A stretch of 64,000 nt of DNA from Ruficoccus amylovorans. Its GTDB lineage: Bacteria; Verrucomicrobiota; Verrucomicrobiia; Opitutales; Cerasicoccaceae. Shown piece after piece: positions 1 to 64,000 of the stretch (its first letter is position 1; each line of letters opens with the position of its first letter). The stretch is from the NCBI RefSeq assembly GCF_014230085.1, contig NZ_JACHVB010000035.1, positions 558,001 to 622,000 of the forward strand, written 5' to 3'. The notes below the pieces were generated by a model. That model ran no database searches. It worked only from the letters and a program-made list of their open reading frames with translations, and was not told the DNA's origin. A program made the translations under genes and the position numbers.

Positions 1-955
1 CCTCGGCGTCAGCAAGGGCTTCCCGCTGCGGCGGCTGGTGCAGGCCGAGGGTGAGCCGGGCGTGGCGCAGACCGTACCGCTCTACGTCGGCAGCCTGCCC
101 ATGCTTAACACCGCCAACCGCAGCACGCGCGAGGTCTTTATCATGGCCTGGGATCCGGCGGTGCAGGCTTTTGACGACGAGGAGATCGAGAGCCAGCGCT
201 GGAAGCTCAAGCGCGAGGGCGTCGCCCTCTACGACCGGCTCTCGCGCCCTGAGTTGGGGCCGTTTGTGCAGGAGGTGGATGAGACCGGCGAGGCCGTGAC
301 CGAGGTGGCTAACCGCCGCATGGCCATCGAGGGGTTGTTCTCGATTTCTCCGACCTTCGTGGCGGACGGTAACATGCTCACCAGTGCCGACACTTTCCTC
401 CCCCTGTGGCCGGGCGGCGACCCCTCCGTGGTCAGCCTCGGCCTCATCCGCCTGGAGCCGGGCACGGACCCCGCCGCTGTGGTGGCGGGACTGACGGATT
501 ATCTGCCCGACGATGTGCGCGTCTATACCCGGCAGGCTTTCCTCGACTACGAGATGCAGTACTGGCGCGAGCGCACGCCCATCGGTTTCGTTATCACGGC
601 TTCGATGGCGGTGGCGCTGATCGTGGGCGCGGTCATCGTGTATCAGATTCTCTATACAGATGTGAACGATCACCTGGAGGAGTACGCCACGCTCAAGTCT
701 ATTGGCTTCCGTGACAGCTACTTCACCAGCGTGATTTTACAGGAGTCGGTTATTTTAAGCGTGTTCGGGTTTATCCCTGGGACGCTTTTCACCTGGGTGC
801 TGTTTTACTTCACTCGGCAAATAGCCCACATGGCCACGTACCTGAGCCTGCTCAACTGCGCCATCATCTTCGGGCTGACGCTGTTCATGTGCCTGACGGC
901 GGGCGCATTGGCCACCCGTAAACTCCGCCACGCCAACCCGGCCGAAATTTTCTAG
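1..955 (+). CDS. DevC-type ABC transporter permease (5' partial)
   Basis: Inner-membrane permease of a DevBCA-like ABC exporter, which with a periplasmic adaptor and an outer-membrane channel moves lipids or other substrates across the envelope. The reading frame is open to the window edge, so the true start lies upstream and the N-terminal membrane segment is missing. The visible part begins in a periplasmic domain (motif LYDRLSRPELGP resembles DevC) and ends with three hydrophobic segments typical of FtsX-like permeases. The stop is 4 bases before the start of the ATPase gene, so the two are one operon. An adaptor gene (DevB) would be expected upstream, outside the window. The substrate is unknown. 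Confidence 0.85.
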   Translation, partial: LGVSKGFPLRRLVQAEGEPGVAQTVPLYVGSLPMLNTANRSTREVFIMAWDPAVQAFDDEEIESQRWKLKREGVALYDRLSRPELGPFVQEVDETGEAVTEVANRRMAIEGLFSISPTFVADGNMLTSADTFLPLWPGGDPSVVSLGLIRLEPGTDPAAVVAGLTDYLPDDVRVYTRQAFLDYEMQYWRERTPIGFVITASMAVALIVGAVIVYQILYTDVNDHLEEYATLKSIGFRDSYFTSVILQESVILSVFGFIPGTLFTWVLFYFTRQIAHMATYLSLLNCAIIFGLTLFMCLTAGALATRKLRHANPAEIF

Positions 956-959
956 CGAC

Positions 960-1658
960 ATGTCCAGGGAACCCATTATCCGCGTCAAAGACCTCCACTA
1001 CTCCTTCCGCGAAGGGGAGGGGATGAAGGAGGTCCTGCACGGCGTTTCGGCGGACTTTTACCCCGGCGAAATCGTCATCATCATGGGCCCCTCCGGCTCG
1101 GGTAAGACGACCTTTCTCAAGCTGCTGGGCGGTTTGCGCACGGTGCAGAAGGGCAGCATCGAGATCGACGGCCAACTGCTCGAAAAGGGGCGCAAGAAGG
1201 ACCTCGTCAGCGTGCGCCGAAAGATCGGTTTCATCTTTCAGAACCATCACCTGATCGCCTCGCTCAGCGTCTGCCAGAATGTCATGATGCCCCTGTCTTT
1301 CAACCCGAGGGAAACGGCGGCTACGGCCCGGCCTCAGGCGCTTGATATTTTGAAACAGGTTGGCCTGGCCGATCACGTGAATAAAAAGCCCTCGCAGCTC
1401 TCCGGCGGGCAAAAGCAGCGGGTGGCCATCGCCCGCGCCCTCGTGCACAACCCGCGCATCGTGCTGGCGGACGAGCCGACGGCCTCGCTCGACGGCAAGA
1501 CCGGCCGCGAAGTGGTGGACCACATCCAGCGCCTGGCCAAGCAGTCCGGAGCGACCATCCTCCTGGTTACGCACGACAGCCGTATCCTCGACGTGGCCGA
1601 CCGCCTGATCGAGCTGGAGGACGGCGTGCTCAACTCCGACCCGCCCATCGAGGGGTAA
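960..1658 (+). CDS. DevA-type ABC transporter ATP-binding protein
   Basis: ATPase subunit that powers the adjacent DevC-type permease. At 232 aa it has the usual length of the LolD/DevA/MacB-type ATPases. The Walker A motif GPSGSGKT lies at residues 43-50, a Q-loop in FIFQNHH near 91-97, the LSGGQ signature at 147-151, and Walker B with the catalytic Glu (VLADE) at about 168-172, followed by the D-loop SLD and a switch His in LLVTHD. All residues needed for ATP hydrolysis are present. Its start lies just after the permease stop, indicating co-translation. It is followed by a convergent gene, so the operon ends here. Confidence 0.93.
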   Translation: MSREPIIRVKDLHYSFREGEGMKEVLHGVSADFYPGEIVIIMGPSGSGKTTFLKLLGGLRTVQKGSIEIDGQLLEKGRKKDLVSVRRKIGFIFQNHHLIASLSVCQNVMMPLSFNPRETAATARPQALDILKQVGLADHVNKKPSQLSGGQKQRVAIARALVHNPRIVLADEPTASLDGKTGREVVDHIQRLAKQSGATILLVTHDSRILDVADRLIELEDGVLNSDPPIEG

Positions 1659-1692
1659 GTCTTGGCTGGGGGCAGCAGAGTTTTTCCGGCGG

Positions 1693-2676
1693 TTACTGCC
1701 CGCTGGTGCGTTTTATGGCCAGCAGTTCAAAGTCCTTAAACTCGAATCCGACATCAAAAGTGCCGGTGACCTCCCAGCCCAGGTTCATACTGGCGAGGCG
1801 CATGTCGCTGAAGTCTGAACCGGTGAGAAAGCCCCGGCCTTGAGCCAGTTCGAAGGCCTTCAGGATGTGGGGATAAAGATCGGTCTCGACGCTCACCCAG
1901 CGGTCTCCGTGAAAATCTCCCCGCATGTAATCCCGGGTACCGAGGCTGTAGATAAATTTTTGCGAGGCGTCAGCCTTGCCGCCGTCCTGCGCGGCGAAGG
2001 GCGGGATTTTCCGTTCCCGGTAGTCATAGAAGGGAACTCCGAACCAGAGAAAATCGCCGTAATTTTCCGAGTCCTGGTTCAGGTTCTGCACCGTGATGAA
2101 GAGCTGAAACTGAGCCGAGTGCAACCCCGGATCAAATGCGCTGCGCCGCATTTTCATCTCGGCATGGTCCAGCCGCCCGGTGAATTTCAGGTTCAACGCC
2201 TTGAGGTCTTTTACGTAAGGTTTTTCCGGGAAGGACTGCTCGATGAGCAGATGTGGCCAGGCTTGGAGGCTCGTTCGGGGCTCATCGTATTCGGTGGAGG
2301 CGGCGAGATCCATCCAGATATGCATGCCGCCTCCGGGCATGCGTTCGAAGGCGATGGTTTTACCGGTGTTGGTATAGACGGCCTTTTCCCCGGTCACGGT
2401 CTTGTCTGCTTCGGAAAGCTCGTACTTGCTGGCCCATTCGGCCAGTCCCCAGATCGGTTTTTCCTCCGATTTACCGAAGGGATAGATATTTCCCGGAGAA
2501 GGCTTCCCGTCGGCGCGGCGCAGGATCAAGCCCCGGGCAAACCCCGGATCGCCAAGCAGCGAGAATTCCGGAGGCTCGGCGGCGGAAGTATCCGGCTGCG
2601 TCGCCTGTGCCCAGAGGCATGTCACAGTAGTCAACAAGGTAGGAAGGAGGACGGTTCTCATCAGAAGTATCGTCAA
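1693..2676 (-). CDS. hypothetical secreted protein
   Basis: A 327-aa protein with an N-terminal signal peptide (hydrophobic stretch MRTVLLPTLLTTVTCLWAQ, likely cleaved after AQ), so it is probably periplasmic or secreted. A second Met six residues in could be the true start without changing the signal. The mature part is rich in aromatic residues (WMDLAAS, FLWFGVPFYDY) and looks beta-rich, somewhat like carbohydrate-binding or jelly-roll proteins, but I see no catalytic motif and cannot name the family. It is convergent with the ABC operon and transcribed alone. A function in polysaccharide handling is only a guess. Confidence 0.7.
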   Translation of the reverse strand: MTILLMRTVLLPTLLTTVTCLWAQATQPDTSAAEPPEFSLLGDPGFARGLILRRADGKPSPGNIYPFGKSEEKPIWGLAEWASKYELSEADKTVTGEKAVYTNTGKTIAFERMPGGGMHIWMDLAASTEYDEPRTSLQAWPHLLIEQSFPEKPYVKDLKALNLKFTGRLDHAEMKMRRSAFDPGLHSAQFQLFITVQNLNQDSENYGDFLWFGVPFYDYRERKIPPFAAQDGGKADASQKFIYSLGTRDYMRGDFHGDRWVSVETDLYPHILKAFELAQGRGFLTGSDFSDMRLASMNLGWEVTGTFDVGFEFKDFELLAIKRTSGQ

Positions 2677-2969
2677 AATAGTTTAATCAAGCGTCCTTGT
2701 GAAGTGCATAGAGTGGCTTGAGTGCCAAAGATTGAACGCCTTTCCACCTCGGCCTGAAGACTTATTATTCGTCTGAAAACTACAGGTTGTGCTGTGGCTG
2801 AGGATTAGGTTCTGACAGGGATAGCGGGTGTGTGGCGATGTGCACAGCCGGTGGCGATGATGGGGCCTGTTTATGTCAGGAGGAAATTATATAAGTATAG
2901 GGAATTAATGGCTGATGTATTAGGGGTTTTATTGCTATCGGAGCTGATTGGTTTGCTATTAGCTGCGCT

Positions 2970-4232
2970 ATGCGCGTGCCTAGAACAACGAATGCGGCTT
3001 TATCGCCGACCCTGAAATTCCCACGTTTCTCCATGCTTGCGTTGAGCTTGGGGGCGACCTTGCTGGCTGGTCCCGCGGCCCAGGCGGCGGTGACGCCGGA
3101 GGGCGACGTCTCTCCGGGGACAGGCGACTCCTACTGGAGCACAGGTGGGAGCAGCAGCCAGGCTGTCGCTATCGGGCAGAGTTCGCCCGGTTCGCTTATG
3201 ATGAACGGCGGCAGCACGCTCGCCAGCGGCCAGGTCACTATCGGTACCGATGGGGCTGCTGGAGGCGAAGTTGAATTGTCGGACGCCGGCACGAGCTGGG
3301 CCATCGCCAATGATGCCTACATCGGCTTTTTCGGTGGAGCGCTGGTTGAAGTCATGAACGGGGCGAGCGTGAGCACCGGCTCCACGGCTCTGGGCTACTA
3401 CGCGGGCAGCACCGGTAAGATCGTGGTCAAGGGCGCGGGCTCGCAGTGGAGCGCAACCAGTGTGGTGGTCGGTTCCTCCGGCAATGCGCAGTTCAATGTG
3501 ACCGACAGCGGCAAGGTCACGACGAGCGGCAATTTGGATGTACAGGGTGGTTCGGGCGTCGGCATCCTGAACCTCGGCGTTTCCGGTAATACGACGCTGG
3601 TCGATGTCGGCGGCACTTTTACCAATAATGGCACGGTCAATGTCTTCGCTCTCGGGAATATTACGGGCGGTATCTACCTCCCGGTCACGGCCACCTCATT
3701 CGCCGGCGGCGGTACCCTCAATTTCTGGGGCGGCTCCGTGGCTGAAGGGGTAGGTGCCTTTGCGGTCAGCGACTACACGGAGTACACGACGCCGTTGGTG
3801 GGGCAGAACCTCAGCGGCGCGCGCGTCAACGCCGGGGACGGCGAGCTGATCGTGGTCTTCGCCGACAATGCGGGCACCGGCAACCTGGAGATCAACGAGG
3901 TGGCATCTCCGCTGCCTTCCGGTTACAGCTATTATGAGGTGGTCCAGATCGAAATGAGCGGCCTGACCAACAGCGAGATTATCCTCTCCTTCGAACTGGG
4001 CGCGGGGGTGGACGAAGACAATATTTACGCCTGGAAACTCGTGGGTGAAAATTGGCAGGAGATCGACCTCGAGGATACGCTCGGGACCTACGAGCAGGAG
4101 TACTTCAATATGATGGTTGATGGCGGCGGCGTTTACGCCCTCGGCGTTGTGCCTGAGCCCTCCACTTACGCGGCTTTGATCGGCGCGTGCGTACTGGCCT
4201 TCGTTTGCCTGCGTCGTCGTCTGCGTTCCTGA
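2970..4232 (+). CDS. PEP-CTERM sorting-domain protein with autotransporter-type repeats
   Basis: A 420-aa exported protein. The N-terminus has a basic region then a hydrophobic signal segment (MLALSLGATLLAGPAAQA). The middle (about residues 75-200) carries glycine-rich beta-helix repeats of the T5SS/PEP-CTERM-associated kind (patterns such as YIGFFGGALVEVMNGASV and VVVGSSGNAQFNVTDSG). The C-terminus has the sorting tag VPEPSTYAALIGACVLAF followed by an Arg-rich tail RRRLRS. PEP-CTERM proteins are processed by an exosortase and displayed outside the cell, often in biofilm matrix. The exosortase gene is not in this window. The start is uncertain: Met22 (position 3033) would also give a signal peptide, and no strong ribosome-binding site is visible. 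Confidence 0.87.
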   Translation: MRVPRTTNAALSPTLKFPRFSMLALSLGATLLAGPAAQAAVTPEGDVSPGTGDSYWSTGGSSSQAVAIGQSSPGSLMMNGGSTLASGQVTIGTDGAAGGEVELSDAGTSWAIANDAYIGFFGGALVEVMNGASVSTGSTALGYYAGSTGKIVVKGAGSQWSATSVVVGSSGNAQFNVTDSGKVTTSGNLDVQGGSGVGILNLGVSGNTTLVDVGGTFTNNGTVNVFALGNITGGIYLPVTATSFAGGGTLNFWGGSVAEGVGAFAVSDYTEYTTPLVGQNLSGARVNAGDGELIVVFADNAGTGNLEINEVASPLPSGYSYYEVVQIEMSGLTNSEIILSFELGAGVDEDNIYAWKLVGENWQEIDLEDTLGTYEQEYFNMMVDGGGVYALGVVPEPSTYAALIGACVLAFVCLRRRLRS

Positions 4233-4268
4233 GGCGGAAGCGGGTATTTTTATCCTTTTAGCGGACAT

Positions 4269-4292
4269 GGGCTTCCTCGCGAGGGGAAGCCC
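4269..4292 (+). terminator. hairpin after the PEP-CTERM gene
   Basis: Inverted repeat GGGCTTCC / GGAAGCCC with an 8-base loop, about 35 bases past the PEP-CTERM stop codon. It lacks a clear T-run, so termination is only suggested by its position. Confidence 0.35.
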
Positions 4293-4392
4293 GTTCCATT
4301 TTCCGCCAAATGCTTTTTTGCATATTTGCCTGTAAAACCGGCCAAAAGGATGTATCTTTCGGCTCTCCTTTAACCTAAAGCATCAGACAGTT

Positions 4393-4770
4393 ATGAAAAA
4401 TCTATTCGGATTCTCCCTGCTTTCCCTGCTCGCCGTGTTCGCGCTCTCGGGCTGCGGCACCACGAACTCGAACGTTGATTACAAGACCCAGCGTATCGCT
4501 TACTCCGACCCGGCTGTCCAAAAGGAGGTCAAGGTCGAGCTGGTGGACGGCGACATCAAGGACAAGAAGGTTCTCCAGGCCAATATCGTCAACACGACGA
4601 GCAAGCCGGTTGTGGTCAGCTACCGCGTCGAGTGGTTCAACCTTAACGGCCTGCTGATTAACGACCCGGAAACCAAGAAGCTCCAGATCGCCCCCGGCGA
4701 CATCGGCTTTGTCAAGGCCGAGCAGCCCGATCCGCTCGCCGTATACCCGCGCATCGTCCTGGGCAAGTAA
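4393..4770 (+). CDS. YcfL-like (DUF1425) lipoprotein
   Basis: A 125-aa lipoprotein. The signal sequence ends in the lipobox LSGC (Cys20), so the protein should be lipid-anchored. The mature domain (KVLQANIVNTTSKPVVVSYR, then VEWFNLNGLLI) matches the YcfL/DUF1425 beta-sandwich family, whose members are often linked to LpoB-type regulators of peptidoglycan synthases. No lpoB-like gene is adjacent here. The gene appears monocistronic, with a strong rho-independent terminator just downstream. The family call is by pattern recognition and the cellular role is not shown by the sequence. Confidence 0.8.
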   Translation: MKNLFGFSLLSLLAVFALSGCGTTNSNVDYKTQRIAYSDPAVQKEVKVELVDGDIKDKKVLQANIVNTTSKPVVVSYRVEWFNLNGLLINDPETKKLQIAPGDIGFVKAEQPDPLAVYPRIVLGK

Positions 4771-4826
4771 AGCCCGGCGCTCGCACAAGCGTTCTCTTTG
4801 CGGCAGCACGTCTGCCGTCATCCAAT

Positions 4827-4862
4827 AAATCCCCCGGTTCGTTGCCGCGGGGATTTTTTTTT
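4827..4862 (+). terminator. rho-independent terminator of the YcfL-like gene
   Basis: Stem AAATCCCC / GGGGATTT, extended by CGG/CCG with a single-base bulge, followed by a run of eight or more T. It lies about 55 bases after the lipoprotein stop codon. Confidence 0.85.
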
Positions 4863-5000
4863 GTGTCGCGTGGAGATGGTATCATTTGCTTCCCCAGACT
4901 CGTCTCCGGCCCGTGTTCGGTCTGTGAAGTTCGTTTCGTCCGGCGCAACCGTTTTGGCGTCGGCACTCCGGCAGGAGCAGCAATGGCGATCTGAAGGGTC

Positions 5001-5193
5001 GCAGGTCAAGGACTCTGTCCTTAGACCCTGTCTTGCTACTCGCAGTCAATGGTTATTTGTCTACAAAATCGCAAGTGAAGTGAACGGAGTTCGTTTGAGT
5101 CGGCGTCAATCGCCGCTGCCCATGCCACCGCGTTGGCGGTGGCATCAGTGATCCGTCAGGATCACAGGTGCAGGACTCTGTCCTGCTACTCGT
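5001..5193. repeat. hairpin array with a duplicated AGGACTCTGTCCT unit
   Basis: This gene-free stretch between two converging genes contains several short perfect hairpins. They are AAGGAC/GTCCTT (5008-5022), CGGCG/CGCCG (5101-5115), a 10-bp stem ATGCCACCGC/GCGGTGGCAT (5122-5145), GTGATCC/GGATCAC (5148-5165) and CAGGAC/GTCCTG (5171-5185). The first and last are two copies of one unit: both are preceded by a CAGGT-type sequence and followed by TGCTACTCG, and their outer stem base pair changes from A-T to C-G with pairing kept. The last copy reaches into the 3' end of the neighbouring minus-strand gene. Confidence 0.65.
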
Positions 5194-5836
5194 AGAGGTT
5201 GGCGCCCCGGCGCTGGGTATAGTTGAAGCCCTCTTTTTCGATCATAATCATGCTGAGGGTGTCGCTCAGGTGGCTCCAGTCTCCGGCCACCTCGTCGATC
5301 TCGCCGAGTTTCTGGAGTTGGTGTTCGCGCCGCTGGTAGTACTTGCGGCAGATGAAGTTGCCGACGATCCCGCCCAGCCCGGCGCCGACCCCGACCGAGA
5401 CGTAGAAAAAAGCGGGTCCGATGACGTGCGTAGCGACCAACCCGATCGGACCGCCGATAAACAGCCCGCCGACCACGCGCAAGCTCCAGACGATGAAGTC
5501 ACTGGTTTCCACGGTGGCGTCGAGGGTGAGGTTGCGATGGGTGGCCTCCAGGCTGAGGGTGTAGAAGTTCCGGGTGCCATCAGGACCGTAAGTGGTGTTG
5601 AGCCCGAAGTTCGTCTCGACCCGCAACTCGCCGCTGCCGCGCCGGATGGTGGTGAGCTGATTGCCGGGGGAGTCGCTCGTGTGGGTGATCTTGTAGCGCG
5701 GATCGATCCGGAAGGTTTGCCGGATGTAGTCGTCGATCAGTCCGGTGTAGAAAAGCGCCTGCTCAAGGGCCACGCCACGGTCCTCTCCGGGAAAATCCAG
5801 GCTGCGGATGATTTTTTCCTGAGTGGCTGAGGACAT
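5186..5836 (-). CDS. hypothetical membrane protein
   Basis: A 216-aa protein with no family I can name. Residues 1-115 form a soluble region (starts MSSATQEKIIRSLDFPGED). Two adjacent hydrophobic segments follow (IVWSLRVVGGLFIGGPIGLV and VIGPAFFYVSVGVGAGLGGI) forming a glycine-rich helical hairpin. The tail is short and polar, with a basic stretch CRKYYQRREHQLQKLGE that may form a coiled coil. Codon use resembles the neighbours. It is transcribed alone, divergently from rnpB and convergent with the lipoprotein gene. Its 3' end overlaps the hairpin repeat unit. Confidence 0.7.
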   Translation of the reverse strand: MSSATQEKIIRSLDFPGEDRGVALEQALFYTGLIDDYIRQTFRIDPRYKITHTSDSPGNQLTTIRRGSGELRVETNFGLNTTYGPDGTRNFYTLSLEATHRNLTLDATVETSDFIVWSLRVVGGLFIGGPIGLVATHVIGPAFFYVSVGVGAGLGGIVGNFICRKYYQRREHQLQKLGEIDEVAGDWSHLSDTLSMIMIEKEGFNYTQRRGANLYE

Positions 5837-5963
5837 CGATGATGTAGGGATGGCTACGACGAATTGTCACTGAATGAAGCACCCCGGCGCAAGGCAATTT
5901 GGCGTGGTGGAAAGGGGGAGACTGCGGTGTCGGTGCCTTGTGGGATGGGCCGTATTTCGGGCA

Positions 5964-5992
5964 TTGACGGGACGCCTATTCTGGGCGATTTT
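5964..5992 (+). promoter_or_regulatory. candidate sigma-70 promoter of rnpB
   Basis: TTGACG, 17 bases, then GATTTT, about 24 bases before the inferred 5' end of RNase P RNA. The hexamers and spacing resemble the stronger candidates upstream of rpsT and mraZ. Confidence 0.45.
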
Positions 5993-6015
5993 TGTTCTCT
6001 GTTCTTTTGACAATT

Positions 6016-6389
6016 TCAGGGGTGAGCTCTCGCGGTTCGGCGCTTGCGCCGGGTCGAGGAAAGTCCGGACACCACAGGGCAGGATTCCCGGTGAAAACCG
6101 GGGCAGGGCGGCGCGAGCCAGCCTTGACGGCACAGTGCCACAGAAAACGTACCGCCTCGCGCTCCGGCGCGGGGTAAGGGTGAAAAGGTGGGGTAAGAGC
6201 CCACCGCCGCTGCGGGTAACCGCGCGGGCAGGGTAAACCCAATCCGGTGCAAGACAATGTAGGGGACCGGGCGGCCCGTCCATACGGTCCCGGGTAGGTC
6301 GCATCCCTTCGGGGAGACGCGTGCAAGCGCGTCAGATAAATGAGAGCAGCCGCTTCGGCGGTAACAGAATCCGGCTTATGATCCCCTGA
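6016..6389 (+). ncRNA. rnpB: RNase P RNA (bacterial type A)
   Basis: Catalytic RNA of ribonuclease P, which matures the 5' ends of tRNAs. The conserved core is clear: GAGGAAAGTCCGG near 6056 in the 5' part and the partner region GGTAACAGAATCCGGCTTA near 6360 in the 3' part. The ends pair as helix P1 (TCAGGGG at 6016-6022 with CCCCTGA at 6383-6389), which sets the limits given. The length, about 374 nt, is normal for type A RNAs. Apparent ORFs over this region on both strands are artefacts of the GC-rich RNA. The exact mature ends are inferred from P1 only. Confidence 0.95.
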
Positions 6390-6448
6390 TCTTTTTCCGC
6401 CGCGCTGCGCCTCGGTTTCTGGCTGGGGCGGGTGCGGTGTTTTTTACG

Positions 6449-6476
6449 TTGACAGGGGAGGGGTTCACGGTAATTT
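6449..6476 (+). promoter_or_regulatory. sigma-70-type promoter of rpsT
   Basis: Perfect -35 TTGACA, 16-base spacer, then TAATTT as -10, with the start codon of rpsT about 35 bases downstream. The flanking sequence ACGTTGACAGGGGAGG closely resembles that of the mraZ promoter. Confidence 0.65.
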
Positions 6477-6510
6477 CCTCCCCTTTTCCTTTTCCCAAAT
6501 TCGATTTTTC

Positions 6511-6762
6511 ATGGCCAACACCAAACAAGCCCAGAAGTACATCCGTAAGACCGAGGTTCGCACGGAGCGTAACCGCAACGAGAGCAGCCGTCTGAAGACC
6601 CTGGCCAAGAAGGCCCGTGCCGCCGAAGGCGAAGAAGCCGCCAAGATCGCCAGCGAGTACGCCTCTGCCCTGGACAAGGCCGCCAAGCGCGGTGTCATCC
6701 ATCCGAACAAGGCCGCCCGCCAGAAGTCGGCCATCTCGGCCAAGATCTTCGCCAAGGCCTGA
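6511..6762 (+). CDS. rpsT: 30S ribosomal protein S20
   Basis: Primary 16S rRNA-binding protein of the small subunit. It is 83 aa, close to the usual 85-90, with the typical N-terminus MANTKQAQKYIRKTE and the conserved C-terminal part GVIHPNKAARQKSAISAK. It is rich in Lys, Arg and Ala throughout and is expected to be helical. It is monocistronic: its own promoter lies upstream and a rho-independent terminator starts about 25 bases after the stop. No Shine-Dalgarno sequence is visible before the ATG, only a pyrimidine-rich leader. Confidence 0.96.
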   Translation: MANTKQAQKYIRKTEVRTERNRNESSRLKTLAKKARAAEGEEAAKIASEYASALDKAAKRGVIHPNKAARQKSAISAKIFAKA

Positions 6763-6787
6763 GGCCCTGGCTGCTGATAGCTTTGCT

Positions 6788-6820
6788 AACCTCCGTTCCC
6801 GCCGGAACGGGGGTTTTTTT
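6788..6820 (+). terminator. rho-independent terminator of rpsT
   Basis: Inverted repeat AACCTCCGTTCC / GGAACGGGGGTT with a short CGCC loop, followed by seven T residues. Confidence 0.85.
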
Positions 6821-6891
6821 GTTTGGCATCGGCCCCGTCTGACTGATTGATGTGGGCTGCCCTGAAAATCCGGAAATTTTTGCGTTAAACA

Positions 6892-7695
6892 ATGGCTTCG
6901 ACCGAACAGACCCGCTTCATCGGCTTCCCTCCGCCCCTGCTCGGGGGGCGTCCCCAACGCCTGCCCGTGCTCGGCTGTGAGCCGGGGCAATGGCTGGCGC
7001 TGGACAAGCCTGCGGATGTCCTGACTGAGCGGCACCGCTGGTACCCCGGAATGCCCGCGCTGGTGCCCGCGCTCAACGCCCAGGCCGAGGCCGGTAAGCC
7101 CGAACTGGAGCCTTACGGGGTCACGGAGGCCCGCCATGTTTACATTCTGGAGCCGGAAATTTCCGGCGTGCTGCTACTTGCTTTGAGCGATGAGCGGCTC
7201 CAGCAGTTGCGCGAGGCCTATGGTTCCGGGCAGATGCGCTTTCGCTTCGGCTTCCTCGCCCAGTGGCGTGGCGGGCCGGAAGAGCGGTCAAGCCAGCTCC
7301 CCGTCGCCGTGCACAACACCGAGGCGCGCGCGCTGATTTCCCATCAGAGCGGTAAGAAGTGCCGGACCCGTTTCCGCCTGGTCGAACGGCTCGGAGACTA
7401 TGCCTGGTGGGAGGCGAGCGCGACCTACCTGCGCCCGCATCAGATTCGCCTGCACGCGGCCGAGCTGGGCTTGCCCGCCGTTGGCGATGCGCTCTATGGC
7501 GGTCCGGAGCCGATCTGCCTGTCCATGCTCAAGCGCGATTACCGCCAGCGTGGTATTGAACGCCCGCTCTACGACGGCCTTTGCCTGCACCTGGAGGGGC
7601 TGGAGGCAAACCTGCCGGGCCAGGCCATCCGCCTGGAGGCCGGGCTGCCGAAGGGGCTGGCCGTCCTGCGTCGCCGTCTGCTCATGCATGCCTGA
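6892..7695 (+). CDS. RluA-like pseudouridine synthase homologue with altered catalytic site
   Basis: A 267-aa homologue of RluA-type RNA pseudouridine synthases. The C-terminal core motif YLRPHQIRLHAAELGLPAVG (about residues 178-197), followed by DALYGG, is typical of the family. The catalytic motif, normally HRLDxxTSG, reads YILEPEISG at residues 84-92, so the essential Asp is Glu87 and the preceding His-Arg are Tyr-Ile. It may be inactive, may bind RNA only, or may work differently. No S4 domain is present. It is a single gene ending convergently with NAD kinase. The fold assignment is firm; activity is doubtful. Confidence 0.8.
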   Translation: MASTEQTRFIGFPPPLLGGRPQRLPVLGCEPGQWLALDKPADVLTERHRWYPGMPALVPALNAQAEAGKPELEPYGVTEARHVYILEPEISGVLLLALSDERLQQLREAYGSGQMRFRFGFLAQWRGGPEERSSQLPVAVHNTEARALISHQSGKKCRTRFRLVERLGDYAWWEASATYLRPHQIRLHAAELGLPAVGDALYGGPEPICLSMLKRDYRQRGIERPLYDGLCLHLEGLEANLPGQAIRLEAGLPKGLAVLRRRLLMHA

Positions 7696-7822
7696 TTAAG
7701 AGGGCTTACCCGCGAAGCTCCTTTTCTTTCATCTCTTCGCGTTCCTTCGCGGGCAAAATTCCTTATCGGATCGCTTTCGGGCACCCGTCGCCGGTGTTAA
7801 TCGGAAACGTGCGGGTTATTTA

Positions 7823-8665
7823 TCAGATGCCGGGGTCGATGCTTTCCTCGCCGCCCCACATGAGCTTGCTGCGCAGAATGCGGAAGTGGGAATGGTTGGG
7901 CGGCTGAAGGAGAGGGACGGTGGTGTCGGCGCGGCGGATGCTCAGGGGCAGGCGGCAGCCGTGAAAGGCGAGATTGCCGTCCACGGAGATAATGGGGGGC
8001 TTGCCTCGGGGGGAGCAGTTGACAGCCAGTCGCGAGCGCGAGGGAAAGATCATGCTGCGGTTGGTCAGGGTGTGGGCGCAGATCGGCGTCATGGTGATGA
8101 CGTTCGAGTGCGGGTGCACGATGGGCCCCCCGGCGGAAAGATTGTAGGCGGTGGAGCCGGTCGAGGTGCAGAAAATCAGCCCGTCGGCCCAGTAGTCGGT
8201 GACGAGTTCCTCGTCACAGGTGACGCGCAGCCCGATCAGCCCTTGCGAGTCGGGGCTTTTCAGCACCACGTCGTTGAAGGCGAAGGCTTCCTCACCCCCG
8301 GCGGAGGTGCAGTGGAGGGTGGAGCGCTCCTCGATGATGTACTCCCCGGCGAGAATTCTTTTAAACTGCCATTCGGACTCCTCGACGGAGAGCGTGGCCA
8401 GGAAGCCGAGTTTGCCCTGATTGATCCCGAAAACGGGCACGCGGTGGGCCATCGACTCGGGGACGGCGGAGAGCAGGGTGCCGTCGCCGCCGAGGACACA
8501 GCAGGCGTCCATCCCCTTGAGGAAGTCGCGCTCAACCGGGTGGGAGGTGGTCAGGCGGCTTTCGACTCCGGCCTGGGCGCAGAGGTGGGTCAGCATCTTG
8601 CCCAGTTCATGAGCGCCGGTCTTCTGGGCATTGACGACGAGGGCGATCCGGGTAATGGGCTTCAT
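7823..8665 (-). CDS. nadK: NAD kinase
   Basis: Cytoplasmic ATP-dependent NAD kinase, which makes NADP from NAD. It is 280 aa, the usual length. The signature GGDGT is at residues 59-63, the NDVVL motif (NE/D motif) near 149, and the conserved STGSTAYNLSAGGPIVHP loop near 188-205. A DGN segment near 251 completes the substrate site. The start ATG is the only one giving the full N-terminal beta strand (MKPITRIALVVNAQK). Just upstream on the same strand is the TlyA-type methyltransferase gene, 22 bases away, so the two are likely co-transcribed. Confidence 0.95.
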   Translation of the reverse strand: MKPITRIALVVNAQKTGAHELGKMLTHLCAQAGVESRLTTSHPVERDFLKGMDACCVLGGDGTLLSAVPESMAHRVPVFGINQGKLGFLATLSVEESEWQFKRILAGEYIIEERSTLHCTSAGGEEAFAFNDVVLKSPDSQGLIGLRVTCDEELVTDYWADGLIFCTSTGSTAYNLSAGGPIVHPHSNVITMTPICAHTLTNRSMIFPSRSRLAVNCSPRGKPPIISVDGNLAFHGCRLPLSIRRADTTVPLLQPPNHSHFRILRSKLMWGGEESIDPGI

Positions 8666-8687
8666 CGGGGGAAAGTGAAAAGCCAGA

Positions 8688-9440
8688 CTAGGCCCCGTCG
8701 TGGGTCAGACCAAGCAAAAACTCCCGGTTGCCGTCGCCCCCGGTCACGGGGCAGTCCATTTCCCCGACCACGCGCGCGCCGGGCAGGTTGCCGGTGGCGA
8801 AGAGCTTGATCGTGCTCAGGGTGCGCTGGCGGACGGCCTCGTCGCGGATGATGCCCTTGGTGCGGCGGGTTTCCTCCGGTCCGGCCTCGAACTGCGGCTT
8901 GACCAGCGCGACGAGCAGCCCGCCCGGCTCCAGCAGCGGCCAGACGGCGGGAAGGACCTGGGTGAGCGAGATAAAGGACAGGTCCATCGAGATCAAATCG
9001 TAGCTCGGGTGGGGCAGGGTGGCTGGGTCGAGGTGGCGGGCGTTGACGCCTTCGAGGTTGGTCACACGCGAGTCGTCGAGGAGGGAGGGGTGGAGCTGGC
9101 CGTGGCCGACATCGATGCAGGTCGCGCTGGCCGCTCCCGCCTGGAGCGCGCAGTCGGTGAAGCCCCCGGTCGAGGCCCCCACATCCAGCAGGCGGCGTCC
9201 GCCCAGGTCCGCCGGGAAGTGTTCCAGGTAAGCCGCGAGCTTGTCGCCCCCGCGGCTGACGAAGCGGGGCGGGTCTTTTACGCTCAGGAGGGTGTCCGGG
9301 GGCAGAAAGCGTCCGGGCTTGGTCACGAGCTCGCCGCCGGGGGTGCTGACCCGGCCCTCCAGGATGAGTCGCCGGGCCTGGCTGCGGCTGGCGGCCTGGC
9401 CGGAGCGGACGAGGAGGTCATCGGCGCGTGTTTTTTCCAT
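8688..9440 (-). CDS. TlyA-family rRNA 2'-O-methyltransferase / hemolysin-like protein
   Basis: A 250-aa protein with an N-terminal S4 RNA-binding domain (ADDLLVRSGQAASRSQARRL, residues 5-24) and an FtsJ-like SAM-binding methyltransferase domain (LLDVGASTGGFTDCALQAGA, and later DLISMDLSFISL). TlyA enzymes methylate ribose positions in 16S and 23S rRNA; some members are annotated as hemolysins. I place the start at the Met of MEKTRADDLL, because the longer frame upstream would run into the mraZ promoter region and lacks similarity to the family. It is divergent from mraZ and probably co-transcribed with nadK. Confidence 0.9.
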   Translation of the reverse strand: MEKTRADDLLVRSGQAASRSQARRLILEGRVSTPGGELVTKPGRFLPPDTLLSVKDPPRFVSRGGDKLAAYLEHFPADLGGRRLLDVGASTGGFTDCALQAGAASATCIDVGHGQLHPSLLDDSRVTNLEGVNARHLDPATLPHPSYDLISMDLSFISLTQVLPAVWPLLEPGGLLVALVKPQFEAGPEETRRTKGIIRDEAVRQRTLSTIKLFATGNLPGARVVGEMDCPVTGGDGNREFLLGLTHDGA

Positions 9441-9526
9441 GTTGATGCGGGTTGCGGGACGATTTGAGGAAAGGCACCGGCGCGGTTTTTCCGAGCCAAA
9501 ACGGCGGGTCGCGTGGTTTTTTTCCG

Positions 9527-9555
9527 TTGACAGGGGGAGCAAAGTGGGGTGATTT
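9527..9555 (+). promoter_or_regulatory. sigma-70-type promoter of the dcw operon
   Basis: TTGACA, 17-base spacer, TGATTT, ending 37 bases before the mraZ ATG. MraZ proteins are known to bind repeats upstream of their own gene; I did not find clear tandem MraZ boxes here. Confidence 0.6.
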
Positions 9556-9592
9556 GGGGCGAAGTGGAACGGATATCCTCTTTCTTCTCTCC

Positions 9593-10048
9593 ATGATCTC
9601 CTTTGAACAGGGCCTTTATGCCGGTGAGTTCCGGCACAATCTGGACGCCAAAAAGCGTCTGACGGTCCCGTCGAAGTGGCGTTTTGAGGGGGACGAAAAG
9701 GCTCTGTATCTCGCTTTCCGCAATCCCTGCGGCTGTGTGACCATTTACCCGCCCGCCTTGGTGCAGGAGCTCAAGAACAAGCTCTCGTCGATTAAACTCG
9801 GCGACCAGAAGGCTCAACGGGCGGTCATGAAGCTGTTCAGCGGGGCGGACCAGTTCACCATCGACAAAAACGGCCGCATCAACCTGAGCGAGCGTCTCTA
9901 CCAACAGGCGGAGATCTCCCGGGAGGTGGTCCTCGTCGGTGGCGTTGACAAATTTCACCTTTGGAACCCCGAGCGCTACGACGCCTACATTTCCGCCGAC
10001 GAAGACGACGGCGATCTCAGCGACGTCCTCAGCGAACTCGGACTCTAA
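9593..10048 (+). CDS. mraZ: transcriptional regulator MraZ
   Basis: DNA-binding AbrB-like regulator that heads the division and cell-wall (dcw) cluster and usually represses it. The protein is 151 aa with two SpoVT/AbrB-like repeats, each carrying the expected motif: GEFRHNLDAKKRLTVPSKWR near 11-30 and DQFTIDKNGRINLSERLYQ in the second half. I chose the ATG at MISFEQGLYAGEF because a promoter lies inside the longer frame. The C-terminal tail is acidic (ADEDDGDLSDVLSEL). It is the first gene of the dcw operon. Confidence 0.95.
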   Translation: MISFEQGLYAGEFRHNLDAKKRLTVPSKWRFEGDEKALYLAFRNPCGCVTIYPPALVQELKNKLSSIKLGDQKAQRAVMKLFSGADQFTIDKNGRINLSERLYQQAEISREVVLVGGVDKFHLWNPERYDAYISADEDDGDLSDVLSELGL

Positions 10049-10088
10049 CCGCTTTCAAACCTTTCACTGCCTTAACCGAACAAACCAT

Positions 10089-10295
10089 ATGAGACTCAGC
10101 CAGGAACTCTATAATGCCGGAATCCTGGGCAAACAGGAAACCCGCAAGCCGACCGCGTTCCACGTGGTCGCCCCGCACGCCCCGCGCTCTGGCGAGGGCG
10201 GTCCGCTGTTCAACGCCTTTCAGCGTCGCGAGCAGTCCACCAAGGTCAACGTCCGCGGATGGAGGGCTCTCTCCCATGTGCTTCGCCTTCGCTAG
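10089..10295 (+). CDS. small basic protein between mraZ and rsmH
   Basis: A 68-aa ORF beginning MRLSQELYNAGILGKQ and ending VNVRGWRALSHVLRLR, rich in Arg and lacking membrane segments. It fills most of the 275-base gap between mraZ and rsmH, a place where most bacteria have no gene. I do not recognise a family. Support comes only from its position in a tightly packed operon and from codon choice like its neighbours; no strong ribosome-binding site is visible. It could be a lineage-specific division gene, a leader peptide, or not translated. Confidence 0.5.
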   Translation: MRLSQELYNAGILGKQETRKPTAFHVVAPHAPRSGEGGPLFNAFQRREQSTKVNVRGWRALSHVLRLR

Positions 10296-10323
10296 GCTGC
10301 CGTGGGACGCTCTCTTTACTAGG

Positions 10324-11268
10324 ATGGCCGGTCATCTTCCCGTAATGCTGCGAGAGGTGCTGGAGCTCCTCGCTCCGCAGCGGGGAGGGCACTACCTCGA
10401 CGGTACTTTCGGAGGCGGCGGCCACAGCCGCGCCATTCTGGAGTCCGGCCCCGAGGTTCGCCTGACCGCCCTTGACCGCGACCCGGACGCCGCCCGCAGG
10501 GCCGAGCGCTTCCGCGAGGAATTCGGACACCGCTTCACTTTTTACCACCTGGAATTTTCTCAACTGCAAACACTGACTGAACACGATTACGCCGGGGCTC
10601 TTTTCGACCTCGGCGTATCCTCTTTCCAACTCGACGAGGCCGAACGCGGCTTCTCCTTCGGCAAGCCCGCCCCCACTGACATGCGAATGGACCCCACATC
10701 CGGCCAAAGCGCCGCCGAGTTTCTCGAGACCGCTCCCGAGCGCGATCTCGTGCACGCGGTGCGTGACTTGGGGGAAGAGCAGGCATGGCGGCGCGTGTGC
10801 CGGGCCATCATGGAGGCTCGCTGCAGCGGCCGTCTGTCCCGCACCGACTCGCTGGCCGAATTGGTCTCCGAGGCCATCCCGAAGCGCGGCGGCAAGCCCT
10901 CGCGCATCCACCCGGCGACCCGGACCTTTCAGGGCATCCGCATGGCGGTGAACGACGAACTGGGCGTGCTTGAGCGCGTCCTGCCCGCCGCCTTCGAGCG
11001 GTTGGCCGCCGGGGGCGTCCTGGCTGTGATCACTTTCCACTCGCTGGAGGACCGCCTCGTGAAGCGCTTCTTCAACCGCCTGGCGGGCCGTCCCGAGCAC
11101 GCCGGAGACTCCCGTCCGCAGGACGAGCGCGTCCAGTTCGCCGAACTGCTGACCCGCCGCCCGCTCGCTCCCTCCGAGGAGGAAATCGCCGTCAACCCCC
11201 GGAGCCGTTCGGCCAAGGTGCGCGCCGTGCGCAAGCTTGCCGGTGCTCCCGAACTTCAACCTGCCTGA
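10324..11268 (+). CDS. rsmH: 16S rRNA (cytosine(1402)-N4)-methyltransferase
   Basis: RsmH (MraW) methylates N4 of C1402 in the decoding centre of 16S rRNA using SAM. It is 314 aa, the normal length. The N-terminal HLPVMLREVLELL and the SAM-binding motif YLDGTFGGGGHS (residues 24-35) are canonical, as are ALFDLGVSSFQLDEAERGFSF and the C-terminal ITFHSLEDRLVKRFF. The start MAGHLPVM is chosen because upstream in-frame codons belong to the small ORF region. It is followed within 3 bases by ftsL. Confidence 0.96.
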   Translation: MAGHLPVMLREVLELLAPQRGGHYLDGTFGGGGHSRAILESGPEVRLTALDRDPDAARRAERFREEFGHRFTFYHLEFSQLQTLTEHDYAGALFDLGVSSFQLDEAERGFSFGKPAPTDMRMDPTSGQSAAEFLETAPERDLVHAVRDLGEEQAWRRVCRAIMEARCSGRLSRTDSLAELVSEAIPKRGGKPSRIHPATRTFQGIRMAVNDELGVLERVLPAAFERLAAGGVLAVITFHSLEDRLVKRFFNRLAGRPEHAGDSRPQDERVQFAELLTRRPLAPSEEEIAVNPRSRSAKVRAVRKLAGAPELQPA

Positions 11269-11271
11269 GCC

Positions 11272-11691
11272 ATGCATTACCTTAAAGACCTCAATTCGTA
11301 TCGTTGGATGTCCGCCGGCCTGTGCCTGATGATCCTGCTGGTCGCGGTGGGCGGTTCGCTCGGTATCGTGTGGATGCGCACCCAGACCACCGGCACCGCC
11401 AAGCACGTGGCCCAGATGGAACGCGACCTGCGCGTGCTCGAAAACGACAACGCCACCCTGTCGGCGCGCATGGCCCGCGCCCACAACCCGGAATTTCTGA
11501 TCCGGCACATGCCCCAGGGGCTGCGCCCGACCAGCGGCAACCAGATCGTCTGGATCCAGGCCAACGCAGCTCCCGCCTATGTCGCCCAGGCCCGTCAGGG
11601 TGATGCTTCCGTGTCCGCCACAGCCGGGCAGCAGGCCACCGTGTCTTTCGACCTCGCCTTTATTAACCAGCAACGGAACCCGCAGCCCTGA
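11272..11691 (+). CDS. ftsL: FtsL-like division protein
   Basis: Small bitopic membrane protein of 139 aa at the position of ftsL. It has a short cytoplasmic N-terminus, one transmembrane helix (about residues 13-35, SAGLCLMILLVAVGGSLGIV) and a periplasmic coiled coil (about 40-72, AQMERDLRVLENDNATLSAR). FtsL forms a complex with FtsB and FtsQ that activates septal peptidoglycan synthesis. Sequence identity in this family is always low, so the call rests on topology and location. The C-terminal 60 residues, polar and probably disordered, are longer than in E. coli. Its stop codon overlaps the ftsI start. Confidence 0.8.
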   Translation: MHYLKDLNSYRWMSAGLCLMILLVAVGGSLGIVWMRTQTTGTAKHVAQMERDLRVLENDNATLSARMARAHNPEFLIRHMPQGLRPTSGNQIVWIQANAAPAYVAQARQGDASVSATAGQQATVSFDLAFINQQRNPQP

Positions 11692-13466
11692 TGAACCGCT
11701 CCTTCGTCTCCAGCTTCCGTTTTATCCTGATTGTCGTTGGCATCGTCGCCTGCTTTGCCTCCGTCTTCGGACGGCTGTTTTATTTGCAGGTGATCGATCA
11801 GGAGAAACTGAGCCGGATCGTTGAGAGCAACCGCAAGACCTTTCAGGTCATCAACGCCCGCCGGGGCGACATCGTGGACTCGCGCGGCGAACTGCTTGCC
11901 ACCACGACCGAGGTTTACCAGATCGGGGTGGACCCGCACGCGATCAAGGAAGAGGACTACGAAAAGGCTTCCGCCCTGGCCGCGATCCTGCGCGTGCCCG
12001 AGAGCGAGATCCGCGAGAAGTTCGACACCCGCATGCGCGAGGTCAACGGCCCGGATGGCCCCGAACTGCGCGACATTCACTGGCACAAGCTGGCCGACAA
12101 CGTGACCCGCGACGCGCTCATGCGCATCCGCGAACTGGACATCCGCGCCGTTTACGGTAACCCGCAGTACCTGCGCGTCTATCCCTCGACCTCGCTGGCC
12201 GCCCACACCGTGGGTTTTATCAACAAGGAGGAGTCCGCCGTCTCCGGCGTCGAGCGCTGGCTGGACTTTTACCTGCGCGGGCAGGACGGCTGGAGCGAGG
12301 CCGAGCGCGATGGCCGTCGCCGCGAGCTGGTGCAGTTCCAGACACGTGAGGTGCAGCCGCGCCCCGGCCTGAACGTCGAGCTGACCCTAGACATGGTGAT
12401 CCAGCACTTCGCCGAGGAGCAGGTGCAGGAAATCGTCAAAGCCTACCAGCCCAAGGGCGTGACCATTATCGTCAGCGAGCCGACTACCGGCTACCTGCTG
12501 GCGCTGGCCAACTACCCGAGCTTCAACCCGAACGTTTTCTGGAAGTCCCCCTCCGAGGCCCTGCGCAACCGTGCCGTGAGCGACGTTTACGAGCCGGGCA
12601 GCACGTTCAAGATCGTGGCCGCTGCCGCCGCGCTGGAGGAGCACCTTGTCCGCCCGCAGGATGAGCTGGATTGCAGTCTGGCGACGGTCGAGTACAAGGG
12701 CCGTCCGCTGTCGCTGCCGAAGGATTCGCATCCGCTGGGCAAGATCAGCATGGAAGAGGTCGTCGTGAAGTCCAGCAACCGTGGGGCCGCGCTTCTGGGC
12801 ATGCGCCTGGGGGAAGAACGTCTTTATAAATACGCCCGCGCCTTCGGCTACGGGGAAAAGACTGGCCTGGGCATGGGCGCGGAGTCGCGCGGCCTGCTGG
12901 CCGAGCCTTCGCGTTGGGACGGGCTGACCATCAGCCGCCTGCCTATGGGCCACGCCATCGGCGCGACCCCCTTGCAAGTCCACATGGCGATGGCCACGGT
13001 GGCCAACCGCGGCGTGCTCATGCAGCCGCAGGTCGTGCGCAGGCTTTTCGACGAGCACGGCGAGACGGCTGTTTCTTTTGATCCGGTGGCGCGTCGCCGG
13101 GTGATTTCTTCCGATACGGCCTACACCCTCTCGGGTATGCTGGCCAAGGTCTGCGCCCCCGGAGGCACGGCCCGCGAGGCCGCCATTCCCGGCTACGAAG
13201 CCGCAGGCAAGACGGGCACGACTCAGAAAATCGTGAATGGCCGCTACTCCAGCAGCCACCACATCGGTTCTTTCAGCGGGTTTTTCCCGGCTTCCTCCCC
13301 GGCTCTGGTCATCACTGTGGTGGTGGACGAGCCCCAGCTCAACGGCGTCGGCTACGGTGGCAAGGTTGCCGCCCCGGCCTTCAGTGCGCTGGCGGAGAAG
13401 TGTGCGTCCTACCTCGGCATCCAGCCGGGCGAGGAAAAACAGATGCTGGCTCTTTCAGAAAGGTGA
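11691..13466 (+). CDS. ftsI: peptidoglycan D,D-transpeptidase FtsI (PBP3)
   Basis: Septum-specific class B penicillin-binding protein that cross-links peptidoglycan at the division site. It is 591 aa. One N-terminal transmembrane helix (about residues 9-30) is followed by the pedestal domain and the transpeptidase domain. The active-site motifs are intact: SxxK as STFK (304-307, catalytic Ser304), SxN as SSN (361-363) and KTG at 507-509. The ATG overlaps the ftsL stop (TGATG), indicating coupling. No PASTA domains are present. FtsW, its glycosyltransferase partner, lies further down the operon. Confidence 0.95.
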   Translation: MNRSFVSSFRFILIVVGIVACFASVFGRLFYLQVIDQEKLSRIVESNRKTFQVINARRGDIVDSRGELLATTTEVYQIGVDPHAIKEEDYEKASALAAILRVPESEIREKFDTRMREVNGPDGPELRDIHWHKLADNVTRDALMRIRELDIRAVYGNPQYLRVYPSTSLAAHTVGFINKEESAVSGVERWLDFYLRGQDGWSEAERDGRRRELVQFQTREVQPRPGLNVELTLDMVIQHFAEEQVQEIVKAYQPKGVTIIVSEPTTGYLLALANYPSFNPNVFWKSPSEALRNRAVSDVYEPGSTFKIVAAAAALEEHLVRPQDELDCSLATVEYKGRPLSLPKDSHPLGKISMEEVVVKSSNRGAALLGMRLGEERLYKYARAFGYGEKTGLGMGAESRGLLAEPSRWDGLTISRLPMGHAIGATPLQVHMAMATVANRGVLMQPQVVRRLFDEHGETAVSFDPVARRRVISSDTAYTLSGMLAKVCAPGGTAREAAIPGYEAAGKTGTTQKIVNGRYSSSHHIGSFSGFFPASSPALVITVVVDEPQLNGVGYGGKVAAPAFSALAEKCASYLGIQPGEEKQMLALSER

Positions 13467-13473
13467 TTGGATA

Positions 13474-15069
13474 ATGGCTCTACCGGGAATGGAACTGCTA
13501 CTGGGGGGACTGCGCAGCGGGCGCCGGCCCTTCGTGTGTTCGTTTGGCATGGCTGGCGGCGGCGCTTCGAGCGTCGGCCCGCAGTGGCCCAGCCTGGACG
13601 AACTCATCAAGGACCTGCCGGCGGTAAATTTCCGTGGAGAGGGCAAGACGCCCGTGCGCGCGCTCGTCACCGACAGCCGCCGCGTCGCCCCCGGCTCGCT
13701 CTTTTTCGCCCTCGGCGGCCTGCGCACCGACGGTAACCTCTACATCGAGGAAGCTATCGACCGGGGCGCGGTCGGCATCGTATCCGAGAGCCCGGCGGAG
13801 TCCATCCGCCAGGTGCCGTACCTCCAGGTCGAGGACTGCCGTGCGGCGCTGGCTGAAGTCGCCCGCCGCTTTCACGGACGCCCGGACGACGAGCTGGACC
13901 TGTTCGCCGTCACCGGCACGAACGGCAAGACGACCGTCTCCTTTCTCGCCCAGCACCTGCTGGCGGACGAGCCCCACACCGTGGGCCTGATTGGCACCGT
14001 CCACTACGACCTGGGCAAACGCACGCTGCCCTCGTACAAGACCACGCCCGAGTCGCTCGATATTTACTCCATGCTCAGCCAGATGGTGAGCGAGGGCTGC
14101 AAGCAGGCCGTGGTGGAAGTCAGCTCTCACGCCATCCAGCAGCAGCGCGTCGATGGGGTACGTTTCCCCGTGGCGGCGTTCCTGAACCTGACCCAGGACC
14201 ACATCGATTACCACCGCAACATGGAGGCGTACTTCGAAGCCAAGAGTCGCCTCTTCACCGGGGCGCTCGGGTCGGTGCCGAAGGTTGCCCTGATTAATAT
14301 CGACGACCCCTATGGCCGTCGCTTGGTGGGGATGGTCCCCGAGGGTGTGAAGGTGATTACTTACGGCGTTTGCGCCGACGCCGACCTGCGGGCCGAACAC
14401 ATCAAGCTCGGGGCGCAGGGCAGCTCCTTTGACCTCGTCTGGCCCGAGGGCCGGGTGCGGGTGGAAACCCCGCTTTTGGGGCATTACAACGTCGCCAACA
14501 CGGTGGCGGCGGTCGGCTTGGCCTACGCGCACGGCAAGTCCCCGGCGGACCTGGTGGAGCGTATTGCCTCCTTCAAGGGCGTCCCCGGACGCATGGAAAA
14601 GGTCGTTTCCGGCCAGCCCTATCAGGTGCTGGTGGACTATGCCCATACCGACGACGCGCTTTCCAACGCCCTGACCATGCTGCGCGAAATCACCGCCGGT
14701 CGCCTGCTGGTGGTCTTCGGCTGCGGCGGCGACCGCGACCGCACCAAGCGCCCCAAGATGACGGGTGCGGTGCAGAACTTCGCCGACTACGCCTGGGCCA
14801 CGGCGGACAACCCCCGCAAGGAGGACCTGAAGCAGATTTTCGACGACATGCGGCAGGGCGTCAGCGTACCCGAGCGCATCGCCTTTGTCGATGACCGCCG
14901 CCGCGCCATCAGCCTCGCCCTGCAGGAAGCCGGTCCGGGCGACTGCGTGCTCATCGCGGGCAAGGGGCATGAAACCTATCAGGAATTTTCAGATACCGTG
15001 GTGCCTTTCGACGACCGTCAGGTGGCCCGCGAACTGATTAATCTGAAAGCCATTGAGCCGGATGCCTGA
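13474..15069 (+). CDS. murE: UDP-MurNAc-tripeptide synthetase (meso-DAP-adding)
   Basis: Cytoplasmic ligase that adds the third residue to UDP-MurNAc-L-Ala-D-Glu. It is about 531 aa from the ATG 7 bases after ftsI; the N-terminal 25 residues look atypical and the next Met (position 13489) is an alternative start. The N-terminal domain has TDSRRVAPGSLFFAL, and the ATP site is VTGTNGKTTVSFL. The motif DNPRKED (445-451) is the form seen in meso-diaminopimelate-adding enzymes rather than lysine-adding ones, so the wall should contain meso-DAP. It overlaps murF. Confidence 0.95.
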   Translation: MALPGMELLLGGLRSGRRPFVCSFGMAGGGASSVGPQWPSLDELIKDLPAVNFRGEGKTPVRALVTDSRRVAPGSLFFALGGLRTDGNLYIEEAIDRGAVGIVSESPAESIRQVPYLQVEDCRAALAEVARRFHGRPDDELDLFAVTGTNGKTTVSFLAQHLLADEPHTVGLIGTVHYDLGKRTLPSYKTTPESLDIYSMLSQMVSEGCKQAVVEVSSHAIQQQRVDGVRFPVAAFLNLTQDHIDYHRNMEAYFEAKSRLFTGALGSVPKVALINIDDPYGRRLVGMVPEGVKVITYGVCADADLRAEHIKLGAQGSSFDLVWPEGRVRVETPLLGHYNVANTVAAVGLAYAHGKSPADLVERIASFKGVPGRMEKVVSGQPYQVLVDYAHTDDALSNALTMLREITAGRLLVVFGCGGDRDRTKRPKMTGAVQNFADYAWATADNPRKEDLKQIFDDMRQGVSVPERIAFVDDRRRAISLALQEAGPGDCVLIAGKGHETYQEFSDTVVPFDDRQVARELINLKAIEPDA

Positions 15070-16450
15070 GTTTATGCCCGAGGATCTTGCAGCATTGACC
15101 GGTGGCTCCTGGGCCGGTGATCACACGCCGTCGCGTGTGACGGGCTTCACCCACGACTCGCGTCAGGCGCAGGCGGGGGAAATGTTTGTCGCGCTGGAGA
15201 CGCCGGCGCGGGACGGGCACGACTTCATCCCCGCCGCCCGCGAGGCCGGGGCCGCCTCCGCGCTGGTTCGTGCCGAGGTCGGGGAAGACCTGCCCCAACT
15301 CGTCGTCCCCGACACGCTGGAGGCTTTTCAGAAGATTGCCGCCGGGCACCGCAGGGACTTTGCGGGCAAGGTCATCGGCGTGACCGGGAGCTGCGGCAAG
15401 ACCTCGACCAAGGACCTGCTCGGCCTCCTGCTCGGCGAACGGACCCTTCGCACCGAGGGCAATTTAAATAACTTTCTCGGCGTCCCGCTGACCCTGACAC
15501 GCCTCGACAGCGCGCTTTACGACCACGCCGTGGTCGAGGCCGGGATCAACGAGCCGGGTGAGATGACGACTCTGGCTGCCATGATCGAGCCGGACATCGC
15601 CATCATTACCTGCGTGGCTCCGGCTCACCTGGAGCGGCTTGGCACAGTCGAGCGTGTGGCGGAGGAAAAAGCCCTCCTGGGCCGCTCGGCCCGTCGCGTG
15701 ATTTTCCCCGGAGCCTGCTGGCAGTACGCGCCCTTCCGCGATCTTGGTGCGCGCGCGCTGGTGGTGACGGACGACCCGGACCTGGCCCGGACTTTGCCTG
15801 ACGAGCAGTGCGTAGTTAGCCGTATGGGCAATGTGGATGTGGGTGGCTGCCGGCTCGAACTGGAGTCGGCAGCGCTCCCGGCTTTTACCTGCGAACTGCC
15901 GTTCAACTCGCCCGGCATGGTCAGCAACGCCGCACTCGCCCTCAGTGCCGCGCTGCTGTGCGGGGTCAGTCCGGACCTGCTGCGTGAACGCCTGAGCCAC
16001 TGGCGGGCATCGCATCACCGTGGGGAGTGGCTCCACTGCGGCGAACAGTCTTTCTATATCGACAGCTACAACGCGAACCCGGCCTCGATGGCCGAGGCAA
16101 TGGCCGCCTTTGAGGCGAGCGCCCCGGCGGATAAGCCCCGGCTCTACGTGCTCGGCGGCATGAAGGAACTGGGCGTGGAGAGCTACCGCTATCACATGGA
16201 AACCGGCGGACGGATTCGCCTGCGCGAGGGCGACCGGGCAGTGCTCATCGGCAGCGAGGCCGACGGCTATCGCGATGGCTTGCTCAAGGCCCGTAACCCG
16301 GCCGGGAGCCTGCGCCTGTTTACCGAGACGCGGGACGCCTCCGAGGCGGTGAAGGATTTCTCCGGGGCTATCATGCTCAAGGGCAGCCGTGCCTACGCGC
16401 TCGAATCTCTTTTGCCAACGATGGGGAAGGGAGGGGCTGAACGATGCTGA
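15062..16450 (+). CDS. murF: UDP-MurNAc-tripeptide:D-alanyl-D-alanine ligase
   Basis: Last cytoplasmic ligase of the pathway, adding D-Ala-D-Ala to the tripeptide. It is 462 aa. The N-terminal substrate domain includes VTGFTHDSRQAQAGEMFVAL, the ATP-binding loop reads VTGSCGKTSTKDLL, and the ligase motif NAGINEPGEM appears here as EAGINEPGEM. I take the ATG that overlaps the murE stop by 8 bases; a TTG three codons earlier is possible. Its own stop overlaps the mraY start, so murE, murF and mraY are translationally coupled. Confidence 0.94.
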   Translation: MPEFMPEDLAALTGGSWAGDHTPSRVTGFTHDSRQAQAGEMFVALETPARDGHDFIPAAREAGAASALVRAEVGEDLPQLVVPDTLEAFQKIAAGHRRDFAGKVIGVTGSCGKTSTKDLLGLLLGERTLRTEGNLNNFLGVPLTLTRLDSALYDHAVVEAGINEPGEMTTLAAMIEPDIAIITCVAPAHLERLGTVERVAEEKALLGRSARRVIFPGACWQYAPFRDLGARALVVTDDPDLARTLPDEQCVVSRMGNVDVGGCRLELESAALPAFTCELPFNSPGMVSNAALALSAALLCGVSPDLLRERLSHWRASHHRGEWLHCGEQSFYIDSYNANPASMAEAMAAFEASAPADKPRLYVLGGMKELGVESYRYHMETGGRIRLREGDRAVLIGSEADGYRDGLLKARNPAGSLRLFTETRDASEAVKDFSGAIMLKGSRAYALESLLPTMGKGGAERC

Positions 16451-17544
16451 CCTATCTGGCAGAGTTCAGTGACCTCTTCGGACCTTTCCGGCTTTTTCGC
16501 TTCCTCACCTTCCGCGCCGTGATGGGAGCGGGAACGGCGGTCGTGGTGGGCTTTATTATCGCGCCCTGGGTCTTTGCCCGGCTGCGTCAGCTCAAGCTCG
16601 CCCAGACCCTCCGAAACAAGGACGAGGTCGGCAAACTGGCCGACCTGCACGCCGGTAAAAAGGACACGCCCACGATGGGCGGGCTGATGATTTTCGCGTC
16701 GGTCTTTATCTCGACCCTGCTGTGGGCCGAGCCGAACCTCTACGTCATCGTCACGATGATCGTCTATGCCGGTCTGACGGCGCTGGGCTTCGCCGACGAT
16801 TACCTGAAGGTGAGCAAGAAAAACTCCAAGGGCCTCGCCAGCCACTGGAAACTGGCCGGGCAGGGCGTGTTGACCTTGATCGCGCTTGCGCTGCTGCTGG
16901 GAAGCACCGAGACGCACCTGAAAATGTCCGAGCTGTGGGTGCCGTTCCTGAAGGAACCGCTCATCATGGCCATGCCGATCTGGTTCGCCTTTATCTTTTT
17001 CTTCCTCGTGATGGCGGGCTCCAGCAACGCCATCAACCTGACCGATGGGGTGGATGGCCTCGCCATCGGCTGCACGGTCACGGCCACGCTCGTTTACGGG
17101 CTGATGGCCTACGCTGCCGGTAACGTCATCATCTCCGACTACTTGCTGATCAGCTACATCCCCGGTAGCGGTGAGTTGGCCGTGATCTGTTCGGCGCTCG
17201 TTGGCGCAAGCCTGGTTTTTCTGTGGTACAACAGCCACCCGGCCACGGTCTTCATGGGCGACACCGGTTCGCTCGCGCTGGGCGGGATCATCGGAACGAT
17301 GGCCTTTATCATCCACCAGCCTTTTACGCTCATCATCGTGGGCGGGATTTTTGTGGCCGAAGCTATCTCCGTCATTCTCCAGGTCGGCTCCTACAAGCTC
17401 CGGGGCAAGCGCGTCTTCCGGATGGCCCCGCTGCATCATCATTTTGAACTGCTGGGCTGGCACGAAAACAAAGTCGTGATACGTTTCTGGATTATCTCTC
17501 TGATGTGCGCCTTTGCCGGATTGGCCACGCTCAAGCTCCGCTAA
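16444..17544 (+). CDS. mraY: phospho-MurNAc-pentapeptide translocase
   Basis: Integral membrane enzyme that links phospho-MurNAc-pentapeptide to undecaprenyl phosphate, forming lipid I. At 366 aa with about ten hydrophobic segments it matches the family. Conserved cytoplasmic motifs are present: GKKDTPTMGGL near 74-84, FADDYLK with the paired catalytic Asp residues near 117-123, INLTDGVDGLAIG, FMGDTGSLALGG, and the histidine motif HHHFELLGW. It overlaps murF by 7 bases and precedes murD by 12 bases. Confidence 0.97.
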   Translation: MLTYLAEFSDLFGPFRLFRFLTFRAVMGAGTAVVVGFIIAPWVFARLRQLKLAQTLRNKDEVGKLADLHAGKKDTPTMGGLMIFASVFISTLLWAEPNLYVIVTMIVYAGLTALGFADDYLKVSKKNSKGLASHWKLAGQGVLTLIALALLLGSTETHLKMSELWVPFLKEPLIMAMPIWFAFIFFFLVMAGSSNAINLTDGVDGLAIGCTVTATLVYGLMAYAAGNVIISDYLLISYIPGSGELAVICSALVGASLVFLWYNSHPATVFMGDTGSLALGGIIGTMAFIIHQPFTLIIVGGIFVAEAISVILQVGSYKLRGKRVFRMAPLHHHFELLGWHENKVVIRFWIISLMCAFAGLATLKLR

Positions 17545-17556
17545 CCTTTCTCATCG

Positions 17557-18882
17557 ATGGAAACCCCCGAACTGCTCAAGCCTCTGCTCGAACGGCCCGC
17601 CGCGATTTTCGGCGCGGGCGTCAGCGGTCGTGCCGCGGGCGACCTGTTGCGTTCGCAGGGGCGGTTCTTCGAGGTGTACGACGAGCGGGGTGGGGCGCAG
17701 GCGCGCACGGAATTTGGCGAGCACGAGGCCGCCCGCCACGGGCTGGTCGTCCACAGTCCCGGCTTTCCGCCCGAGCATCCGTGGTTCGAGATCGCCCGCA
17801 AGGCCGGTTGCATGGTGCTCGGAGAGCTTGATTTCGCGTCCCTGTACTGGGGCGGAGGCAGCATCGCCGTGACCGGCACCAATGGAAAAACCACCGTGAC
17901 GGAGTTCCTGGCCTACGCCTTCAAGCGTGCCGGACAGCAGGCTGTGGCCGTGGGCAACATCGGCTATCCGATGTCGCGGTTGTTCGAGCTGAGCAACCAC
18001 GAGGGCGCGGTGGCGGTGGTGGAGGTTAGCTCCTTCCAGTCCGAGAGCCTGAAGCACTTTCGTCCCCAGTCGCTGATCTGGACGAATTTCGACGAGGACC
18101 ACCTCGAACGCTACCCCTCGCTCAAGGATTACTTCGAGGCCAAGTGGCGACTGGTCGAGCAACTGTCCCGGCCCAGCCTGGTGATCGGCGAGTCGGTGGC
18201 GACCTGGGCGGAGAAATTCGGCAAGACCCTGCCGTCTTTCACGCGCGTGGTACGCCGCGAGGACAAGCTCGGCGGCCCACCCGCCAACTCGCCGTTCCTG
18301 AGCTACCCGCAGCAGGAGAATTACCGCCTCGTGCGCGCTTTCTGGGAAAAGGAGTCGATGAGCGTGGTCACGCTGGAGAGCGCCGCCGCGCAGTTCCGGT
18401 TGCCCCGGCACCGCCTGCAAAAGGTGGACGAGTTGCGCGGGGTGTCGTTCTGGAACGACTCCAAGGCGACGAATTTCGCTTCCGCCCTGGCCGCGATGAA
18501 GACCTTCCGCCAGCCGGTCATCTGGATCGGCGGGGGTAAATCCAAGGGCGGCGACATAGGGGCTTTTGCCCAGGCTATGGCCGGACAGATACAGGGGGCC
18601 GCCCTGCTGGGTGAAACCGCCCCCGAACTGGCGGAACATTTACAGGCTGCCGGGGTCGGGTGCCAGGTATGCCGGAGTATCCCCGAGGCGGTGGCGAAAG
18701 CCTTCGCCCAGGCCCCCGCCGGGGCCGTGGTCCTGCTCAGTCCGGGCTTTTCCAGTCTGGATATGTTCGAGAGCTATACCCAGCGGGGATTTGCATTTGA
18801 GCAGGCGGTTTTGGGTTTGAAGAAACAGAAGGCCACTGATACGAACAGCGCATGCGCAAAAACTGGAGAAACGTTGTCATGA
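17557..18882 (+). CDS. murD: UDP-MurNAc-L-alanine:D-glutamate ligase
   Basis: Adds D-glutamate to UDP-MurNAc-L-Ala. The protein is 441 aa. The N-terminal Rossmann-like domain begins AIFGAGVSGRAAGDLL, the P-loop is AVTGTNGKTTVTEFL (about 106-120), and EVSSFQSESL and NDSKATNFASALAAM mark the central and C-terminal domains. All canonical motifs are present. The stop overlaps the start of the LysM gene by the ATGA arrangement. Confidence 0.95.
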   Translation: METPELLKPLLERPAAIFGAGVSGRAAGDLLRSQGRFFEVYDERGGAQARTEFGEHEAARHGLVVHSPGFPPEHPWFEIARKAGCMVLGELDFASLYWGGGSIAVTGTNGKTTVTEFLAYAFKRAGQQAVAVGNIGYPMSRLFELSNHEGAVAVVEVSSFQSESLKHFRPQSLIWTNFDEDHLERYPSLKDYFEAKWRLVEQLSRPSLVIGESVATWAEKFGKTLPSFTRVVRREDKLGGPPANSPFLSYPQQENYRLVRAFWEKESMSVVTLESAAAQFRLPRHRLQKVDELRGVSFWNDSKATNFASALAAMKTFRQPVIWIGGGKSKGGDIGAFAQAMAGQIQGAALLGETAPELAEHLQAAGVGCQVCRSIPEAVAKAFAQAPAGAVVLLSPGFSSLDMFESYTQRGFAFEQAVLGLKKQKATDTNSACAKTGETLS

Positions 18883-20021
18883 AAATCAGTCAGATATTCC
18901 TCTGCGTGATCGGCCTTCATTTGGCCGTGATCGCATTCCTCTTTGCCACCCCGGGTTGTCAAAGCGGACCGGACGCCGAGACCACCGGCTCGGGAGGCGT
19001 CGTCGGCCCGCCGGACGGGACTGTCGTATCCGAGGCGAACCAGAATTACCGTCAGCAACAGTACACCGTCGGCGGTGCGCCGATTAAGGCTGAGAGCACG
19101 CCCGAGGTGACGCGCTTGCGCTCCACTCCGACCCGCCCGAGCTGGAACCTGAACGAGAACCAGCCCGCCGAAGTGATCGAAGGGCAGGAAGTCACCGTGC
19201 TTGAGCCGATGAACGAGGGGCTCGTCGCCGCCGGTGTGACCAGGATCTCGCCCGCGATGGAAACCTCCAGCTACACGGTGAAAAAGGGCGACAATCTGAC
19301 GACCATCGCCCGCCGCCACGACGTCACGCTCAACGAACTGATGGACGCCAACGGCCTCAACCGCAAGTCGGTGCTCCAGGTCGGCCAGGTGCTTGTCATC
19401 CCCGCCGCCAGCGCTGCTTCCTACGAGCCGCCCGCCGGCGACCTCAGTGCCGGTTCCGCCGGGTCGGTGAGCGAAAGCGCCAGCAGCTACACGGTCAAGT
19501 CCGGGGACACGCTCGGGGCCATCGCCAAACGTAACGGCACCTCCGTCCGCGCCATCAAGAGCGCCAACAACCTCTCCAGCGACACGATCATCGTCGGGCA
19601 GACCTTGCTGATTCCCTCCGGCAGCGGTGCTACTGCTCCGTCGGTTTCGTCGGGCAGCTCCAGCGCCTCGCTTCCCGAAGGCACCTACCTGGTCCAAAAG
19701 GGCGACACGCTCGGTGCCATCGCCAAGCGTTACAACGTGAAGGTCTCCGAGCTGATGACGGAGAACAACATTTCCGACCCCCGCGCCCTGCGCGCCGGGC
19801 AAAAGCTGGTCATCCCCGGGCAGGGCTCAACTTCGTCCCCGGCCCCGGTTGCTCCGGCTCCCCGCGCCAAGCCCGCCACGACTCCTGCGCCGGTTCCGGC
19901 CCCGGTCCCCGCGCCGCAACCGGCTCCGTCCCAACCGGCCGTGATCGAGGAGTATAATGCGGAGCTTCTGTTGGAGAACCTTGACGACATTCCTGCCGCC
20001 GAGGTTCAGAGCACAAACTAA
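18879..20021 (+). CDS. LysM-repeat envelope lipoprotein inserted in the dcw operon
   Basis: A 380-aa exported protein with three LysM modules that should bind peptidoglycan. The signal segment (MKISQIFLCVIGLHLAVIAF) ends with a Cys in FATPGC, a possible though imperfect lipobox. The LysM modules (YTVKKGDNLTTIARRHDV, YTVKSGDTLGAIAKRNGT, YLVQKGDTLGAIAKRYNV) lie at about 132-177, 205-250 and 269-315, separated by Ser/Ala-rich linkers, and the tail is Pro/Ala-rich. No catalytic domain is visible. The ATG overlaps the murD stop (ATGA) and ftsW follows, so it is expressed with septal wall synthesis. A role guiding hydrolases or tethering membrane to wall during division is inference. Confidence 0.88.
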   Translation: MKISQIFLCVIGLHLAVIAFLFATPGCQSGPDAETTGSGGVVGPPDGTVVSEANQNYRQQQYTVGGAPIKAESTPEVTRLRSTPTRPSWNLNENQPAEVIEGQEVTVLEPMNEGLVAAGVTRISPAMETSSYTVKKGDNLTTIARRHDVTLNELMDANGLNRKSVLQVGQVLVIPAASAASYEPPAGDLSAGSAGSVSESASSYTVKSGDTLGAIAKRNGTSVRAIKSANNLSSDTIIVGQTLLIPSGSGATAPSVSSGSSSASLPEGTYLVQKGDTLGAIAKRYNVKVSELMTENNISDPRALRAGQKLVIPGQGSTSSPAPVAPAPRAKPATTPAPVPAPVPAPQPAPSQPAVIEEYNAELLLENLDDIPAAEVQSTN

Positions 20022-20070
20022 GAACTTCCTTTGAGCTACGGATCTGAAACCGAGAGAAAGTAATCTGCGC

Positions 20071-21174
20071 TTGTTAAGTGCCGGCAGTGTGCTGACGCTC
20101 TGTGTGGCCGCGCTCACTTTCCTCGGGCTGGTGGTGCTCTCCAGCGCCGGCAAATCCCTCAGCTCAAACCCGTACTTCTACTTTCAGCGCCAGAGCCTTT
20201 GGTTGGCTCTGGCGCTGATGGCCGGGCTCTTTACCGCCTTTCTCAACCTCGACACGGTGCGCAAGGGCACCTGGTATATCGTCGGGGTGGCGCTGCTGCT
20301 GTTGGTCGCGGTCCTCATCCCCGGTATCGGGGTAAAAGTCAACGGCGCGAGCCGCTGGCTCGACCTGGGGATGATGCGCCTTCAGGTCTCGGACCTGGCG
20401 AAGCTGGCCCTGATCTTTGGCATGGCCCATTACCTGGCGCAGAACCAGCGCCAGATCACCAGGTTTTGGGAAGGCTTCGTGCTGCCGTGCCTCGGGCTGG
20501 GCCTTGTCTGCGGCCTCATCATGCTGGAGCCGGACTTCGGCACGACCGCGCTGTGCGGCATTGTCGGGCTGTGCATGCTTTTTGTCGCCGGAACGCGGCT
20601 GCTCTTTCTCATCCCCAGCGGGCTGCTCGCGCTGGTGGCCTTCAGCGTGGCGGTTTACCTGGACCCCATCCGCCTGCGCCGGGTGACCTCGTTCATGGAT
20701 GTGGAGGCGAACAAATCCGACAGCGCCTACCAGCTTTGGCAGGGCATCCTCGCCTTCGGGGCCGGGGGTGTGGACGGCGTGGGACTGGGCAACGGACGCC
20801 AGCAGCTTTCCTACCTGCCCGAGTCGCACACGGACTTTGTCTTCCCGGTCATCGGGGAGGAACTGGGCTTCATCACAACTGCCGCCGTGGTCACGCTGTT
20901 TTTAATCGTCTTTTTATGCGGCGTGTGGAGCCTGCGCCGCGCCCCGAACATGTACCAGTTTCTGCTGGTGTGCGGGGCGCTGTGGTTCCTGACTTTCCAG
21001 GCCCTCATCAACATGGGGGTCGTCACCGGCCTGCTGCCGACCAAAGGCATGTCGCTGCCCTTCATCAGCTACGGTGGCTCGAACCTCGTGGTCATGTTCG
21101 TGCTGGTCGGGCTGATCCTGAACTGCTTTCGCCACTGGCAAAAACCGGCCCTCAAGCGGCCCCGTCACCTATGA
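20071..21174 (+). CDS. ftsW: septal peptidoglycan glycosyltransferase FtsW
   Basis: SEDS-family membrane glycosyltransferase that polymerises lipid II at the septum with FtsI. It is 367 aa with about ten membrane segments. Family motifs include LEPDFGTTALCG, LPESHTDFVFPVIGEELGF and the C-terminal GLLPTKGMSLPFISYGGSNL. The start appears to be TTG: there is no ATG before the first membrane segment, an in-frame stop lies at 20032-20034, and a purine-rich stretch GAGAGAAAG sits about a dozen bases upstream. The 3' end overlaps murG by ATGA. Confidence 0.94.
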   Translation: MLSAGSVLTLCVAALTFLGLVVLSSAGKSLSSNPYFYFQRQSLWLALALMAGLFTAFLNLDTVRKGTWYIVGVALLLLVAVLIPGIGVKVNGASRWLDLGMMRLQVSDLAKLALIFGMAHYLAQNQRQITRFWEGFVLPCLGLGLVCGLIMLEPDFGTTALCGIVGLCMLFVAGTRLLFLIPSGLLALVAFSVAVYLDPIRLRRVTSFMDVEANKSDSAYQLWQGILAFGAGGVDGVGLGNGRQQLSYLPESHTDFVFPVIGEELGFITTAAVVTLFLIVFLCGVWSLRRAPNMYQFLLVCGALWFLTFQALINMGVVTGLLPTKGMSLPFISYGGSNLVVMFVLVGLILNCFRHWQKPALKRPRHL

Positions 21175-22289
21175 GTACCTTTCTGATCGCATGTGGAGGA
21201 ACCGGCGGGCATCTGGCCCCCGGCATCGCGCTGGCCGAAGGGCTGGTCGGCGCCGGGCATGAGGCGTGCCTGCTCATCAGCAACAAGGATGTGGACTCGC
21301 GCCTGGTCAAGAGCTACCCGCAACTGGAGTTCGTGCGCTCGCCGGGTTGCGGTATGTCGTGGAAACCGCTTGGCTTCCTGCGCTTTCAGTGGGAGCAATT
21401 GCGTTCCTTTATCCTGGCCGTGCGGCTTATCCGCCGCCGCAAGCCCGCCGCCATCGTCGGTTTTGGCGGCTTTCTCAGCGTAGGGGTCACGCTGGCGGGT
21501 TTCATGCTCGGCTACCCGGTCGTGCTGCATGAGGCAAACCGCCGCCCCGGCCGCGCCATCCGCATGCTGAGCGGGCTGGCCCAGCGGATTTACCTGCCCG
21601 AGGGCACGCAACTCAAAAGCCTCCCCCCGCAGACCGTGCGCCACTCGGGCTACCCGGTACGCAAGGAGATCCGCCGCCTGCCGCAGGATGTGGCCCGGCA
21701 GAAGCTCGGCATCCAGGTCTCCGGTAAGCTGTTGCTGGTCTTCGGCGGCAGCCAGGGCGCTGTCGCCCTGAATAAGTGGGTGACGGAGAACTTCGACCGC
21801 CTGGCCCGCGAAAATATCAGCGTGTACTGCCTGACCGGGCTCAACCACGGCACGATGGGCATGGTCGAGCACAAGCTTGATGACGGGCAAGTGGCCTGCG
21901 CCTATTTCGTCCCGTTCTGCGACCGCATGGCCGAGGTGCTCTCAGCCGCCGATCTCGTTGTTTCCCGGGCCGGGGCGGGCAGTATCGCGGAGTTTATCCG
22001 CTGCCACACGCCCTCGATCATTATTCCTTTTCCCTTCGCCGCTGACGACCACCAGCGTGCCAATGCCCGCTTCTTTGAGCAGCAAGGTGGCACCATCGTG
22101 GTCGAGCAGGAGAATATCTCCTCCCTCACCGACGAAGTTATCGACACCATTTTTAACGACTGGCTCCTGAACAAGATGCGCGAAAATCTGGAGCGACTCG
22201 ACCGGACCAGCCCGATCGAGCCAATGATCCGCGATCTCGAAAGCATCGCGGCCGAACGCCCCGGCCAGCCCCGTCCCCAGCAAGCATGA
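21171..22289 (+). CDS. murG: lipid II synthase (UDP-GlcNAc transferase)
   Basis: Membrane-associated GT28 enzyme that adds GlcNAc to lipid I to make lipid II. It is 372 aa. The N-terminal glycine loop CGGTGGHLAPGIALAEGL (8-25), HEANRRPGRAIR and the second glycine loop FGGSQGAVALN are typical, and SRAGAGSIAEFI forms part of the UDP-sugar site. A long in-frame extension upstream lies inside ftsW and is not translated from there; the ATGA overlap with ftsW sets the start. Confidence 0.95.
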   Translation: MSTFLIACGGTGGHLAPGIALAEGLVGAGHEACLLISNKDVDSRLVKSYPQLEFVRSPGCGMSWKPLGFLRFQWEQLRSFILAVRLIRRRKPAAIVGFGGFLSVGVTLAGFMLGYPVVLHEANRRPGRAIRMLSGLAQRIYLPEGTQLKSLPPQTVRHSGYPVRKEIRRLPQDVARQKLGIQVSGKLLLVFGGSQGAVALNKWVTENFDRLARENISVYCLTGLNHGTMGMVEHKLDDGQVACAYFVPFCDRMAEVLSAADLVVSRAGAGSIAEFIRCHTPSIIIPFPFAADDHQRANARFFEQQGGTIVVEQENISSLTDEVIDTIFNDWLLNKMRENLERLDRTSPIEPMIRDLESIAAERPGQPRPQQA

Positions 22290-24463
22290 TGACCCTGCCC
22301 GAAAACCTGCAAACCACGCTCCCCGAGGAAGTTTTCCTGCTCGGCATCGGCGGCATGGGCATGGCCCCGCTGGCGGTGTACCTGGCGCAGGCGGGCTGCC
22401 GCGTGCGCGGGTGGGACGACAACCTGAAGGCTCCGATCCGCGCCTTGCTGGAGGCACAGGGTATTGAGATTCTGGATACACCGCAGGTGGGGTCGGTGGA
22501 CTCCTCCTCGCTGGTGGTGCGTTCGAGCGCGGTCGATCCTGCCCATCCGCTGCTGGCCCGCTGCGGCATCGACGCGGCCTGCCTGCGACGCGGGGAGTTC
22601 CTCGCCCGGCTGGCTGCGGGCAAAAAACTGGTCGCCGTCGCCGGGAGCCACGGCAAAACCACCACCACCGGCATGCTGATTGACATGCTGCGCGCGGTTG
22701 GGTTCGACTTCGGCTACGTGCTGGGCGGGCTTTTCAGCGACGGGGCGACGCCCCCGGCCCGCTACTCGGCGACTTCGCCCTGGCTGGTGGCCGAGGTGGA
22801 CGAGAGCGACGGCACGATCGAAGGCTTTTCCCCGGCGGTCACGCTCGTGGTCAACCTCGACTGGGACCACGCCGACCGCTACCGCACCGAGGCCGACCTG
22901 CGGGCGGCCTTTGCCCGGCTCTTTTCGCGCACGAGCGAGCACATCCTTTTACCCGAAAATTTCCCCTCCGAGGAGGGCGCGGCTGCCCCGGTCCTGCGAT
23001 TCGAGGCCCCCGGCATCAACTTCAACCTGGACAACGCCAATGCCGCGCTCCAGGCCTGCCGCCTGATTTCTGGCGTGGTGCCGGAGAACCCGCTGGCGGC
23101 CTTCCCCGGCATCTGCCGCCGCCAGGACGTGATTCACCGCGAGGAGCGGATGCGGGTCATGGCCGACTATGCGCACCACCCGACGGAGATTCGCGCCCTG
23201 CTGGGCATGGTCAAGCACCAGTCCGAGGGGCCGGTGTGGGTCGTTTTCCAACCGCATCGCTACAGCCGCACGCGGCAGTTCGCCCGCGAGTTCGCGCAGG
23301 TGCTTGCCGCCGCCGACCGGGCCTGGGTACTGCCGGTTTACGCCGCCAGCGAGCTGCCCGACGCGGGCGGCACGGAGGAGCGCATCCTCAGCGAAGCGCC
23401 CGAGTGTCTGGAGGCGGTCAGCCCGGCGGACCTGAACGGCGTGCTCGACCGTGCGCTGGAAAAGGAACGTCCCGCCGCATTGCTTTTTGTCGGGGCAGGG
23501 GATATCGACCGGATGGCGGCGCGCTTTGTCCGCGACCGCCAGCAGGCACTCAACTGGCGCGAAGGCCTTTCGACCGGGGCCGTACTCCGGCTGGGCGAGC
23601 CGCTGGCCCGCAAGACCACCATCGGGATTGGCGGCCCGGCCCGCTTTTATGCCGAACCGGCCACCGAGGCCGACGTGGCCTACCTCCTGCGCGAGGCGAA
23701 GTCACTCGGCCTGCCTGTGTTACCGCTCGGGCGCGGGTCGAATCTGATCGTGGCCGACGCTGGATTTGACGGGCTCGCGCTGGGCTTCCGGCACGAGACC
23801 TGGCAGCGGCTGGAGCTCGACCCCGAAGGCCGGATCGTGGCCGGGACGGGCGTGCGCCTGAAGCAGCTTTGCAGCTTTGCGGCGAAAAACGGACTGGGCG
23901 GATTTGAATTTCTCGAAGGCATCCCCGGCACGGTGGGCGGCTCGCTGCGCATGAACGCCGGGGCGATGGGGGGCTGGACTTTTGATGTGGTGGCGGAAGT
24001 GACCTTCATCGACGCCTCCGGCGCACTGCAAACCTGGCCCCGCGAGCGTTTCCACTTCGGCTACCGCCAGTGCCGCGAGATCGCGCAGGGACTGGCCCTG
24101 AGTGCGGTCTTTGCCAGCGGCCAGAGCGGCGAGAGCGAGAGCATCCGCGCCCGCATGGACAGCTACGCGGGCTCCCGCAAGGAGAGCCAGCCGCGCGAGC
24201 CCAGCGCGGGCTGCATTTTTAAAAACCCCGAAGGCGGGCACGCGGGCCGGATCATTGATGAGCTGGGCCTGAAGGGCCTGCGCGAGGGTGGGGCGGAAGT
24301 CTCCGCCGTGCACGCGAACTTTATTGTCAACACCGGGGGGGCGACCGCTGCCGATGTCATCGCACTGGTGCGCCGCATTCGCGAGACGGCCCGTCGCGAG
24401 CGCGGGGTGGAACTTGAGCCCGAAGTCCTGCTGGCCGGGCTGAAATGGGAGGAACTGCTGTGA
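22286..24463 (+). CDS. MurC-MurB fusion (UDP-MurNAc:L-Ala ligase / UDP-MurNAc dehydrogenase)
   Basis: A 725-aa bifunctional enzyme joining two early cytoplasmic steps of precursor synthesis. Residues 1 to about 420 are MurC: FLLGIGGMGMAPLAVYL at the N-terminus, the P-loop AVAGSHGKTTTTG (117-129), EVDESDGTIEGF and ADYAHHPTEI. Residues from about 430 are MurB, an FAD-dependent reductase: TTIGIGGPARFYAE, PLGRGSNLIVAD, GIPGTVGGSLRMNAGAMGG, YRQCR, and SAGCIFKNPEG where Cys643 stands at the position usually held by the catalytic Ser. The reading frame is continuous through the junction. It overlaps murG and ddl by 4 bases each. Confidence 0.94.
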   Translation: MMTLPENLQTTLPEEVFLLGIGGMGMAPLAVYLAQAGCRVRGWDDNLKAPIRALLEAQGIEILDTPQVGSVDSSSLVVRSSAVDPAHPLLARCGIDAACLRRGEFLARLAAGKKLVAVAGSHGKTTTTGMLIDMLRAVGFDFGYVLGGLFSDGATPPARYSATSPWLVAEVDESDGTIEGFSPAVTLVVNLDWDHADRYRTEADLRAAFARLFSRTSEHILLPENFPSEEGAAAPVLRFEAPGINFNLDNANAALQACRLISGVVPENPLAAFPGICRRQDVIHREERMRVMADYAHHPTEIRALLGMVKHQSEGPVWVVFQPHRYSRTRQFAREFAQVLAAADRAWVLPVYAASELPDAGGTEERILSEAPECLEAVSPADLNGVLDRALEKERPAALLFVGAGDIDRMAARFVRDRQQALNWREGLSTGAVLRLGEPLARKTTIGIGGPARFYAEPATEADVAYLLREAKSLGLPVLPLGRGSNLIVADAGFDGLALGFRHETWQRLELDPEGRIVAGTGVRLKQLCSFAAKNGLGGFEFLEGIPGTVGGSLRMNAGAMGGWTFDVVAEVTFIDASGALQTWPRERFHFGYRQCREIAQGLALSAVFASGQSGESESIRARMDSYAGSRKESQPREPSAGCIFKNPEGGHAGRIIDELGLKGLREGGAEVSAVHANFIVNTGGATAADVIALVRRIRETARRERGVELEPEVLLAGLKWEELL

Positions 24464-25437
24464 GTGAACGTCCCCACATCACCGTCCTGTGCGGCGGTCC
24501 TTCGAGCGAGCGCGAGGTGTCCCTCGTCTCCGGCCACAGCGTGGCCGAGGCGTTGCGGGCGCACTTCGAGGTGGCGGTGGTCGAGTTCGACCAGCCCGCG
24601 CTCCCGAAGGGGCTCGACCCGGAGCGGACCACGATTTTCCCCGCCCTGCACGGAGCCTTTGGCGAAGACGGCCAGATTCAGGCCTTGCTGGAGGCGCGGG
24701 GTTTCGGCTATGCCGGTTCCGGTCCCGAGGCCAGCGCCCTGTGCATGGACAAGGCCGCGACCAAGGCCCGCGTTGCCGGGTGCGGATTCGCAGAAGCGCC
24801 TGCGTGGGTCTTTTCTTACGACAACATGCCTGCTTCCGCGGCGTTGATCGAGCGACTGGGCGCTCACCTGGTGATCAAGCCGGTGGATCAGGGCAGCAGT
24901 GTCGGCCTGCACCTGACGGCTAACCGCGAGGAGCTGGAGCAGGCGCTGTCCTGTCTGACTCCCGGCATCTGGATGGCCGAAGCCTTTATCAAGGGCCGCG
25001 AAATGACGGTCGGCGTGCTCGGCGGCGAGGCGATGGGCATCGTCGAGATCGTGCCCAAAGGTGGCGTTTACGACTACCAGCGCAAGTACACCGCCGGGGA
25101 GACCCGTTATATTTTTCCCGCCGAGGTGCCGGAGGAACTCGCGGCCCACTGCCGCGACTATGCCGAGCGCGCCTTTGCCGCCTGTGGCTGTCGGGACTTC
25201 GCCCGGGTGGACTTTATTTTGACGCCGGACGGGCTGCCGTATTTTCTGGAAATTAACACGATCCCCGGCCTCACGCCGACCAGCCTCTTGCCCAAAAGCG
25301 CGTCCTGTCGCGGGCTCTCGTTCGAGGAACTGGCACGCCGAATGGCCGAACCCGCCCTGCGACGGGGCCGCGCGCACGCGACAAATGCAAACCCCGGAGC
25401 CGCCCCGCACAGCGACGGAAACCCTCAACTGACCTGA
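24460..25437 (+). CDS. ddl: D-alanine:D-alanine ligase
   Basis: ATP-grasp enzyme making D-Ala-D-Ala for MurF. It is 325 aa from a GTG start. I choose GTG because it forms a GTGA overlap with the murB stop and has a good ribosome-binding site, GGGAGGA, about 6 bases upstream; the in-frame ATG at 24445 lies before that site. Motifs are CGGPSSEREVSLVSGHS at the N-terminus, LHGAFGEDGQIQALLE, the ATP-binding HLVIKPVDQGSSVGL and the C-terminal FLEINTIPGLTPTSLLPK. The last 25 residues are a polar tail. Confidence 0.94.
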   Translation: MSERPHITVLCGGPSSEREVSLVSGHSVAEALRAHFEVAVVEFDQPALPKGLDPERTTIFPALHGAFGEDGQIQALLEARGFGYAGSGPEASALCMDKAATKARVAGCGFAEAPAWVFSYDNMPASAALIERLGAHLVIKPVDQGSSVGLHLTANREELEQALSCLTPGIWMAEAFIKGREMTVGVLGGEAMGIVEIVPKGGVYDYQRKYTAGETRYIFPAEVPEELAAHCRDYAERAFAACGCRDFARVDFILTPDGLPYFLEINTIPGLTPTSLLPKSASCRGLSFEELARRMAEPALRRGRAHATNANPGAAPHSDGNPQLT

Positions 25438-25440
25438 GTC

Positions 25441-26370
25441 ATGGCCAAGAAAAAAACAGCTAAAAACCAATCCTCCTCCTGGCACAGCATCAAGCAGAGC
25501 TCGGCCGGGCGCGGCCAGACGAAGGTCGCCCGTAAGCGTCGCTGGGCGATCAGCGCCCGCATGGCCGGGGCGGTGTTCGCGGTCTTGCTCGTTCTCTGGG
25601 GCATTGCCGGGGGGCTTTACTTCCTGAACACCAAGTCGGAAAAGCTGACCGTGGTCGGCGCGAGCGGACAGTTGCGCAATATCTACTTCCAGACTGACGG
25701 GGTGCTCAGCCGCGACTGGCTGATGGAGCGGATCGACCTTCCTCGCGAAATCGCCCTGGCCGATGTGGACATCGAGGGCATCCGCCGCCACCTGTTGAGC
25801 GCCGGGCAGACCCGCGAGGTTTCGGTCGAAAAGCGTTTCCCGGACTCGCTCGTGGTCAGCGTGCGCGAGCGCCGTCCGGTCATGCGGCTGGTCATTGTTG
25901 ACGCCTCGGGCCGCCGTGGTTTGCGTCTGGTCGATGCCGAAGGGGTCGTGTATCAGGGTTCCCACTACGCACCGGACCAGCTTGAACCGCTGCCCTTCCT
26001 CGATGTGGCCTCCATTGGTCGGGAGGGCGACGGCTACGCCCCCGTGGCGGGCATGACCACCATCTGCGAGCTGATCGACCTCGCCAAAAACGGCTACCCC
26101 GAGATATTCGAGAACTGGCGCATCGTTTCCGTGCGGAACTTTCAGGGTGATCCCGCCGAGCTGGGCGCGACGATCAAGGTCGTCACCCGCGACAAGCAGG
26201 AACTGGTCTTCGCCCCGAGCGGGTTCGACAACCAGCTCTCGCGCCTGCGCAAGATTTACACCCGCCTGGAGGAGCGCCCCGTCGGGCAGGTGCCCCGCAT
26301 CGACCTGAGCTACCAGGAACCTGTTCTCACACTGGCCCAGTCGCAGGGCCGGACCAGCCGCAGCCGCTAA
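25441..26370 (+). CDS. ftsQ: cell division protein FtsQ
   Basis: Bitopic divisome protein connecting early and late division proteins. It is 309 aa. A basic cytoplasmic N-terminus (KKKTAKNQ and VARKRRW) precedes one transmembrane helix (about 42-62, AGAVFAVLLVLWGIAGGLYF). A POTRA-type domain follows (KLTVVGASGQLRNIYFQTD), then the FtsQ beta domain with the recognisable KRFPDSLVVSVRERRPVMRL. The call relies on these plus position between ddl and ftsA. It starts 3 bases after the ddl stop. Confidence 0.9.
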   Translation: MAKKKTAKNQSSSWHSIKQSSAGRGQTKVARKRRWAISARMAGAVFAVLLVLWGIAGGLYFLNTKSEKLTVVGASGQLRNIYFQTDGVLSRDWLMERIDLPREIALADVDIEGIRRHLLSAGQTREVSVEKRFPDSLVVSVRERRPVMRLVIVDASGRRGLRLVDAEGVVYQGSHYAPDQLEPLPFLDVASIGREGDGYAPVAGMTTICELIDLAKNGYPEIFENWRIVSVRNFQGDPAELGATIKVVTRDKQELVFAPSGFDNQLSRLRKIYTRLEERPVGQVPRIDLSYQEPVLTLAQSQGRTSRSR

Positions 26371-26388
26371 CCGATAACGTAAGATCCC

Positions 26389-27600
26389 ATGAGCCAAAGC
26401 AAAATCGTCGGAGCCGTCGAAATCGGAACCACCCACGTGGTGGCACTGATCGGGGAAATCGTTAACGGACGCAGCCTGAACCTGATCGGGATGGCCGAGA
26501 GCTCCAGCTCGGGGGTCAAGAAGGGGGAGATCACGGACTTCCGCGCCGCCAGTAACTGCGTGCACGCCGCCATCATGGGGGCGGAGAAAAGCGCGGGCGT
26601 GCAGGTCGAGGCGGTTTACCTCTCACAAACCGGGGGGCATTTGCAGGGCTTTCACCACGTCGGCTCGGTCAATGTCTCTTCCTCCGAGAACCGCGTGAGC
26701 GCCGATGACATTCAGCGCGTCATCGACGACGCTAAGGGTAAGGAACTCTCCGCCGAGCGCGTCTATATCCACCACATCAAGCACGGCTTCCGGCTCGACG
26801 GCGAGGCGGTGGACAAGCCTTTGAACCAGCCTGGCAACAAGCTGGAGGTCAGCTACTGGTCCGTCCACGGCGACGAGGCCCGCGTGCGCGACCACATCCA
26901 CATTATCAACGGCTTTGGCCTGCCGGTGGAGGACATGATCCTCTCCAGCATCGCCACGGCGAGCATGGTGGCCACGGCGGAGGAAAAGCGCCGCGGCTCG
27001 CTCGTGCTCGACATGGGCGGCGGCACGACGGACTGGGCGGTTTACCGCGACGGGGTTATCATGCGTACAGGGGTGGTGCCGGTCGGTGGCGACCACCTGA
27101 CCAACGACCTCGCCCTGGGCCTGCGCGTCAACCGCAAGTACGCCGAAAAGCTCAAGAAGCAGTTCGGCAAGGCCTTCGTCGAAAAGGACGACAAGGGCGA
27201 GAAGGTCTGGATGGTCGGCGACCAGATGATCGGCGACCGCTACCTTTCGCGCCAGTCGCTGGTGCAGATTATCGAACTGCGGCTGGATGAGCTTTTCCAG
27301 ATTCTCAAAAAGCAGTTGGGCGAATTCGCCGACGAGGAAGTGCTTCCCTGCGGGGTGGTGCTCAGCGGCGGGGCCTCGGTCCTGCCCGGCATTCCCGAAC
27401 TGGCGGGGAAAATCCTCGGACTGCCGGTGCGCGTCGGCTCGAACCCGGACTGGGTGCGCGAGGATTTGCGCGGCCCCGGCTACAGCACCGCGCTGGGCCT
27501 GATGCACTACGCCCTGACCGGCCAGCATCAGGAGGAGTTCACGGCTCCGCCAGCGCCGAAGGGCTTGATGAAAAAGGTGAGCAAACTGTTCTCGATCTGA
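26389..27600 (+). CDS. ftsA: cell division protein FtsA
   Basis: Actin-like ATPase that anchors FtsZ filaments to the membrane. It is 403 aa. The N-terminal phosphate loop is AVEIGTTHVVALIGE, the 1C (SHS2) domain follows, the second phosphate motif is VLDMGGGTTDWAVY (about 205-218), and the adenosine motif VVLSGGASVLPGI lies near 324-336. The C-terminus GLMKKVSKLFSI is a short amphipathic helix of the type that binds membrane. It is directly followed by ftsZ. Confidence 0.95.
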   Translation: MSQSKIVGAVEIGTTHVVALIGEIVNGRSLNLIGMAESSSSGVKKGEITDFRAASNCVHAAIMGAEKSAGVQVEAVYLSQTGGHLQGFHHVGSVNVSSSENRVSADDIQRVIDDAKGKELSAERVYIHHIKHGFRLDGEAVDKPLNQPGNKLEVSYWSVHGDEARVRDHIHIINGFGLPVEDMILSSIATASMVATAEEKRRGSLVLDMGGGTTDWAVYRDGVIMRTGVVPVGGDHLTNDLALGLRVNRKYAEKLKKQFGKAFVEKDDKGEKVWMVGDQMIGDRYLSRQSLVQIIELRLDELFQILKKQLGEFADEEVLPCGVVLSGGASVLPGIPELAGKILGLPVRVGSNPDWVREDLRGPGYSTALGLMHYALTGQHQEEFTAPPAPKGLMKKVSKLFSI

Positions 27601-27621
27601 ACCAAGGGAGGGTAGCACGGG

Positions 27622-28923
27622 ATGGAAGCAGACAACTTTAAAAACCAAAACAGCATGTTCAGCGGCGAACTCAGCGAAGAGTCCACCCGCATCAAGATCA
27701 TCGGCGTGGGCGGTGCGGGGACCAACGCGGTGGACCGGCTCCAGCTCGACCGCAGCGGCTCGGTCAAGCTCGCCGCCATCAACACCGACGCCCAGGCGCT
27801 GGCCAGCTCCCCGCTGCCGGAAAAGCTCATGATCGGCCGCAAGGTCACGCGCGGGCTCAGCACCGGGGGCGAGAGCGAGCTGGGCAAGAAGGCCGCCGAA
27901 GGCGACGCCGATGCCATCCGTAACCTGCTGCGCGGGATGGACCTGATTTTCCTGCTTGTCGGACTGGGCGGGGGCACCGGCAGTGGAGCCGCCTCGGTCG
28001 TGGCCAAGCTTGCTGCCGAGGAGGGGGCGCTCGTTATCGCCTTTGTCACTTTGCCGTTCACCATCGAGGGAGCCAAGCGCCACCAGCAGGCCGAGGACGC
28101 CTTGGGCGACTTGCGCAAGACCTGCGACGCCGTTATCCCGCTGCCTAACGACCTGCTCATGCAGATGCTCGACGACAAGGCGACCGTGCTCGACGCCTTC
28201 GCGCAGGCCGACATCTGGATCGACCGCGGCGTGCGCTCGATCTGCACCATGCTTTCCCAGACCGGGCTGATCAACCTCGACTTCGCGACCCTGCGCAAAG
28301 CCTTCTGCAACCAGGGCGGCAAAACCCTCTTCGGGCTCGGCCACGGCGAGGGCGAGGACTGTGTGGCCGCCGCCATCGAGGATTTAAAATCCTGCCCGCT
28401 GCTCAACCTGCCCGAGTACGCCCGCAAGGCCGACCGGCTGCTGGTCAACATCGTCGGCGGCACGGACTTGGGTATTCGCCAGGTCAACGAGATCATGAGC
28501 GTGGTGACAGAGCAGTTCGGCAGCCGCGAGAACACCATTCTGGGCGCGGTCATCGACGAGAGCCTCCAGAACACGGTGGAGATTTGCGTCATCGGTACGA
28601 CCGATGTAGCCGGAAGTCGTTACGTGCGGCAGGTGACTCGCAAGAGCGCCCCGGCCCCGGCGGCAACCCCGGCCTTCGAGGACGAGGAGCCGGAAGAGCC
28701 GCTCCTGCGTACAGCCTCGGCCACCCAGACCGTGCACCCGGTCCATCGCTCTAAGCTGAAAAAGACCGTCGGCGCGGACGGAATCGAGAGCCAGGAGGAG
28801 TTTTTGTTCGTCTCGGAGGAGGAGCAGCGCGGGTATTTTGAGAAGACCGAGCGCAACCTCTACGAAGGCGAAGACCTTGACGTGCCGACCTACCTGCGGC
28901 GCGGCGTGCGCATCCCGGTCTGA
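27622..28923 (+). CDS. ftsZ: cell division protein FtsZ with altered T7 loop
   Basis: Tubulin-like GTPase forming the Z ring. It is 433 aa. The nucleotide site is well kept: GVGGAGTNAVDRL (28-40), NTDAQAL and the tubulin signature GLGGGTGSG (114-122). The T7 loop, which completes the GTPase site of the next subunit, reads NLDFATLRKAF from residue 218: Asp220 is present but the second acidic residue (Asp212 in E. coli) is Thr223. The C-terminal linker is about 100 residues and ends in a canonical conserved peptide, DLDVPTYLRRGVRIPV, that should bind FtsA. A GGGAGG-type site precedes the start. It is the last gene of the dcw operon. Confidence 0.95.
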   Translation: MEADNFKNQNSMFSGELSEESTRIKIIGVGGAGTNAVDRLQLDRSGSVKLAAINTDAQALASSPLPEKLMIGRKVTRGLSTGGESELGKKAAEGDADAIRNLLRGMDLIFLLVGLGGGTGSGAASVVAKLAAEEGALVIAFVTLPFTIEGAKRHQQAEDALGDLRKTCDAVIPLPNDLLMQMLDDKATVLDAFAQADIWIDRGVRSICTMLSQTGLINLDFATLRKAFCNQGGKTLFGLGHGEGEDCVAAAIEDLKSCPLLNLPEYARKADRLLVNIVGGTDLGIRQVNEIMSVVTEQFGSRENTILGAVIDESLQNTVEICVIGTTDVAGSRYVRQVTRKSAPAPAATPAFEDEEPEEPLLRTASATQTVHPVHRSKLKKTVGADGIESQEEFLFVSEEEQRGYFEKTERNLYEGEDLDVPTYLRRGVRIPV

Positions 28924-28950
28924 GGTTGAGCGCAGGGGATTTTTTCTGGC

Positions 28951-28977
28951 CACAGAGCACACAGAGGAGGCACAGAA
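28951..28977. repeat. short CACAGAG tandem repeat
   Basis: Three imperfect CACAGAG units (28951-28957, 28959-28965, 28971-28977) just after ftsZ, between converging genes. CACAGAG-type short repeats are common intergenic debris in several phyla; no function is implied. Confidence 0.5.
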
Positions 28978-28988
28978 CTCCCGGTCGG

Positions 28989-29354
28989 TCAGTAGATCAG
29001 GTAGGGCAGGACGAAGAAGGCGAACAGAATGCCGATGCAGATCCCGATGCCGATCGCGAGGCAGCCGATTTTTTGGCCCGTGCTGAAGGTGCCGAGATCT
29101 TTCGGTGGCGTCTCTGGGGCGTAGAGGGGGGAAGGTCCATCGCCGCTTGCTGATGGCGTGTGGGGGGCAGCCGGGGCGGGGAGGATTCCCGGCGGACCGG
29201 AAACAGGTTGCTGGCTGGTCGTGGTGCGGAGAGGGGACGCGGGCGGAGCGTCGGCTTCGTCTGCGCCAGACTGAGCGAGCAGATGATTGACCAACTGGAG
29301 TTGCTGTTCCAGTGCGGCCTTTTGCTTGAGCAGGTCTTCGCGTGAGATTTCCAT
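28989..29354 (-). CDS. small C-terminally anchored membrane protein
   Basis: A 121-aa protein of unknown family. Residues 1-30 (MEISREDLLKQKAALEQQLQ) form a likely coiled coil. The middle is a Pro/Ala/Ser-rich linker. The last 30 residues contain one hydrophobic helix (IGCLAIGIGICIGILFAFFV). I place the start at the Met of MEISRED; the longer upstream frame runs through the rpmA terminator and into the rpmA region. The gene is convergent with ftsZ. Confidence 0.65.
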   Translation of the reverse strand: MEISREDLLKQKAALEQQLQLVNHLLAQSGADEADAPPASPLRTTTSQQPVSGPPGILPAPAAPHTPSASGDGPSPLYAPETPPKDLGTFSTGQKIGCLAIGIGICIGILFAFFVLPYLIY

Positions 29355-29400
29355 GCCTCTGTGAGCCCCAGCATGCGACGGATTTGCGTCCCGGTAAAAT

Positions 29401-29426
29401 AAAAAAGCCCGGGAGACCCGGGCTTT
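29401..29426 (-). terminator. rho-independent terminator of rplU-rpmA
   Basis: On the minus strand: stem AAAGCCCGGG / CCCGGGCTTT with a TCT loop and a T-run, about 27 bases after the rpmA stop. Confidence 0.85.
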
Positions 29427-29452
29427 GACAAATCCTTTATGAAAAAGGGAAC

Positions 29453-29716
29453 TTAGTTGGCGGCGGCAGCGGCTTGCTCGACGATGGAGACCTTGCGGTG
29501 GGCGCGGTCCCATTCGACGATGCCGTCCTTGAGCGCAAACAGCGTGAAGTCACGACCCAGGCCGACATTGGCGCCGGGGTGCATCTTCGTCCCGCGCTGA
29601 CGCATGAGGATGTTACCGGCGATCACACGCTCGCCGCTGTACTTCTTGACGCCCAGCATCTTGGGCTTGCTGTCGCGTCCGTTTTTGGAAGTTCCCTGGC
29701 CTTTCTTATGTGCCAT
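29453..29716 (-). CDS. rpmA: 50S ribosomal protein L27
   Basis: Large-subunit protein near the peptidyl-transferase centre. It is 87 aa with the conserved N-terminus [16 protein letters not shown], the core [19 protein letters not shown] and [20 protein letters not shown]. No N-terminal extension of the Firmicute cleaved type is present. It lies 15 bases downstream of rplU in the standard L21-L27 pair. The GTPase gene obgE, often next in this operon, is not here; a terminator follows instead. Confidence 0.97.
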
Positions 29717-29731
29717 GACAAATAATCTCCT

Positions 29732-30046
29732 TTATCCCTTTATGGATTCAATTTTGATGACGGAAAGCTCCTGACGGTGACCCCGGCGACGTTCGTAGCC
29801 GTGGCGGCGCTTTTTCTTAAAGATGCGGACTTTTTCGCCGCGCTTGTTTTCCAGCACCTTGGCGGTGACGCTGGCACCCTCGACGGTCGGCGTGCCAATG
29901 CTGGCGTCTTTGCCTTCGCCCAGAGCCAGAACGCTGTCGATCGTTACGGTGTCGCCGGAATTGGTGTCAGGATAGCGGTTTACGATGAGGATGTCTCCTT
30001 CGGATACGGTAAACTGACGCCCCTGGGTTTTGATAATCGCTTTCAT
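29732..30046 (-). CDS. rplU: 50S ribosomal protein L21
   Basis: 23S rRNA-binding protein of the large subunit. It is 104 aa from the Met of [12 protein letters not shown], the universal L21 start; the in-frame extension upstream is not conserved. The core includes [10 protein letters not shown], the C-terminal RNA-binding part [17 protein letters not shown] and the final KIESI. It is first in the L21-L27 operon. Confidence 0.96.
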
Positions 30047-30158
30047 GGGAAAAGGGAGGAGCAAAGCGTGTTTTGTGTTAAACTCAAGCCCTTTTTTGAA
30101 AAAGTGTATCAGGCTTGCCTGCACGGAGTCTTTTTCCTAAGCTCCCCCGCTTAATATT

Positions 30159-31079
30159 ATGGATCGGTCACTATGCCGTAAGCGGGCCTTGCTGGTCAAG
30201 AGCCTGTGTATGTCTTTTTTCCTTCCGCTGTGGGCGGACGGGGCCAATGAGCACGTCTGGGAGGTCTGGACGAACAAGGAGGGCCAGCGCATCAGCGCCG
30301 AACTCGTCCAGCAGGAGAAAGACGGCGTCGAGTTGATCCGTGAGGCCGATGGGGTGCGTTTCAGGCTCAAGCTCGACGAACTGGACAAGCAGGACCAGGA
30401 GTACTTGGAAAAGCGCTGGGACGCCCTGGAAAAACGGGCCAAGGGGGCCGAGGCCCTGCGGGAAAAGTTCCCGGCGCCGCTGCGGCGCGACATTTACCGG
30501 CTGGAGTCGAACACTTTCAGCTTCAATGCCCCGAAAAAGGGCGAAACGCCCTACAAAACGCTCGAAGTCACCGGCGACGGCTTTTATGCCCGTTTCGAGC
30601 GGAATTTCCGCTTCGTCACGGGGGAGGCCTTCGACAGCCAGCTCGACAACATCAAGAATGCCATCGCCAAAGAGCTCAAGCGCGAGAATGACAAGGCCGG
30701 GGGCACGACCCTGATGGCGCTCCAGTCGCAGCTCAACGCAGAGTGGCTGGAAAAAAGTCTCAAGCCCTACTACGAGGAATGGCGCAAGCTCCAGAAGGAA
30801 ACCGCCCTGCCGGAAAAGCCTAAACCCGCCGAACCGAAGGCCGCGGAGACCAAGCCCGGTAAGCCTGCCGAATCGGCCAAACCCGCCGCCCCCACGGAAG
30901 CGACCGGCAAGGATCAGGCTGCCACCCCGGCAAGCGGGACAAGCGCCCCGACTCCGGCCTCCACCGCGACCCCAGACGCGACTCCGGCGGCGGAAAAAAC
31001 GAAGCCCGCTCCGGCTGGGAAGGCCGCAGCTAAAGCCGAGGGCAGTCAGGAAGGGGAAAAGCCGAAGGAAGGGGCTTGA
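30159..31079 (+). CDS. exported protein with SHD1-like domain and Lys/Pro/Ala-rich tail
   Basis: A 306-aa protein. A hydrophobic N-terminal segment (ALLVKSLCMSFFLPLWADG) suggests a signal peptide. Residues about 33-86 (WEVWTNKEGQRISAELVQQ, then LKLDELDKQDQEYL) fit the SLA1 homology domain 1 pattern, common in secreted proteins of the Planctomycetes-Verrucomicrobia group. A second region (about 105-225) is mixed alpha/beta with no motif I recognise. The last 85 residues are low-complexity Pro/Ala/Lys/Thr/Glu and probably disordered. Function unknown. Confidence 0.8.
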   Translation: MDRSLCRKRALLVKSLCMSFFLPLWADGANEHVWEVWTNKEGQRISAELVQQEKDGVELIREADGVRFRLKLDELDKQDQEYLEKRWDALEKRAKGAEALREKFPAPLRRDIYRLESNTFSFNAPKKGETPYKTLEVTGDGFYARFERNFRFVTGEAFDSQLDNIKNAIAKELKRENDKAGGTTLMALQSQLNAEWLEKSLKPYYEEWRKLQKETALPEKPKPAEPKAAETKPGKPAESAKPAAPTEATGKDQAATPASGTSAPTPASTATPDATPAAEKTKPAPAGKAAAKAEGSQEGEKPKEGA

Positions 31080-31111
31080 CCCGTTCGGGTTTCGGTGGAG
31101 AGCTTTGTTCG

Positions 31112-31867
31112 ATGGAAGTCGAAACGGCCAGGAAGTATTTTTGTCAGTCCCAGGTGGTGGATCACTACGCGCAGGCGGCCAACCGGGTCGGACTCTGGGT
31201 CTCGGAGGAGAAGATTTTTACCCGTCTGTTCAACTGGGACGACTCGCTGCTGGAGCTGGGCTGCGGCGCGGGTCGTATCGCCATCGGGCTGTGGGAGATC
31301 GGCTATCGCCGCATCACCGCCGTCGATTACTCCCGCGAGATGGTGGCCGAGGCGCGTCGGATCAATGAGGGCTTCGAGTACGGGGTTTTCTTCCACCACG
31401 GCGATGCCACCCGGCTCAAGTACGAGGACGAGACTTACGAGGGGGCCATTTTCGGTTTCAACGGGCTGATGCAGATCCCCGGACGGGAAAACCGCCGGCG
31501 AGCCATGCGGGAGATTCACCGCGTGCTGGTGCCCGGCTCGTGGTTTGTCTTTACCACGCACGACCGCGACTCCCACTGGCGCAAGTCCTTCTGGAGAGAG
31601 CAGAAACAGCTCTGGAACGAGGGCCGCCAGCATCCCGATCTGGAGATGTTCGGCGACCTCTACTACGAGGCTCCCGAGGGCGGCATGATGTTCATCCACA
31701 CGCCGACCTGCGAGGAGATTCGCGAGGATCTCAAGGCCGCGGGCTTCCGTGTCGAGGCCGATACCCTGCGCCACCAGATTGCCAACGAGCCGCCCGTGGT
31801 CCGCGACTTCGCCGACGAGTGCCGGTTCTGGGTCGCCCAAAAACCGGGGCATGCCCCGGGCCCCTAG
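31112..31867 (+). CDS. class I SAM-dependent methyltransferase
   Basis: A 251-aa methyltransferase of unknown substrate. SAM motif I is LLELGCGAGRIAIGLWE, with motif II at ITAVDYSREMVAEA and a post-motif Asp in HHGDATRL; the central strand carries IFGFNGLMQIP and the late motif is IHRVLVPGSWFVFTTHD. I chose the ATG preceded by GGTGGAGAG at 9-base spacing; a TTG 36 bases earlier would overlap the preceding stop. It lies 32 bases after the SHD1-domain gene. Its 3' end adjoins the hairpin-rich region. Confidence 0.88.
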   Translation: MEVETARKYFCQSQVVDHYAQAANRVGLWVSEEKIFTRLFNWDDSLLELGCGAGRIAIGLWEIGYRRITAVDYSREMVAEARRINEGFEYGVFFHHGDATRLKYEDETYEGAIFGFNGLMQIPGRENRRRAMREIHRVLVPGSWFVFTTHDRDSHWRKSFWREQKQLWNEGRQHPDLEMFGDLYYEAPEGGMMFIHTPTCEEIREDLKAAGFRVEADTLRHQIANEPPVVRDFADECRFWVAQKPGHAPGP

Positions 31868-31911
31868 ATGCGCTGCGGCGCATTTGGATGGCATTTCCTG
31901 AAGAAATGCCA
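31868..31911. repeat. tandem hairpins, possible degenerate copy of the multi-hairpin repeat
   Basis: Two perfect hairpins lie side by side: ATGCGC/GCGCAT with loop TGCG (31868-31883) and TGGCATTTC/GAAATGCCA with loop CTGAA (31889-31911), then AGGAGGC. The order (a GATGC-type hairpin, a longer hairpin, then AGGAG) mirrors the plus-strand layout of the element at 43330-43507. They begin in the last codon and stop of the methyltransferase gene. Confidence 0.35.
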
Positions 31912-31970
31912 GGAGGCGAGAATGCCGGGATGGCCGGGCGGGGCGCAGAGTCGTCTTTGGCCAGTGGAGC

Positions 31971-32178
31971 TAGTGTCCCGTGAGCTAAGTTACTCGCATA
32001 AGTTTTTGGGGTGCAACCCAGTTTGGATGCTCCTCAGGGATTGTTGCTTTTAGCAAAGCTAAAAGCAACAATCCCTGACGCGATGCGGCAGCATCGAAAG
32101 TGCAGGCTATGCCTGCTGTGGGGCTTGGGGGCGCACAGCCCCCAAAATTATATCAAGAATTTAGCTCACGGCACACTA
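31971..32178 (+). repeat. multi-hairpin repeat, copy A, with terminal inverted repeats
   Basis: A 208-base element between two converging genes. Its ends are 21-base inverted repeats matching at 19 positions (31971-31991 and 32158-32178), starting TAGTGT and ending ACACTA. Inside are a 19-bp perfect stem with an AAA loop (32036-32076), CGATGC/GCATCG (32081-32096), GCAGGC/GCCTGC with loop TAT (32102-32116) and TTGGGGGC/GCCCCCAA (about 32125-32145). The unpaired strings CAGTTTGGATGCTCCTC and GCATCGAAAGTGCAG are identical in copy B. No ORF is present. Confidence 0.85.
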
Positions 32179-32192
32179 CCGAAGCCTGATGG

Positions 32193-33050
32193 TCAGGCAG
32201 GCGGGAGCGTTTGTTTGAGCACAGCCTCATCCATCTCGTAGCGGCCGACGCGGGTGGCGGGGCCGACCATGTTGATGGAGAAGTCCTCGCCGATGCGGAT
32301 GCCGATGTCGCCACCGGGACAATGGACCGTGATGTCGCGGTCGCAGGCTCCCATCTTGTGGGCGACAGCGGCGGCGGCGCTGCTGCTGGAGCCGGAGGCC
32401 AGGGTGTAGCCCGCGCCGCGCTCCCATATCTCGATCTTGATGTTGTTGCGGTCTAGGATCTGGAGGAGCTGGACGTTGGTGCGGTTGGGGAAGCGTCCGA
32501 TCATGGTTTCGAGGATCGGCCCCAGTTCGCAGGCGAGTTCCTTGCTCACTTTGTCCATTGGGAGGACGACATGCGGATTGCCAATGGTGGCGGCGTAAGA
32601 GCGCCAGGTCTTGCCCTTGATTTCGACCGGTTCGTCGAGCACTTCGCGGGGCTCGCCGGTGACGGGGATTTTCTCGCTGTGAAAGCTGACCCTGCCCATT
32701 TCGACTTCGATGGTGTCGCCACCGTCGCGTACCTCGCAGGTGACGATCCCGCCGAGGGTTTTTACGGTAAAGGGCTTGTCCGTGACCCGCCCGGTGTCGA
32801 ACAGGTAACGGGAAAAGATGCGCAGGCCGTTGCCGCTTTTTTCGGCTTCGCTGCCGTCCGGGTTGAGGATGCGCAGCGCGAAGTCGGCTTCGTCCGTCTT
32901 TTCCGGGCCGTAGAGGATGCCATCCGAGCCGAGGCCGAAGTTGCGGTGGCAAATTTTGACCGTGTCCTCGGGAGAGGGGCACTGCGGGCAGTCCTCCGGG
33001 TCGAGCACGAGGTAGTCATTGCCAAGGGCGTGGTATTTGGAGAAAATCAT
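32193..33050 (-). CDS. dapF: diaminopimelate epimerase homologue lacking both catalytic cysteines
   Basis: Homologue of DapF, which converts LL- to meso-diaminopimelate for lysine and peptidoglycan. It is 285 aa with a typical start MIFSKYHALGNDYLVLD, the GLGSDGILYG loop and the second-half motifs FPNRTNVQLLQI and WERGAGYTLASG. The two active-site cysteines are replaced by serine: Ser72 in KSGNGLR (normally CGNG) and Ser219 in LASGSS (normally ACGT/ACGS). The fold and substrate-loop residues otherwise fit. Possibly a Ser-using variant or a relative with another substrate. I start at MIFSK because the extension upstream is unrelated. Confidence 0.82.
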   Translation of the reverse strand: MIFSKYHALGNDYLVLDPEDCPQCPSPEDTVKICHRNFGLGSDGILYGPEKTDEADFALRILNPDGSEAEKSGNGLRIFSRYLFDTGRVTDKPFTVKTLGGIVTCEVRDGGDTIEVEMGRVSFHSEKIPVTGEPREVLDEPVEIKGKTWRSYAATIGNPHVVLPMDKVSKELACELGPILETMIGRFPNRTNVQLLQILDRNNIKIEIWERGAGYTLASGSSSSAAAAVAHKMGACDRDITVHCPGGDIGIRIGEDFSINMVGPATRVGRYEMDEAVLKQTLPPA

Positions 33051-33253
33051 CCGGGAATTTAAGTCGCCGCCCGGTGGGGACATCAAGCCCAATTCACGTG
33101 CGCCAGCGTGGAACGGCGGGGCGGACAAGCGGGCGGCACTCGGAGTGCGTTCGGGCGGTGCAAACCTGTATGCCGTATCACCTGGCGTTAATCTCGGCGG
33201 GCGCTTGCTTCCGGGTTGAATTCGCGGGCCGGGGCGGTCAGCCTATCGCGAGC

Positions 33254-35404
33254 ATGGCAGACTCCCCTGATAAACTCTCCCTCTGCGGCCTGTGGGTCGA
33301 TCCCGAAGGCGTTGTCCACCTGGCCGAAGCCGCCGCCCATGAGCCCCGGCGTACCCGGCAGGCGGATTTTCGGCCCTTTCTGTGGAGCCGCGGCGGGGCG
33401 GGGGATGAGTTGGCGGGCGCGGGCGCGTTCGACCGGCTACAGCGTTTTGATTCGCTGGAGACTTATCAGGAGGCGGTCAAGGAACTGTCGGGCGCGGACT
33501 GTGTGACGGTTAAGCCGCTGGAGCATCAATACCTGCTGGAGACGCGGGAGCGGATTTTCGGCGGGCTCCACTTTGGGCAACTGCGTCGCTGCCAGCTCGA
33601 CATCGAGACGGCCTGCTCGGTGCCCGACGGCTTCCCCAGCCCTCGTCGCAAGGAGGATCGCGTGCTGGCCATCGGCCTGCGCATGGACGGCGAGAACCGC
33701 TTCCTGCTGCTGGAGGAGATGACCGACGCCGCCGAGCGCGTGTTGCTCAAGTCGCTCAACGAGGCGCTGGAGCAGATGGACCCGGATGTGATCGAGGGGC
33801 ACAACATTTTCAAGTTCGACCTGGACTACCTGCGGCAGCGCTTTCGCCGTTTCAAGGTGCCCTGCCGCTGGGGGCGCTTCGGGCAGGAGGCGTCGTGGCG
33901 CAACAGCCGCATCCGCATCGCCGAGCGCTGGGTGGACTTCCCGCGCTGCGATCTGCCGGGGCGCACGGTTTTCGATACCTACCTGATGATCCAGGTGTAC
34001 GACGTGACCACACGCGACCTGGCCTCGTACTCTCTGAAGGAAGTGGCCGTCCACCTCGGCATCTCCGACCGTGCGACACGGACGTACCTCAAGGCCGAGG
34101 CGATTCAGAAGGCCTTTACCGCGGACCGGGAAACCTTCCTCGGCTACCTCGGCGACGACCTGCGCGAGACCGCCGGGATCGCCGACCTGCTGCTGCCCAC
34201 CTATGTGGCGCAGATCAAGAGCTTTCCCATGACCTTACAGGAAGCCTGCCTGCGCGGCACAGGAGGAAAGGTGGACTTGCTTTTTCTGGAAAAGTATTAT
34301 CACGCCGGGCAGGCCCTGCCGGAGCCGCCGTCGGTGAGCGCGTTCGAGGGGGCGTACTCGCGCAGCTTTGTCTCCGGGGTACACCGGCATGTGCTCCACT
34401 ACGACGTGGCCTCGCTTTACCCGAGCCTGCTCCTGCACATCGGGCGCAACCCGGCGGGCGACACGCTCGGGATTTTTATTCCCATGCTGCAAGAGCTGCG
34501 CACCGAGCGCCTGCGCTACAAGGCGCTCGCCCGCGAGGCCGCCAGCGAGGAACTGCGCCGCGAGTATCAGGCGCGACAGGCGAGCTTCAAGATTTTGATC
34601 AATTCTTTTTACGGCTACCTCGGATTTGGCGGGGCGCGCTTTGCGGACAGCGAACTGGCGGCCGAAGTCACCCGGCGCGGACGCGAACTGCTGGTCAAGC
34701 TGATCGAAGCCTTCGAGTTGGAGGGGTGTACCGTGCTGGAGGCCGATACGGACGGGATCTACGTCAGCTCGGAAAAGGACTTCGACAATCCGGAGGGGCT
34801 GCTGGCTCGTGTGGCGGGCGACTTGCCACTGGGGATCGACCTGGAGTTCGACGGCAGCTACCCGGCGATGCTCTGCTACAAGGCGAAGAACTACGCCCTC
34901 TATGATGGCGAGCAACTGCGCATCCGCGGCTCCGCCCTGCGCTCGCGCGGGATCGAGCCCTATCTCAAGGCGTTGACCGACCAACTCATCCGCTACCTCC
35001 TGGGGATGGATGCCACGCCTCCGGGCGAACTGATCGCAGCGTATCGAAAAACAATTACGAGCGGTGAGATGCCGGTTGCCGAACTGGCCCGCCGCGAATA
35101 CCTGTCGATGAATCCGGAAGCGTACAGCAAGAGTGTCGAAACTTCGAAGAAGCCGCGCCGCGCCTCGCTGGAAGTCGCCTTGAAAATGGAGCCGCAGCCG
35201 CGCATGGGCGAGCAGGTGGCGTACTTCCTCACCTACGGGGACAAAAAGCGCGCTCCTGACTGGCAGATCGCCCGCCCGCTGGCGGACTACGACCCTGAAA
35301 CCTGTCCCTACAACGCCGACGCCTACCTCAAGAAACTTGACGACTGGGAAAAACGCTACGAGGAATTTTTACCCGGCGGCGCGGAGCAGACGGAATTGCT
35401 TTAG
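33254..35404 (+). CDS. family B DNA polymerase with 3'-5' exonuclease domain
   Basis: A 716-aa PolB-type DNA polymerase. The proofreading exonuclease domain has Exo I (DIE at about 116-118), Exo II (EGHNIFKFDLDYL near 180-192) and an Exo III-like YSLKEVAVHL region. The polymerase domain has motif A as YDVASLYPSLLL (catalytic Asp384), motif B as KILINSFYGYLG (446-457) and motif C as EADTDGIYV (Asp498 and Asp500). All catalytic residues are in place, so it should be active. The start MADSPDKLS is chosen over a longer frame whose N-terminus looks non-coding. It is shorter than E. coli Pol II and divergent from dapF. A repair or translesion role is inference. Confidence 0.88.
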   Translation: MADSPDKLSLCGLWVDPEGVVHLAEAAAHEPRRTRQADFRPFLWSRGGAGDELAGAGAFDRLQRFDSLETYQEAVKELSGADCVTVKPLEHQYLLETRERIFGGLHFGQLRRCQLDIETACSVPDGFPSPRRKEDRVLAIGLRMDGENRFLLLEEMTDAAERVLLKSLNEALEQMDPDVIEGHNIFKFDLDYLRQRFRRFKVPCRWGRFGQEASWRNSRIRIAERWVDFPRCDLPGRTVFDTYLMIQVYDVTTRDLASYSLKEVAVHLGISDRATRTYLKAEAIQKAFTADRETFLGYLGDDLRETAGIADLLLPTYVAQIKSFPMTLQEACLRGTGGKVDLLFLEKYYHAGQALPEPPSVSAFEGAYSRSFVSGVHRHVLHYDVASLYPSLLLHIGRNPAGDTLGIFIPMLQELRTERLRYKALAREAASEELRREYQARQASFKILINSFYGYLGFGGARFADSELAAEVTRRGRELLVKLIEAFELEGCTVLEADTDGIYVSSEKDFDNPEGLLARVAGDLPLGIDLEFDGSYPAMLCYKAKNYALYDGEQLRIRGSALRSRGIEPYLKALTDQLIRYLLGMDATPPGELIAAYRKTITSGEMPVAELARREYLSMNPEAYSKSVETSKKPRRASLEVALKMEPQPRMGEQVAYFLTYGDKKRAPDWQIARPLADYDPETCPYNADAYLKKLDDWEKRYEEFLPGGAEQTELL

Positions 35405-35417
35405 GGAAGCGCCCCGT

Positions 35418-36383
35418 TTAATGGGCGACCGCGTCGAGGGGTTTTTCGGCGGCGGGTGAGGCGACGTGATCGACGAAAAAGTCCGCTGTCAACTCGCTGA
35501 TGGTGTTGAGGTCGGGGCTAATCTGCTTGCCGCCGACGGGGCGGAAGACGTGGTTTGCGTTTTCCACCACGACCAGCTCGCAGGGCACGCCAAGGGTGTC
35601 GGCCTTGTCCTTGAAGCGGCGTGAATGCTCAAGGTGAACGACGGAGTCCGCGTCCCCGTGGATGAGGAGCGCGGGCGGGTCCTTGCGGGTGAGGTGGGCG
35701 AGCGGGCTGATCTCGATGAAAGCGACCGGGTCGTCCTCGACCGTGCGTCCGATGCGCTTGCTCAGGTCGCGCAGGTTTTTATTAAATTCGACGGAAATGG
35801 GCTCGTATTCGAGCATGTCAGTGGGCGGGTACCAGGCGACAACGGCTCGGATGGGAGCGCCGCCCTCGGGGTTCGGGTTGTCGCCCTGGAGGGCGCTTAT
35901 CGGCGCGGTGGCGCACAGCAGGGCCAATTGCCCGCCAGCCGAGCCGCCCCAGACGAAAACGTTTTCCGGGTCTACTCCCAGCTCATCTGCGTGGGCGAAG
36001 ATGTAGCGAAGCGCGTCCATGCAGTCCACCGCGCAGGTGCGCATGTAGCGGTCCTTCGCGGCATCTACGAGTTGGTACTCGACCGCGATACCGAGAAAGC
36101 CTTGTTGGGCCAATTGTTCGAAAACCAGCTTCTGATTGGGGCCGAGGTTTTTCCCACCGCCCGTCCAGCCGCCGCCGTGCAGGTAAATGTGGGTCGGGTA
36201 GGGGGCCTCGCCGCTCTGCGGGTAGTAAAGGTCGAGCACGTTGGCCGGGCTGGTGGCCTTGTAGGCGACATCCTTGACGACCTTCGCGTAGGGGCCGGGG
36301 GTGGCACTCTGAGCGAAAGCAGCCCCAGCAGTAAACATCAGCGCGAGCAACGCGGCTGTGGCGGGAAGCAGACGAAAATACAT
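35418..36383 (-). CDS. exported alpha/beta-hydrolase (esterase/lipase, BD-FAE-like)
   Basis: A 321-aa hydrolase with a signal peptide (LLALMFTAGAAFAQ, cleavage after AQ). The oxyanion motif HGGGW is at 69-73, the nucleophile elbow GGSAGG has Ser148, the acid is Asp244 or Asp246 in HGDAD, and the base is His278 in NANHVF. This is the hormone-sensitive lipase/carboxylesterase type, often acting on acetylated or feruloylated polysaccharides in polysaccharide degraders. The substrate is not shown by the sequence. Transcribed opposite to, and just after, PolB. Confidence 0.87.
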   Translation of the reverse strand: MYFRLLPATAALLALMFTAGAAFAQSATPGPYAKVVKDVAYKATSPANVLDLYYPQSGEAPYPTHIYLHGGGWTGGGKNLGPNQKLVFEQLAQQGFLGIAVEYQLVDAAKDRYMRTCAVDCMDALRYIFAHADELGVDPENVFVWGGSAGGQLALLCATAPISALQGDNPNPEGGAPIRAVVAWYPPTDMLEYEPISVEFNKNLRDLSKRIGRTVEDDPVAFIEISPLAHLTRKDPPALLIHGDADSVVHLEHSRRFKDKADTLGVPCELVVVENANHVFRPVGGKQISPDLNTISELTADFFVDHVASPAAEKPLDAVAH

Positions 36384-36485
36384 GCCGATAGCCTGAAGGA
36401 ATCACGACAGAAGACAATGCCTATTCGCGTTCGGCACACATGAGGGGGCGATGAGAAACGCCCTTTTTTTTCTGACCGGAACTGC

Positions 36486-36974
36486 CTAAAACTCCATGTT
36501 CTGTGTGGCCGGGGGCAGGATCTTGTCCGCGTCACGGGAGAAGGCGCAATCGACGAGAGTGTCGTTTTTATCCGACTGGTAGAAGTCGAAGCGGGCGAAC
36601 AAGACCCCGTCGCGATAGCCGTAAAGGACGTAGTACTGCCGGTAGCTGACCGTGATCTTGCGGACGAAAATCGGCTCTGCCTTCAGCAGCACGCCAAAAA
36701 GACTTTCGGCCTGACCGAATTCCTTGCTCATCAGCTTGGCGAAGGCGTTGCGGTTGCTCACGAGCGGGGTGGCGTTGGTCAGGGCGGTGATAGCCGAGCC
36801 GCTTCCGCCGCGCGTGTAGGAGTTGATGCTCTGGACGAGGGCGTCGGGGAGCTGATTGAAGCCCACCCGGTTGGCCGGAGGGGTGACGTCCTGCACCTCG
36901 ATAACTTCGGCAAAGCCAGTCAGGGGTGCGAGAAGGGACAAGGCAAAGGTGGTGGCAGCAGCGAGGTATCTCAT
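36486..36974 (-). CDS. hypothetical exported protein
   Basis: A 162-aa protein with a clear signal peptide (MRYLAAATTFALSLLAPLTGFAE, cleavage after FA). The mature part includes VSYRQYYVLYGYRDGVLFAR and is predicted mixed alpha/beta. No family is recognised. It lies about 100 bases upstream of the esterase on the same strand, so the pair may be co-transcribed. Confidence 0.65.
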   Translation of the reverse strand: MRYLAAATTFALSLLAPLTGFAEVIEVQDVTPPANRVGFNQLPDALVQSINSYTRGGSGSAITALTNATPLVSNRNAFAKLMSKEFGQAESLFGVLLKAEPIFVRKITVSYRQYYVLYGYRDGVLFARFDFYQSDKNDTLVDCAFSRDADKILPPATQNMEF

Positions 36975-37046
36975 GGAATCATACTAACGCATATTCTGCT
37001 CAGGGAAAGCCCGAAACGATGCTCAGCCCGGCGGCCAACACGGCAC

Positions 37047-37082
37047 AAAAAAGCCCGCGAAAGACGACTCCTTCGCGGGCTT
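37047..37082 (-). terminator. rho-independent terminator of htpG
   Basis: On the minus strand: stem AAGCCCGCGAAG / CTTTCGCGGGCTT with a short loop, followed by a T-run, about 25 bases after the htpG stop codon. Confidence 0.85.
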
Positions 37083-37106
37083 GGTTGGAAAATGTCGCGG
37101 TGACGT

Positions 37107-38984
37107 TTAGGCCTGTGGGCCGACCTTCTCCAGCAACTGGTGGAGGCGGTTAATCATGGCGCGGGGATCCTCCAGCATGCCGGCGGAGATGAGCGCGTTG
37201 TCATAGACCTGCTCGGCGACGAGCTTGGCGGTGTCGGCGTCCTTGTCCTTGAGTTCGGCCAGGTGCTTGATAAGGCCGTGGCGCGGGTTGATCTCAAGGT
37301 TAACGAGGGTGGCCATATCCTTCTCGCCATCTTCGCCGCGACTCTGGGCGATGGCCTTCATCATGCGGCGCATGTGTGAGGTCATCATCTTGTCGGCGTT
37401 GAGGGCGAGCGCGGGGCTGTCCACCAGACGCTTGCCCGCGCTGACTTCCTTGACCCGGTTTTCGCCGAGAGTTTCCTTCAGCCAGGCGCAGAGGGCGTCG
37501 AGTTGCTCCTTGGGCAGTTCCTCTCCTTCGGCTTCCTTGGTGGCGTCGCCGAGGTCGAGCTCGTCCTGGTCGGCGCTGACAATGTCCTTTTCCTTGAACT
37601 GGCGCAGGTGCTGCATGACGAAGTCGTCGATCGGCTCCAGGCAGTAAATGACTTCCAGCGAGCGGGCCTTGAACGCCTCCAGGTAGGGGCCGGACTCGAT
37701 GGCCTTGCGGCTGGGACCGGCGAGGAAATAGATCGCCTTTTGCTCGGGCTTCATGCGGTCCACGTAGGCCTGCAGGCTGGTCAGCTTGCCCGGTTCGGTC
37801 TCGGAGGACTCGAAGCGCAGCAGTTCGGAGAGCTTTTCGCGGTGCGTGAAGTCCGTGGCCACGCCTTCCTTCAGGAAGACGCCGAAGGTGCGCCAGATCT
37901 TTTCAAACTTCTCGGCGTCCTTGCGGGAGACTTCGGCCAGGTGCTTGATGAAGCGTTTGCTGATGACCTCGCCCAGGCGCTTGACCAGGGAGCTGTCCTG
38001 CATGGACTCGCGGGAAATGTTCAGCGGCAGGTCGGCGGAATCGACCACGCCCTTGAGGAAACGCAGCCAGTCGGGAAGGAGTTCGGGCGGCTCGGGGTCG
38101 ATAAGGATCTTGCGGCAGTGCAGGGCGACGCCGGGCTCGGTGCGCCCGAAGCCGAGCAGCTCGGGATTCGAGCCGGGGATGTAAATGAGGGCGTTGACGG
38201 CCAGCGGCGCGTCGGCCGAGAAGTGCATCCAGTCCATCGGCTCGTCAAAGGCCTTGGCCTGGAACTTGTAGAACTCCTTGTATTCATCTTCGGATACGTC
38301 GTTCTTGTTCTTGAGCCAGACGGCCTGGGTGGTGTTGACCTTGGTGCCGTTGAGGTTGACCGGGAACTCGATAAAGCTGGAGTAGCGCTCCAGGATGTCC
38401 TTAACGCGGCTCTCCTGCGCGAAGTCTTTGTACTCGTCGAGCAGGGTGATGACGATCTTGGTCCCGCGGCGCTGGCCCTCGGAGGGCTCGATGGTGTACT
38501 TGCCCGAGCCGTCGGAGGTCCACAGGAAGCCTTCGCCGTCCTTTTTCCAGGTCCGGGTGAAGACCTTCACTTCCTTGGCGACCATGAAGACGCTGTAAAA
38601 ACCGACCCCGAACTGGCCGATGAGGTTTTCGTTCAGACCGCCGTTTTCCTTGATCGCGGTGAGGAACGCCTTCGAGCCGGAGTGGGCGATGGTGCCGAGG
38701 TTCTCGACCAGTTCGTCACGGGTCATGCCGATGCCGAAGTCCTGGATCGTGATCGTCCCGGCCTTGTCGTCGGTGGTGAGGTTGATTTCCAGCGGCAGGT
38801 TGTCATCGAAGATGTCCTTCTCGGTGAGCTGCGTGTGGCGCAGCTTCTCCAGCGCGTCGGAGGCGTTGGAGACGAGCTCGCGGACGAAGATGTCCTTGTC
38901 CGTGTAGAGCGAGTGGACGACGATATCGAGGACCTGTTTGACCTCGGCCTGGAATTCGTGGGTTTCGGGTGCTTGTGTGGACAT
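37107..38984 (-). CDS. htpG: molecular chaperone HtpG (Hsp90)
   Basis: Cytoplasmic ATP-dependent chaperone of the Hsp90 family. It is 625 aa, as usual for bacterial HtpG. The N-terminal ATPase domain has ELVSNASDALEKLR, DFGIGMTRDELVENLGTIA, AHSGSKAF and the lid/ATP motif LIGQFGVGFYSVFMV. The middle domain has SRESMQDSSLVKRLGEVIS, and the C-terminal dimerisation domain ends LHQLLEKVGPQA. It is monocistronic with its own terminator. No clear CIRCE element or heat-shock promoter is seen upstream. Confidence 0.97.
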   Translation of the reverse strand: MSTQAPETHEFQAEVKQVLDIVVHSLYTDKDIFVRELVSNASDALEKLRHTQLTEKDIFDDNLPLEINLTTDDKAGTITIQDFGIGMTRDELVENLGTIAHSGSKAFLTAIKENGGLNENLIGQFGVGFYSVFMVAKEVKVFTRTWKKDGEGFLWTSDGSGKYTIEPSEGQRRGTKIVITLLDEYKDFAQESRVKDILERYSSFIEFPVNLNGTKVNTTQAVWLKNKNDVSEDEYKEFYKFQAKAFDEPMDWMHFSADAPLAVNALIYIPGSNPELLGFGRTEPGVALHCRKILIDPEPPELLPDWLRFLKGVVDSADLPLNISRESMQDSSLVKRLGEVISKRFIKHLAEVSRKDAEKFEKIWRTFGVFLKEGVATDFTHREKLSELLRFESSETEPGKLTSLQAYVDRMKPEQKAIYFLAGPSRKAIESGPYLEAFKARSLEVIYCLEPIDDFVMQHLRQFKEKDIVSADQDELDLGDATKEAEGEELPKEQLDALCAWLKETLGENRVKEVSAGKRLVDSPALALNADKMMTSHMRRMMKAIAQSRGEDGEKDMATLVNLEINPRHGLIKHLAELKDKDADTAKLVAEQVYDNALISAGMLEDPRAMINRLHQLLEKVGPQA

Positions 38985-39123
38985 GGTTGTACCTCCGTTG
39001 AGGATAAAATGGTTTTATGGAAAACGGTTAATTGAGCCACGATCCGCGCACGGGTCAAGTCTCCAACCGTCCTTTGCCTTCGGTGGGGTCCGGTCGTGTC
39101 ATCAAAATTATCTCATGTCGGCG

Positions 39124-40734
39124 CTACTGCGCCCAGGCGGGGACTTCGCCCAGGACGATCCCGAACAACGGCACGAGCACGAAGTACAGGATAATGGGGA
39201 TGAGCACGATGGCGATCAGGTTCAGCCCGAAGCCGCAGCGCACCATGTCCGGGATGCGGACGTAGCCTGAGCCGAAAACGATGGCGTTGGGAGGGGTCGC
39301 CACCGGCAGCATGAACGCGCACGAGGCGGCAATGGCGGCGGGAGCGAGCAGCAGGAGCGGGTTTTCGCCGATGCCCAGCGCGATGCCGCCAAGCAGCGGC
39401 ATGAGCATGGTGGAGGTGGCGGTGTTGGAGGTGAACTCGGTCAGGAAAATCACCAGCACCGTCACGCCCACCACGATGGCGAAGAGGGGCAGGTTTCCCA
39501 GCATGTTGACGTGGCCGACGATCCACGCGGCCAGCCCGGACGAGCCGAAGGCGTTGGCCATGGAGAGGCCGCCGCCGAAAAGGATGAGCACGCCCCAGGG
39601 CAGCTTGGCCGCCCATTCCCAGTCCATGACGAAGAGGCGCTTACGGTAGTTGACCGGCAGCACAAACAGCAGCAGCGCTCCGGCCATAGCCACGGAGGCG
39701 TCGGTCAGCATGGCGGGATCGGGAAACAGATGCGCCAGTTGCGGGCGGAAAATCCACCCCAGCGCCGTGCACACGAACACGACCGAGGTCCAGCGCTCGG
39801 CCTTGCTCATCGCGCCCATTTTTTTCAGTTCCTCGGTGATGATGTTGCCCGCATTGGGAAGCTCCAACCGGGGCATGCGGTTGGAGACGCGGGTCAGCCA
39901 CAGCCAGGCCAGCGGCAGGAAAAGCACCGTCAGCGGCACGCCCACCTTGAGCCATTGGGTGAAGGTGATTTCGTAGCCGTAGGTCTTGCTCAGGTAGCTG
40001 GCCAGCACGGTGTTCGGCGGGGTGCCGATAAGCGTGGCGATGCCGCCGATGGAGGCGGCGTAGGCGATGCCGAGCATGAGGTTGAGGGCGAGCGGACTCA
40101 TGGCCGCGCGCGCGTCCTCGCGTCCGTTACGCAGAAGCTCCTCCGTCACCTGGGTGATGACGGCCATGCCGATGGGCAGCATCATGACGGTGGTGGCGGT
40201 GTTCGAGACAAAGGCTGACAACAGCGCCGTCGCCACCATGAAGCCCAGCACCAGCCGCCCCGGTGAAAAGCCGACGGTGCGGATTACGTGCAGGGCGATG
40301 CGCCGGTGCAGGTCCCAGCGCTGCATGGCCAGCGCGATGATGAACCCGCCCATGTACAGAAAAATCAGGTGGCTGGCGTAGGGCTCGGTCGCCTCCGCCG
40401 TGGGCATGACCCCGAGCGCGGGAAAGAGCACGATGGGCAACAGGCTGGTGGCCGGGATCGGGATGGCCTCGCTGATCCACCAGGTCGCCATGAGAAAGGT
40501 GACGGCGGCCACGCGCTGGGCCTCGACCGACATCCCTTCCGGCGTGGGCATGAACAGGATCAGCAAAAACGCCGCCGGGCCGAAAATCAGCCCGACCCGC
40601 TGGCGCATGCCAAAGTCGCGCGAATGGTCGTCCGGGTCGCGGCGGGAGTCTTTTTGTACCCGGTAGTGCTGTTCGGCCGGTGAGGCTTCGAGCACGCCGG
40701 CGAGTTCTTCGGATTCGGGGTGTTTATTGCTCAT
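39124..40734 (-). CDS. DASS/SLC13 family sodium:dicarboxylate-type symporter
   Basis: A 536-aa inner-membrane transporter with 11-12 hydrophobic segments. The two inverted-repeat signature motifs SNTAT are present (AFVSNTATTVMMLPIG near 185 and FTSNTATSTMLMPL near 445), and they bind Na+ and substrate carboxylates in this family. The N-terminal 45 residues are polar and cytoplasmic. Family members carry succinate, malate, citrate or sulfate; the substrate here is not determined. No adjacent dicarboxylate metabolism or two-component genes are visible. Confidence 0.9.
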   Translation of the reverse strand: MSNKHPESEELAGVLEASPAEQHYRVQKDSRRDPDDHSRDFGMRQRVGLIFGPAAFLLILFMPTPEGMSVEAQRVAAVTFLMATWWISEAIPIPATSLLPIVLFPALGVMPTAEATEPYASHLIFLYMGGFIIALAMQRWDLHRRIALHVIRTVGFSPGRLVLGFMVATALLSAFVSNTATTVMMLPIGMAVITQVTEELLRNGREDARAAMSPLALNLMLGIAYAASIGGIATLIGTPPNTVLASYLSKTYGYEITFTQWLKVGVPLTVLFLPLAWLWLTRVSNRMPRLELPNAGNIITEELKKMGAMSKAERWTSVVFVCTALGWIFRPQLAHLFPDPAMLTDASVAMAGALLLFVLPVNYRKRLFVMDWEWAAKLPWGVLILFGGGLSMANAFGSSGLAAWIVGHVNMLGNLPLFAIVVGVTVLVIFLTEFTSNTATSTMLMPLLGGIALGIGENPLLLLAPAAIAASCAFMLPVATPPNAIVFGSGYVRIPDMVRCGFGLNLIAIVLIPIILYFVLVPLFGIVLGEVPAWAQ

Positions 40735-41072
40735 GCAAGTGGGCTCATGAGGGGCGCGAAAGGTGCGCGGAATGAGAGAAAATGTTTGTTAAAGCGTTTT
40801 CGGTAAAGTGACAGCCGTCACAGAAAGGCAGAATGGCTAAATGGTTAAAATGGCTAATCGTTGTTTTCCGCGTTCAGTATCCAACAATTAACAATTAGCC
40901 ATTTAACCATTCAATCATTGTGGCTATCATATTTTTCAAAACGCTTCGGACGGGTGAGGCGGCCTATTAAAGAGTAACCGGAGCCGTGGGTGCAAGACAC
41001 AAGCGCCTGCATCTCCGCAAGAACGCGATACACTCTTGGTGGCTCAGGCTGTCTCGCCGGGACAACGGGTAC
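40735..41072. other. gene-free interval upstream of the DASS transporter
   Basis: No ORF of substance. It holds the inverted repeat listed at 40831-40920 and presumably the promoter of the transporter. The right part (40921-41072) shows nothing I can name. Confidence 0.5.
40831..40920. repeat. AT-rich long inverted repeat
   Basis: GAATGGCTAAATGGTTAAAA (40831-40850) leads into ATGGCTAATCGTTGTT on the left arm; the right arm from 40882 is complementary (AACAATTAGCCATTTAACCA), giving about 25 paired bases with one or two bulges. Both arms repeat the words ATGGCTAA and TGGTTAAA internally. It is far more AT-rich than its surroundings. Confidence 0.7.
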
Positions 41073-43232
<2,160 letters not shown>

Positions 43233-43329
43233 CGCCGGAGCATTAAAAGGTTTTCAGGCCGGGTTGCCATCACGAAATGCGTTCGGCGGCAAAAGATTAC
43301 GAGTCCTGCCGAGCTGAAGCGCCGTCCGT

Positions 43330-43507
43330 TTCGATTTTTCTATCTATATTTGGGGGCTGTGCACCCCCAAACCCCGCAGCAGCCGAAGGCTGCACTTTCG
43401 ATGCTGCGCATCGCGTCTGGGATTACGGCTTTCAGCGTCGCTGAAAGCCGTAATCCCAGAGGAGCATCCAAACTGAGTTGCCCCCAAATATAGATAGAAA
43501 AATCGAA
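43330..43507 (-). repeat. multi-hairpin repeat, copy B, with 28-bp perfect outer inverted repeat
   Basis: A 178-base element. The outermost 28 bases at each end (43330-43357 and 43480-43507) are perfect inverted repeats, so the whole unit can fold as one stem with internal branches. Inside are GCAGCC/GGCTGC with a GAA loop (43379-43393), GATGC/GCATC and a 19-bp perfect stem with a 3-base loop (43418-43458). Read on the minus strand, the order, loops and unpaired strings match copy A, while the outer repeats differ completely in sequence. Confidence 0.88.
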
Positions 43508-43520
43508 GCAAATGGCGTTG

Positions 43521-45608
43521 CTAGTCGTCGTCCTGCTCGTGGCCGGTGGCCCGGTCGAGGGCGTCGAGGACGATGCCGGGGGTAAGGAGCGAGGGTAGTT
43601 CGAGCGGCTTGTCGAGGTGGGGTGAGTAGATGATATTAAAGGGGACGGCGGACTTGCCGAAGCTGGCCAGGGCGGCGGTGATGGCTGGGTCTTGCGCGGT
43701 CCAGTCGGCCTTGAGCAGGGCGACGTTGTCTTCCTTCATCGCCTCAAGCACCTCCTCGGAGGTGAAGACGACGCGCTTGTTGACCTGGCAGGTGGCGCAC
43801 CAGCGGGCCGTAAAATCGACGTAGATAATGCGCTTGTCGGTGCGGAGTTTTTTCACCAGTTCGGGCGACCAGGTCTGCCAGACGAGGTCCTTTGGCGGGC
43901 TGTAAAAGCCTACCCCGAGGGAGGCGACGAGCACGATGAGCGCCCCGGCGATACCGAGGCTGCGGCCCTTACGGGCAAAGGCCCCGTAGTGGCCGTAGAG
44001 CCAGCAGGCCAGTGCCACGCCGACGAGGGCAAACAGGAGGTTGAGGAAGCGCTCGGCCTCGACCAGCCCGGCCAGAATCCAAACCAGGTAGGCGACGGTG
44101 GCGTAGAGCAGGAACGCGAGCCACTTTTTAAACGTGTCCATCCACGCGCCGGGGCGGGGGAGGATTTTGGCCAGCTTGGGGACAATGCTGAAAAACAGGT
44201 ACGGGAAGCTCAGGCCCAGCCCGATGACGGTAAAGAGCAGCACGGACTGCACCGGGGGCAGGGCGAGGGCGGCACCGAGGGCGGGGGCGAGGAAAGGGGC
44301 CGCACAGGGAGTGGCCACCAGCGTGGCGAGCACGCCGGAGAAAAACGACCCGCTCAGGCCGCTGCGGGCAGTCAGGTTACTGCCTACGCCGACCGCCGAC
44401 ATGCCCACCTCGAAGACACCGCTCATGTTCAGGGCAAAGGCGAGCAGGACGACCGTCATCCCCAGGACGAAGCCGGTGGACTGGAGCTGGAAGCCCCAGC
44501 CGAGCTGTTCGCCTCCGGCCCGCAGCACGAGCAGAACTGCCGCCAACGCCCAGAAGCTAAGCAGTACCCCGAGTGTGTAAACCAGCCCGTGGGCGAAAAT
44601 CCGCCCCTGGCTTTCGCCGCCCTGTTTAACGAAGCCCATGATCTTCAGGCCCAGCACCGGGAAGACGCAGGGCATGAGGTTCAGGATCAGCCCGCCGGTG
44701 AAGGCGAAGCCAAGCAGCACCGCGAGCGGAGTCTGTGTGCCGCTGCTCGCCGCGGGCGGCTCAGTTCCAAGCTCGGCATCGACGCGCATGGCGGTCGGGC
44801 CACCTTCGGCCAGCCAGCCGTTTTGCGAATGAAGCACGCCCCTGAGCGTCTTGATGTCGTCCGGGGCGTATTCGCTGCGGACGACTTCGAGGGTGAACGT
44901 GCCGTTACCGGAGGGTTGGAAAACCTGCGGCTGGGCCGGAGCCGTCACCGGCTCGCGGGAGAAAAAGTACACGTCTTCCGGCGTGGGATTGGCGTCCCCG
45001 TGCGGGGTCAGGGTGAGCACGAAGCCTGTTTCCGCCGTGTGGGCGTTGACGCTCCACTGCGCGGAAAGGTCCTGCGGCCACGTCTGCCGGGTTTTTTCAA
45101 AGGCGGAGGCCCACTTGCCGGGAGAGGGCTGGCCGGGCTTGACGGGGAGGGTCAGCGTCACCGTGCCCCGTCCGGGGACGCATTCGTTTTCGTCGCATTC
45201 GAGCCAGGTGACGTGACCGTTGAGGGTAAGGGATTGGCCCTTGAAATCCTTGCCCAGCGTGACGGGGAAGAGCAGGAACACCTCGCTCTCGAACACGTAG
45301 TTGATGATCCCGGCCTGTTCGTAGATGTGGGGCGCGGGCCAGCGGAAGGGGCCGGCCTCGACACCCGCCGGGAGACGGTCCCAGGTGACTTTGGTGGTCT
45401 CGCCGAATTCGCCGGGATTGATCCAGTAGGTGTGCCAGCCGGGGTCCATCTTCATCCGCAGGGCCAGCCAGGCGGTGGAGCCGGGGGCGAGGCTGTCCGT
45501 CTCGGATACCAGCTCGATCTGCGTGTGCTGGGACAGGGCAGGGCGTTTGAAGCCCGTCAGCGCCGGGACGAGAAGAAGGCAGAGCAGAATAAAGACAGGG
45601 CTACGCAT
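43521..45608 (-). CDS. DsbD/ScsB-family thiol:disulfide interchange protein
   Basis: A 695-aa membrane protein that passes reducing power from cytoplasmic thioredoxin to the periplasm. A signal peptide (MRSPVFILLCLLLVPALTGF) precedes a periplasmic N-terminal domain of the ScsB/DsbD type with GHVTWLECDENECVPG, then a membrane domain of about eight helices (CVFPVLGLKIMGFV and ATPCAAPFLAPALGA hold the conserved Cys-Pro elements), and a C-terminal thioredoxin-like domain with the redox motif CATC in DFTARWCATCQVNKR. The paired cysteines of all three relay parts are present. Transcribed alone; repeat B lies just past its 3' end. Confidence 0.92.
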   Translation of the reverse strand: MRSPVFILLCLLLVPALTGFKRPALSQHTQIELVSETDSLAPGSTAWLALRMKMDPGWHTYWINPGEFGETTKVTWDRLPAGVEAGPFRWPAPHIYEQAGIINYVFESEVFLLFPVTLGKDFKGQSLTLNGHVTWLECDENECVPGRGTVTLTLPVKPGQPSPGKWASAFEKTRQTWPQDLSAQWSVNAHTAETGFVLTLTPHGDANPTPEDVYFFSREPVTAPAQPQVFQPSGNGTFTLEVVRSEYAPDDIKTLRGVLHSQNGWLAEGGPTAMRVDAELGTEPPAASSGTQTPLAVLLGFAFTGGLILNLMPCVFPVLGLKIMGFVKQGGESQGRIFAHGLVYTLGVLLSFWALAAVLLVLRAGGEQLGWGFQLQSTGFVLGMTVVLLAFALNMSGVFEVGMSAVGVGSNLTARSGLSGSFFSGVLATLVATPCAAPFLAPALGAALALPPVQSVLLFTVIGLGLSFPYLFFSIVPKLAKILPRPGAWMDTFKKWLAFLLYATVAYLVWILAGLVEAERFLNLLFALVGVALACWLYGHYGAFARKGRSLGIAGALIVLVASLGVGFYSPPKDLVWQTWSPELVKKLRTDKRIIYVDFTARWCATCQVNKRVVFTSEEVLEAMKEDNVALLKADWTAQDPAITAALASFGKSAVPFNIIYSPHLDKPLELPSLLTPGIVLDALDRATGHEQDDD

Positions 45609-45712
45609 GCTGAGTGTGTCGGCTCAGACGCCAAAGCCTTGCAAAAGTTCCCTTTTTACAGGGCGCGGAGGGAGGTCCGGCGCCTGAATCCGCTTGTTGA
45701 CGCGGAAGCGTT

Positions 45713-46192
45713 TTACTTGTTGTGGGTGTACTGGATGGCGAGGGCGCGGAAGGTCGTGTAGTCCGTCGAGTAGCCGGAGCTGTAGCCCACGCCGCCGCCG
45801 TATCCGTAGCCATAATACCAGTCATAGGGATAGCCGGTGGTCTGCCAGAAGCTTTCGTTCTGCTCACGCGAGGGCAGAACGATGACGGCGTCGGCTCCCA
45901 GTTCGGCGGCCTTTACTCGGAACATCTGGTAAATGTTGCCCTCGTTGGGCTGGCTGGAGGCGCTGGTGTAGGTCATGATCCCAAGCTCATGGTAGGGCTG
46001 GGCGGGCTGTTTGGCCACGTAGATGACCACGTCGGCCGGATCGATCGGGGCGCTCGGAGCCGCCGTGGGCGTGCCGGTGCCGACCGGGTTGTTCAGCGGA
46101 TAGTACTGAACCTGGGGCGGTTGACAAGCGGCCAGGAAAAGGCTGCCGACGATAAGGCTGAGCGCGAGGAGGCGGTTCCGAAGCGTGGTCAT
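45713..46192 (-). CDS. lipoprotein of unknown function
   Basis: A 159-aa lipoprotein. From the chosen Met (MTTLRNRLLALSLIVGS) the signal ends in lipobox LAAC, giving lipidation at Cys23. The mature region contains VYVAKQPAQPYHELGIMTY-like strands and AAELGADAVIVLPS, a pattern seen in many small envelope proteins that sense or bind ligands, and the C-terminus is Tyr/Gly-rich (YDWYYGYGYGGG). No precise family is recognised. The longer in-frame extension upstream has no signal character and is rejected. Confidence 0.75.
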   Translation of the reverse strand: MTTLRNRLLALSLIVGSLFLAACQPPQVQYYPLNNPVGTGTPTAAPSAPIDPADVVIYVAKQPAQPYHELGIMTYTSASSQPNEGNIYQMFRVKAAELGADAVIVLPSREQNESFWQTTGYPYDWYYGYGYGGGVGYSSGYSTDYTTFRALAIQYTHNK

Positions 46193-46336
46193 GGCGTTAC
46201 ACATTGTGGATGAGGCTGAAATCTTCAAATCAAATCGCTTTTCCCGCCTATCGGCATGCGGGCATGAGCGCTTAAGCCACTCCGCGCGCGGGTTGGTTCG
46301 TTGCCGGTGTGCCATGATGTACCCGGTGGGAAAAAC

Positions 46337-46374
46337 TTGACATCCCCGCTTGAATCAAACGTATGTTTCATACG
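46337..46374 (+). promoter_or_regulatory. promoter and palindromic operator of the tetR-RND operon
   Basis: TTGACA at 46337-46342 serves as -35, with TATGTT (46362-46367) as a -10 at 19-base spacing. The palindrome CGTATG-TTT-CATACG (46360-46374) overlaps the -10 and ends 7 bases before the tetR start, the usual place for an autorepressor operator. Confidence 0.7.
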
Positions 46375-46381
46375 ATTGTTT

Positions 46382-47029
46382 ATGTCCGGTAAATCCACAC
46401 CTGAACGTCTTCTCGCCGCCGCCGAGCAGTGCTATGTGCGCTACGGCTACGCGGGTACTTCGCTGCGGGAGCTGACGACACTGGCCGGGGTGAATCTGGC
46501 GGCAGTCAATTACCACTTCGGTTCGAAGGAAGCCCTTTTGCTGGAAATGGCCCGGCTGCGGATTGAGCCGATATGCCGGGAGTGGATGGAGTTTCTGGCC
46601 CAAAGCGCTGGGGAGGAGCCCTTGTCGCTGGAGACGATTTTCGGCGGCTTTCTGCGACCGGTCGCCCGGCAGGCGATCCATCAGGGGGAGCCCAATCTTG
46701 TCTTCTTGCGCTTGCTTGGGCGTCTGATGAACGAGACCGAAGGCGTCTTCAACGAGGTGATGAGCACCTTTTTTCAAGGAATGACGGAGGCCTTTTTGGC
46801 CGCGTTGGGCCGGTGCGTGCCTGAGCTTCCCCCCGAAGAACTGCGTCAGCGTTACCACTTTGCCATTTCCTCCATTCTCGGAAGCCTCTTCCTCTACCAC
46901 CGGCTGGACCGGGGGCAGGGCACAGGCTTCGATACCGTCGATGTTTCCGCCTTCGCCGACCGCCTGCGGGATTTTGTCTGTGGGGGCTTCCGCGCTAAGC
47001 TGCCGGGCAGCCGGGAGGGTGGCGCGTGA
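46382..47029 (+). CDS. TetR-family regulator of the RND efflux operon
   Basis: A 215-aa transcriptional repressor. The N-terminal helix-turn-helix is typical: TPERLLAAAEQCYVRYGYAG, then AGVNLAAVNYHFGSKEALLL. The C-terminal ligand domain resembles the CerR/DUF1956-like group (WMEFLAQSAGEEPLSL and later ISSILGSLFLYHRL). The ATG at 46382 is chosen because an operator and promoter lie just before it; the frame continues upstream without coding character. Its stop overlaps the GTG start of the outer-membrane factor gene, so regulator and pump are co-transcribed. The inducer is unknown. Confidence 0.9.
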   Translation: MSGKSTPERLLAAAEQCYVRYGYAGTSLRELTTLAGVNLAAVNYHFGSKEALLLEMARLRIEPICREWMEFLAQSAGEEPLSLETIFGGFLRPVARQAIHQGEPNLVFLRLLGRLMNETEGVFNEVMSTFFQGMTEAFLAALGRCVPELPPEELRQRYHFAISSILGSLFLYHRLDRGQGTGFDTVDVSAFADRLRDFVCGGFRAKLPGSREGGA

Positions 47030-48549
47030 AACGCTTTTGCTCAACCGCTGCCGTGGCGCTTGTGCTTGGCGGCTGCGCGACTCCTCCCGAGAGCGAGGTG
47101 GAGCAGATGCCCGCGCCGATGTCGGCCACCTGGACCGCCGAGCACGAGGGGCTTGGCACGCCCGAGGCCGTTGAAGGGGCCGCCGGGGAGCGGATTTTTC
47201 CCGAGGGTTGGCTGGCCGACATGGATGACCCGGCTCTGAGTGCGCTCGTCGAGGAGGCCTTGGCCAACAACTTTGACCTCCAGGCCACCGCCGCCCGGCT
47301 CCAGCGGGCCGAGGCCGACGCCGCCATGGCCGGAGCCAACGCCTGGCCCCAGCTCAACGCCGGTTTCGGGGGCAATCGCCGCAAGAACAACCTCAGCGGC
47401 ACCGGGCTGGGTGGACTCGGCCTGGGGAATACTTCGTATCAGTCGGACAACTACAACCTCGCCTTCGACCTGTCCTGGGAGCTCGACATCTGGGGGAAGG
47501 TCCGCGATGGCGCCTCTGCCGCGCTGGCCGATGCGCAAGCCGCCGCCGCCACCCTGCAAGGGGCGCGCCTGTCGCTAGCCGCGCAAACCGGCAAGGCGTG
47601 GTACAACGCCGTGGAGGCGCAGCTCCAGGTCGAACTGGCGCAGGAGACCTTTGACAGCTTTTCGCAAACGGCCGAGGTGATCCAGCGGCGCTTCGAGCGC
47701 GGCGTCAGCCCGGCGCTGGATCTGCGCCTGGCCCGCGCCCAGGCCGCGATGGCCGGGGCCAATCTCGAACTGCGGCTCCAGTCTCGCGACGTGGCGGTGC
47801 GCAGCCTCGAAGTCCTCCTCGGGCGCTACCCGGCCAACGAGCTTGAGCTGGCGCAAAACCTTCCCACGGTCAACACGCCGGTGCCCGCCGGGCTTCCATC
47901 CGAGCTGCTGGAGCGCCGCCCGGACCTGATCGTGGCCGAGCGCAACCTGGCCGCCTCAGGCAAGCGGGTGAGCGAGGCCCGCAAGGCCATGCTCCCCTCG
48001 ATCAGTCTGACGGGCAGCTACGGTTACTCCTCCGCCCAACTGGGGGAATTGCTTTCGGGTAGCTTCTCGGTCTGGTCGCTGGCGGGTAACGCCGTGCAGC
48101 CGATCTTCCAGGGACGTAAAATCTCCGCCAACATCGAGCGCACCAAGGCCATCGCCGTGCAGAGCCTGGCCGAGTACGGGCAGGCGGCGCTCGACGCCTT
48201 TGCCGAGGTCGAGAACGCGCTCCAGTCCGAGGCCTATCTCGTGCGGCAGGTGGAGGCGTTTCAGGCCGCCGCGCACGAGAACACGGGGGCCGAGAACTCC
48301 GCCTGGGCCAGCTACCAGCGTGGCCTGACGGACATCATCACCGTGCTGGAGTCCCAGCGCCGCGCCTTTACCTCCAAGAGCGACCTGCTGGCCACCCGCA
48401 ACCAGCGTCTGCAAAACCGGATCAATCTCTACCTCGCCCTGGGCGGGAACTTCGGCACCGGTTCCGTGCCCGAAGCCGAGGTCATCACACCGCTGGGGCC
48501 GCGCTCACTCCCGCTTTCCGAAACAGCCACTCTTTCCAAAGCCCCATGA
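47026..48549 (+). CDS. RND efflux outer-membrane lipoprotein (OprM/NodT family)
   Basis: Outer-membrane channel of a tripartite efflux pump. It is 507 aa. A short signal with lipobox LGGC (Cys16) anchors it; two repeated TolC-type coiled-coil domains follow, with LDLRLARAQAAMAGANLEL and LLERRPDLIVAERNLAASG as family landmarks. The GTG start overlaps the tetR stop (GTGA), and the 3' end overlaps the adaptor gene (ATGA), so the four genes form one coupled operon. Confidence 0.92.
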   Translation: MKRFCSTAAVALVLGGCATPPESEVEQMPAPMSATWTAEHEGLGTPEAVEGAAGERIFPEGWLADMDDPALSALVEEALANNFDLQATAARLQRAEADAAMAGANAWPQLNAGFGGNRRKNNLSGTGLGGLGLGNTSYQSDNYNLAFDLSWELDIWGKVRDGASAALADAQAAAATLQGARLSLAAQTGKAWYNAVEAQLQVELAQETFDSFSQTAEVIQRRFERGVSPALDLRLARAQAAMAGANLELRLQSRDVAVRSLEVLLGRYPANELELAQNLPTVNTPVPAGLPSELLERRPDLIVAERNLAASGKRVSEARKAMLPSISLTGSYGYSSAQLGELLSGSFSVWSLAGNAVQPIFQGRKISANIERTKAIAVQSLAEYGQAALDAFAEVENALQSEAYLVRQVEAFQAAAHENTGAENSAWASYQRGLTDIITVLESQRRAFTSKSDLLATRNQRLQNRINLYLALGGNFGTGSVPEAEVITPLGPRSLPLSETATLSKAP

Positions 48550-49760
48550 AAAAACGCCGTCTCTTTATCGCTGTCGCCCTGCCGGTGCTGGTGCTGCTGG
48601 CCAGCTTCGCGGCGGCCGAGTTCCTGATTTTTTTCCGACCCCAACCGGCGGTCAGTGTGCCCGACCCGGTCGTTCCTTCGGTTGAGGTCATCGAAGTAAC
48701 TTCGTCGGATGTGCCGCTGATCATCCGCACGCAGGGCACGGTGCAGGCCAGTCGCCAGACCGCCCTCGCCGCCGAAGTCTCCGGGCGCATCCTGAGCCTG
48801 TCGCCGAATTTTCGCCCCGGCGGTTTCGTGGAAAAGGGCGAGGTGCTCGTCACCATCGACCCGTCCGACTACGAGGCCAATCTCGCGCAGGCCGAGGCAA
48901 ACCTGGCGCAGGCCCGCGTCAATCTCGTGCAGGAAGAGGCGCTGGCCGAGCAGGCCAGGCTCGATTGGGATGAGTTGGGGCGAGGCGAGCCGACAGACCT
49001 TGCGTTGAACCTCCCGCAAGTCGAGCGGGCCAAGGCCAGCATCCTCAGCGCGCAGGCGGCGCTCGAACGCGCCCGGCGCGACCTCGAACGCACCAAAATT
49101 CGCGCCCCCTACGACGGCCGTGTGCTGGAGCAGCGTGTGGACGTGGGCGGGTACGTGACGGGCGCGCCGGGGACTCCGGTGGGTAGCGTTTACGGGACCG
49201 ACACGGCCGAGATTCGCCTTCCGGTCAGTGATAATGAGATGGCTTTTCTGGACCTGCCCTTTCTCTTCCGCGAAGAGGGTGAAACGCCCGGCCCGCCGGT
49301 GACGCTGACGGCGGATTTCGGCGGTTCCCGCTACACCTGGGAAGGGCGTCTCGTGCGCTCCGAAGGCACGGCGGACACCCGCAGCCGCTTGCTCTATGTT
49401 GTGGCCGAAGTGCCCGAGCCCTACCGCCGCGATGCGGCTCACCCGGCCCGTCCGCCCCTCAAGGTCGGGATGTTTGTCGAGGCCGGGATCGAGGGACGGA
49501 CCCTGCGCGGGGTTTACCGCTTGCCGCGCACTGCATTGGCTGACAACCGGACTGTGCTGCTGGCCAATGCTGACAACCGCCTTGAGCGCCGTACGGTCAA
49601 AACCGTCTGGAGCGACCGCGAGCAGGCCATCGTCGAGGAGGGGCTGGAGCCCGGGGATCGCGTCGTGCTGACGCCACTCCAGTATGTCGTAGAGGGAATG
49701 CCCTTGCGGGTCGTTTCCTCTGAAGACAAGAAGCCCTCCCAAGTTCCCAATGATAAATGA
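48546..49760 (+). CDS. RND efflux periplasmic adaptor (HlyD/MFP family)
   Basis: Periplasmic adaptor that joins the RND permease to the outer-membrane factor. It is 404 aa. One N-terminal membrane segment (RLFIAVALPVLVLLASFAAA) is followed by the split lipoyl domain (GRILSLSPNFRPGGFVEKGE and later KIRAPYDGRVLEQRVDVGG), a coiled-coil hairpin between them (about 115-180, Ala/Gln/Glu-rich), and beta-barrel and membrane-proximal domains. The last codons fall in the direct repeat at 49747-49779. It lies 41 bases before the permease gene. Confidence 0.93.
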   Translation: MKKRRLFIAVALPVLVLLASFAAAEFLIFFRPQPAVSVPDPVVPSVEVIEVTSSDVPLIIRTQGTVQASRQTALAAEVSGRILSLSPNFRPGGFVEKGEVLVTIDPSDYEANLAQAEANLAQARVNLVQEEALAEQARLDWDELGRGEPTDLALNLPQVERAKASILSAQAALERARRDLERTKIRAPYDGRVLEQRVDVGGYVTGAPGTPVGSVYGTDTAEIRLPVSDNEMAFLDLPFLFREEGETPGPPVTLTADFGGSRYTWEGRLVRSEGTADTRSRLLYVVAEVPEPYRRDAAHPARPPLKVGMFVEAGIEGRTLRGVYRLPRTALADNRTVLLANADNRLERRTVKTVWSDREQAIVEEGLEPGDRVVLTPLQYVVEGMPLRVVSSEDKKPSQVPNDK

Positions 49761-49779
49761 CCGTTGACCAATGATAAAT
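49747..49779. repeat. direct repeat CCAATGATAAAT x2
   Basis: The 12-base word CCAATGATAAAT occurs at 49747-49758 and 49768-49779, separated by 9 bases. The first copy covers the final codons of the adaptor gene. Confidence 0.8.
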
Positions 49780-49801
49780 CCCCTCCCTCTTTCGCCCGCG
49801 C

Positions 49802-52800
49802 ATGATTAACTGGTTTGCCAGAAATGGAGTCGCCGCGAACCTGCTGATGCTCGTCATCTGCGTGGGCGGGTTGGTGTCGATGTTTTTTACGACCAAGGTC
49901 GAGCTGTTCCCCGAGTTCTCGCTCGACGCGATCACGGTGCGCGTGCCCTTCCGGGGGGCGGCTCCTGAGGAGGTCGAGGCCAACGTCATCAAACGTATCG
50001 AAGAGCGGATACAAGACCTTCAGGGGATTAAGAAAATGACGTCCGTCGCCACCGAAGGGCTGGGGACCGTTACCGTAGAGGTGCAAAACGACTACGATGC
50101 GCGCAAGCTGCTCGATGATATCAAGGTCCGCGTCGATGCCATCGATACCTTCCCGGAGGAGACGGAGAAGCCGATCGTCGAGGAGATTCTGATCAAGCGC
50201 GAGGTCATCGCGGTGGCCGTCTATGGCGAAACCAGCGAAGGCGTGCTCAAGCGCATGGGCGAAGAGGTGCGGAACGAACTACTCATGCTCCCCGGCGTTA
50301 CGCAAGTGGAGATTTCAGGCATCCGCGATTATGAGATATCCATCGAGGTTTCCGAGGAGGCGCTGCGCCGCTACGGGCTGACTTTCGACGAGGTGGTACA
50401 GGCTGTGCGCCGTTCCTCGCTGGACATGCCCGGCGGGCGTCTCCGCACCGAGGGCGGCGAGATTCTCCTGCGCACGATGGGGCAGGCATACGTCGGGGAG
50501 GAGTTTGAAAACATCGTGCTGCTCAGTGCGCCTGACGGCACACGGGTACGTCTGGGCGATGTGGCCACGGTGGTGGACGGCTTCGAGGACGTGGACTTGT
50601 TCACGGTTTATAACGATATGCCGGCTGTCATGCTGATGGTTTTCGAGGTGGGCACGCAGAGCCCGCTGGAAATTTCCGACCTGGTGAAAAAATACGTCGC
50701 CGACAAGCAGTTCGAACTGCCCGAGGGCATGCACATCGACTACTGGCGCGACAGCTCATTCTACCTCTGGGGGCGGCTCAACATGCTGATCGAAAACGGC
50801 GTGGTTGGGCTCCTGTTGGTCTTCGCTGTGCTGACGCTTTTCCTGCGCCCCTCGCTCGCGGTCTGGGTCACGCTGGGCATTCCGATTTCCTTTTTGGGCA
50901 CATTTCTGGTCATGCCGTGGATGGATGTCTCGCTCAACCTGATCTCGCTCTTCGGGTTCATTCTGGTGCTGGGGATCGTGGTGGACGATGCCATCGTTGT
51001 CGGGGAGAGCGTTTTCACCACTTTCCAGCGGGAGGGGCCGGGGGTGGAGTCCGCCGTGCGCGGGACCCAGGCGGTGAGCGTGCCGGTGACGTTCGCCGTG
51101 CTGACCACGGCGGTCGCCTTTACGCCGTTGCTGAATCTGCCGGGCTTCCTGGGGAAATTTGTCGGTGCGATCCCGCTGGTGATTATCCCGACGCTGCTCT
51201 TTTCGCTGATCGAGTCAAAGCTCATCTTGCCCTACCACCTGTCGCTGTGCCGGGTGGGGGATCGCAACCGCGAAAAGCTGAACTGGTTTCAGCGCATGCA
51301 GCGGTCGGTTTCGGACGGGTTGGAGCGGCACATTGACAAGCACTACCGGCCCGTTCTGCGGGTGTGCCTGGAGTATCGTTACCTGACTATCTCCGGCTTC
51401 GTCGGGCTGCTTGTGCTGACCATCGCGTTGCTGGCGGGGGGATGGGTCAAGCGGGTGGAGTTTCCGAACGTGCCCTCGGACTACATTTCAACCAGGCTTG
51501 TGCTGCCCGACGGCACATCAGCCGTTCGCACCGAAGCCGCTATTGAGCAGTTGCGCCGGGCTTTGGAAGAAGCCGTGGACCAGAGCCTGAGCGCGGGCCG
51601 CGAGAACCCGGTGGAAAACACCAAGGTCACGATCGGGCAGATGACTTTTTCCGGTGGACCGGGAGGAGCGGGGGCGAGCGGGCGCTCCAGTAACATCGGC
51701 GAAATCGTGGTCGAGCTGCGCAAGTCCGAGGACCGTTCGGACGAGGACTCCGCGCTGGAACTGGCCAATCGCTGGCGCGCCGCCACCGGCGTCATTCCGG
51801 GGGTAAAGGAGCTGACTTTCAACGCCGTGGCCGCGGGCGGGCAGGGCATGCCTATCGACGTGCAGGTCTCGGGCGGCACGTTGGCCGAATTACGCGCTTT
51901 TGCCAACGAACTCAAAGCGACCCTCGTCCGCTACGACGGCATTTACGACATTCGCGACAACCTGGCCGATTCGCAAAAGGAGATCAAACTGGACATCAAG
52001 CCGAGCGCTGAAGTCCTCGGATTGTCACGCGGCGAGCTCGGTAACCAGGTGCGGCAGGCGTTTTTCGGGGCCGAGGCGCAGCGCATCCAGCGCGGGCGGG
52101 ACGATGTGCGCGTCATGGTGCGCTATCCGGAGAAGGACCGGCAGTCGCTGGGCGACCTGGAGAACATGCGCGTGCGCACGCCCGACGGGCGCGAGGTGCC
52201 CTTCTCGGAAGTGGCCGAGGCGGAACTGGGACGCGGCTACGCAGCCATCACCCGCGTGAACCGCGAGCGGGTGGTCAATGTGTACGCCGACGCCGACAAG
52301 GACCGCATCGACCTCGAAGCGGTCAGACGCGAACTGCGAGAAAAGGTCATCCCCGAACTGCTGCTCAAGTACCCGGCGCTGCGCGTCAGCTACGAGGGCG
52401 AGGCGCGGGAGGTGCGAGAGTCTAATGTCGTCCTGCTTAGCAGCGCCCTGCTGGTGCTCTTTGCCATCTACGCGCTGCTGGCCATTCCTTTTAAAAGCTA
52501 CCTCCAGCCGCTGATCGTGATGAGCGTGATCCCCTTCGGTCTGTGCGGGGCAGTCGGCGGGCACGTATTCATGGGGCTGTTTCGCGACGGGGTTATGCCG
52601 GTCAGCCGCCTCTCACTCTTCGGGATGCTCGCGCTGGCGGGCGTGGTCGTGAATGACTCCCTCGTGCTGGTGGACTACATCAACCAGCAACGCGCCCGCG
52701 GCGTCCCGCTAAAGGACGCGGTGCGCGAGGCAGGAGCCGCCCGTTTTCGCCCCATCATGCTGACTTCGCTGACGACTTTCGTCGGGCTCGTACCGATCCT

Positions 52801-52969
52801 TCTGGAGAAAAGCCTGCAGGCGCAGTTCATGATCCCGATGGCGGTTTCGCTCAGCTTCGGAATCGTCTTCGCGACATTCATCACGCTGCTGCTGGTGCCC
52901 GCCGTTTATATCGTGCTGGAGGACATTAAGGCCCTGGCCGCACGGGTCTGGCGTTGGCTGAATGCGTAG
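49802..52969 (+). CDS. RND efflux transporter (AcrB/CzcA-like superfamily permease)
   Basis: Proton-driven inner-membrane pump of 1055 aa. It has the duplicated RND layout: one membrane helix, a large periplasmic loop, then five helices, repeated. The start MINWFARNGVAANLLML is standard. In helix 4 the motif GIVVDDAIVVGE carries the paired Asp residues of the proton relay, and the second half has the equivalent GVVVNDSLVLVDYI. The second periplasmic loop contains a Gly/Ala/Ser-rich insert near residues 617-626. Subfamily (drug versus metal export) cannot be fixed; the helix-4 Asp pair argues for HAE-type rather than heavy-metal pumps. Confidence 0.94.
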   Translation: MINWFARNGVAANLLMLVICVGGLVSMFFTTKVELFPEFSLDAITVRVPFRGAAPEEVEANVIKRIEERIQDLQGIKKMTSVATEGLGTVTVEVQNDYDARKLLDDIKVRVDAIDTFPEETEKPIVEEILIKREVIAVAVYGETSEGVLKRMGEEVRNELLMLPGVTQVEISGIRDYEISIEVSEEALRRYGLTFDEVVQAVRRSSLDMPGGRLRTEGGEILLRTMGQAYVGEEFENIVLLSAPDGTRVRLGDVATVVDGFEDVDLFTVYNDMPAVMLMVFEVGTQSPLEISDLVKKYVADKQFELPEGMHIDYWRDSSFYLWGRLNMLIENGVVGLLLVFAVLTLFLRPSLAVWVTLGIPISFLGTFLVMPWMDVSLNLISLFGFILVLGIVVDDAIVVGESVFTTFQREGPGVESAVRGTQAVSVPVTFAVLTTAVAFTPLLNLPGFLGKFVGAIPLVIIPTLLFSLIESKLILPYHLSLCRVGDRNREKLNWFQRMQRSVSDGLERHIDKHYRPVLRVCLEYRYLTISGFVGLLVLTIALLAGGWVKRVEFPNVPSDYISTRLVLPDGTSAVRTEAAIEQLRRALEEAVDQSLSAGRENPVENTKVTIGQMTFSGGPGGAGASGRSSNIGEIVVELRKSEDRSDEDSALELANRWRAATGVIPGVKELTFNAVAAGGQGMPIDVQVSGGTLAELRAFANELKATLVRYDGIYDIRDNLADSQKEIKLDIKPSAEVLGLSRGELGNQVRQAFFGAEAQRIQRGRDDVRVMVRYPEKDRQSLGDLENMRVRTPDGREVPFSEVAEAELGRGYAAITRVNRERVVNVYADADKDRIDLEAVRRELREKVIPELLLKYPALRVSYEGEAREVRESNVVLLSSALLVLFAIYALLAIPFKSYLQPLIVMSVIPFGLCGAVGGHVFMGLFRDGVMPVSRLSLFGMLALAGVVVNDSLVLVDYINQQRARGVPLKDAVREAGAARFRPIMLTSLTTFVGLVPILLEKSLQAQFMIPMAVSLSFGIVFATFITLLLVPAVYIVLEDIKALAARVWRWLNA

Positions 52970-53058
52970 TTATTTCTCAATACAATATCTCTCCGGATTC
53001 GACGGTTCCCGCTCTTGCGAAGGAACGAAGTTCCGCCTTTAACGTTTTTTAGGGAGAG

Positions 53059-53096
53059 CGCGAGAGGGTGTTTTTTTCAAAAAACACCCTCTCGCG
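53059..53096. terminator. bidirectional rho-independent terminator
   Basis: A perfect stem of 17-18 bp (CGCGAGAGGGTG plus a T-run on one arm, complementary on the other) with a tiny loop, between the converging RND permease and SSS symporter genes. T-runs on both strands allow termination in both directions. Confidence 0.9.
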
Positions 53097-53151
53097 TAAT
53101 CCTCAAAGATATCTGGACTCGCTATGAAGCGGTCAGCCCAACGGGCCCGGC

Positions 53152-55041
53152 TTAATGCTCGGGAGCGTCCTCCACGGCCACGGCGGGGCTGAGCCCTTCG
53201 GGCTCGCGCACGGAGTCGACCATGTCTTGAACCTTTTGCGTCGGCGGCTTGGTCAGGGGCGTCAGCACGAGGGTGACGGCGAAGTTGACCACCATGCCGA
53301 TGGCGCCGATCCCCTGCGGGCTGATGCCTTGTTCGCTCAGGCCGAGAGTCCACTTGTCCATGCCGAAGAAGACCGTGCCAATGATGTAGTACAGAGTGAA
53401 TACAAGCCCGGCGAGCATGCCGCAGATGGCCGGGACTGTGCCGACACGCTTGCTGAAGATGCCCAGCAGGATGACCGGGAAAAAGCTCGCCGCAGCCAGC
53501 CCGAAGGCGAAGGCCACCACTTGGCTGACGAAGCCTGGTGGATAAATCCCGCAGATGCCTGCGACGACCACGGCCAGCCCGATGATGCCGCGCCCGACCA
53601 GCAGGCGCTTTTTCTCCGTTGCCTCCGGGTTGACCACGCGGTAGTACAGGTCGTGCGCCACGCTGGAGGAGATGACCAGCAACAGGCCGCTGGCGGTCGA
53701 GAGCGCGGCGGCCAGTCCGCCCGCCGCCATGAATGCGATGATCCAGCCCGAGAGCTCAGCCATCTCGGGGGTGGCCAGCACGATGATGTCCTGGTCCGGG
53801 CCGCTCAGGCCCTTCTCGCGCAGGAAGACGCGTGCATCCGCCCCCGAGGCCCCGGCGGTGTCGATCCATTTCTGGTGGTCGCGTACGAGGGTGAGAACTT
53901 CGGATTCGGGCAGGTTGCCCCGGCGGAATATTTCGTTGTCGGTCCCGGCGCTGTAAACGACGTGGTCGTCGCCGTTGTCGAACCACATGACGAGGCCGGT
54001 TTTTTCCCAGCTCTGGAACCAGCTCGGCAGTTCGGTGGATTGGATACCGTTGAGCGAGACCAGCATATAGTAGCGGGCAAATCCGGCGATAGACGGGGCC
54101 GTGAGGTAGAGCAGGGAGATGAACAGCAGCGCCCAGAACCCGCTCCAGCGCGCGGCGCGGGGGCTTTTGACCGTGTAGAAACGTACGATGACGTGCGGCA
54201 GGCCCGCCGTCCCGGCCATCAGTGCGAGGGCGACGAGAAAGACATTGGCCTTGTCCCAGCCGCCCATGAACGGCTCGGTGTAGCTGCCAAAACCGAGGTC
54301 GGTCTGGATCTGGTTAAGCTTCTCGAGCAGGTGCAGTCCGGTGCCGGTCAGCTCGCCGCCGAGCCCGGCCTGGGGCAGAAAGTCACCCGTCAGCTTGATC
54401 GAGATAGCGATGGCAGGCACGACGAACGCCGTGATCAGCACCCAGTATTGGGCGACCTGGGTCCAGGTGATGCCCTTCATGCCACCGAGGGTGGCGTAGA
54501 TGAAAACGATGACCATGCCGATGACGACCCCGATGTTAATGTCCACATCAAGGAAACGGCTGAAGACCACGCCCACGCCGCGCATTTGGCCGGCCACGTA
54601 GGTGAAGCTGACAAAGAGCGCGCACAGCACGGCGGTCAGGCGGGCGGGGTTGCCCGCGATGCGCTGGCCGAGCGTGGGGTTTGGCACACCGTCGAGCCGC
54701 CGGGTCGCGAAGCGGTCGCCCACGAAGTCCGGCACGGTGAAGTGTCCGAACTTACGCAGGTAGGGCGCGAGCAGGAGTGCCAGCAGCACAAAGCCGCCCG
54801 TCCACCCCATCAGGTAAACGCCTCCGGCGTAGCCCATTGTGGAGATGAGGCCCGCCATCGAGATGTAGGAGGCGGCGCTCATCCAGTCTGCCGCCGTGGC
54901 CATGCCGTTGGCGGCGGCGGGGACGCCCCGCCCGGCCACATAAAAGCCCTTGGTGTCGGCGACTCGCGCCCACCAGGCGATGCCCAGATAGAGCGTAAAG
55001 GTGAGCCCCACGAAGAGGAAAGTCCAAGCCTGCACGCTCAC
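53152..55041 (-). CDS. sodium:solute symporter (SSS family, DUF4212-partnered type)
   Basis: A 629-aa Na+-coupled symporter with about 13 membrane helices. The family signature region includes YVAGRGVPAAANGMATAADW, SAASYISMAGLIS and the later SGLLLVISSSVAHDLYYRVV with GLAAASFFPVILLGIFSKR. It belongs to the VC_2705-like subfamily found with a small DUF4212 protein, often involved in acetate or similar organic-anion uptake. A polar insertion (about residues 345-415) sits in a loop between helices. It starts within the last codon of the DUF4212 gene, so the two are coupled. The substrate is inferred only. Confidence 0.9.
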   Translation of the reverse strand: MSVQAWTFLFVGLTFTLYLGIAWWARVADTKGFYVAGRGVPAAANGMATAADWMSAASYISMAGLISTMGYAGGVYLMGWTGGFVLLALLLAPYLRKFGHFTVPDFVGDRFATRRLDGVPNPTLGQRIAGNPARLTAVLCALFVSFTYVAGQMRGVGVVFSRFLDVDINIGVVIGMVIVFIYATLGGMKGITWTQVAQYWVLITAFVVPAIAISIKLTGDFLPQAGLGGELTGTGLHLLEKLNQIQTDLGFGSYTEPFMGGWDKANVFLVALALMAGTAGLPHVIVRFYTVKSPRAARWSGFWALLFISLLYLTAPSIAGFARYYMLVSLNGIQSTELPSWFQSWEKTGLVMWFDNGDDHVVYSAGTDNEIFRRGNLPESEVLTLVRDHQKWIDTAGASGADARVFLREKGLSGPDQDIIVLATPEMAELSGWIIAFMAAGGLAAALSTASGLLLVISSSVAHDLYYRVVNPEATEKKRLLVGRGIIGLAVVVAGICGIYPPGFVSQVVAFAFGLAAASFFPVILLGIFSKRVGTVPAICGMLAGLVFTLYYIIGTVFFGMDKWTLGLSEQGISPQGIGAIGMVVNFAVTLVLTPLTKPPTQKVQDMVDSVREPEGLSPAVAVEDAPEH

Positions 55042-55364
55042 TGCGGGCCTCCTTCGCTCAGGAGCCGGGCCAGTTCGACCTCATGCTTTTTATCCAGGCG
55101 ATTCATGACCAGTGCGTAGAAGAGAATGGTCAGCACAAAGACGATGATCGCCCCCTGGTGGGCGAACCAGAACCCCAGCGGATAACCGGTGCCGGGCAGG
55201 TTCCACTGGTTGAGCCAGTTGGCCCAGAGGACACCGCAGCCGAGTCCGGCCAGTGCCCACAGGGTGAGGCAGCCGCCCATCAGCAGCAGGTTTTTATGCC
55301 AGTAAGCACGCAGCAACGCCTGACGGCGTCCGCGCGACGAGAGGGGGTCGGGGGTATCGCTCAT
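55038..55364 (-). CDS. DUF4212 small symporter subunit
   Basis: A 108-aa membrane protein from the Met of MSDTPDPLSSRG. Two hydrophobic helices are visible (LLMGGCLTLWALAGLGCGVL and AIIVFVLTILFYALVM) flanking the LGFWFAHQGAI segment, matching DUF4212 proteins that accompany SSS symporters. The C-terminal part (KKHEVELARLLSE) is cytoplasmic. Its stop overlaps the symporter start. Confidence 0.9.
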   Translation of the reverse strand: MSDTPDPLSSRGRRQALLRAYWHKNLLLMGGCLTLWALAGLGCGVLWANWLNQWNLPGTGYPLGFWFAHQGAIIVFVLTILFYALVMNRLDKKHEVELARLLSEGGPQ

Positions 55365-55593
55365 CGCTTGAAAGTTTACGAGTGAATGCACGACTCCGGG
55401 GGGGCGGTCAAGGGTTTTATAAACAGGTCTTATTGCCGTTATAAGTAAATCGCGGGAAGCCGCAGTGGCACTTCCTGCTGACGCTAATGGCGGCTTTCGT
55501 CAGCTTGGGGCATGCCGTTTTTGTTGGGGAGAAGGGAGCGAAAAGGGTGTAGCCGGGGCTTGCCAAGGGGGCGGGCAGGGCATTTCCTGCGGG

Positions 55594-55893
55594 ATGATTA
55601 CGCATGTCGTTGTGTTCTGGACGGACAAACCGGTGGAAGAAAACCGCCAAAAGCTGCTGGCCAAGCTTGAGCCGCTGGCCGGAATCCCCGGCGTGAAGAA
55701 CTTCCGTTGTGGCCCGGCCATCGAGAGCCCGCGTGGCGCGGTGGACGACAGCTACACCGTTGCGATCTCGATGGATTTTGAAACCGCAGCCGACGCCGAG
55801 GTCTACCAGACCCATCCGCTGCACGTGGACTTTATCAAGACCTGCATCGGCACCGTGGCCAAGCGCTTCGTCGTGTACGATTTCGGGGTGTAA
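55594..55893 (+). CDS. Dabb (stress-responsive alpha/beta barrel) protein
   Basis: A 99-aa protein of the Dabb family, a dimeric alpha/beta-barrel fold. The pattern MITHVVVFWTDKP at the N-terminus, the SYTVAISMDFE strand and the Tyr-His motif VYQTHPLHVDFI near the end are typical. I start at the Met with GGGAT just upstream; the long frame before it has no family similarity. Function within the family is varied and not assigned. Multi-hairpin repeat C lies after it. Confidence 0.87.
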   Translation: MITHVVVFWTDKPVEENRQKLLAKLEPLAGIPGVKNFRCGPAIESPRGAVDDSYTVAISMDFETAADAEVYQTHPLHVDFIKTCIGTVAKRFVVYDFGV

Positions 55894-55979
55894 GCCCCGG
55901 GGTGCACCCGGTAGCACTGAGGGGAACAAGTTCCCCTACGCGTCCAGAAAGGCCGCTACCCCTGATAGCTGCCCTCGCC

Positions 55980-56102
55980 AATCCCAGACACGATGCTGCA
56001 AGCATCGAAAGTGCAGGGTCCGGCTGGACTAGCAATCTGCCTGCCGTGGGTGCGGGCTGCGCAAGCCCGCAATAATTATGCCGAGGACTTCAGATTCGGC
56101 AC
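55980..56102 (+). repeat. multi-hairpin repeat, copy C (5' truncated or divergent)
   Basis: Shares AATCCCAGAC, the hairpin CGATGC/GCATCG (55991-56006) and GCATCGAAAGTGCAG with copies A and B. The next stem is enlarged (GCAGG at 56013-56017 pairing with CCTGC at 56040-56044, with an inner GTCC/GGAC hairpin), then TGCGGGCT/AGCCCGCA. The right end ATAATTAT...CGGCAC resembles that of copy A. The left half of the first long stem is missing or replaced. It lies between two converging genes. Confidence 0.75.
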
Positions 56103-56105
56103 GCC

Positions 56106-57947
56106 CTAGTCGTCGCGCTTGAGACGCTTCATGATCTTGCGGCGCTGTTCGGCGTCGAGGATGCGCTTGCGCAGGCGCAGGTGGTGCGGGGTGACTTCCA
56201 CCAGTTCGTCGGCGGCGATGTACTCGATGGCACGTTCCAGCGAGAAGCGGATCGGCGGGGCGAGCTGGACGTTTTTGTCGTTGCCGGAGGAGCGCATGTT
56301 GTCTAGGTGCTTGGCCTTGCAGGGGTTGACCGGGAGGTCTTCCTTGCGGGGGCTTTCACCGACGATCTGACCGTTGTAAATATCCTCACCGGGGCTGACA
56401 AAGAGCTTCCCGCGGGCCTGGATAATGTCCAGTGAGTAGGGCATGCTGGTGCCCGTTTCCATGGAGACGAGGGTACCGGTCTGGCGGGTGACGATCTCAC
56501 CACCGCGCGGGCGGTAGTCCAGGAACATGTGGGAGCAGACGCCGTGGCCGCTGGTCAGCGTGACCAGGTCGCTCTCGAAGCCGATCAGCCCGCGGGTGGA
56601 GATGACGGCCTCGACCGTCACGCCCGCGTGGTGGTGCTCCATATTGGTGATCTGGGCCTTGCGGTTGGAAAGGTTTTCCATGACCGCCCCGAGGAGGTCG
56701 CCGGGGACTTCGACCCAGACCTGCTCGTACGGTTCGCAGAGCGTGCCGTCGATTTCCTTGTAAAGCACGGTCGGGCGTGAGGCCATGACTTCGTAGCCTT
56801 CGCGGCGCATGGTTTCGAGCAGCACGGCGATTTGCATCGCCCCGCGGGCCGAGACGAGGAAGCGCGTGCCCTCGTCGGTGTCCTTGATGTGGATGGAAAT
56901 GTTGCTCTTGGTCTCGCGCACGAGACGGTCGCGGATCTGGCGCGAGGTGACCTTCTTGCCGTCCTTGCCAGCGAGGGGGCCGTCATTGACGTGGAACTCC
57001 ATCTCAATGGTGGCCGGATCGATGGTGATGAAGGGGAGGGGCTCGACTTCTTTGCTCGCGGCGAGGGTTTCGCCGATGTCGATTTCGTCAAAACCGGCAA
57101 TGCCGACGATGTCGCCCGCGCTCATTTCCTCGACCGGGGTCACGCCCAGGCCGGTGAAGCGGATCAGCTTGGTGATTTTGACACGTTCGCGCTGGCCGTT
57201 TTTGCGCAGGGCGTAAATGGTATCGCCGCTGGTGACCTTGCCGGAGAGGATACGGCCGATGGCCAGACGTCCGACGAAGTCGTCCCAGTCGATGTTGGAA
57301 ACGAGCATGCGGAAGTCGTTATCCTCAACTTGCGGGGCCGGGATGTGCTCGACGATGGTTTCGAAGAGCGCGTCCATGTTCTTGCGGGGGCCGTCCAGCT
57401 CGCGGTCGGCCCAGCCGTTCTTGGCCGAGCCGTAAATGAAGGGGGCGTTGAACTGGTCGTCGCTGGCCTCCAGGTCGAGGAAGAGCTCGAGTACCTTGTC
57501 GTGGACCCAGTCGGGGCGGGAGGTCTCGCGGTCTACCTTGTTGATCACGCAAATGGTCTTGAGGCCGTGGCTGAGGGCCTTGCGGAGGACCCAGCGGGTC
57601 TGGGCCTGGGGGCCACCGACGGCATCGGTCAGCAGGAGTACGCCGTCCACCATCTTCATCACGCGCTCGACCTCGGCGCCGAAGTCGGCGTGACCGGGGG
57701 TGTCCACGATGTTGATCGTGTAGCCGTTCCACTGGATGGCGGTGTTTTTGGCCTTGATGGTGATGCCTTTTTCGCGCTCCAGGTCCATGCTGTCCATGGC
57801 CCGCACGGGGACGGCCTGGTTCTCGCGGTAGGTGCCGGATTGTTGCAGCAGGCAATCCACCAGGGTGGTCTTGCCGTGGTCAACGTGTGCGATGATGGCG
57901 ATGTTGCGGATCTTATCCGCGGTTGCGATAGTGGCCGTTGCGCTCAT
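56106..57947 (-). CDS. typA: ribosome-associated GTPase TypA/BipA
   Basis: Translation-factor GTPase that binds the ribosome and is needed under stress and at low temperature. It is 613 aa from the Met of MSATATIATADK. G1 is AHVDHGKTTLVD, G2 lies in REKGITIKAKNTAI, G3 is DTPGHADFG, and G4 is INKVDR. Domains II, III and V follow, and the BipA-specific C-terminal domain is recognised by LEFHVNDG-type strands and the basic end RRKIMKRLKRDD. The longer frame upstream is in the AT-rich region and is rejected. Confidence 0.96.
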   Translation of the reverse strand: MSATATIATADKIRNIAIIAHVDHGKTTLVDCLLQQSGTYRENQAVPVRAMDSMDLEREKGITIKAKNTAIQWNGYTINIVDTPGHADFGAEVERVMKMVDGVLLLTDAVGGPQAQTRWVLRKALSHGLKTICVINKVDRETSRPDWVHDKVLELFLDLEASDDQFNAPFIYGSAKNGWADRELDGPRKNMDALFETIVEHIPAPQVEDNDFRMLVSNIDWDDFVGRLAIGRILSGKVTSGDTIYALRKNGQRERVKITKLIRFTGLGVTPVEEMSAGDIVGIAGFDEIDIGETLAASKEVEPLPFITIDPATIEMEFHVNDGPLAGKDGKKVTSRQIRDRLVRETKSNISIHIKDTDEGTRFLVSARGAMQIAVLLETMRREGYEVMASRPTVLYKEIDGTLCEPYEQVWVEVPGDLLGAVMENLSNRKAQITNMEHHHAGVTVEAVISTRGLIGFESDLVTLTSGHGVCSHMFLDYRPRGGEIVTRQTGTLVSMETGTSMPYSLDIIQARGKLFVSPGEDIYNGQIVGESPRKEDLPVNPCKAKHLDNMRSSGNDKNVQLAPPIRFSLERAIEYIAADELVEVTPHHLRLRKRILDAEQRRKIMKRLKRDD

Positions 57948-58480
57948 GGAATTTAAAAGGAAAGCGGTCCAAAATGACGGTTTTCCCAAAAAATGCGAGC
58001 GTCGAGTTGGCTTTGACGCAAAAAGAATGGCTCGCAACGGTATAGCCTAGCGCTGGCTAACTCGTTTTCTTAACTTTTTCCCGTAATCATTGATTGGGTG
58101 ATGTTTGGGCTTTTTAAAGATGGGTATATTTGATGGGCTTTGTCTGTAAATGTATTATTTGCAATAGCTTATGATTGTTTTTTGGGGGGATGCCACCACT
58201 CGTGTGTTTTTCTCTTGGGATGAGCATGAGCGCCAGGGCTTGAGTTTTATGGTGAGATTGTTCTATGATATTAAGCGATGCGAACAATTGCCTTTTATGA
58301 TGACAATCCGGATTTCGGGTGGCATCAAATGATGGCGATGCAAGGGATTGTGACCGCTGCCGATGTTTTTCGACTCAACGAATCTGGATTCGCCTCAAAA
58401 CCTCAGCCCGTGCCCGAAAAATCCCTCATTTTCCCGTCTTTTCCGTTTATCTGAACAACCCCTAATACATCCGTGACGCT
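57948..58480. other. AT-rich gene-poor interval between typA and the H-NOX gene
   Basis: About 530 bases, visibly richer in A and T than the surrounding DNA, between divergent genes. It should hold both promoters. One small ORF (58278-58454, 58 aa, starting MRTIAFYDDNPDFGWHQ) is present 26 bases before the H-NOX start, but it lacks a ribosome-binding site and resembles nothing I know, so I do not call it. No repeats of the multi-hairpin family are seen here. The base composition could mark an old insertion. Confidence 0.5.
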
Positions 58481-59059
58481 ATGAAAGGCATCGTTTTTAC
58501 TGAATTTCTCGAAATGGTGGAGTCTCGCTTTGGAGTGGAGATGACCGATGTGATTCTGGAAGAGGCGGACCTGCCCATGTCGCGTGGAGCCTACACTGCG
58601 GTGGGGACATACCCGCACTCTGAGATGGTTTCGCTGGTCACACACTTGAGCGGGCATTCCGGGCTTTCAGTCCCGGATTTGCTCAAGAGCTACGGGGAGC
58701 ACCTTTTCGGTCGTTTTCACGCCCTGTACCCTGGGTTTTTCCGGGATGGAGGCGATGCCTTCGATTTTCTCACCAGCATCCATGAGGTTATTCACGTCGA
58801 GGTCAAAAAACTCTACCCGGACGCCGAACTGCCGAGCTTCCTTTGTTCATCGCCGGAGCCAGGTGTATTAAGGATGCACTACATATCTTCCCGGCAGATG
58901 CAGGATTTTGCCGAAGGGCTTATTATCGGCTGCCTGAAGCATTTCAATCAATCCTCCACGATAGAAAAAGAACTCCAACCCGACGGCACGACCATATTCC
59001 TCCTGCGCAAGGGGGAAACTGATCCAACGATAATTTCCCCGGCATCCGATCATGAGTGA
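58481..59059 (+). CDS. H-NOX haem nitric-oxide/oxygen sensor
   Basis: A 192-aa stand-alone H-NOX (HNOB) haem protein that binds NO and usually inhibits a partner kinase. The family start MKGIVFTEFLEMVESRFGVE is clear. The proximal haem ligand is most likely His105 in VIHVEVKKLYPDAELP, and the haem-propionate motif YxSxR is YISSR (Tyr134, Ser136, Arg138). The distal-pocket Tyr of O2-binding members is not evident, suggesting NO selectivity (inference). Its stop overlaps the hybrid kinase start by 8 bases (ATGAGTGA), so the two are coupled. Confidence 0.93.
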   Translation: MKGIVFTEFLEMVESRFGVEMTDVILEEADLPMSRGAYTAVGTYPHSEMVSLVTHLSGHSGLSVPDLLKSYGEHLFGRFHALYPGFFRDGGDAFDFLTSIHEVIHVEVKKLYPDAELPSFLCSSPEPGVLRMHYISSRQMQDFAEGLIIGCLKHFNQSSTIEKELQPDGTTIFLLRKGETDPTIISPASDHE

Positions 59060-61481
59060 CGAACCTTCAGTCTGGCAAAAGCGCCTGGAGCGCGAGCGGG
59101 CAGCCCGCAAGCAGGCCGAGCGCCTGCTGGAGGGCAAGGCACTGGAGCTTTACCGCAAAAACCAGGAATTGGAGAAGGTTAAGGCTGATCTGAAAAAAAC
59201 CGTTCAGCGACGTACGGAGGAACTGCAGTATTCCCTGCGTATGCTGCATGAGGAGGAGCACCGGTTGGCCGACCTGGCGGCGCGCTTCCCGGGAGTTATC
59301 TATCAGTGGTATCTGCGTCCCAATGGTGAATGCGGGTTTTATTATATCAGCCCCACTTGCGAGGAAACCTTTGGTTTCACCGCCGAGGCGGCTTTGAAGG
59401 ACTGGACCGTGATCCAGATTCATCCGGATGACCAGCAGCGTTGGGATTCTTCTGCCGAGGCGGCGATATCCGGGCAGATAGACTGGGATTTCGAAGGGCG
59501 CATCATCACTTCCGGCGGAGTGGTCAAGTGGATGCGCGGCTGCGGCCGGCCGGTGAGAGGGCGCAACGAGGAGATCGTTTTCAACGGGATGATGATGGAC
59601 ATCACCCCCCTCAAAAAAGCGGAGGAGGAACTGCGTCGCTTGTCGCTGGTGGCGAGCAGGACGATCAACGGGGTCGTCATCACCGATGAGTCCGGTTACA
59701 TTATTTGGGTCAATCGGGCCTTTTCCAGCATCACCGGCTACGATATCAGCGAAGCTGTTGGCAAGAAGCCAGGTCATCTCCTTCAAGGCCCGCTGACCGA
59801 TCCGGATACGATTAAGTACATCAGCCGCCAATTGTTGAATCAGCGGCCTTTTAGCGCCGAGTTGCTCAACTACCACAAAAACGGAAATACGTACTGGCTG
59901 AGGCTGGATGTGAATCCGCTCTTCGATGATAACGGCAGGCTGACGAATTTCGTGGCGCTGGAGACAGACATTACCCGGCAGAAGGAAACCGAAGAGGCCC
60001 TTCGAATGGCGCGGCAGATGGCCGAGGCAGCCGCACGGGAAGCGGAGGAGGCCAATCAGGCCAAGAGCCGCTTCCTGGCTAATATGAGCCATGAGATCCG
60101 GACTCCGCTCAATGGCATCCTCGGCTACGCGCAGATCATGGCCCGCCGGAAGGACCTGAGTCCGGACATTAAGGATATGATCCGTACGATTGGCCGTAGT
60201 GGGGAGCATTTGCTGCGGCTGATCGACGACATTCTTGATCTTTCCAAGATCGAGGCGGGCAAGCTGGAACTGCATGAGGACCACTTTGCCCTGATGGCTT
60301 TTCTGCGCGAACTGGAGGACATGCTCCTGCCCAGGGCCGAGGCCAAGAACATTCGGCTTCGGTTTGTGCCTTGGGATTATGAGGCGGGTGTTAGCCAGGT
60401 GTTTGGCGAAAGGATGGTCTGCATGGACGAAAAAGCCCTCCGCCAAATCCTGCTAAACCTGGTTGGCAATGCTATCAAGTTCACCCAGGTGGGTGGGGTG
60501 AGTATCCGCTATGGCCTCACTTCGGCCGGACGCCTCCGTTTCGAAATCGAAGATACCGGAACGGGTATCGACACTAGCGAGCAAGCCGGTGTCTTTAATG
60601 CCTTTGAGCAGGCTGAAAAGGGGCGGAGAAGTATTGGGGGAACCGGGCTGGGACTGGCTATCAGCAAGCGTTTGTGCGAACTGATGAACGGAGAGATCGG
60701 GCTGGAGTCTGAACTGGGAACCGGCTCGCTGTTTTGGGTGGAATTACCCTTGCGGGCATCCGATGCCCCGATGCGCGAGCCCGAGGTTCGGCTCCCGGAT
60801 ATTTCCGGCTACGAGGGCGAGCCTCGTCGGGTGCTGGTCGTCGATGATAATGTCGATAATCGTGTCGTGTTATCGGACCTCTTGACTTCGGTCGGTTTTG
60901 AGGTGAACAAAGCCTCGGATAGTCAGGAGGCCTTGGACTGGATCGAACGGGAACTTCCCGATCTGATTCTGACCGATCTGGTCATGCCGAATGTGAGTGG
61001 CTTCGAGCTATGCCGCATGATCCATGAAGACCCCCGCGTGAAACATGTGCCGGTGGTTGCCGTCTCGGCCAGCCTGATGCGTAGTGCCGAGAACAAGGAA
61101 CGGCTCATGCCTTTTGCCGCATTTGTCAGCAAACCCATTATGGTGGACGAACTTTACCGCGAAGTCGGGCGGCTGTTGGGGTTGACTTGGCGCTACGTCA
61201 AAGATGTGCCCATAACGCCTCTCCCATCGGCGAGTATGCCGGGGAACCGGCCCGCCCCCGATACGCTGACCGAACTGCTGGACCTGGCGGAACTGGGAGA
61301 CATGTTGGAGGTTCAGCGCCGCCTCGTGCAGCTCGTACGCCAATATCCGCAATGGGAGAAGTACTATCGCAGGCTGGAATCGCTGGCCAACGATTTCCAG
61401 GCGGACGCTCTTGCCCACCTGATTCGCGAAACCCTCGGCGGTGATGGGACCGCATCCGAATCGAATCCGGAGATAACATGA
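59052..61481 (+). CDS. H-NOX-associated hybrid histidine kinase (PAS-PAS-HisKA-HATPase-REC)
   Basis: An 809-aa cytoplasmic kinase, probable partner of the H-NOX protein. A coiled coil (1-75) is followed by PAS1 (about 75-190), PAS2 (about 195-315, LOV-like in shape but without the flavin-binding Cys, reading GKKPGHLLQGPL), HisKA with phospho-His near 351 ([16 protein letters not shown]), HATPase (NLVGNAIKF, DTGTGI, GGTGLGLAIS) and a REC domain with its Asp in LILTDLVMPNVSGF. A further 75 residues at the C-terminus are helical without a known motif. No membrane segment. Its end overlaps the next gene (ATGA). Confidence 0.93.
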   Translation: MSDEPSVWQKRLERERAARKQAERLLEGKALELYRKNQELEKVKADLKKTVQRRTEELQYSLRMLHEEEHRLADLAARFPGVIYQWYLRPNGECGFYYISPTCEETFGFTAEAALKDWTVIQIHPDDQQRWDSSAEAAISGQIDWDFEGRIITSGGVVKWMRGCGRPVRGRNEEIVFNGMMMDITPLKKAEEELRRLSLVASRTINGVVITDESGYIIWVNRAFSSITGYDISEAVGKKPGHLLQGPLTDPDTIKYISRQLLNQRPFSAELLNYHKNGNTYWLRLDVNPLFDDNGRLTNFVALETDITRQKETEEALRMARQMAEAAAREAEEANQAKSRFLANMSHEIRTPLNGILGYAQIMARRKDLSPDIKDMIRTIGRSGEHLLRLIDDILDLSKIEAGKLELHEDHFALMAFLRELEDMLLPRAEAKNIRLRFVPWDYEAGVSQVFGERMVCMDEKALRQILLNLVGNAIKFTQVGGVSIRYGLTSAGRLRFEIEDTGTGIDTSEQAGVFNAFEQAEKGRRSIGGTGLGLAISKRLCELMNGEIGLESELGTGSLFWVELPLRASDAPMREPEVRLPDISGYEGEPRRVLVVDDNVDNRVVLSDLLTSVGFEVNKASDSQEALDWIERELPDLILTDLVMPNVSGFELCRMIHEDPRVKHVPVVAVSASLMRSAENKERLMPFAAFVSKPIMVDELYREVGRLLGLTWRYVKDVPITPLPSASMPGNRPAPDTLTELLDLAELGDMLEVQRRLVQLVRQYPQWEKYYRRLESLANDFQADALAHLIRETLGGDGTASESNPEIT

Positions 61482-62581
61482 GCGAACAAAGGCAGAGTAC
61501 CTTGCTGGTGGTGGACGATAACCCGACGAACCTGAGGGTTATTTGTGCCTTTCTGGCCGAGAAGGGGTTTCGCCTCTTGACGGCCGAGAGCGGAGAAAGT
61601 GCCTTGCGGCGCATGGAGCGATCCGCTCCTGACCTGGTGCTGATGGACGTGATGATGCCCGGCATGGACGGCTTCGAAACGGTCACCAAACTACGCGAGC
61701 AGTCCCGGTTTGTGGACGTGCCCGTCATTTTCATGACGGCCCTGGATGACACCCCAAGCAAGCTCAAGGGCTTTGCCAGCGGGGGGATGGACTACATCAG
61801 TAAGCCACTCCAGTATGAAGAGTTGCTGGCCCGCATCCAGACCCACTTGGAACTGCATCGGCTGAAGGAGGCTTTGCGCCGGGAAATTGCCCAAAAGAAT
61901 GCCTTGATCGCCGAGTTGCACGCTTATGACCACACGGTTGCCCATGACCTGAAGAACCCGATTGCAGGCATCATCATTGCGACGCAGGCCTACCGCCAAA
62001 TGGACGATGTCACGACGGAGGAAACCGAAGAGATCATTGATATGATTGAGCAAAGCGCCGGTATTTGTAGTGCAATGATCGGTGAGTTGCTGACCTTTGC
62101 CACGCTACGCCAGGAAGAAATCACGCTTGGGCCGACCGACGTTTACGGGGCATTAAAACGCAGCACGGACCGTCTGTCGGCCTTGATCCGGGAGAGCGGG
62201 GCGGAGATTACCATGCCCGCTTCCCTCCCGTCGGCTTTGGGCTATGGTCCGTGGTTGGAAGAGGTCTGGGCCAACCTGATCAGTAATGCGATCAAGTACG
62301 GCGGGGAGCCTCCCCGGATCAAGATTGTATCGCGCCCGCTGGGGCCGTCGCAGGTGCAGTATCTGGTCATGGACAATGGCGAAGGTCTCAGGCCGGGACA
62401 GCCTCAAAAACTGTTTGATCCGTTTGTGCGGGCGCACAGTTCCATTGGCGGATTCGGGTTGGGCCTTTCGATTGTGAGGCGGGTTGTGCAACGGTTGGGC
62501 GGGTCGGTCGAAGCCGGTAATCGCACTGACGCGCCCGGAGCCCAATTCAGTTTTACCTTGAGAACCACTGTCCATGACTGA
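61478..62581 (+). CDS. receiver-linked histidine kinase (REC-HisKA-HATPase)
   Basis: A 367-aa protein with an N-terminal receiver domain (LLVVDDNPTNLRV, phospho-Asp in LVLMDVMMPGMDGF near 53, conserved Lys in DYISKPLQ), a linker coiled coil, a HisKA-like dimerisation helix with AYDHTVAHDLKNPIAGI and an HATPase domain (NLISNAIKYGG, DNGEGL, GGFGLGLSIV). It is likely phosphorylated by the preceding hybrid kinase and then signals onward or acts as a phosphatase. It begins in the stop of the kinase gene and its own stop overlaps the start of the broken response regulator. Confidence 0.9.
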   Translation: MSEQRQSTLLVVDDNPTNLRVICAFLAEKGFRLLTAESGESALRRMERSAPDLVLMDVMMPGMDGFETVTKLREQSRFVDVPVIFMTALDDTPSKLKGFASGGMDYISKPLQYEELLARIQTHLELHRLKEALRREIAQKNALIAELHAYDHTVAHDLKNPIAGIIIATQAYRQMDDVTTEETEEIIDMIEQSAGICSAMIGELLTFATLRQEEITLGPTDVYGALKRSTDRLSALIRESGAEITMPASLPSALGYGPWLEEVWANLISNAIKYGGEPPRIKIVSRPLGPSQVQYLVMDNGEGLRPGQPQKLFDPFVRAHSSIGGFGLGLSIVRRVVQRLGGSVEAGNRTDAPGAQFSFTLRTTVHD

Positions 62582-62725
62582 ACCTGAATCCATCATCACC
62601 CAATCCCGGCAGGTCGAGAGCCTGTCAGTTCCCGCTGTGCTGGCACAGACGAGATACTGTCCAAGCGCTTCAGCCCGATGGAGTTGACCCGTAAAATCAA
62701 AACCCTGTTGCAAGCCGATGGCTAA
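62574..62725 (+). pseudogene. remnant of a response regulator (receiver domain with internal deletion)
   Basis: The ATG overlaps the previous stop (ATGACTGA), the same coupling used earlier in this operon, and the first codons read MTEPESIITQSRQ before hitting a stop. In a different frame, the stretch ending at 62725 reads DEILSKRFSPMELTRKIKTL, which matches the end of a receiver domain (GADxxLxKPFSPxEL). The phospho-Asp, the acidic pocket and most of the domain are missing. A deletion of about 200 bases with a frame change explains both ends. Confidence 0.8.
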
Positions 62726-62758
62726 GGGGCTCGATCCGGCTGCCTTTTTGTGCGTGTG

Positions 62759-63499
62759 TTATCTGTCACAGGAAACGGATACAGATCGGCGGGATGGCGT
62801 CAGGGCCGGGGCGTGTGCATGGCCTGTATGTTCATGCAGGCCGTGCAGGGCAAAGGCATGCACGCTTTCGGCCAATGCCTCGATTTGTGGCCGTGTTTTT
62901 GGAATGACCCCCGGGAAGCGTTCGAGAATCGGACGGCAAAGCGCGAACTGGATACAGAGCAGGAGAATCCGGTTTGTGTTTTCTTCAACGCGCGCCGAAT
63001 TTGCACCCGGCCCCATCTCGCGCCGGACGATGGTGGCCAGTTGCTGGCGAAGCGGCAGGAATAGCTCGCGAACCAGGTCATTGAATACGCTGGTGGGTTG
63101 CGCAAGCTCGCGCATCATCAGGGTAGGGAGGTAGGGGAAGTTGCGACGGCGCTCCAGCAGCGCTACCATAAATAGCCGGATGAATTTGAGTAACGCCAGG
63201 GAAGCGGGGCCGCTGTAATCTTCATCCTTGATCGAGCCCCTTTCGGTCAGGTCGTGGTAGGCGCCAAAAATGGTTTCCCGGTAAAGTGCTTCCTTGGTCC
63301 CAAAGTAGTAACGGATTGAACCGAGATTTGCGCCCGCCCGCTGGCAGATGACGCGCACGCTTGAAGCCCGGAACCCCTCCTGCGCGAAGACTTCTCCGGC
63401 AGCATGGATAATACGCGTACGCGTCTCCTGTCCATCCTCACGGCGTGGGGCTGTCCGGGGAGAGTTCTTTTTTTGCTGCTGGGTTGACTTCGGCTTCAA
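62759..63499 (-). CDS. TetR-family regulator (CerR/DUF1956-like)
   Basis: A 246-aa repressor with a basic N-terminal tail (KPKSTQQQKKNSPR) before the DNA-binding domain: TRTRIIHAAGEVFAQEGFRA, then GANLGSIRYYFGTKEALYRE. The C-terminal domain carries patterns of the CerR/DUF1956 group (FLPLRQQLATIVRREMGPG, IQFALCRPILERF). It is divergent from an efflux outer-membrane factor gene, with an operator-like palindrome between them. Its target is likely that efflux operon. Confidence 0.9.
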   Translation of the reverse strand: MKPKSTQQQKKNSPRTAPRREDGQETRTRIIHAAGEVFAQEGFRASSVRVICQRAGANLGSIRYYFGTKEALYRETIFGAYHDLTERGSIKDEDYSGPASLALLKFIRLFMVALLERRRNFPYLPTLMMRELAQPTSVFNDLVRELFLPLRQQLATIVRREMGPGANSARVEENTNRILLLCIQFALCRPILERFPGVIPKTRPQIEALAESVHAFALHGLHEHTGHAHAPALTPSRRSVSVSCDR

Positions 63500-63512
63500 A
63501 ATATCCTTTATC

Positions 63513-63528
63513 TTATACGAGCGTATAA
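63513..63528. promoter_or_regulatory. palindromic operator between tetR and the efflux gene
   Basis: TTATACG-AG-CGTATAA, a perfect 7-base-arm palindrome in the 50-base gap between the divergent genes. Half-sites share CGTAT/ATACG with the operator at 46360-46374. Confidence 0.75.
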
Positions 63529-63549
63529 CTTAAAGCCTCTTCACCTTCA

Positions 63550-64000
63550 ATGCTAAAAGTGCGCTTCCATTTCCTGATCTGCCCGGCAATATGCCTTTTG
63601 CTGGTGGTGGGGTGCACAGTCGGGCCTGACTATCATGGGGTGGAGCCGGCGGAGTCTGCGCTGGTCTGGCGTGGCGATACTACGCTGGATGACTCCGCCG
63701 GAAGTGTGGTCATGCCCGAGACACGGTGGTGGGAGCGTTTTGAAGACCCCGAATTGAACCGTTTGGTGGAAGAAGCCCTGGCGGGTAATTTCGATCTGGC
63801 CCAGGCCGCCTCGCGTGTGCAAGCGGCGTACGGGCAGAGGGGCATTGCCAATGCGGACCGTCTGCCGCAGCTCAGCGCCGGGGGCGCTTATAATGCTATC
63901 GGGCTGGGGAAACGAGCCCCGCATTTTGTCCCGACCAATTCCAGCGAGGACTTCCAGATACTCGGTGCCGGAGCCATTGCGACGTGGGAGGTCGATCTGT
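63550..64000 (+). CDS. RND efflux outer-membrane lipoprotein (NodT family), 3' partial
   Basis: Start of a second OprM/NodT-type outer-membrane factor; the frame runs off the window after about 150 codons. The signal peptide (FLICPAICLLLVVGC) ends in a lipobox with Cys22, then the family landmark GPDYHGVEPAESALVW, ETRWWERFEDPELNRLVEEA and AQAASRVQAAYGQRGIANAD. It is divergent from the DUF1956-type TetR. Adaptor and permease genes are expected further downstream. Confidence 0.92.
   Translation, partial: MLKVRFHFLICPAICLLLVVGCTVGPDYHGVEPAESALVWRGDTTLDDSAGSVVMPETRWWERFEDPELNRLVEEALAGNFDLAQAASRVQAAYGQRGIANADRLPQLSAGGAYNAIGLGKRAPHFVPTNSSEDFQILGAGAIATWEVDL

Follow-up and report, generated by a model that had tools for sequence, protein, structure and literature searches.

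Serine at both catalytic cysteine positions in a DapF-family protein of Ruficoccus amylovorans, a probable diaminopimelate epimerase of an old and widespread subfamily

Background

The action of cofactor-independent racemases is ascribed to a thiol/thiolate pair, and the replacement of cysteine by serine is the standard means of inactivating them. To our knowledge, all studied relatives of the diaminopimelate (DAP) epimerase DapF need their two catalytic cysteines. Two further enzymes bear on the supply of DAP: LL-DAP aminotransferase (DapL), which yields LL-DAP, and DAP dehydrogenase (Ddh), which yields meso-DAP directly.

A single Cys-to-Ser replacement leaves less than 0.1% of activity in PddB (PMC8225329) and, as told in that paper, in M. 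tuberculosis DapF, and it strongly lowers the activity of HisR (PMC11602996). The loss has been attributed in a review to the higher pKa of serine and its harder desolvation (PMC8142540). The first catalytic cysteine also belongs to the PROSITE signature of DapF, as quoted in PMC8225329. In DapF of Anabaena a Pro-Glu-Met loop preceding the first cysteine curves round the substrate, the second cysteine is bound by the backbone amide of Gly227, and neither cysteine sulphur has a basic residue within 4 angstroms (PMC12039745). No report of a natural DapF with serine at both positions (Ser/Ser) was found in the open-licence PMC papers searched.

The window analysed here is a stretch of 64,000 nucleotides from Ruficoccus amylovorans. 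A sequence-only reading of it had drawn attention to a DapF homologue with serine in place of both cysteines and had offered three options: that the protein works with serine, that it acts on another substrate, or that another enzyme supplies meso-DAP.

Gene identity and structure

The gene (32193..33050, minus strand; ATG start at 33050) specifies a protein of 285 amino acids and is the only DapF homologue of the genome. The protein matches TIGR00652 (DapF, equivalog) with 223.6 bits against a cut-off of 114.65 and Pfam PF01678 with 170 bits against 34.7, and misses the cut-off of NF038284, the bifunctional DapF/glutamate racemase (50.5 bits against 350). All 17 matches among PDB sequences were to DapF or O-ureidoserine racemase. 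Identity to the solved DapF enzymes is about 35%, compared with only 11–18% to PhzF and hydroxyproline epimerases in fold alignments; by the PDB matches and these identities the sequence is closer to DapF than to its relatives PhzF, hydroxyproline epimerase and proline racemase. The DapF fold was borne out with Foldseek (TM 0.8–0.9) and VIA (Z 33.6–36.2) against Gram-negative, Bacillus, cyanobacterial and plant DapF structures.

In the translation the two motifs read NPDGSEAEKSGNGLRIF and WERGAGYTLASGSSSSAAAA. Ser72 (codon AGC, 32835..32837, minus strand) occupies the site of the first catalytic cysteine (Cys73 of H. influenzae DapF) and Ser219 (codon TCC, 32394..32396, minus strand) that of the second (Cys217), both serines aligning with the catalytic cysteines of the solved enzymes in the alignment to PDB sequences. 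An AlphaFold2 model (pLDDT 95.6) places each serine directly before a helix, at the N-termini of helices 73–85 and 220–232. Translation and alignment thus confirm the two replacements and their coordinates as first read, the strand, which had been left unstated, being minus. The cysteine pair that defines canonical DapF is replaced by serines here and in all 168 rows of the Ser/Ser clade. Homology and the family model place the protein with DapF, yet it is without the defining pair; we regard it as a DapF-like variant rather than a canonical DapF, and judge it likely to work as DapF does.

Two neighbouring features were observed. Directly 3' of dapF lies a palindromic element of 208 bp (31971–32178), with imperfect outer arms of 43 nt starting TAGTGTCCCGTGAGCTAA and a perfect inner hairpin of 21 nt; it looks like a MITE, and its end sequence was not found in the same-genus loci L002–L004. 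Divergent from dapF is an ORF (33074–35404, plus strand) of 776 amino acids which, from the translation only, resembles a DNA polymerase of family B.

Active site

The residues that hold DAP are the same in Ser/Ser enzymes and in the 19 enzymes with both cysteines (Cys/Cys) to which they were aligned, as is the His/Glu pair (H160, E210). N11, N63, N74, H160, N192, E210 and R211 are invariant in 168/168 Ser/Ser and 19/19 Cys/Cys rows of the alignment, and N158 is invariant in all 168 Ser/Ser rows; N11, N63, N158, N192, E210, R211 and H160 are the counterparts of Asn11, Asn64, Asn157, Asn190, Glu208, Arg209 and His159 of H. influenzae DapF. The catalytic-site and substrate residues form the best-conserved part of the protein.

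The first description of the remaining active site as conserved therefore holds for substrate binding but not for the positions adjoining the two catalytic sites, which differ consistently from those of Cys/Cys enzymes. Fixed or nearly fixed in the Ser/Ser clade are Y6, G48, K71, S72, I78, Q194, E207, I208, Y215, S219 and S222. Three of these are diagnostic: Lys71 (codon 32838..32840, minus strand), present in 166 of 168 rows where Cys/Cys enzymes have Met or Thr; Tyr215 (32406..32408, minus strand), present in every Ser/Ser row and in 0/19 Cys/Cys rows; and Ser222 (32385..32387, minus strand), found in 167 of 168 rows against Gly in 19/19. Position 78 is Ile in the clade and Cys in 18/19 Cys/Cys enzymes, and position 207 is Glu as against Arg in 19/19. 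Lys71 is replaced by Ile in two divergent Ser/Ser members (L040, L043). The clade has Ala-Glu-Lys for the Pro-Glu-Met loop of Anabaena DapF, and Gly227 of that enzyme aligns with Ser222. These clade-specific changes, set beside the loop and Gly227 contacts of the Anabaena enzyme, suggest at the level of sequence that the active site has been rebuilt, rather than altered by two isolated replacements.

An invariant cysteine elsewhere was rejected as the base: C236 is invariant in the first eight sequences but Val in other members, and C34 belongs to a motif that Cys/Cys enzymes share.

The meso-DAP pathway

The MurE ligase of the dcw cluster (13237..15069, plus strand) carries a DNPR motif and matches NF001126 with 535.9 bits, in agreement with its earlier description as a meso-DAP-adding enzyme, so that the cell consumes meso-DAP; the true start of murE probably lies some 100 codons into the ORF. 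A DapL is encoded on contig C22 (18484–19716; NF004937, 668.4 bits against a cut-off of 585). Neither a second DapF homologue nor Ddh was found in the R. amylovorans genome, which is 97.8% complete. As the cell produces LL-DAP and requires meso-DAP, an epimerase must act between them, and the genome revealed no candidate for it other than the Ser/Ser protein, nor any other source of meso-DAP.

Of the other suppliers envisaged by the sequence-only reading, a second dapF with cysteine motifs and ddh are thus both missing, and DapL, which is there, yields LL-DAP and only raises the need for an epimerase.

Conservation and spread

The search covered 54 genomes, from the genus up to the order, and 49 of them gave a DapF match. 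Serine stands at both sites in the 30 best order-level orthologues (30/30) and in most of the remaining matches in the order, and a scan of GTDB genomes with the Ser/Ser alignment gave Ser/Ser at all 80 of the closest loci, which excludes a sequencing error at both sites, the doubt first attached to the observation. Remote Cys/Cys DapF proteins occur in four genomes of the order from two families (f8, f24). One protein of the order (L046, from the 1.0-Mb genome G042) has serine at the first site and cysteine at the second (EMSGNG / KSCGSG) and sits on a very long branch; no DapL or Ddh matches were found in that genome.

The 168 Ser/Ser rows obtained over all loci represent 142 distinct proteins, and their clade covers Opitutales together with parts of at least six phyla. 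Most records are from Verrucomicrobiota, the others from Planctomycetota, Sumerlaeota (BRC1), Armatimonadota, cyanobacteria and, for several records, 'Deltaproteobacteria', which NCBI places in Myxococcota or Thermodesulfobacteriota; many of these records are metagenome bins, so that taxon names may be wrong. Large or complete sources are Westiellopsis prolifica (a named strain, 2.65-Mb scaffold), CP070660, CP070652 and CP011265. No shared gene neighbours of the Ser/Ser dapF were found outside the order, thiH, a moeA-like gene and lptF being seen nearby.

Among the distinct proteins, Ser72 is encoded by 100 AGY and 42 TCN codons and Ser219 by 12 AGY and 130 TCN codons; both codon classes are present at both sites, and serine has therefore been kept through codon switching. 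The dN/dS ratios, for the pairs where they were computable (Nei-Gojobori), were 0.025–0.146. Sequencing error and pseudogene were rejected on these low ratios and on the number of distinct Ser/Ser proteins.

A tree was built without columns 71–72, 78, 215 and 219–222, that is, without the trait itself. All 53 Ser/Ser rows fell on one side of a single branch, with one state change, although this was a quick method and the branch (SH-aLRT 88) is unstarred. The homologues thus form one clade at that level of support, and convergence was rejected, as the Ser/Ser rows stay together in the absence of the trait columns. One origin of the Ser/Ser state is the simplest reading of these alignments.

Replacement in related genomes

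Forty-five genomes of the order are at least 90% complete. The Ser/Ser form is present in 39 of them, 36 of which have DapL and are without Ddh. DapL, of the TIGR03542 or the NF004937 type, occurs in 40 of the 45, all 40 of which have a DapF-family gene; the two types were never found together above threshold in the 49 order genomes (G000–G048). The two genomes in this set that are without DapF (G025 and G046) belong to different families, and both have Ddh (462 and 449 bits) and no DapL. Their closest sampled kin, G044 in the genus of the former and G028 in the family of the latter, have a Ser/Ser DapF and DapL and no Ddh. The opposition of DapF and Ddh in the order gives a Fisher p of 0.003, with genomes counted regardless of kinship, and the independent Ddh replacements seen within the order are only two. 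Such a pattern is expected, as far as gene content goes, if neither DapL nor the Ser/Ser protein is needed once Ddh, with its direct route to meso-DAP, is present. Families f8 and f24 have a Cys/Cys DapF instead of the Ser/Ser gene, alongside DapL, which points to the two forms being interchangeable. Across 194 genomes of the phylum, Ddh was present in 18 of 21 without a detected DapF, as against 29 of 173 with one.

Outside the order, 17 genomes were reached from Ser/Ser loci. Ddh was found in none of the 17, and the Ser/Ser gene is the sole DapF in 13, including the complete chromosomes CP070660, CP070652 and CP011265. The remaining 4, two of them cyanobacteria, also hold a Cys/Cys DapF, and because of this the Ser/Ser protein may do something else there. 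Westiellopsis prolifica (L136) has three DapF genes, two of them canonical Cys/Cys and one Ser/Ser. Two genomes of Verrucomicrobiota, L073 (G162) and L080 (G227), have the Ser/Ser gene as well as a divergent Cys/Cys DapF-like protein (LEPDGSEAELCGNGTACF ... FGVEAETLACGTG).

The cyanobacteria with both copies lend some weight to the second of the original options, that the Ser/Ser protein epimerises or isomerises a different amino acid, such as lanthionine, glutamate or a precursor of a secondary metabolite, with meso-DAP coming from an unrecognised enzyme. Racemases of histidine, O-ureidoserine and 2,4-diaminobutyrate have the DapF fold, and annotation in the family is often wrong (PMC11602996, PMC8225329). 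Moreover, of 28 order genomes 27, R. amylovorans among them, have no glutamate racemase MurI, one of these being also without DapF, and a chlamydial DapF is reported to make D-Glu (PMC5885031). We nevertheless hold this option to be unlikely: the residues binding the distal end of DAP (N63, N158, N192, R211) do not vary among the Ser/Ser rows, and in its occurrence the gene tracks DapL and is complementary to Ddh. Genome G025, with neither MurI nor any DapF, needs another source of D-Glu, and a Chlamydia-like glutamate racemase role as the general source of D-Glu was rejected on that ground. A class IV aminotransferase resembling D-amino-acid transaminase, below the family cut-off, is present in both G025 and R. 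amylovorans (G000); in the order genomes searched, the D-amino-acid transaminase model gave below-cut-off matches only.

The same replacement patterns bear on the possibility that the protein has very little or no catalytic activity and is retained for structure or for some other non-catalytic role such as binding of RppH, an enzyme that DapF of E. coli binds and stimulates (PMC4227774). The near inactivity of single Cys-to-Ser variants in relatives (PMC8225329, PMC11602996) speaks for such a protein. A binding-only role, however, would not predict that conservation is strongest at the catalytic site and the substrate contacts, nor does it agree with loss of the gene where Ddh was gained, its exchange for a Cys/Cys DapF, or a genome in which no other source of meso-DAP was found; we consider it very improbable.

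Catalytic mechanism

The Ser/Ser protein is thus probably a functional DAP epimerase of a distinct, old subfamily, a judgement in which the function is supported by comparative genomics and the chemistry is inferred. The option that the protein works with serine is favoured, as regards function, by the replacement patterns and the invariant DAP-binding residues; catalysis by the serines themselves is deduced from their positions. Counted against this explanation are the near-inactive Cys-to-Ser relatives, the coexisting Cys/Cys DapF proteins, the change of Lys71 to Ile, and the fact that there are only two Ddh replacements.

LL-DAP from the LL-DAP aminotransferase of the genome would be taken up by the Ser/Ser protein, which would invert one alpha carbon, and the meso-DAP formed would pass to MurE and to lysine synthesis. 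Each at the N-terminus of one of two helices that face each other, Ser72 and Ser219 would stand in for the base and the acid that flank the alpha carbon, and the changes peculiar to the clade, namely Lys71 before Ser72, Ser222 three residues after Ser219, and Tyr215, would assist them. Candidates for the true base are a serine alkoxide, a serine assisted by Lys or Tyr, or another of the changed residues. The odds that the acid/base pair consists of Ser72 and Ser219 themselves are, in our judgement, about even, the main alternative being that Lys71, Tyr215 or water takes part.

In its stronger form that alternative, a sub-case of the preferred explanation whose probability overlaps with it, holds that the serines are not the acid and base at all and that Lys71, Tyr215 or solvent acts in a one-base or assisted reaction. 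Lys71 and Tyr215 are fixed, or nearly so, together with the serines, and position 71 belongs to the loop which, in the Anabaena enzyme, bends around the substrate; the cysteines of that enzyme have no basic neighbour within 4 angstroms (PMC12039745). On the other hand, not one of the 142 distinct proteins departs from serine at 72 or 219, even though the codons have switched, and Lys71 is Ile in two members, so that we regard such chemistry as possible though somewhat doubtful.

A branch so old, strictly conserved and spread over several phyla therefore probably works, by chemistry so far unexplored. There is perhaps an equal chance either way that it constitutes a widespread natural cofactor-independent epimerase which inverts the C-alpha by a two-base (or assisted) reaction without a catalytic cysteine, using Ser/Ser in a rebuilt site. 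Since the branch seemingly carries an essential cell-wall step across an order, it makes the thiol/thiolate explanation directly testable: either the right surroundings let serine work, or another residue is the base. Were this so, the thiol/thiolate pair would be dispensable for deprotonating the unactivated alpha carbon of an amino acid, Ser/Ser bacteria should be insensitive to aziridine and thiol-directed inhibitors of DapF, and the DapF annotation of these proteins, given without comment, would conceal a different active site.

Comparison with known systems

With canonical DapF (TIGR00652; H. influenzae, E. coli, Anabaena 9MRO, Arabidopsis 3EJX) the Ser/Ser protein shares fold, length and family score, the Asn, Arg, His and Glu that contact the substrate, catalytic positions at two helix N-termini, and the place in the pathway after LL-DAP. 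It differs, at about 35% identity, in having Ser for both Cys, and in Lys71, Ile78, Gln194, Glu207, Tyr215 and Ser222. The bifunctional chlamydial DapF (NF038284, PMC5885031) likewise belongs to the DapF family, comes from the same superphylum and is found in an organism without MurI, but keeps both cysteines, and the Ser/Ser protein reaches only 50.5 bits with its model, whose cut-off is 350.

Serine at a catalytic cysteine position, in the same fold, is otherwise found in H. influenzae DapF C73S and C217S (2Q9H, 2Q9J), CntK C72S and HisR C67S/C209S. These are laboratory single mutants in a cysteine background, built to slow or stop catalysis (PMC12039745, PMC11602996), whereas the Ser/Ser protein has both serines naturally, together with coordinated further changes. 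Natural exceptions in which a hydroxyl residue replaces a catalytic cysteine are the Cys/Thr aspartate/glutamate racemases EcL-DER and MMP0739, which are also cofactor-independent, and trans-3-hydroxyproline dehydratase, with Cys changed to Thr (PMC8142540). In these Cys/Thr enzymes one of the two cysteines is kept and the outcome is one-way racemisation or dehydration; the Ser/Ser protein keeps neither cysteine, and reversible epimerisation is expected of it.
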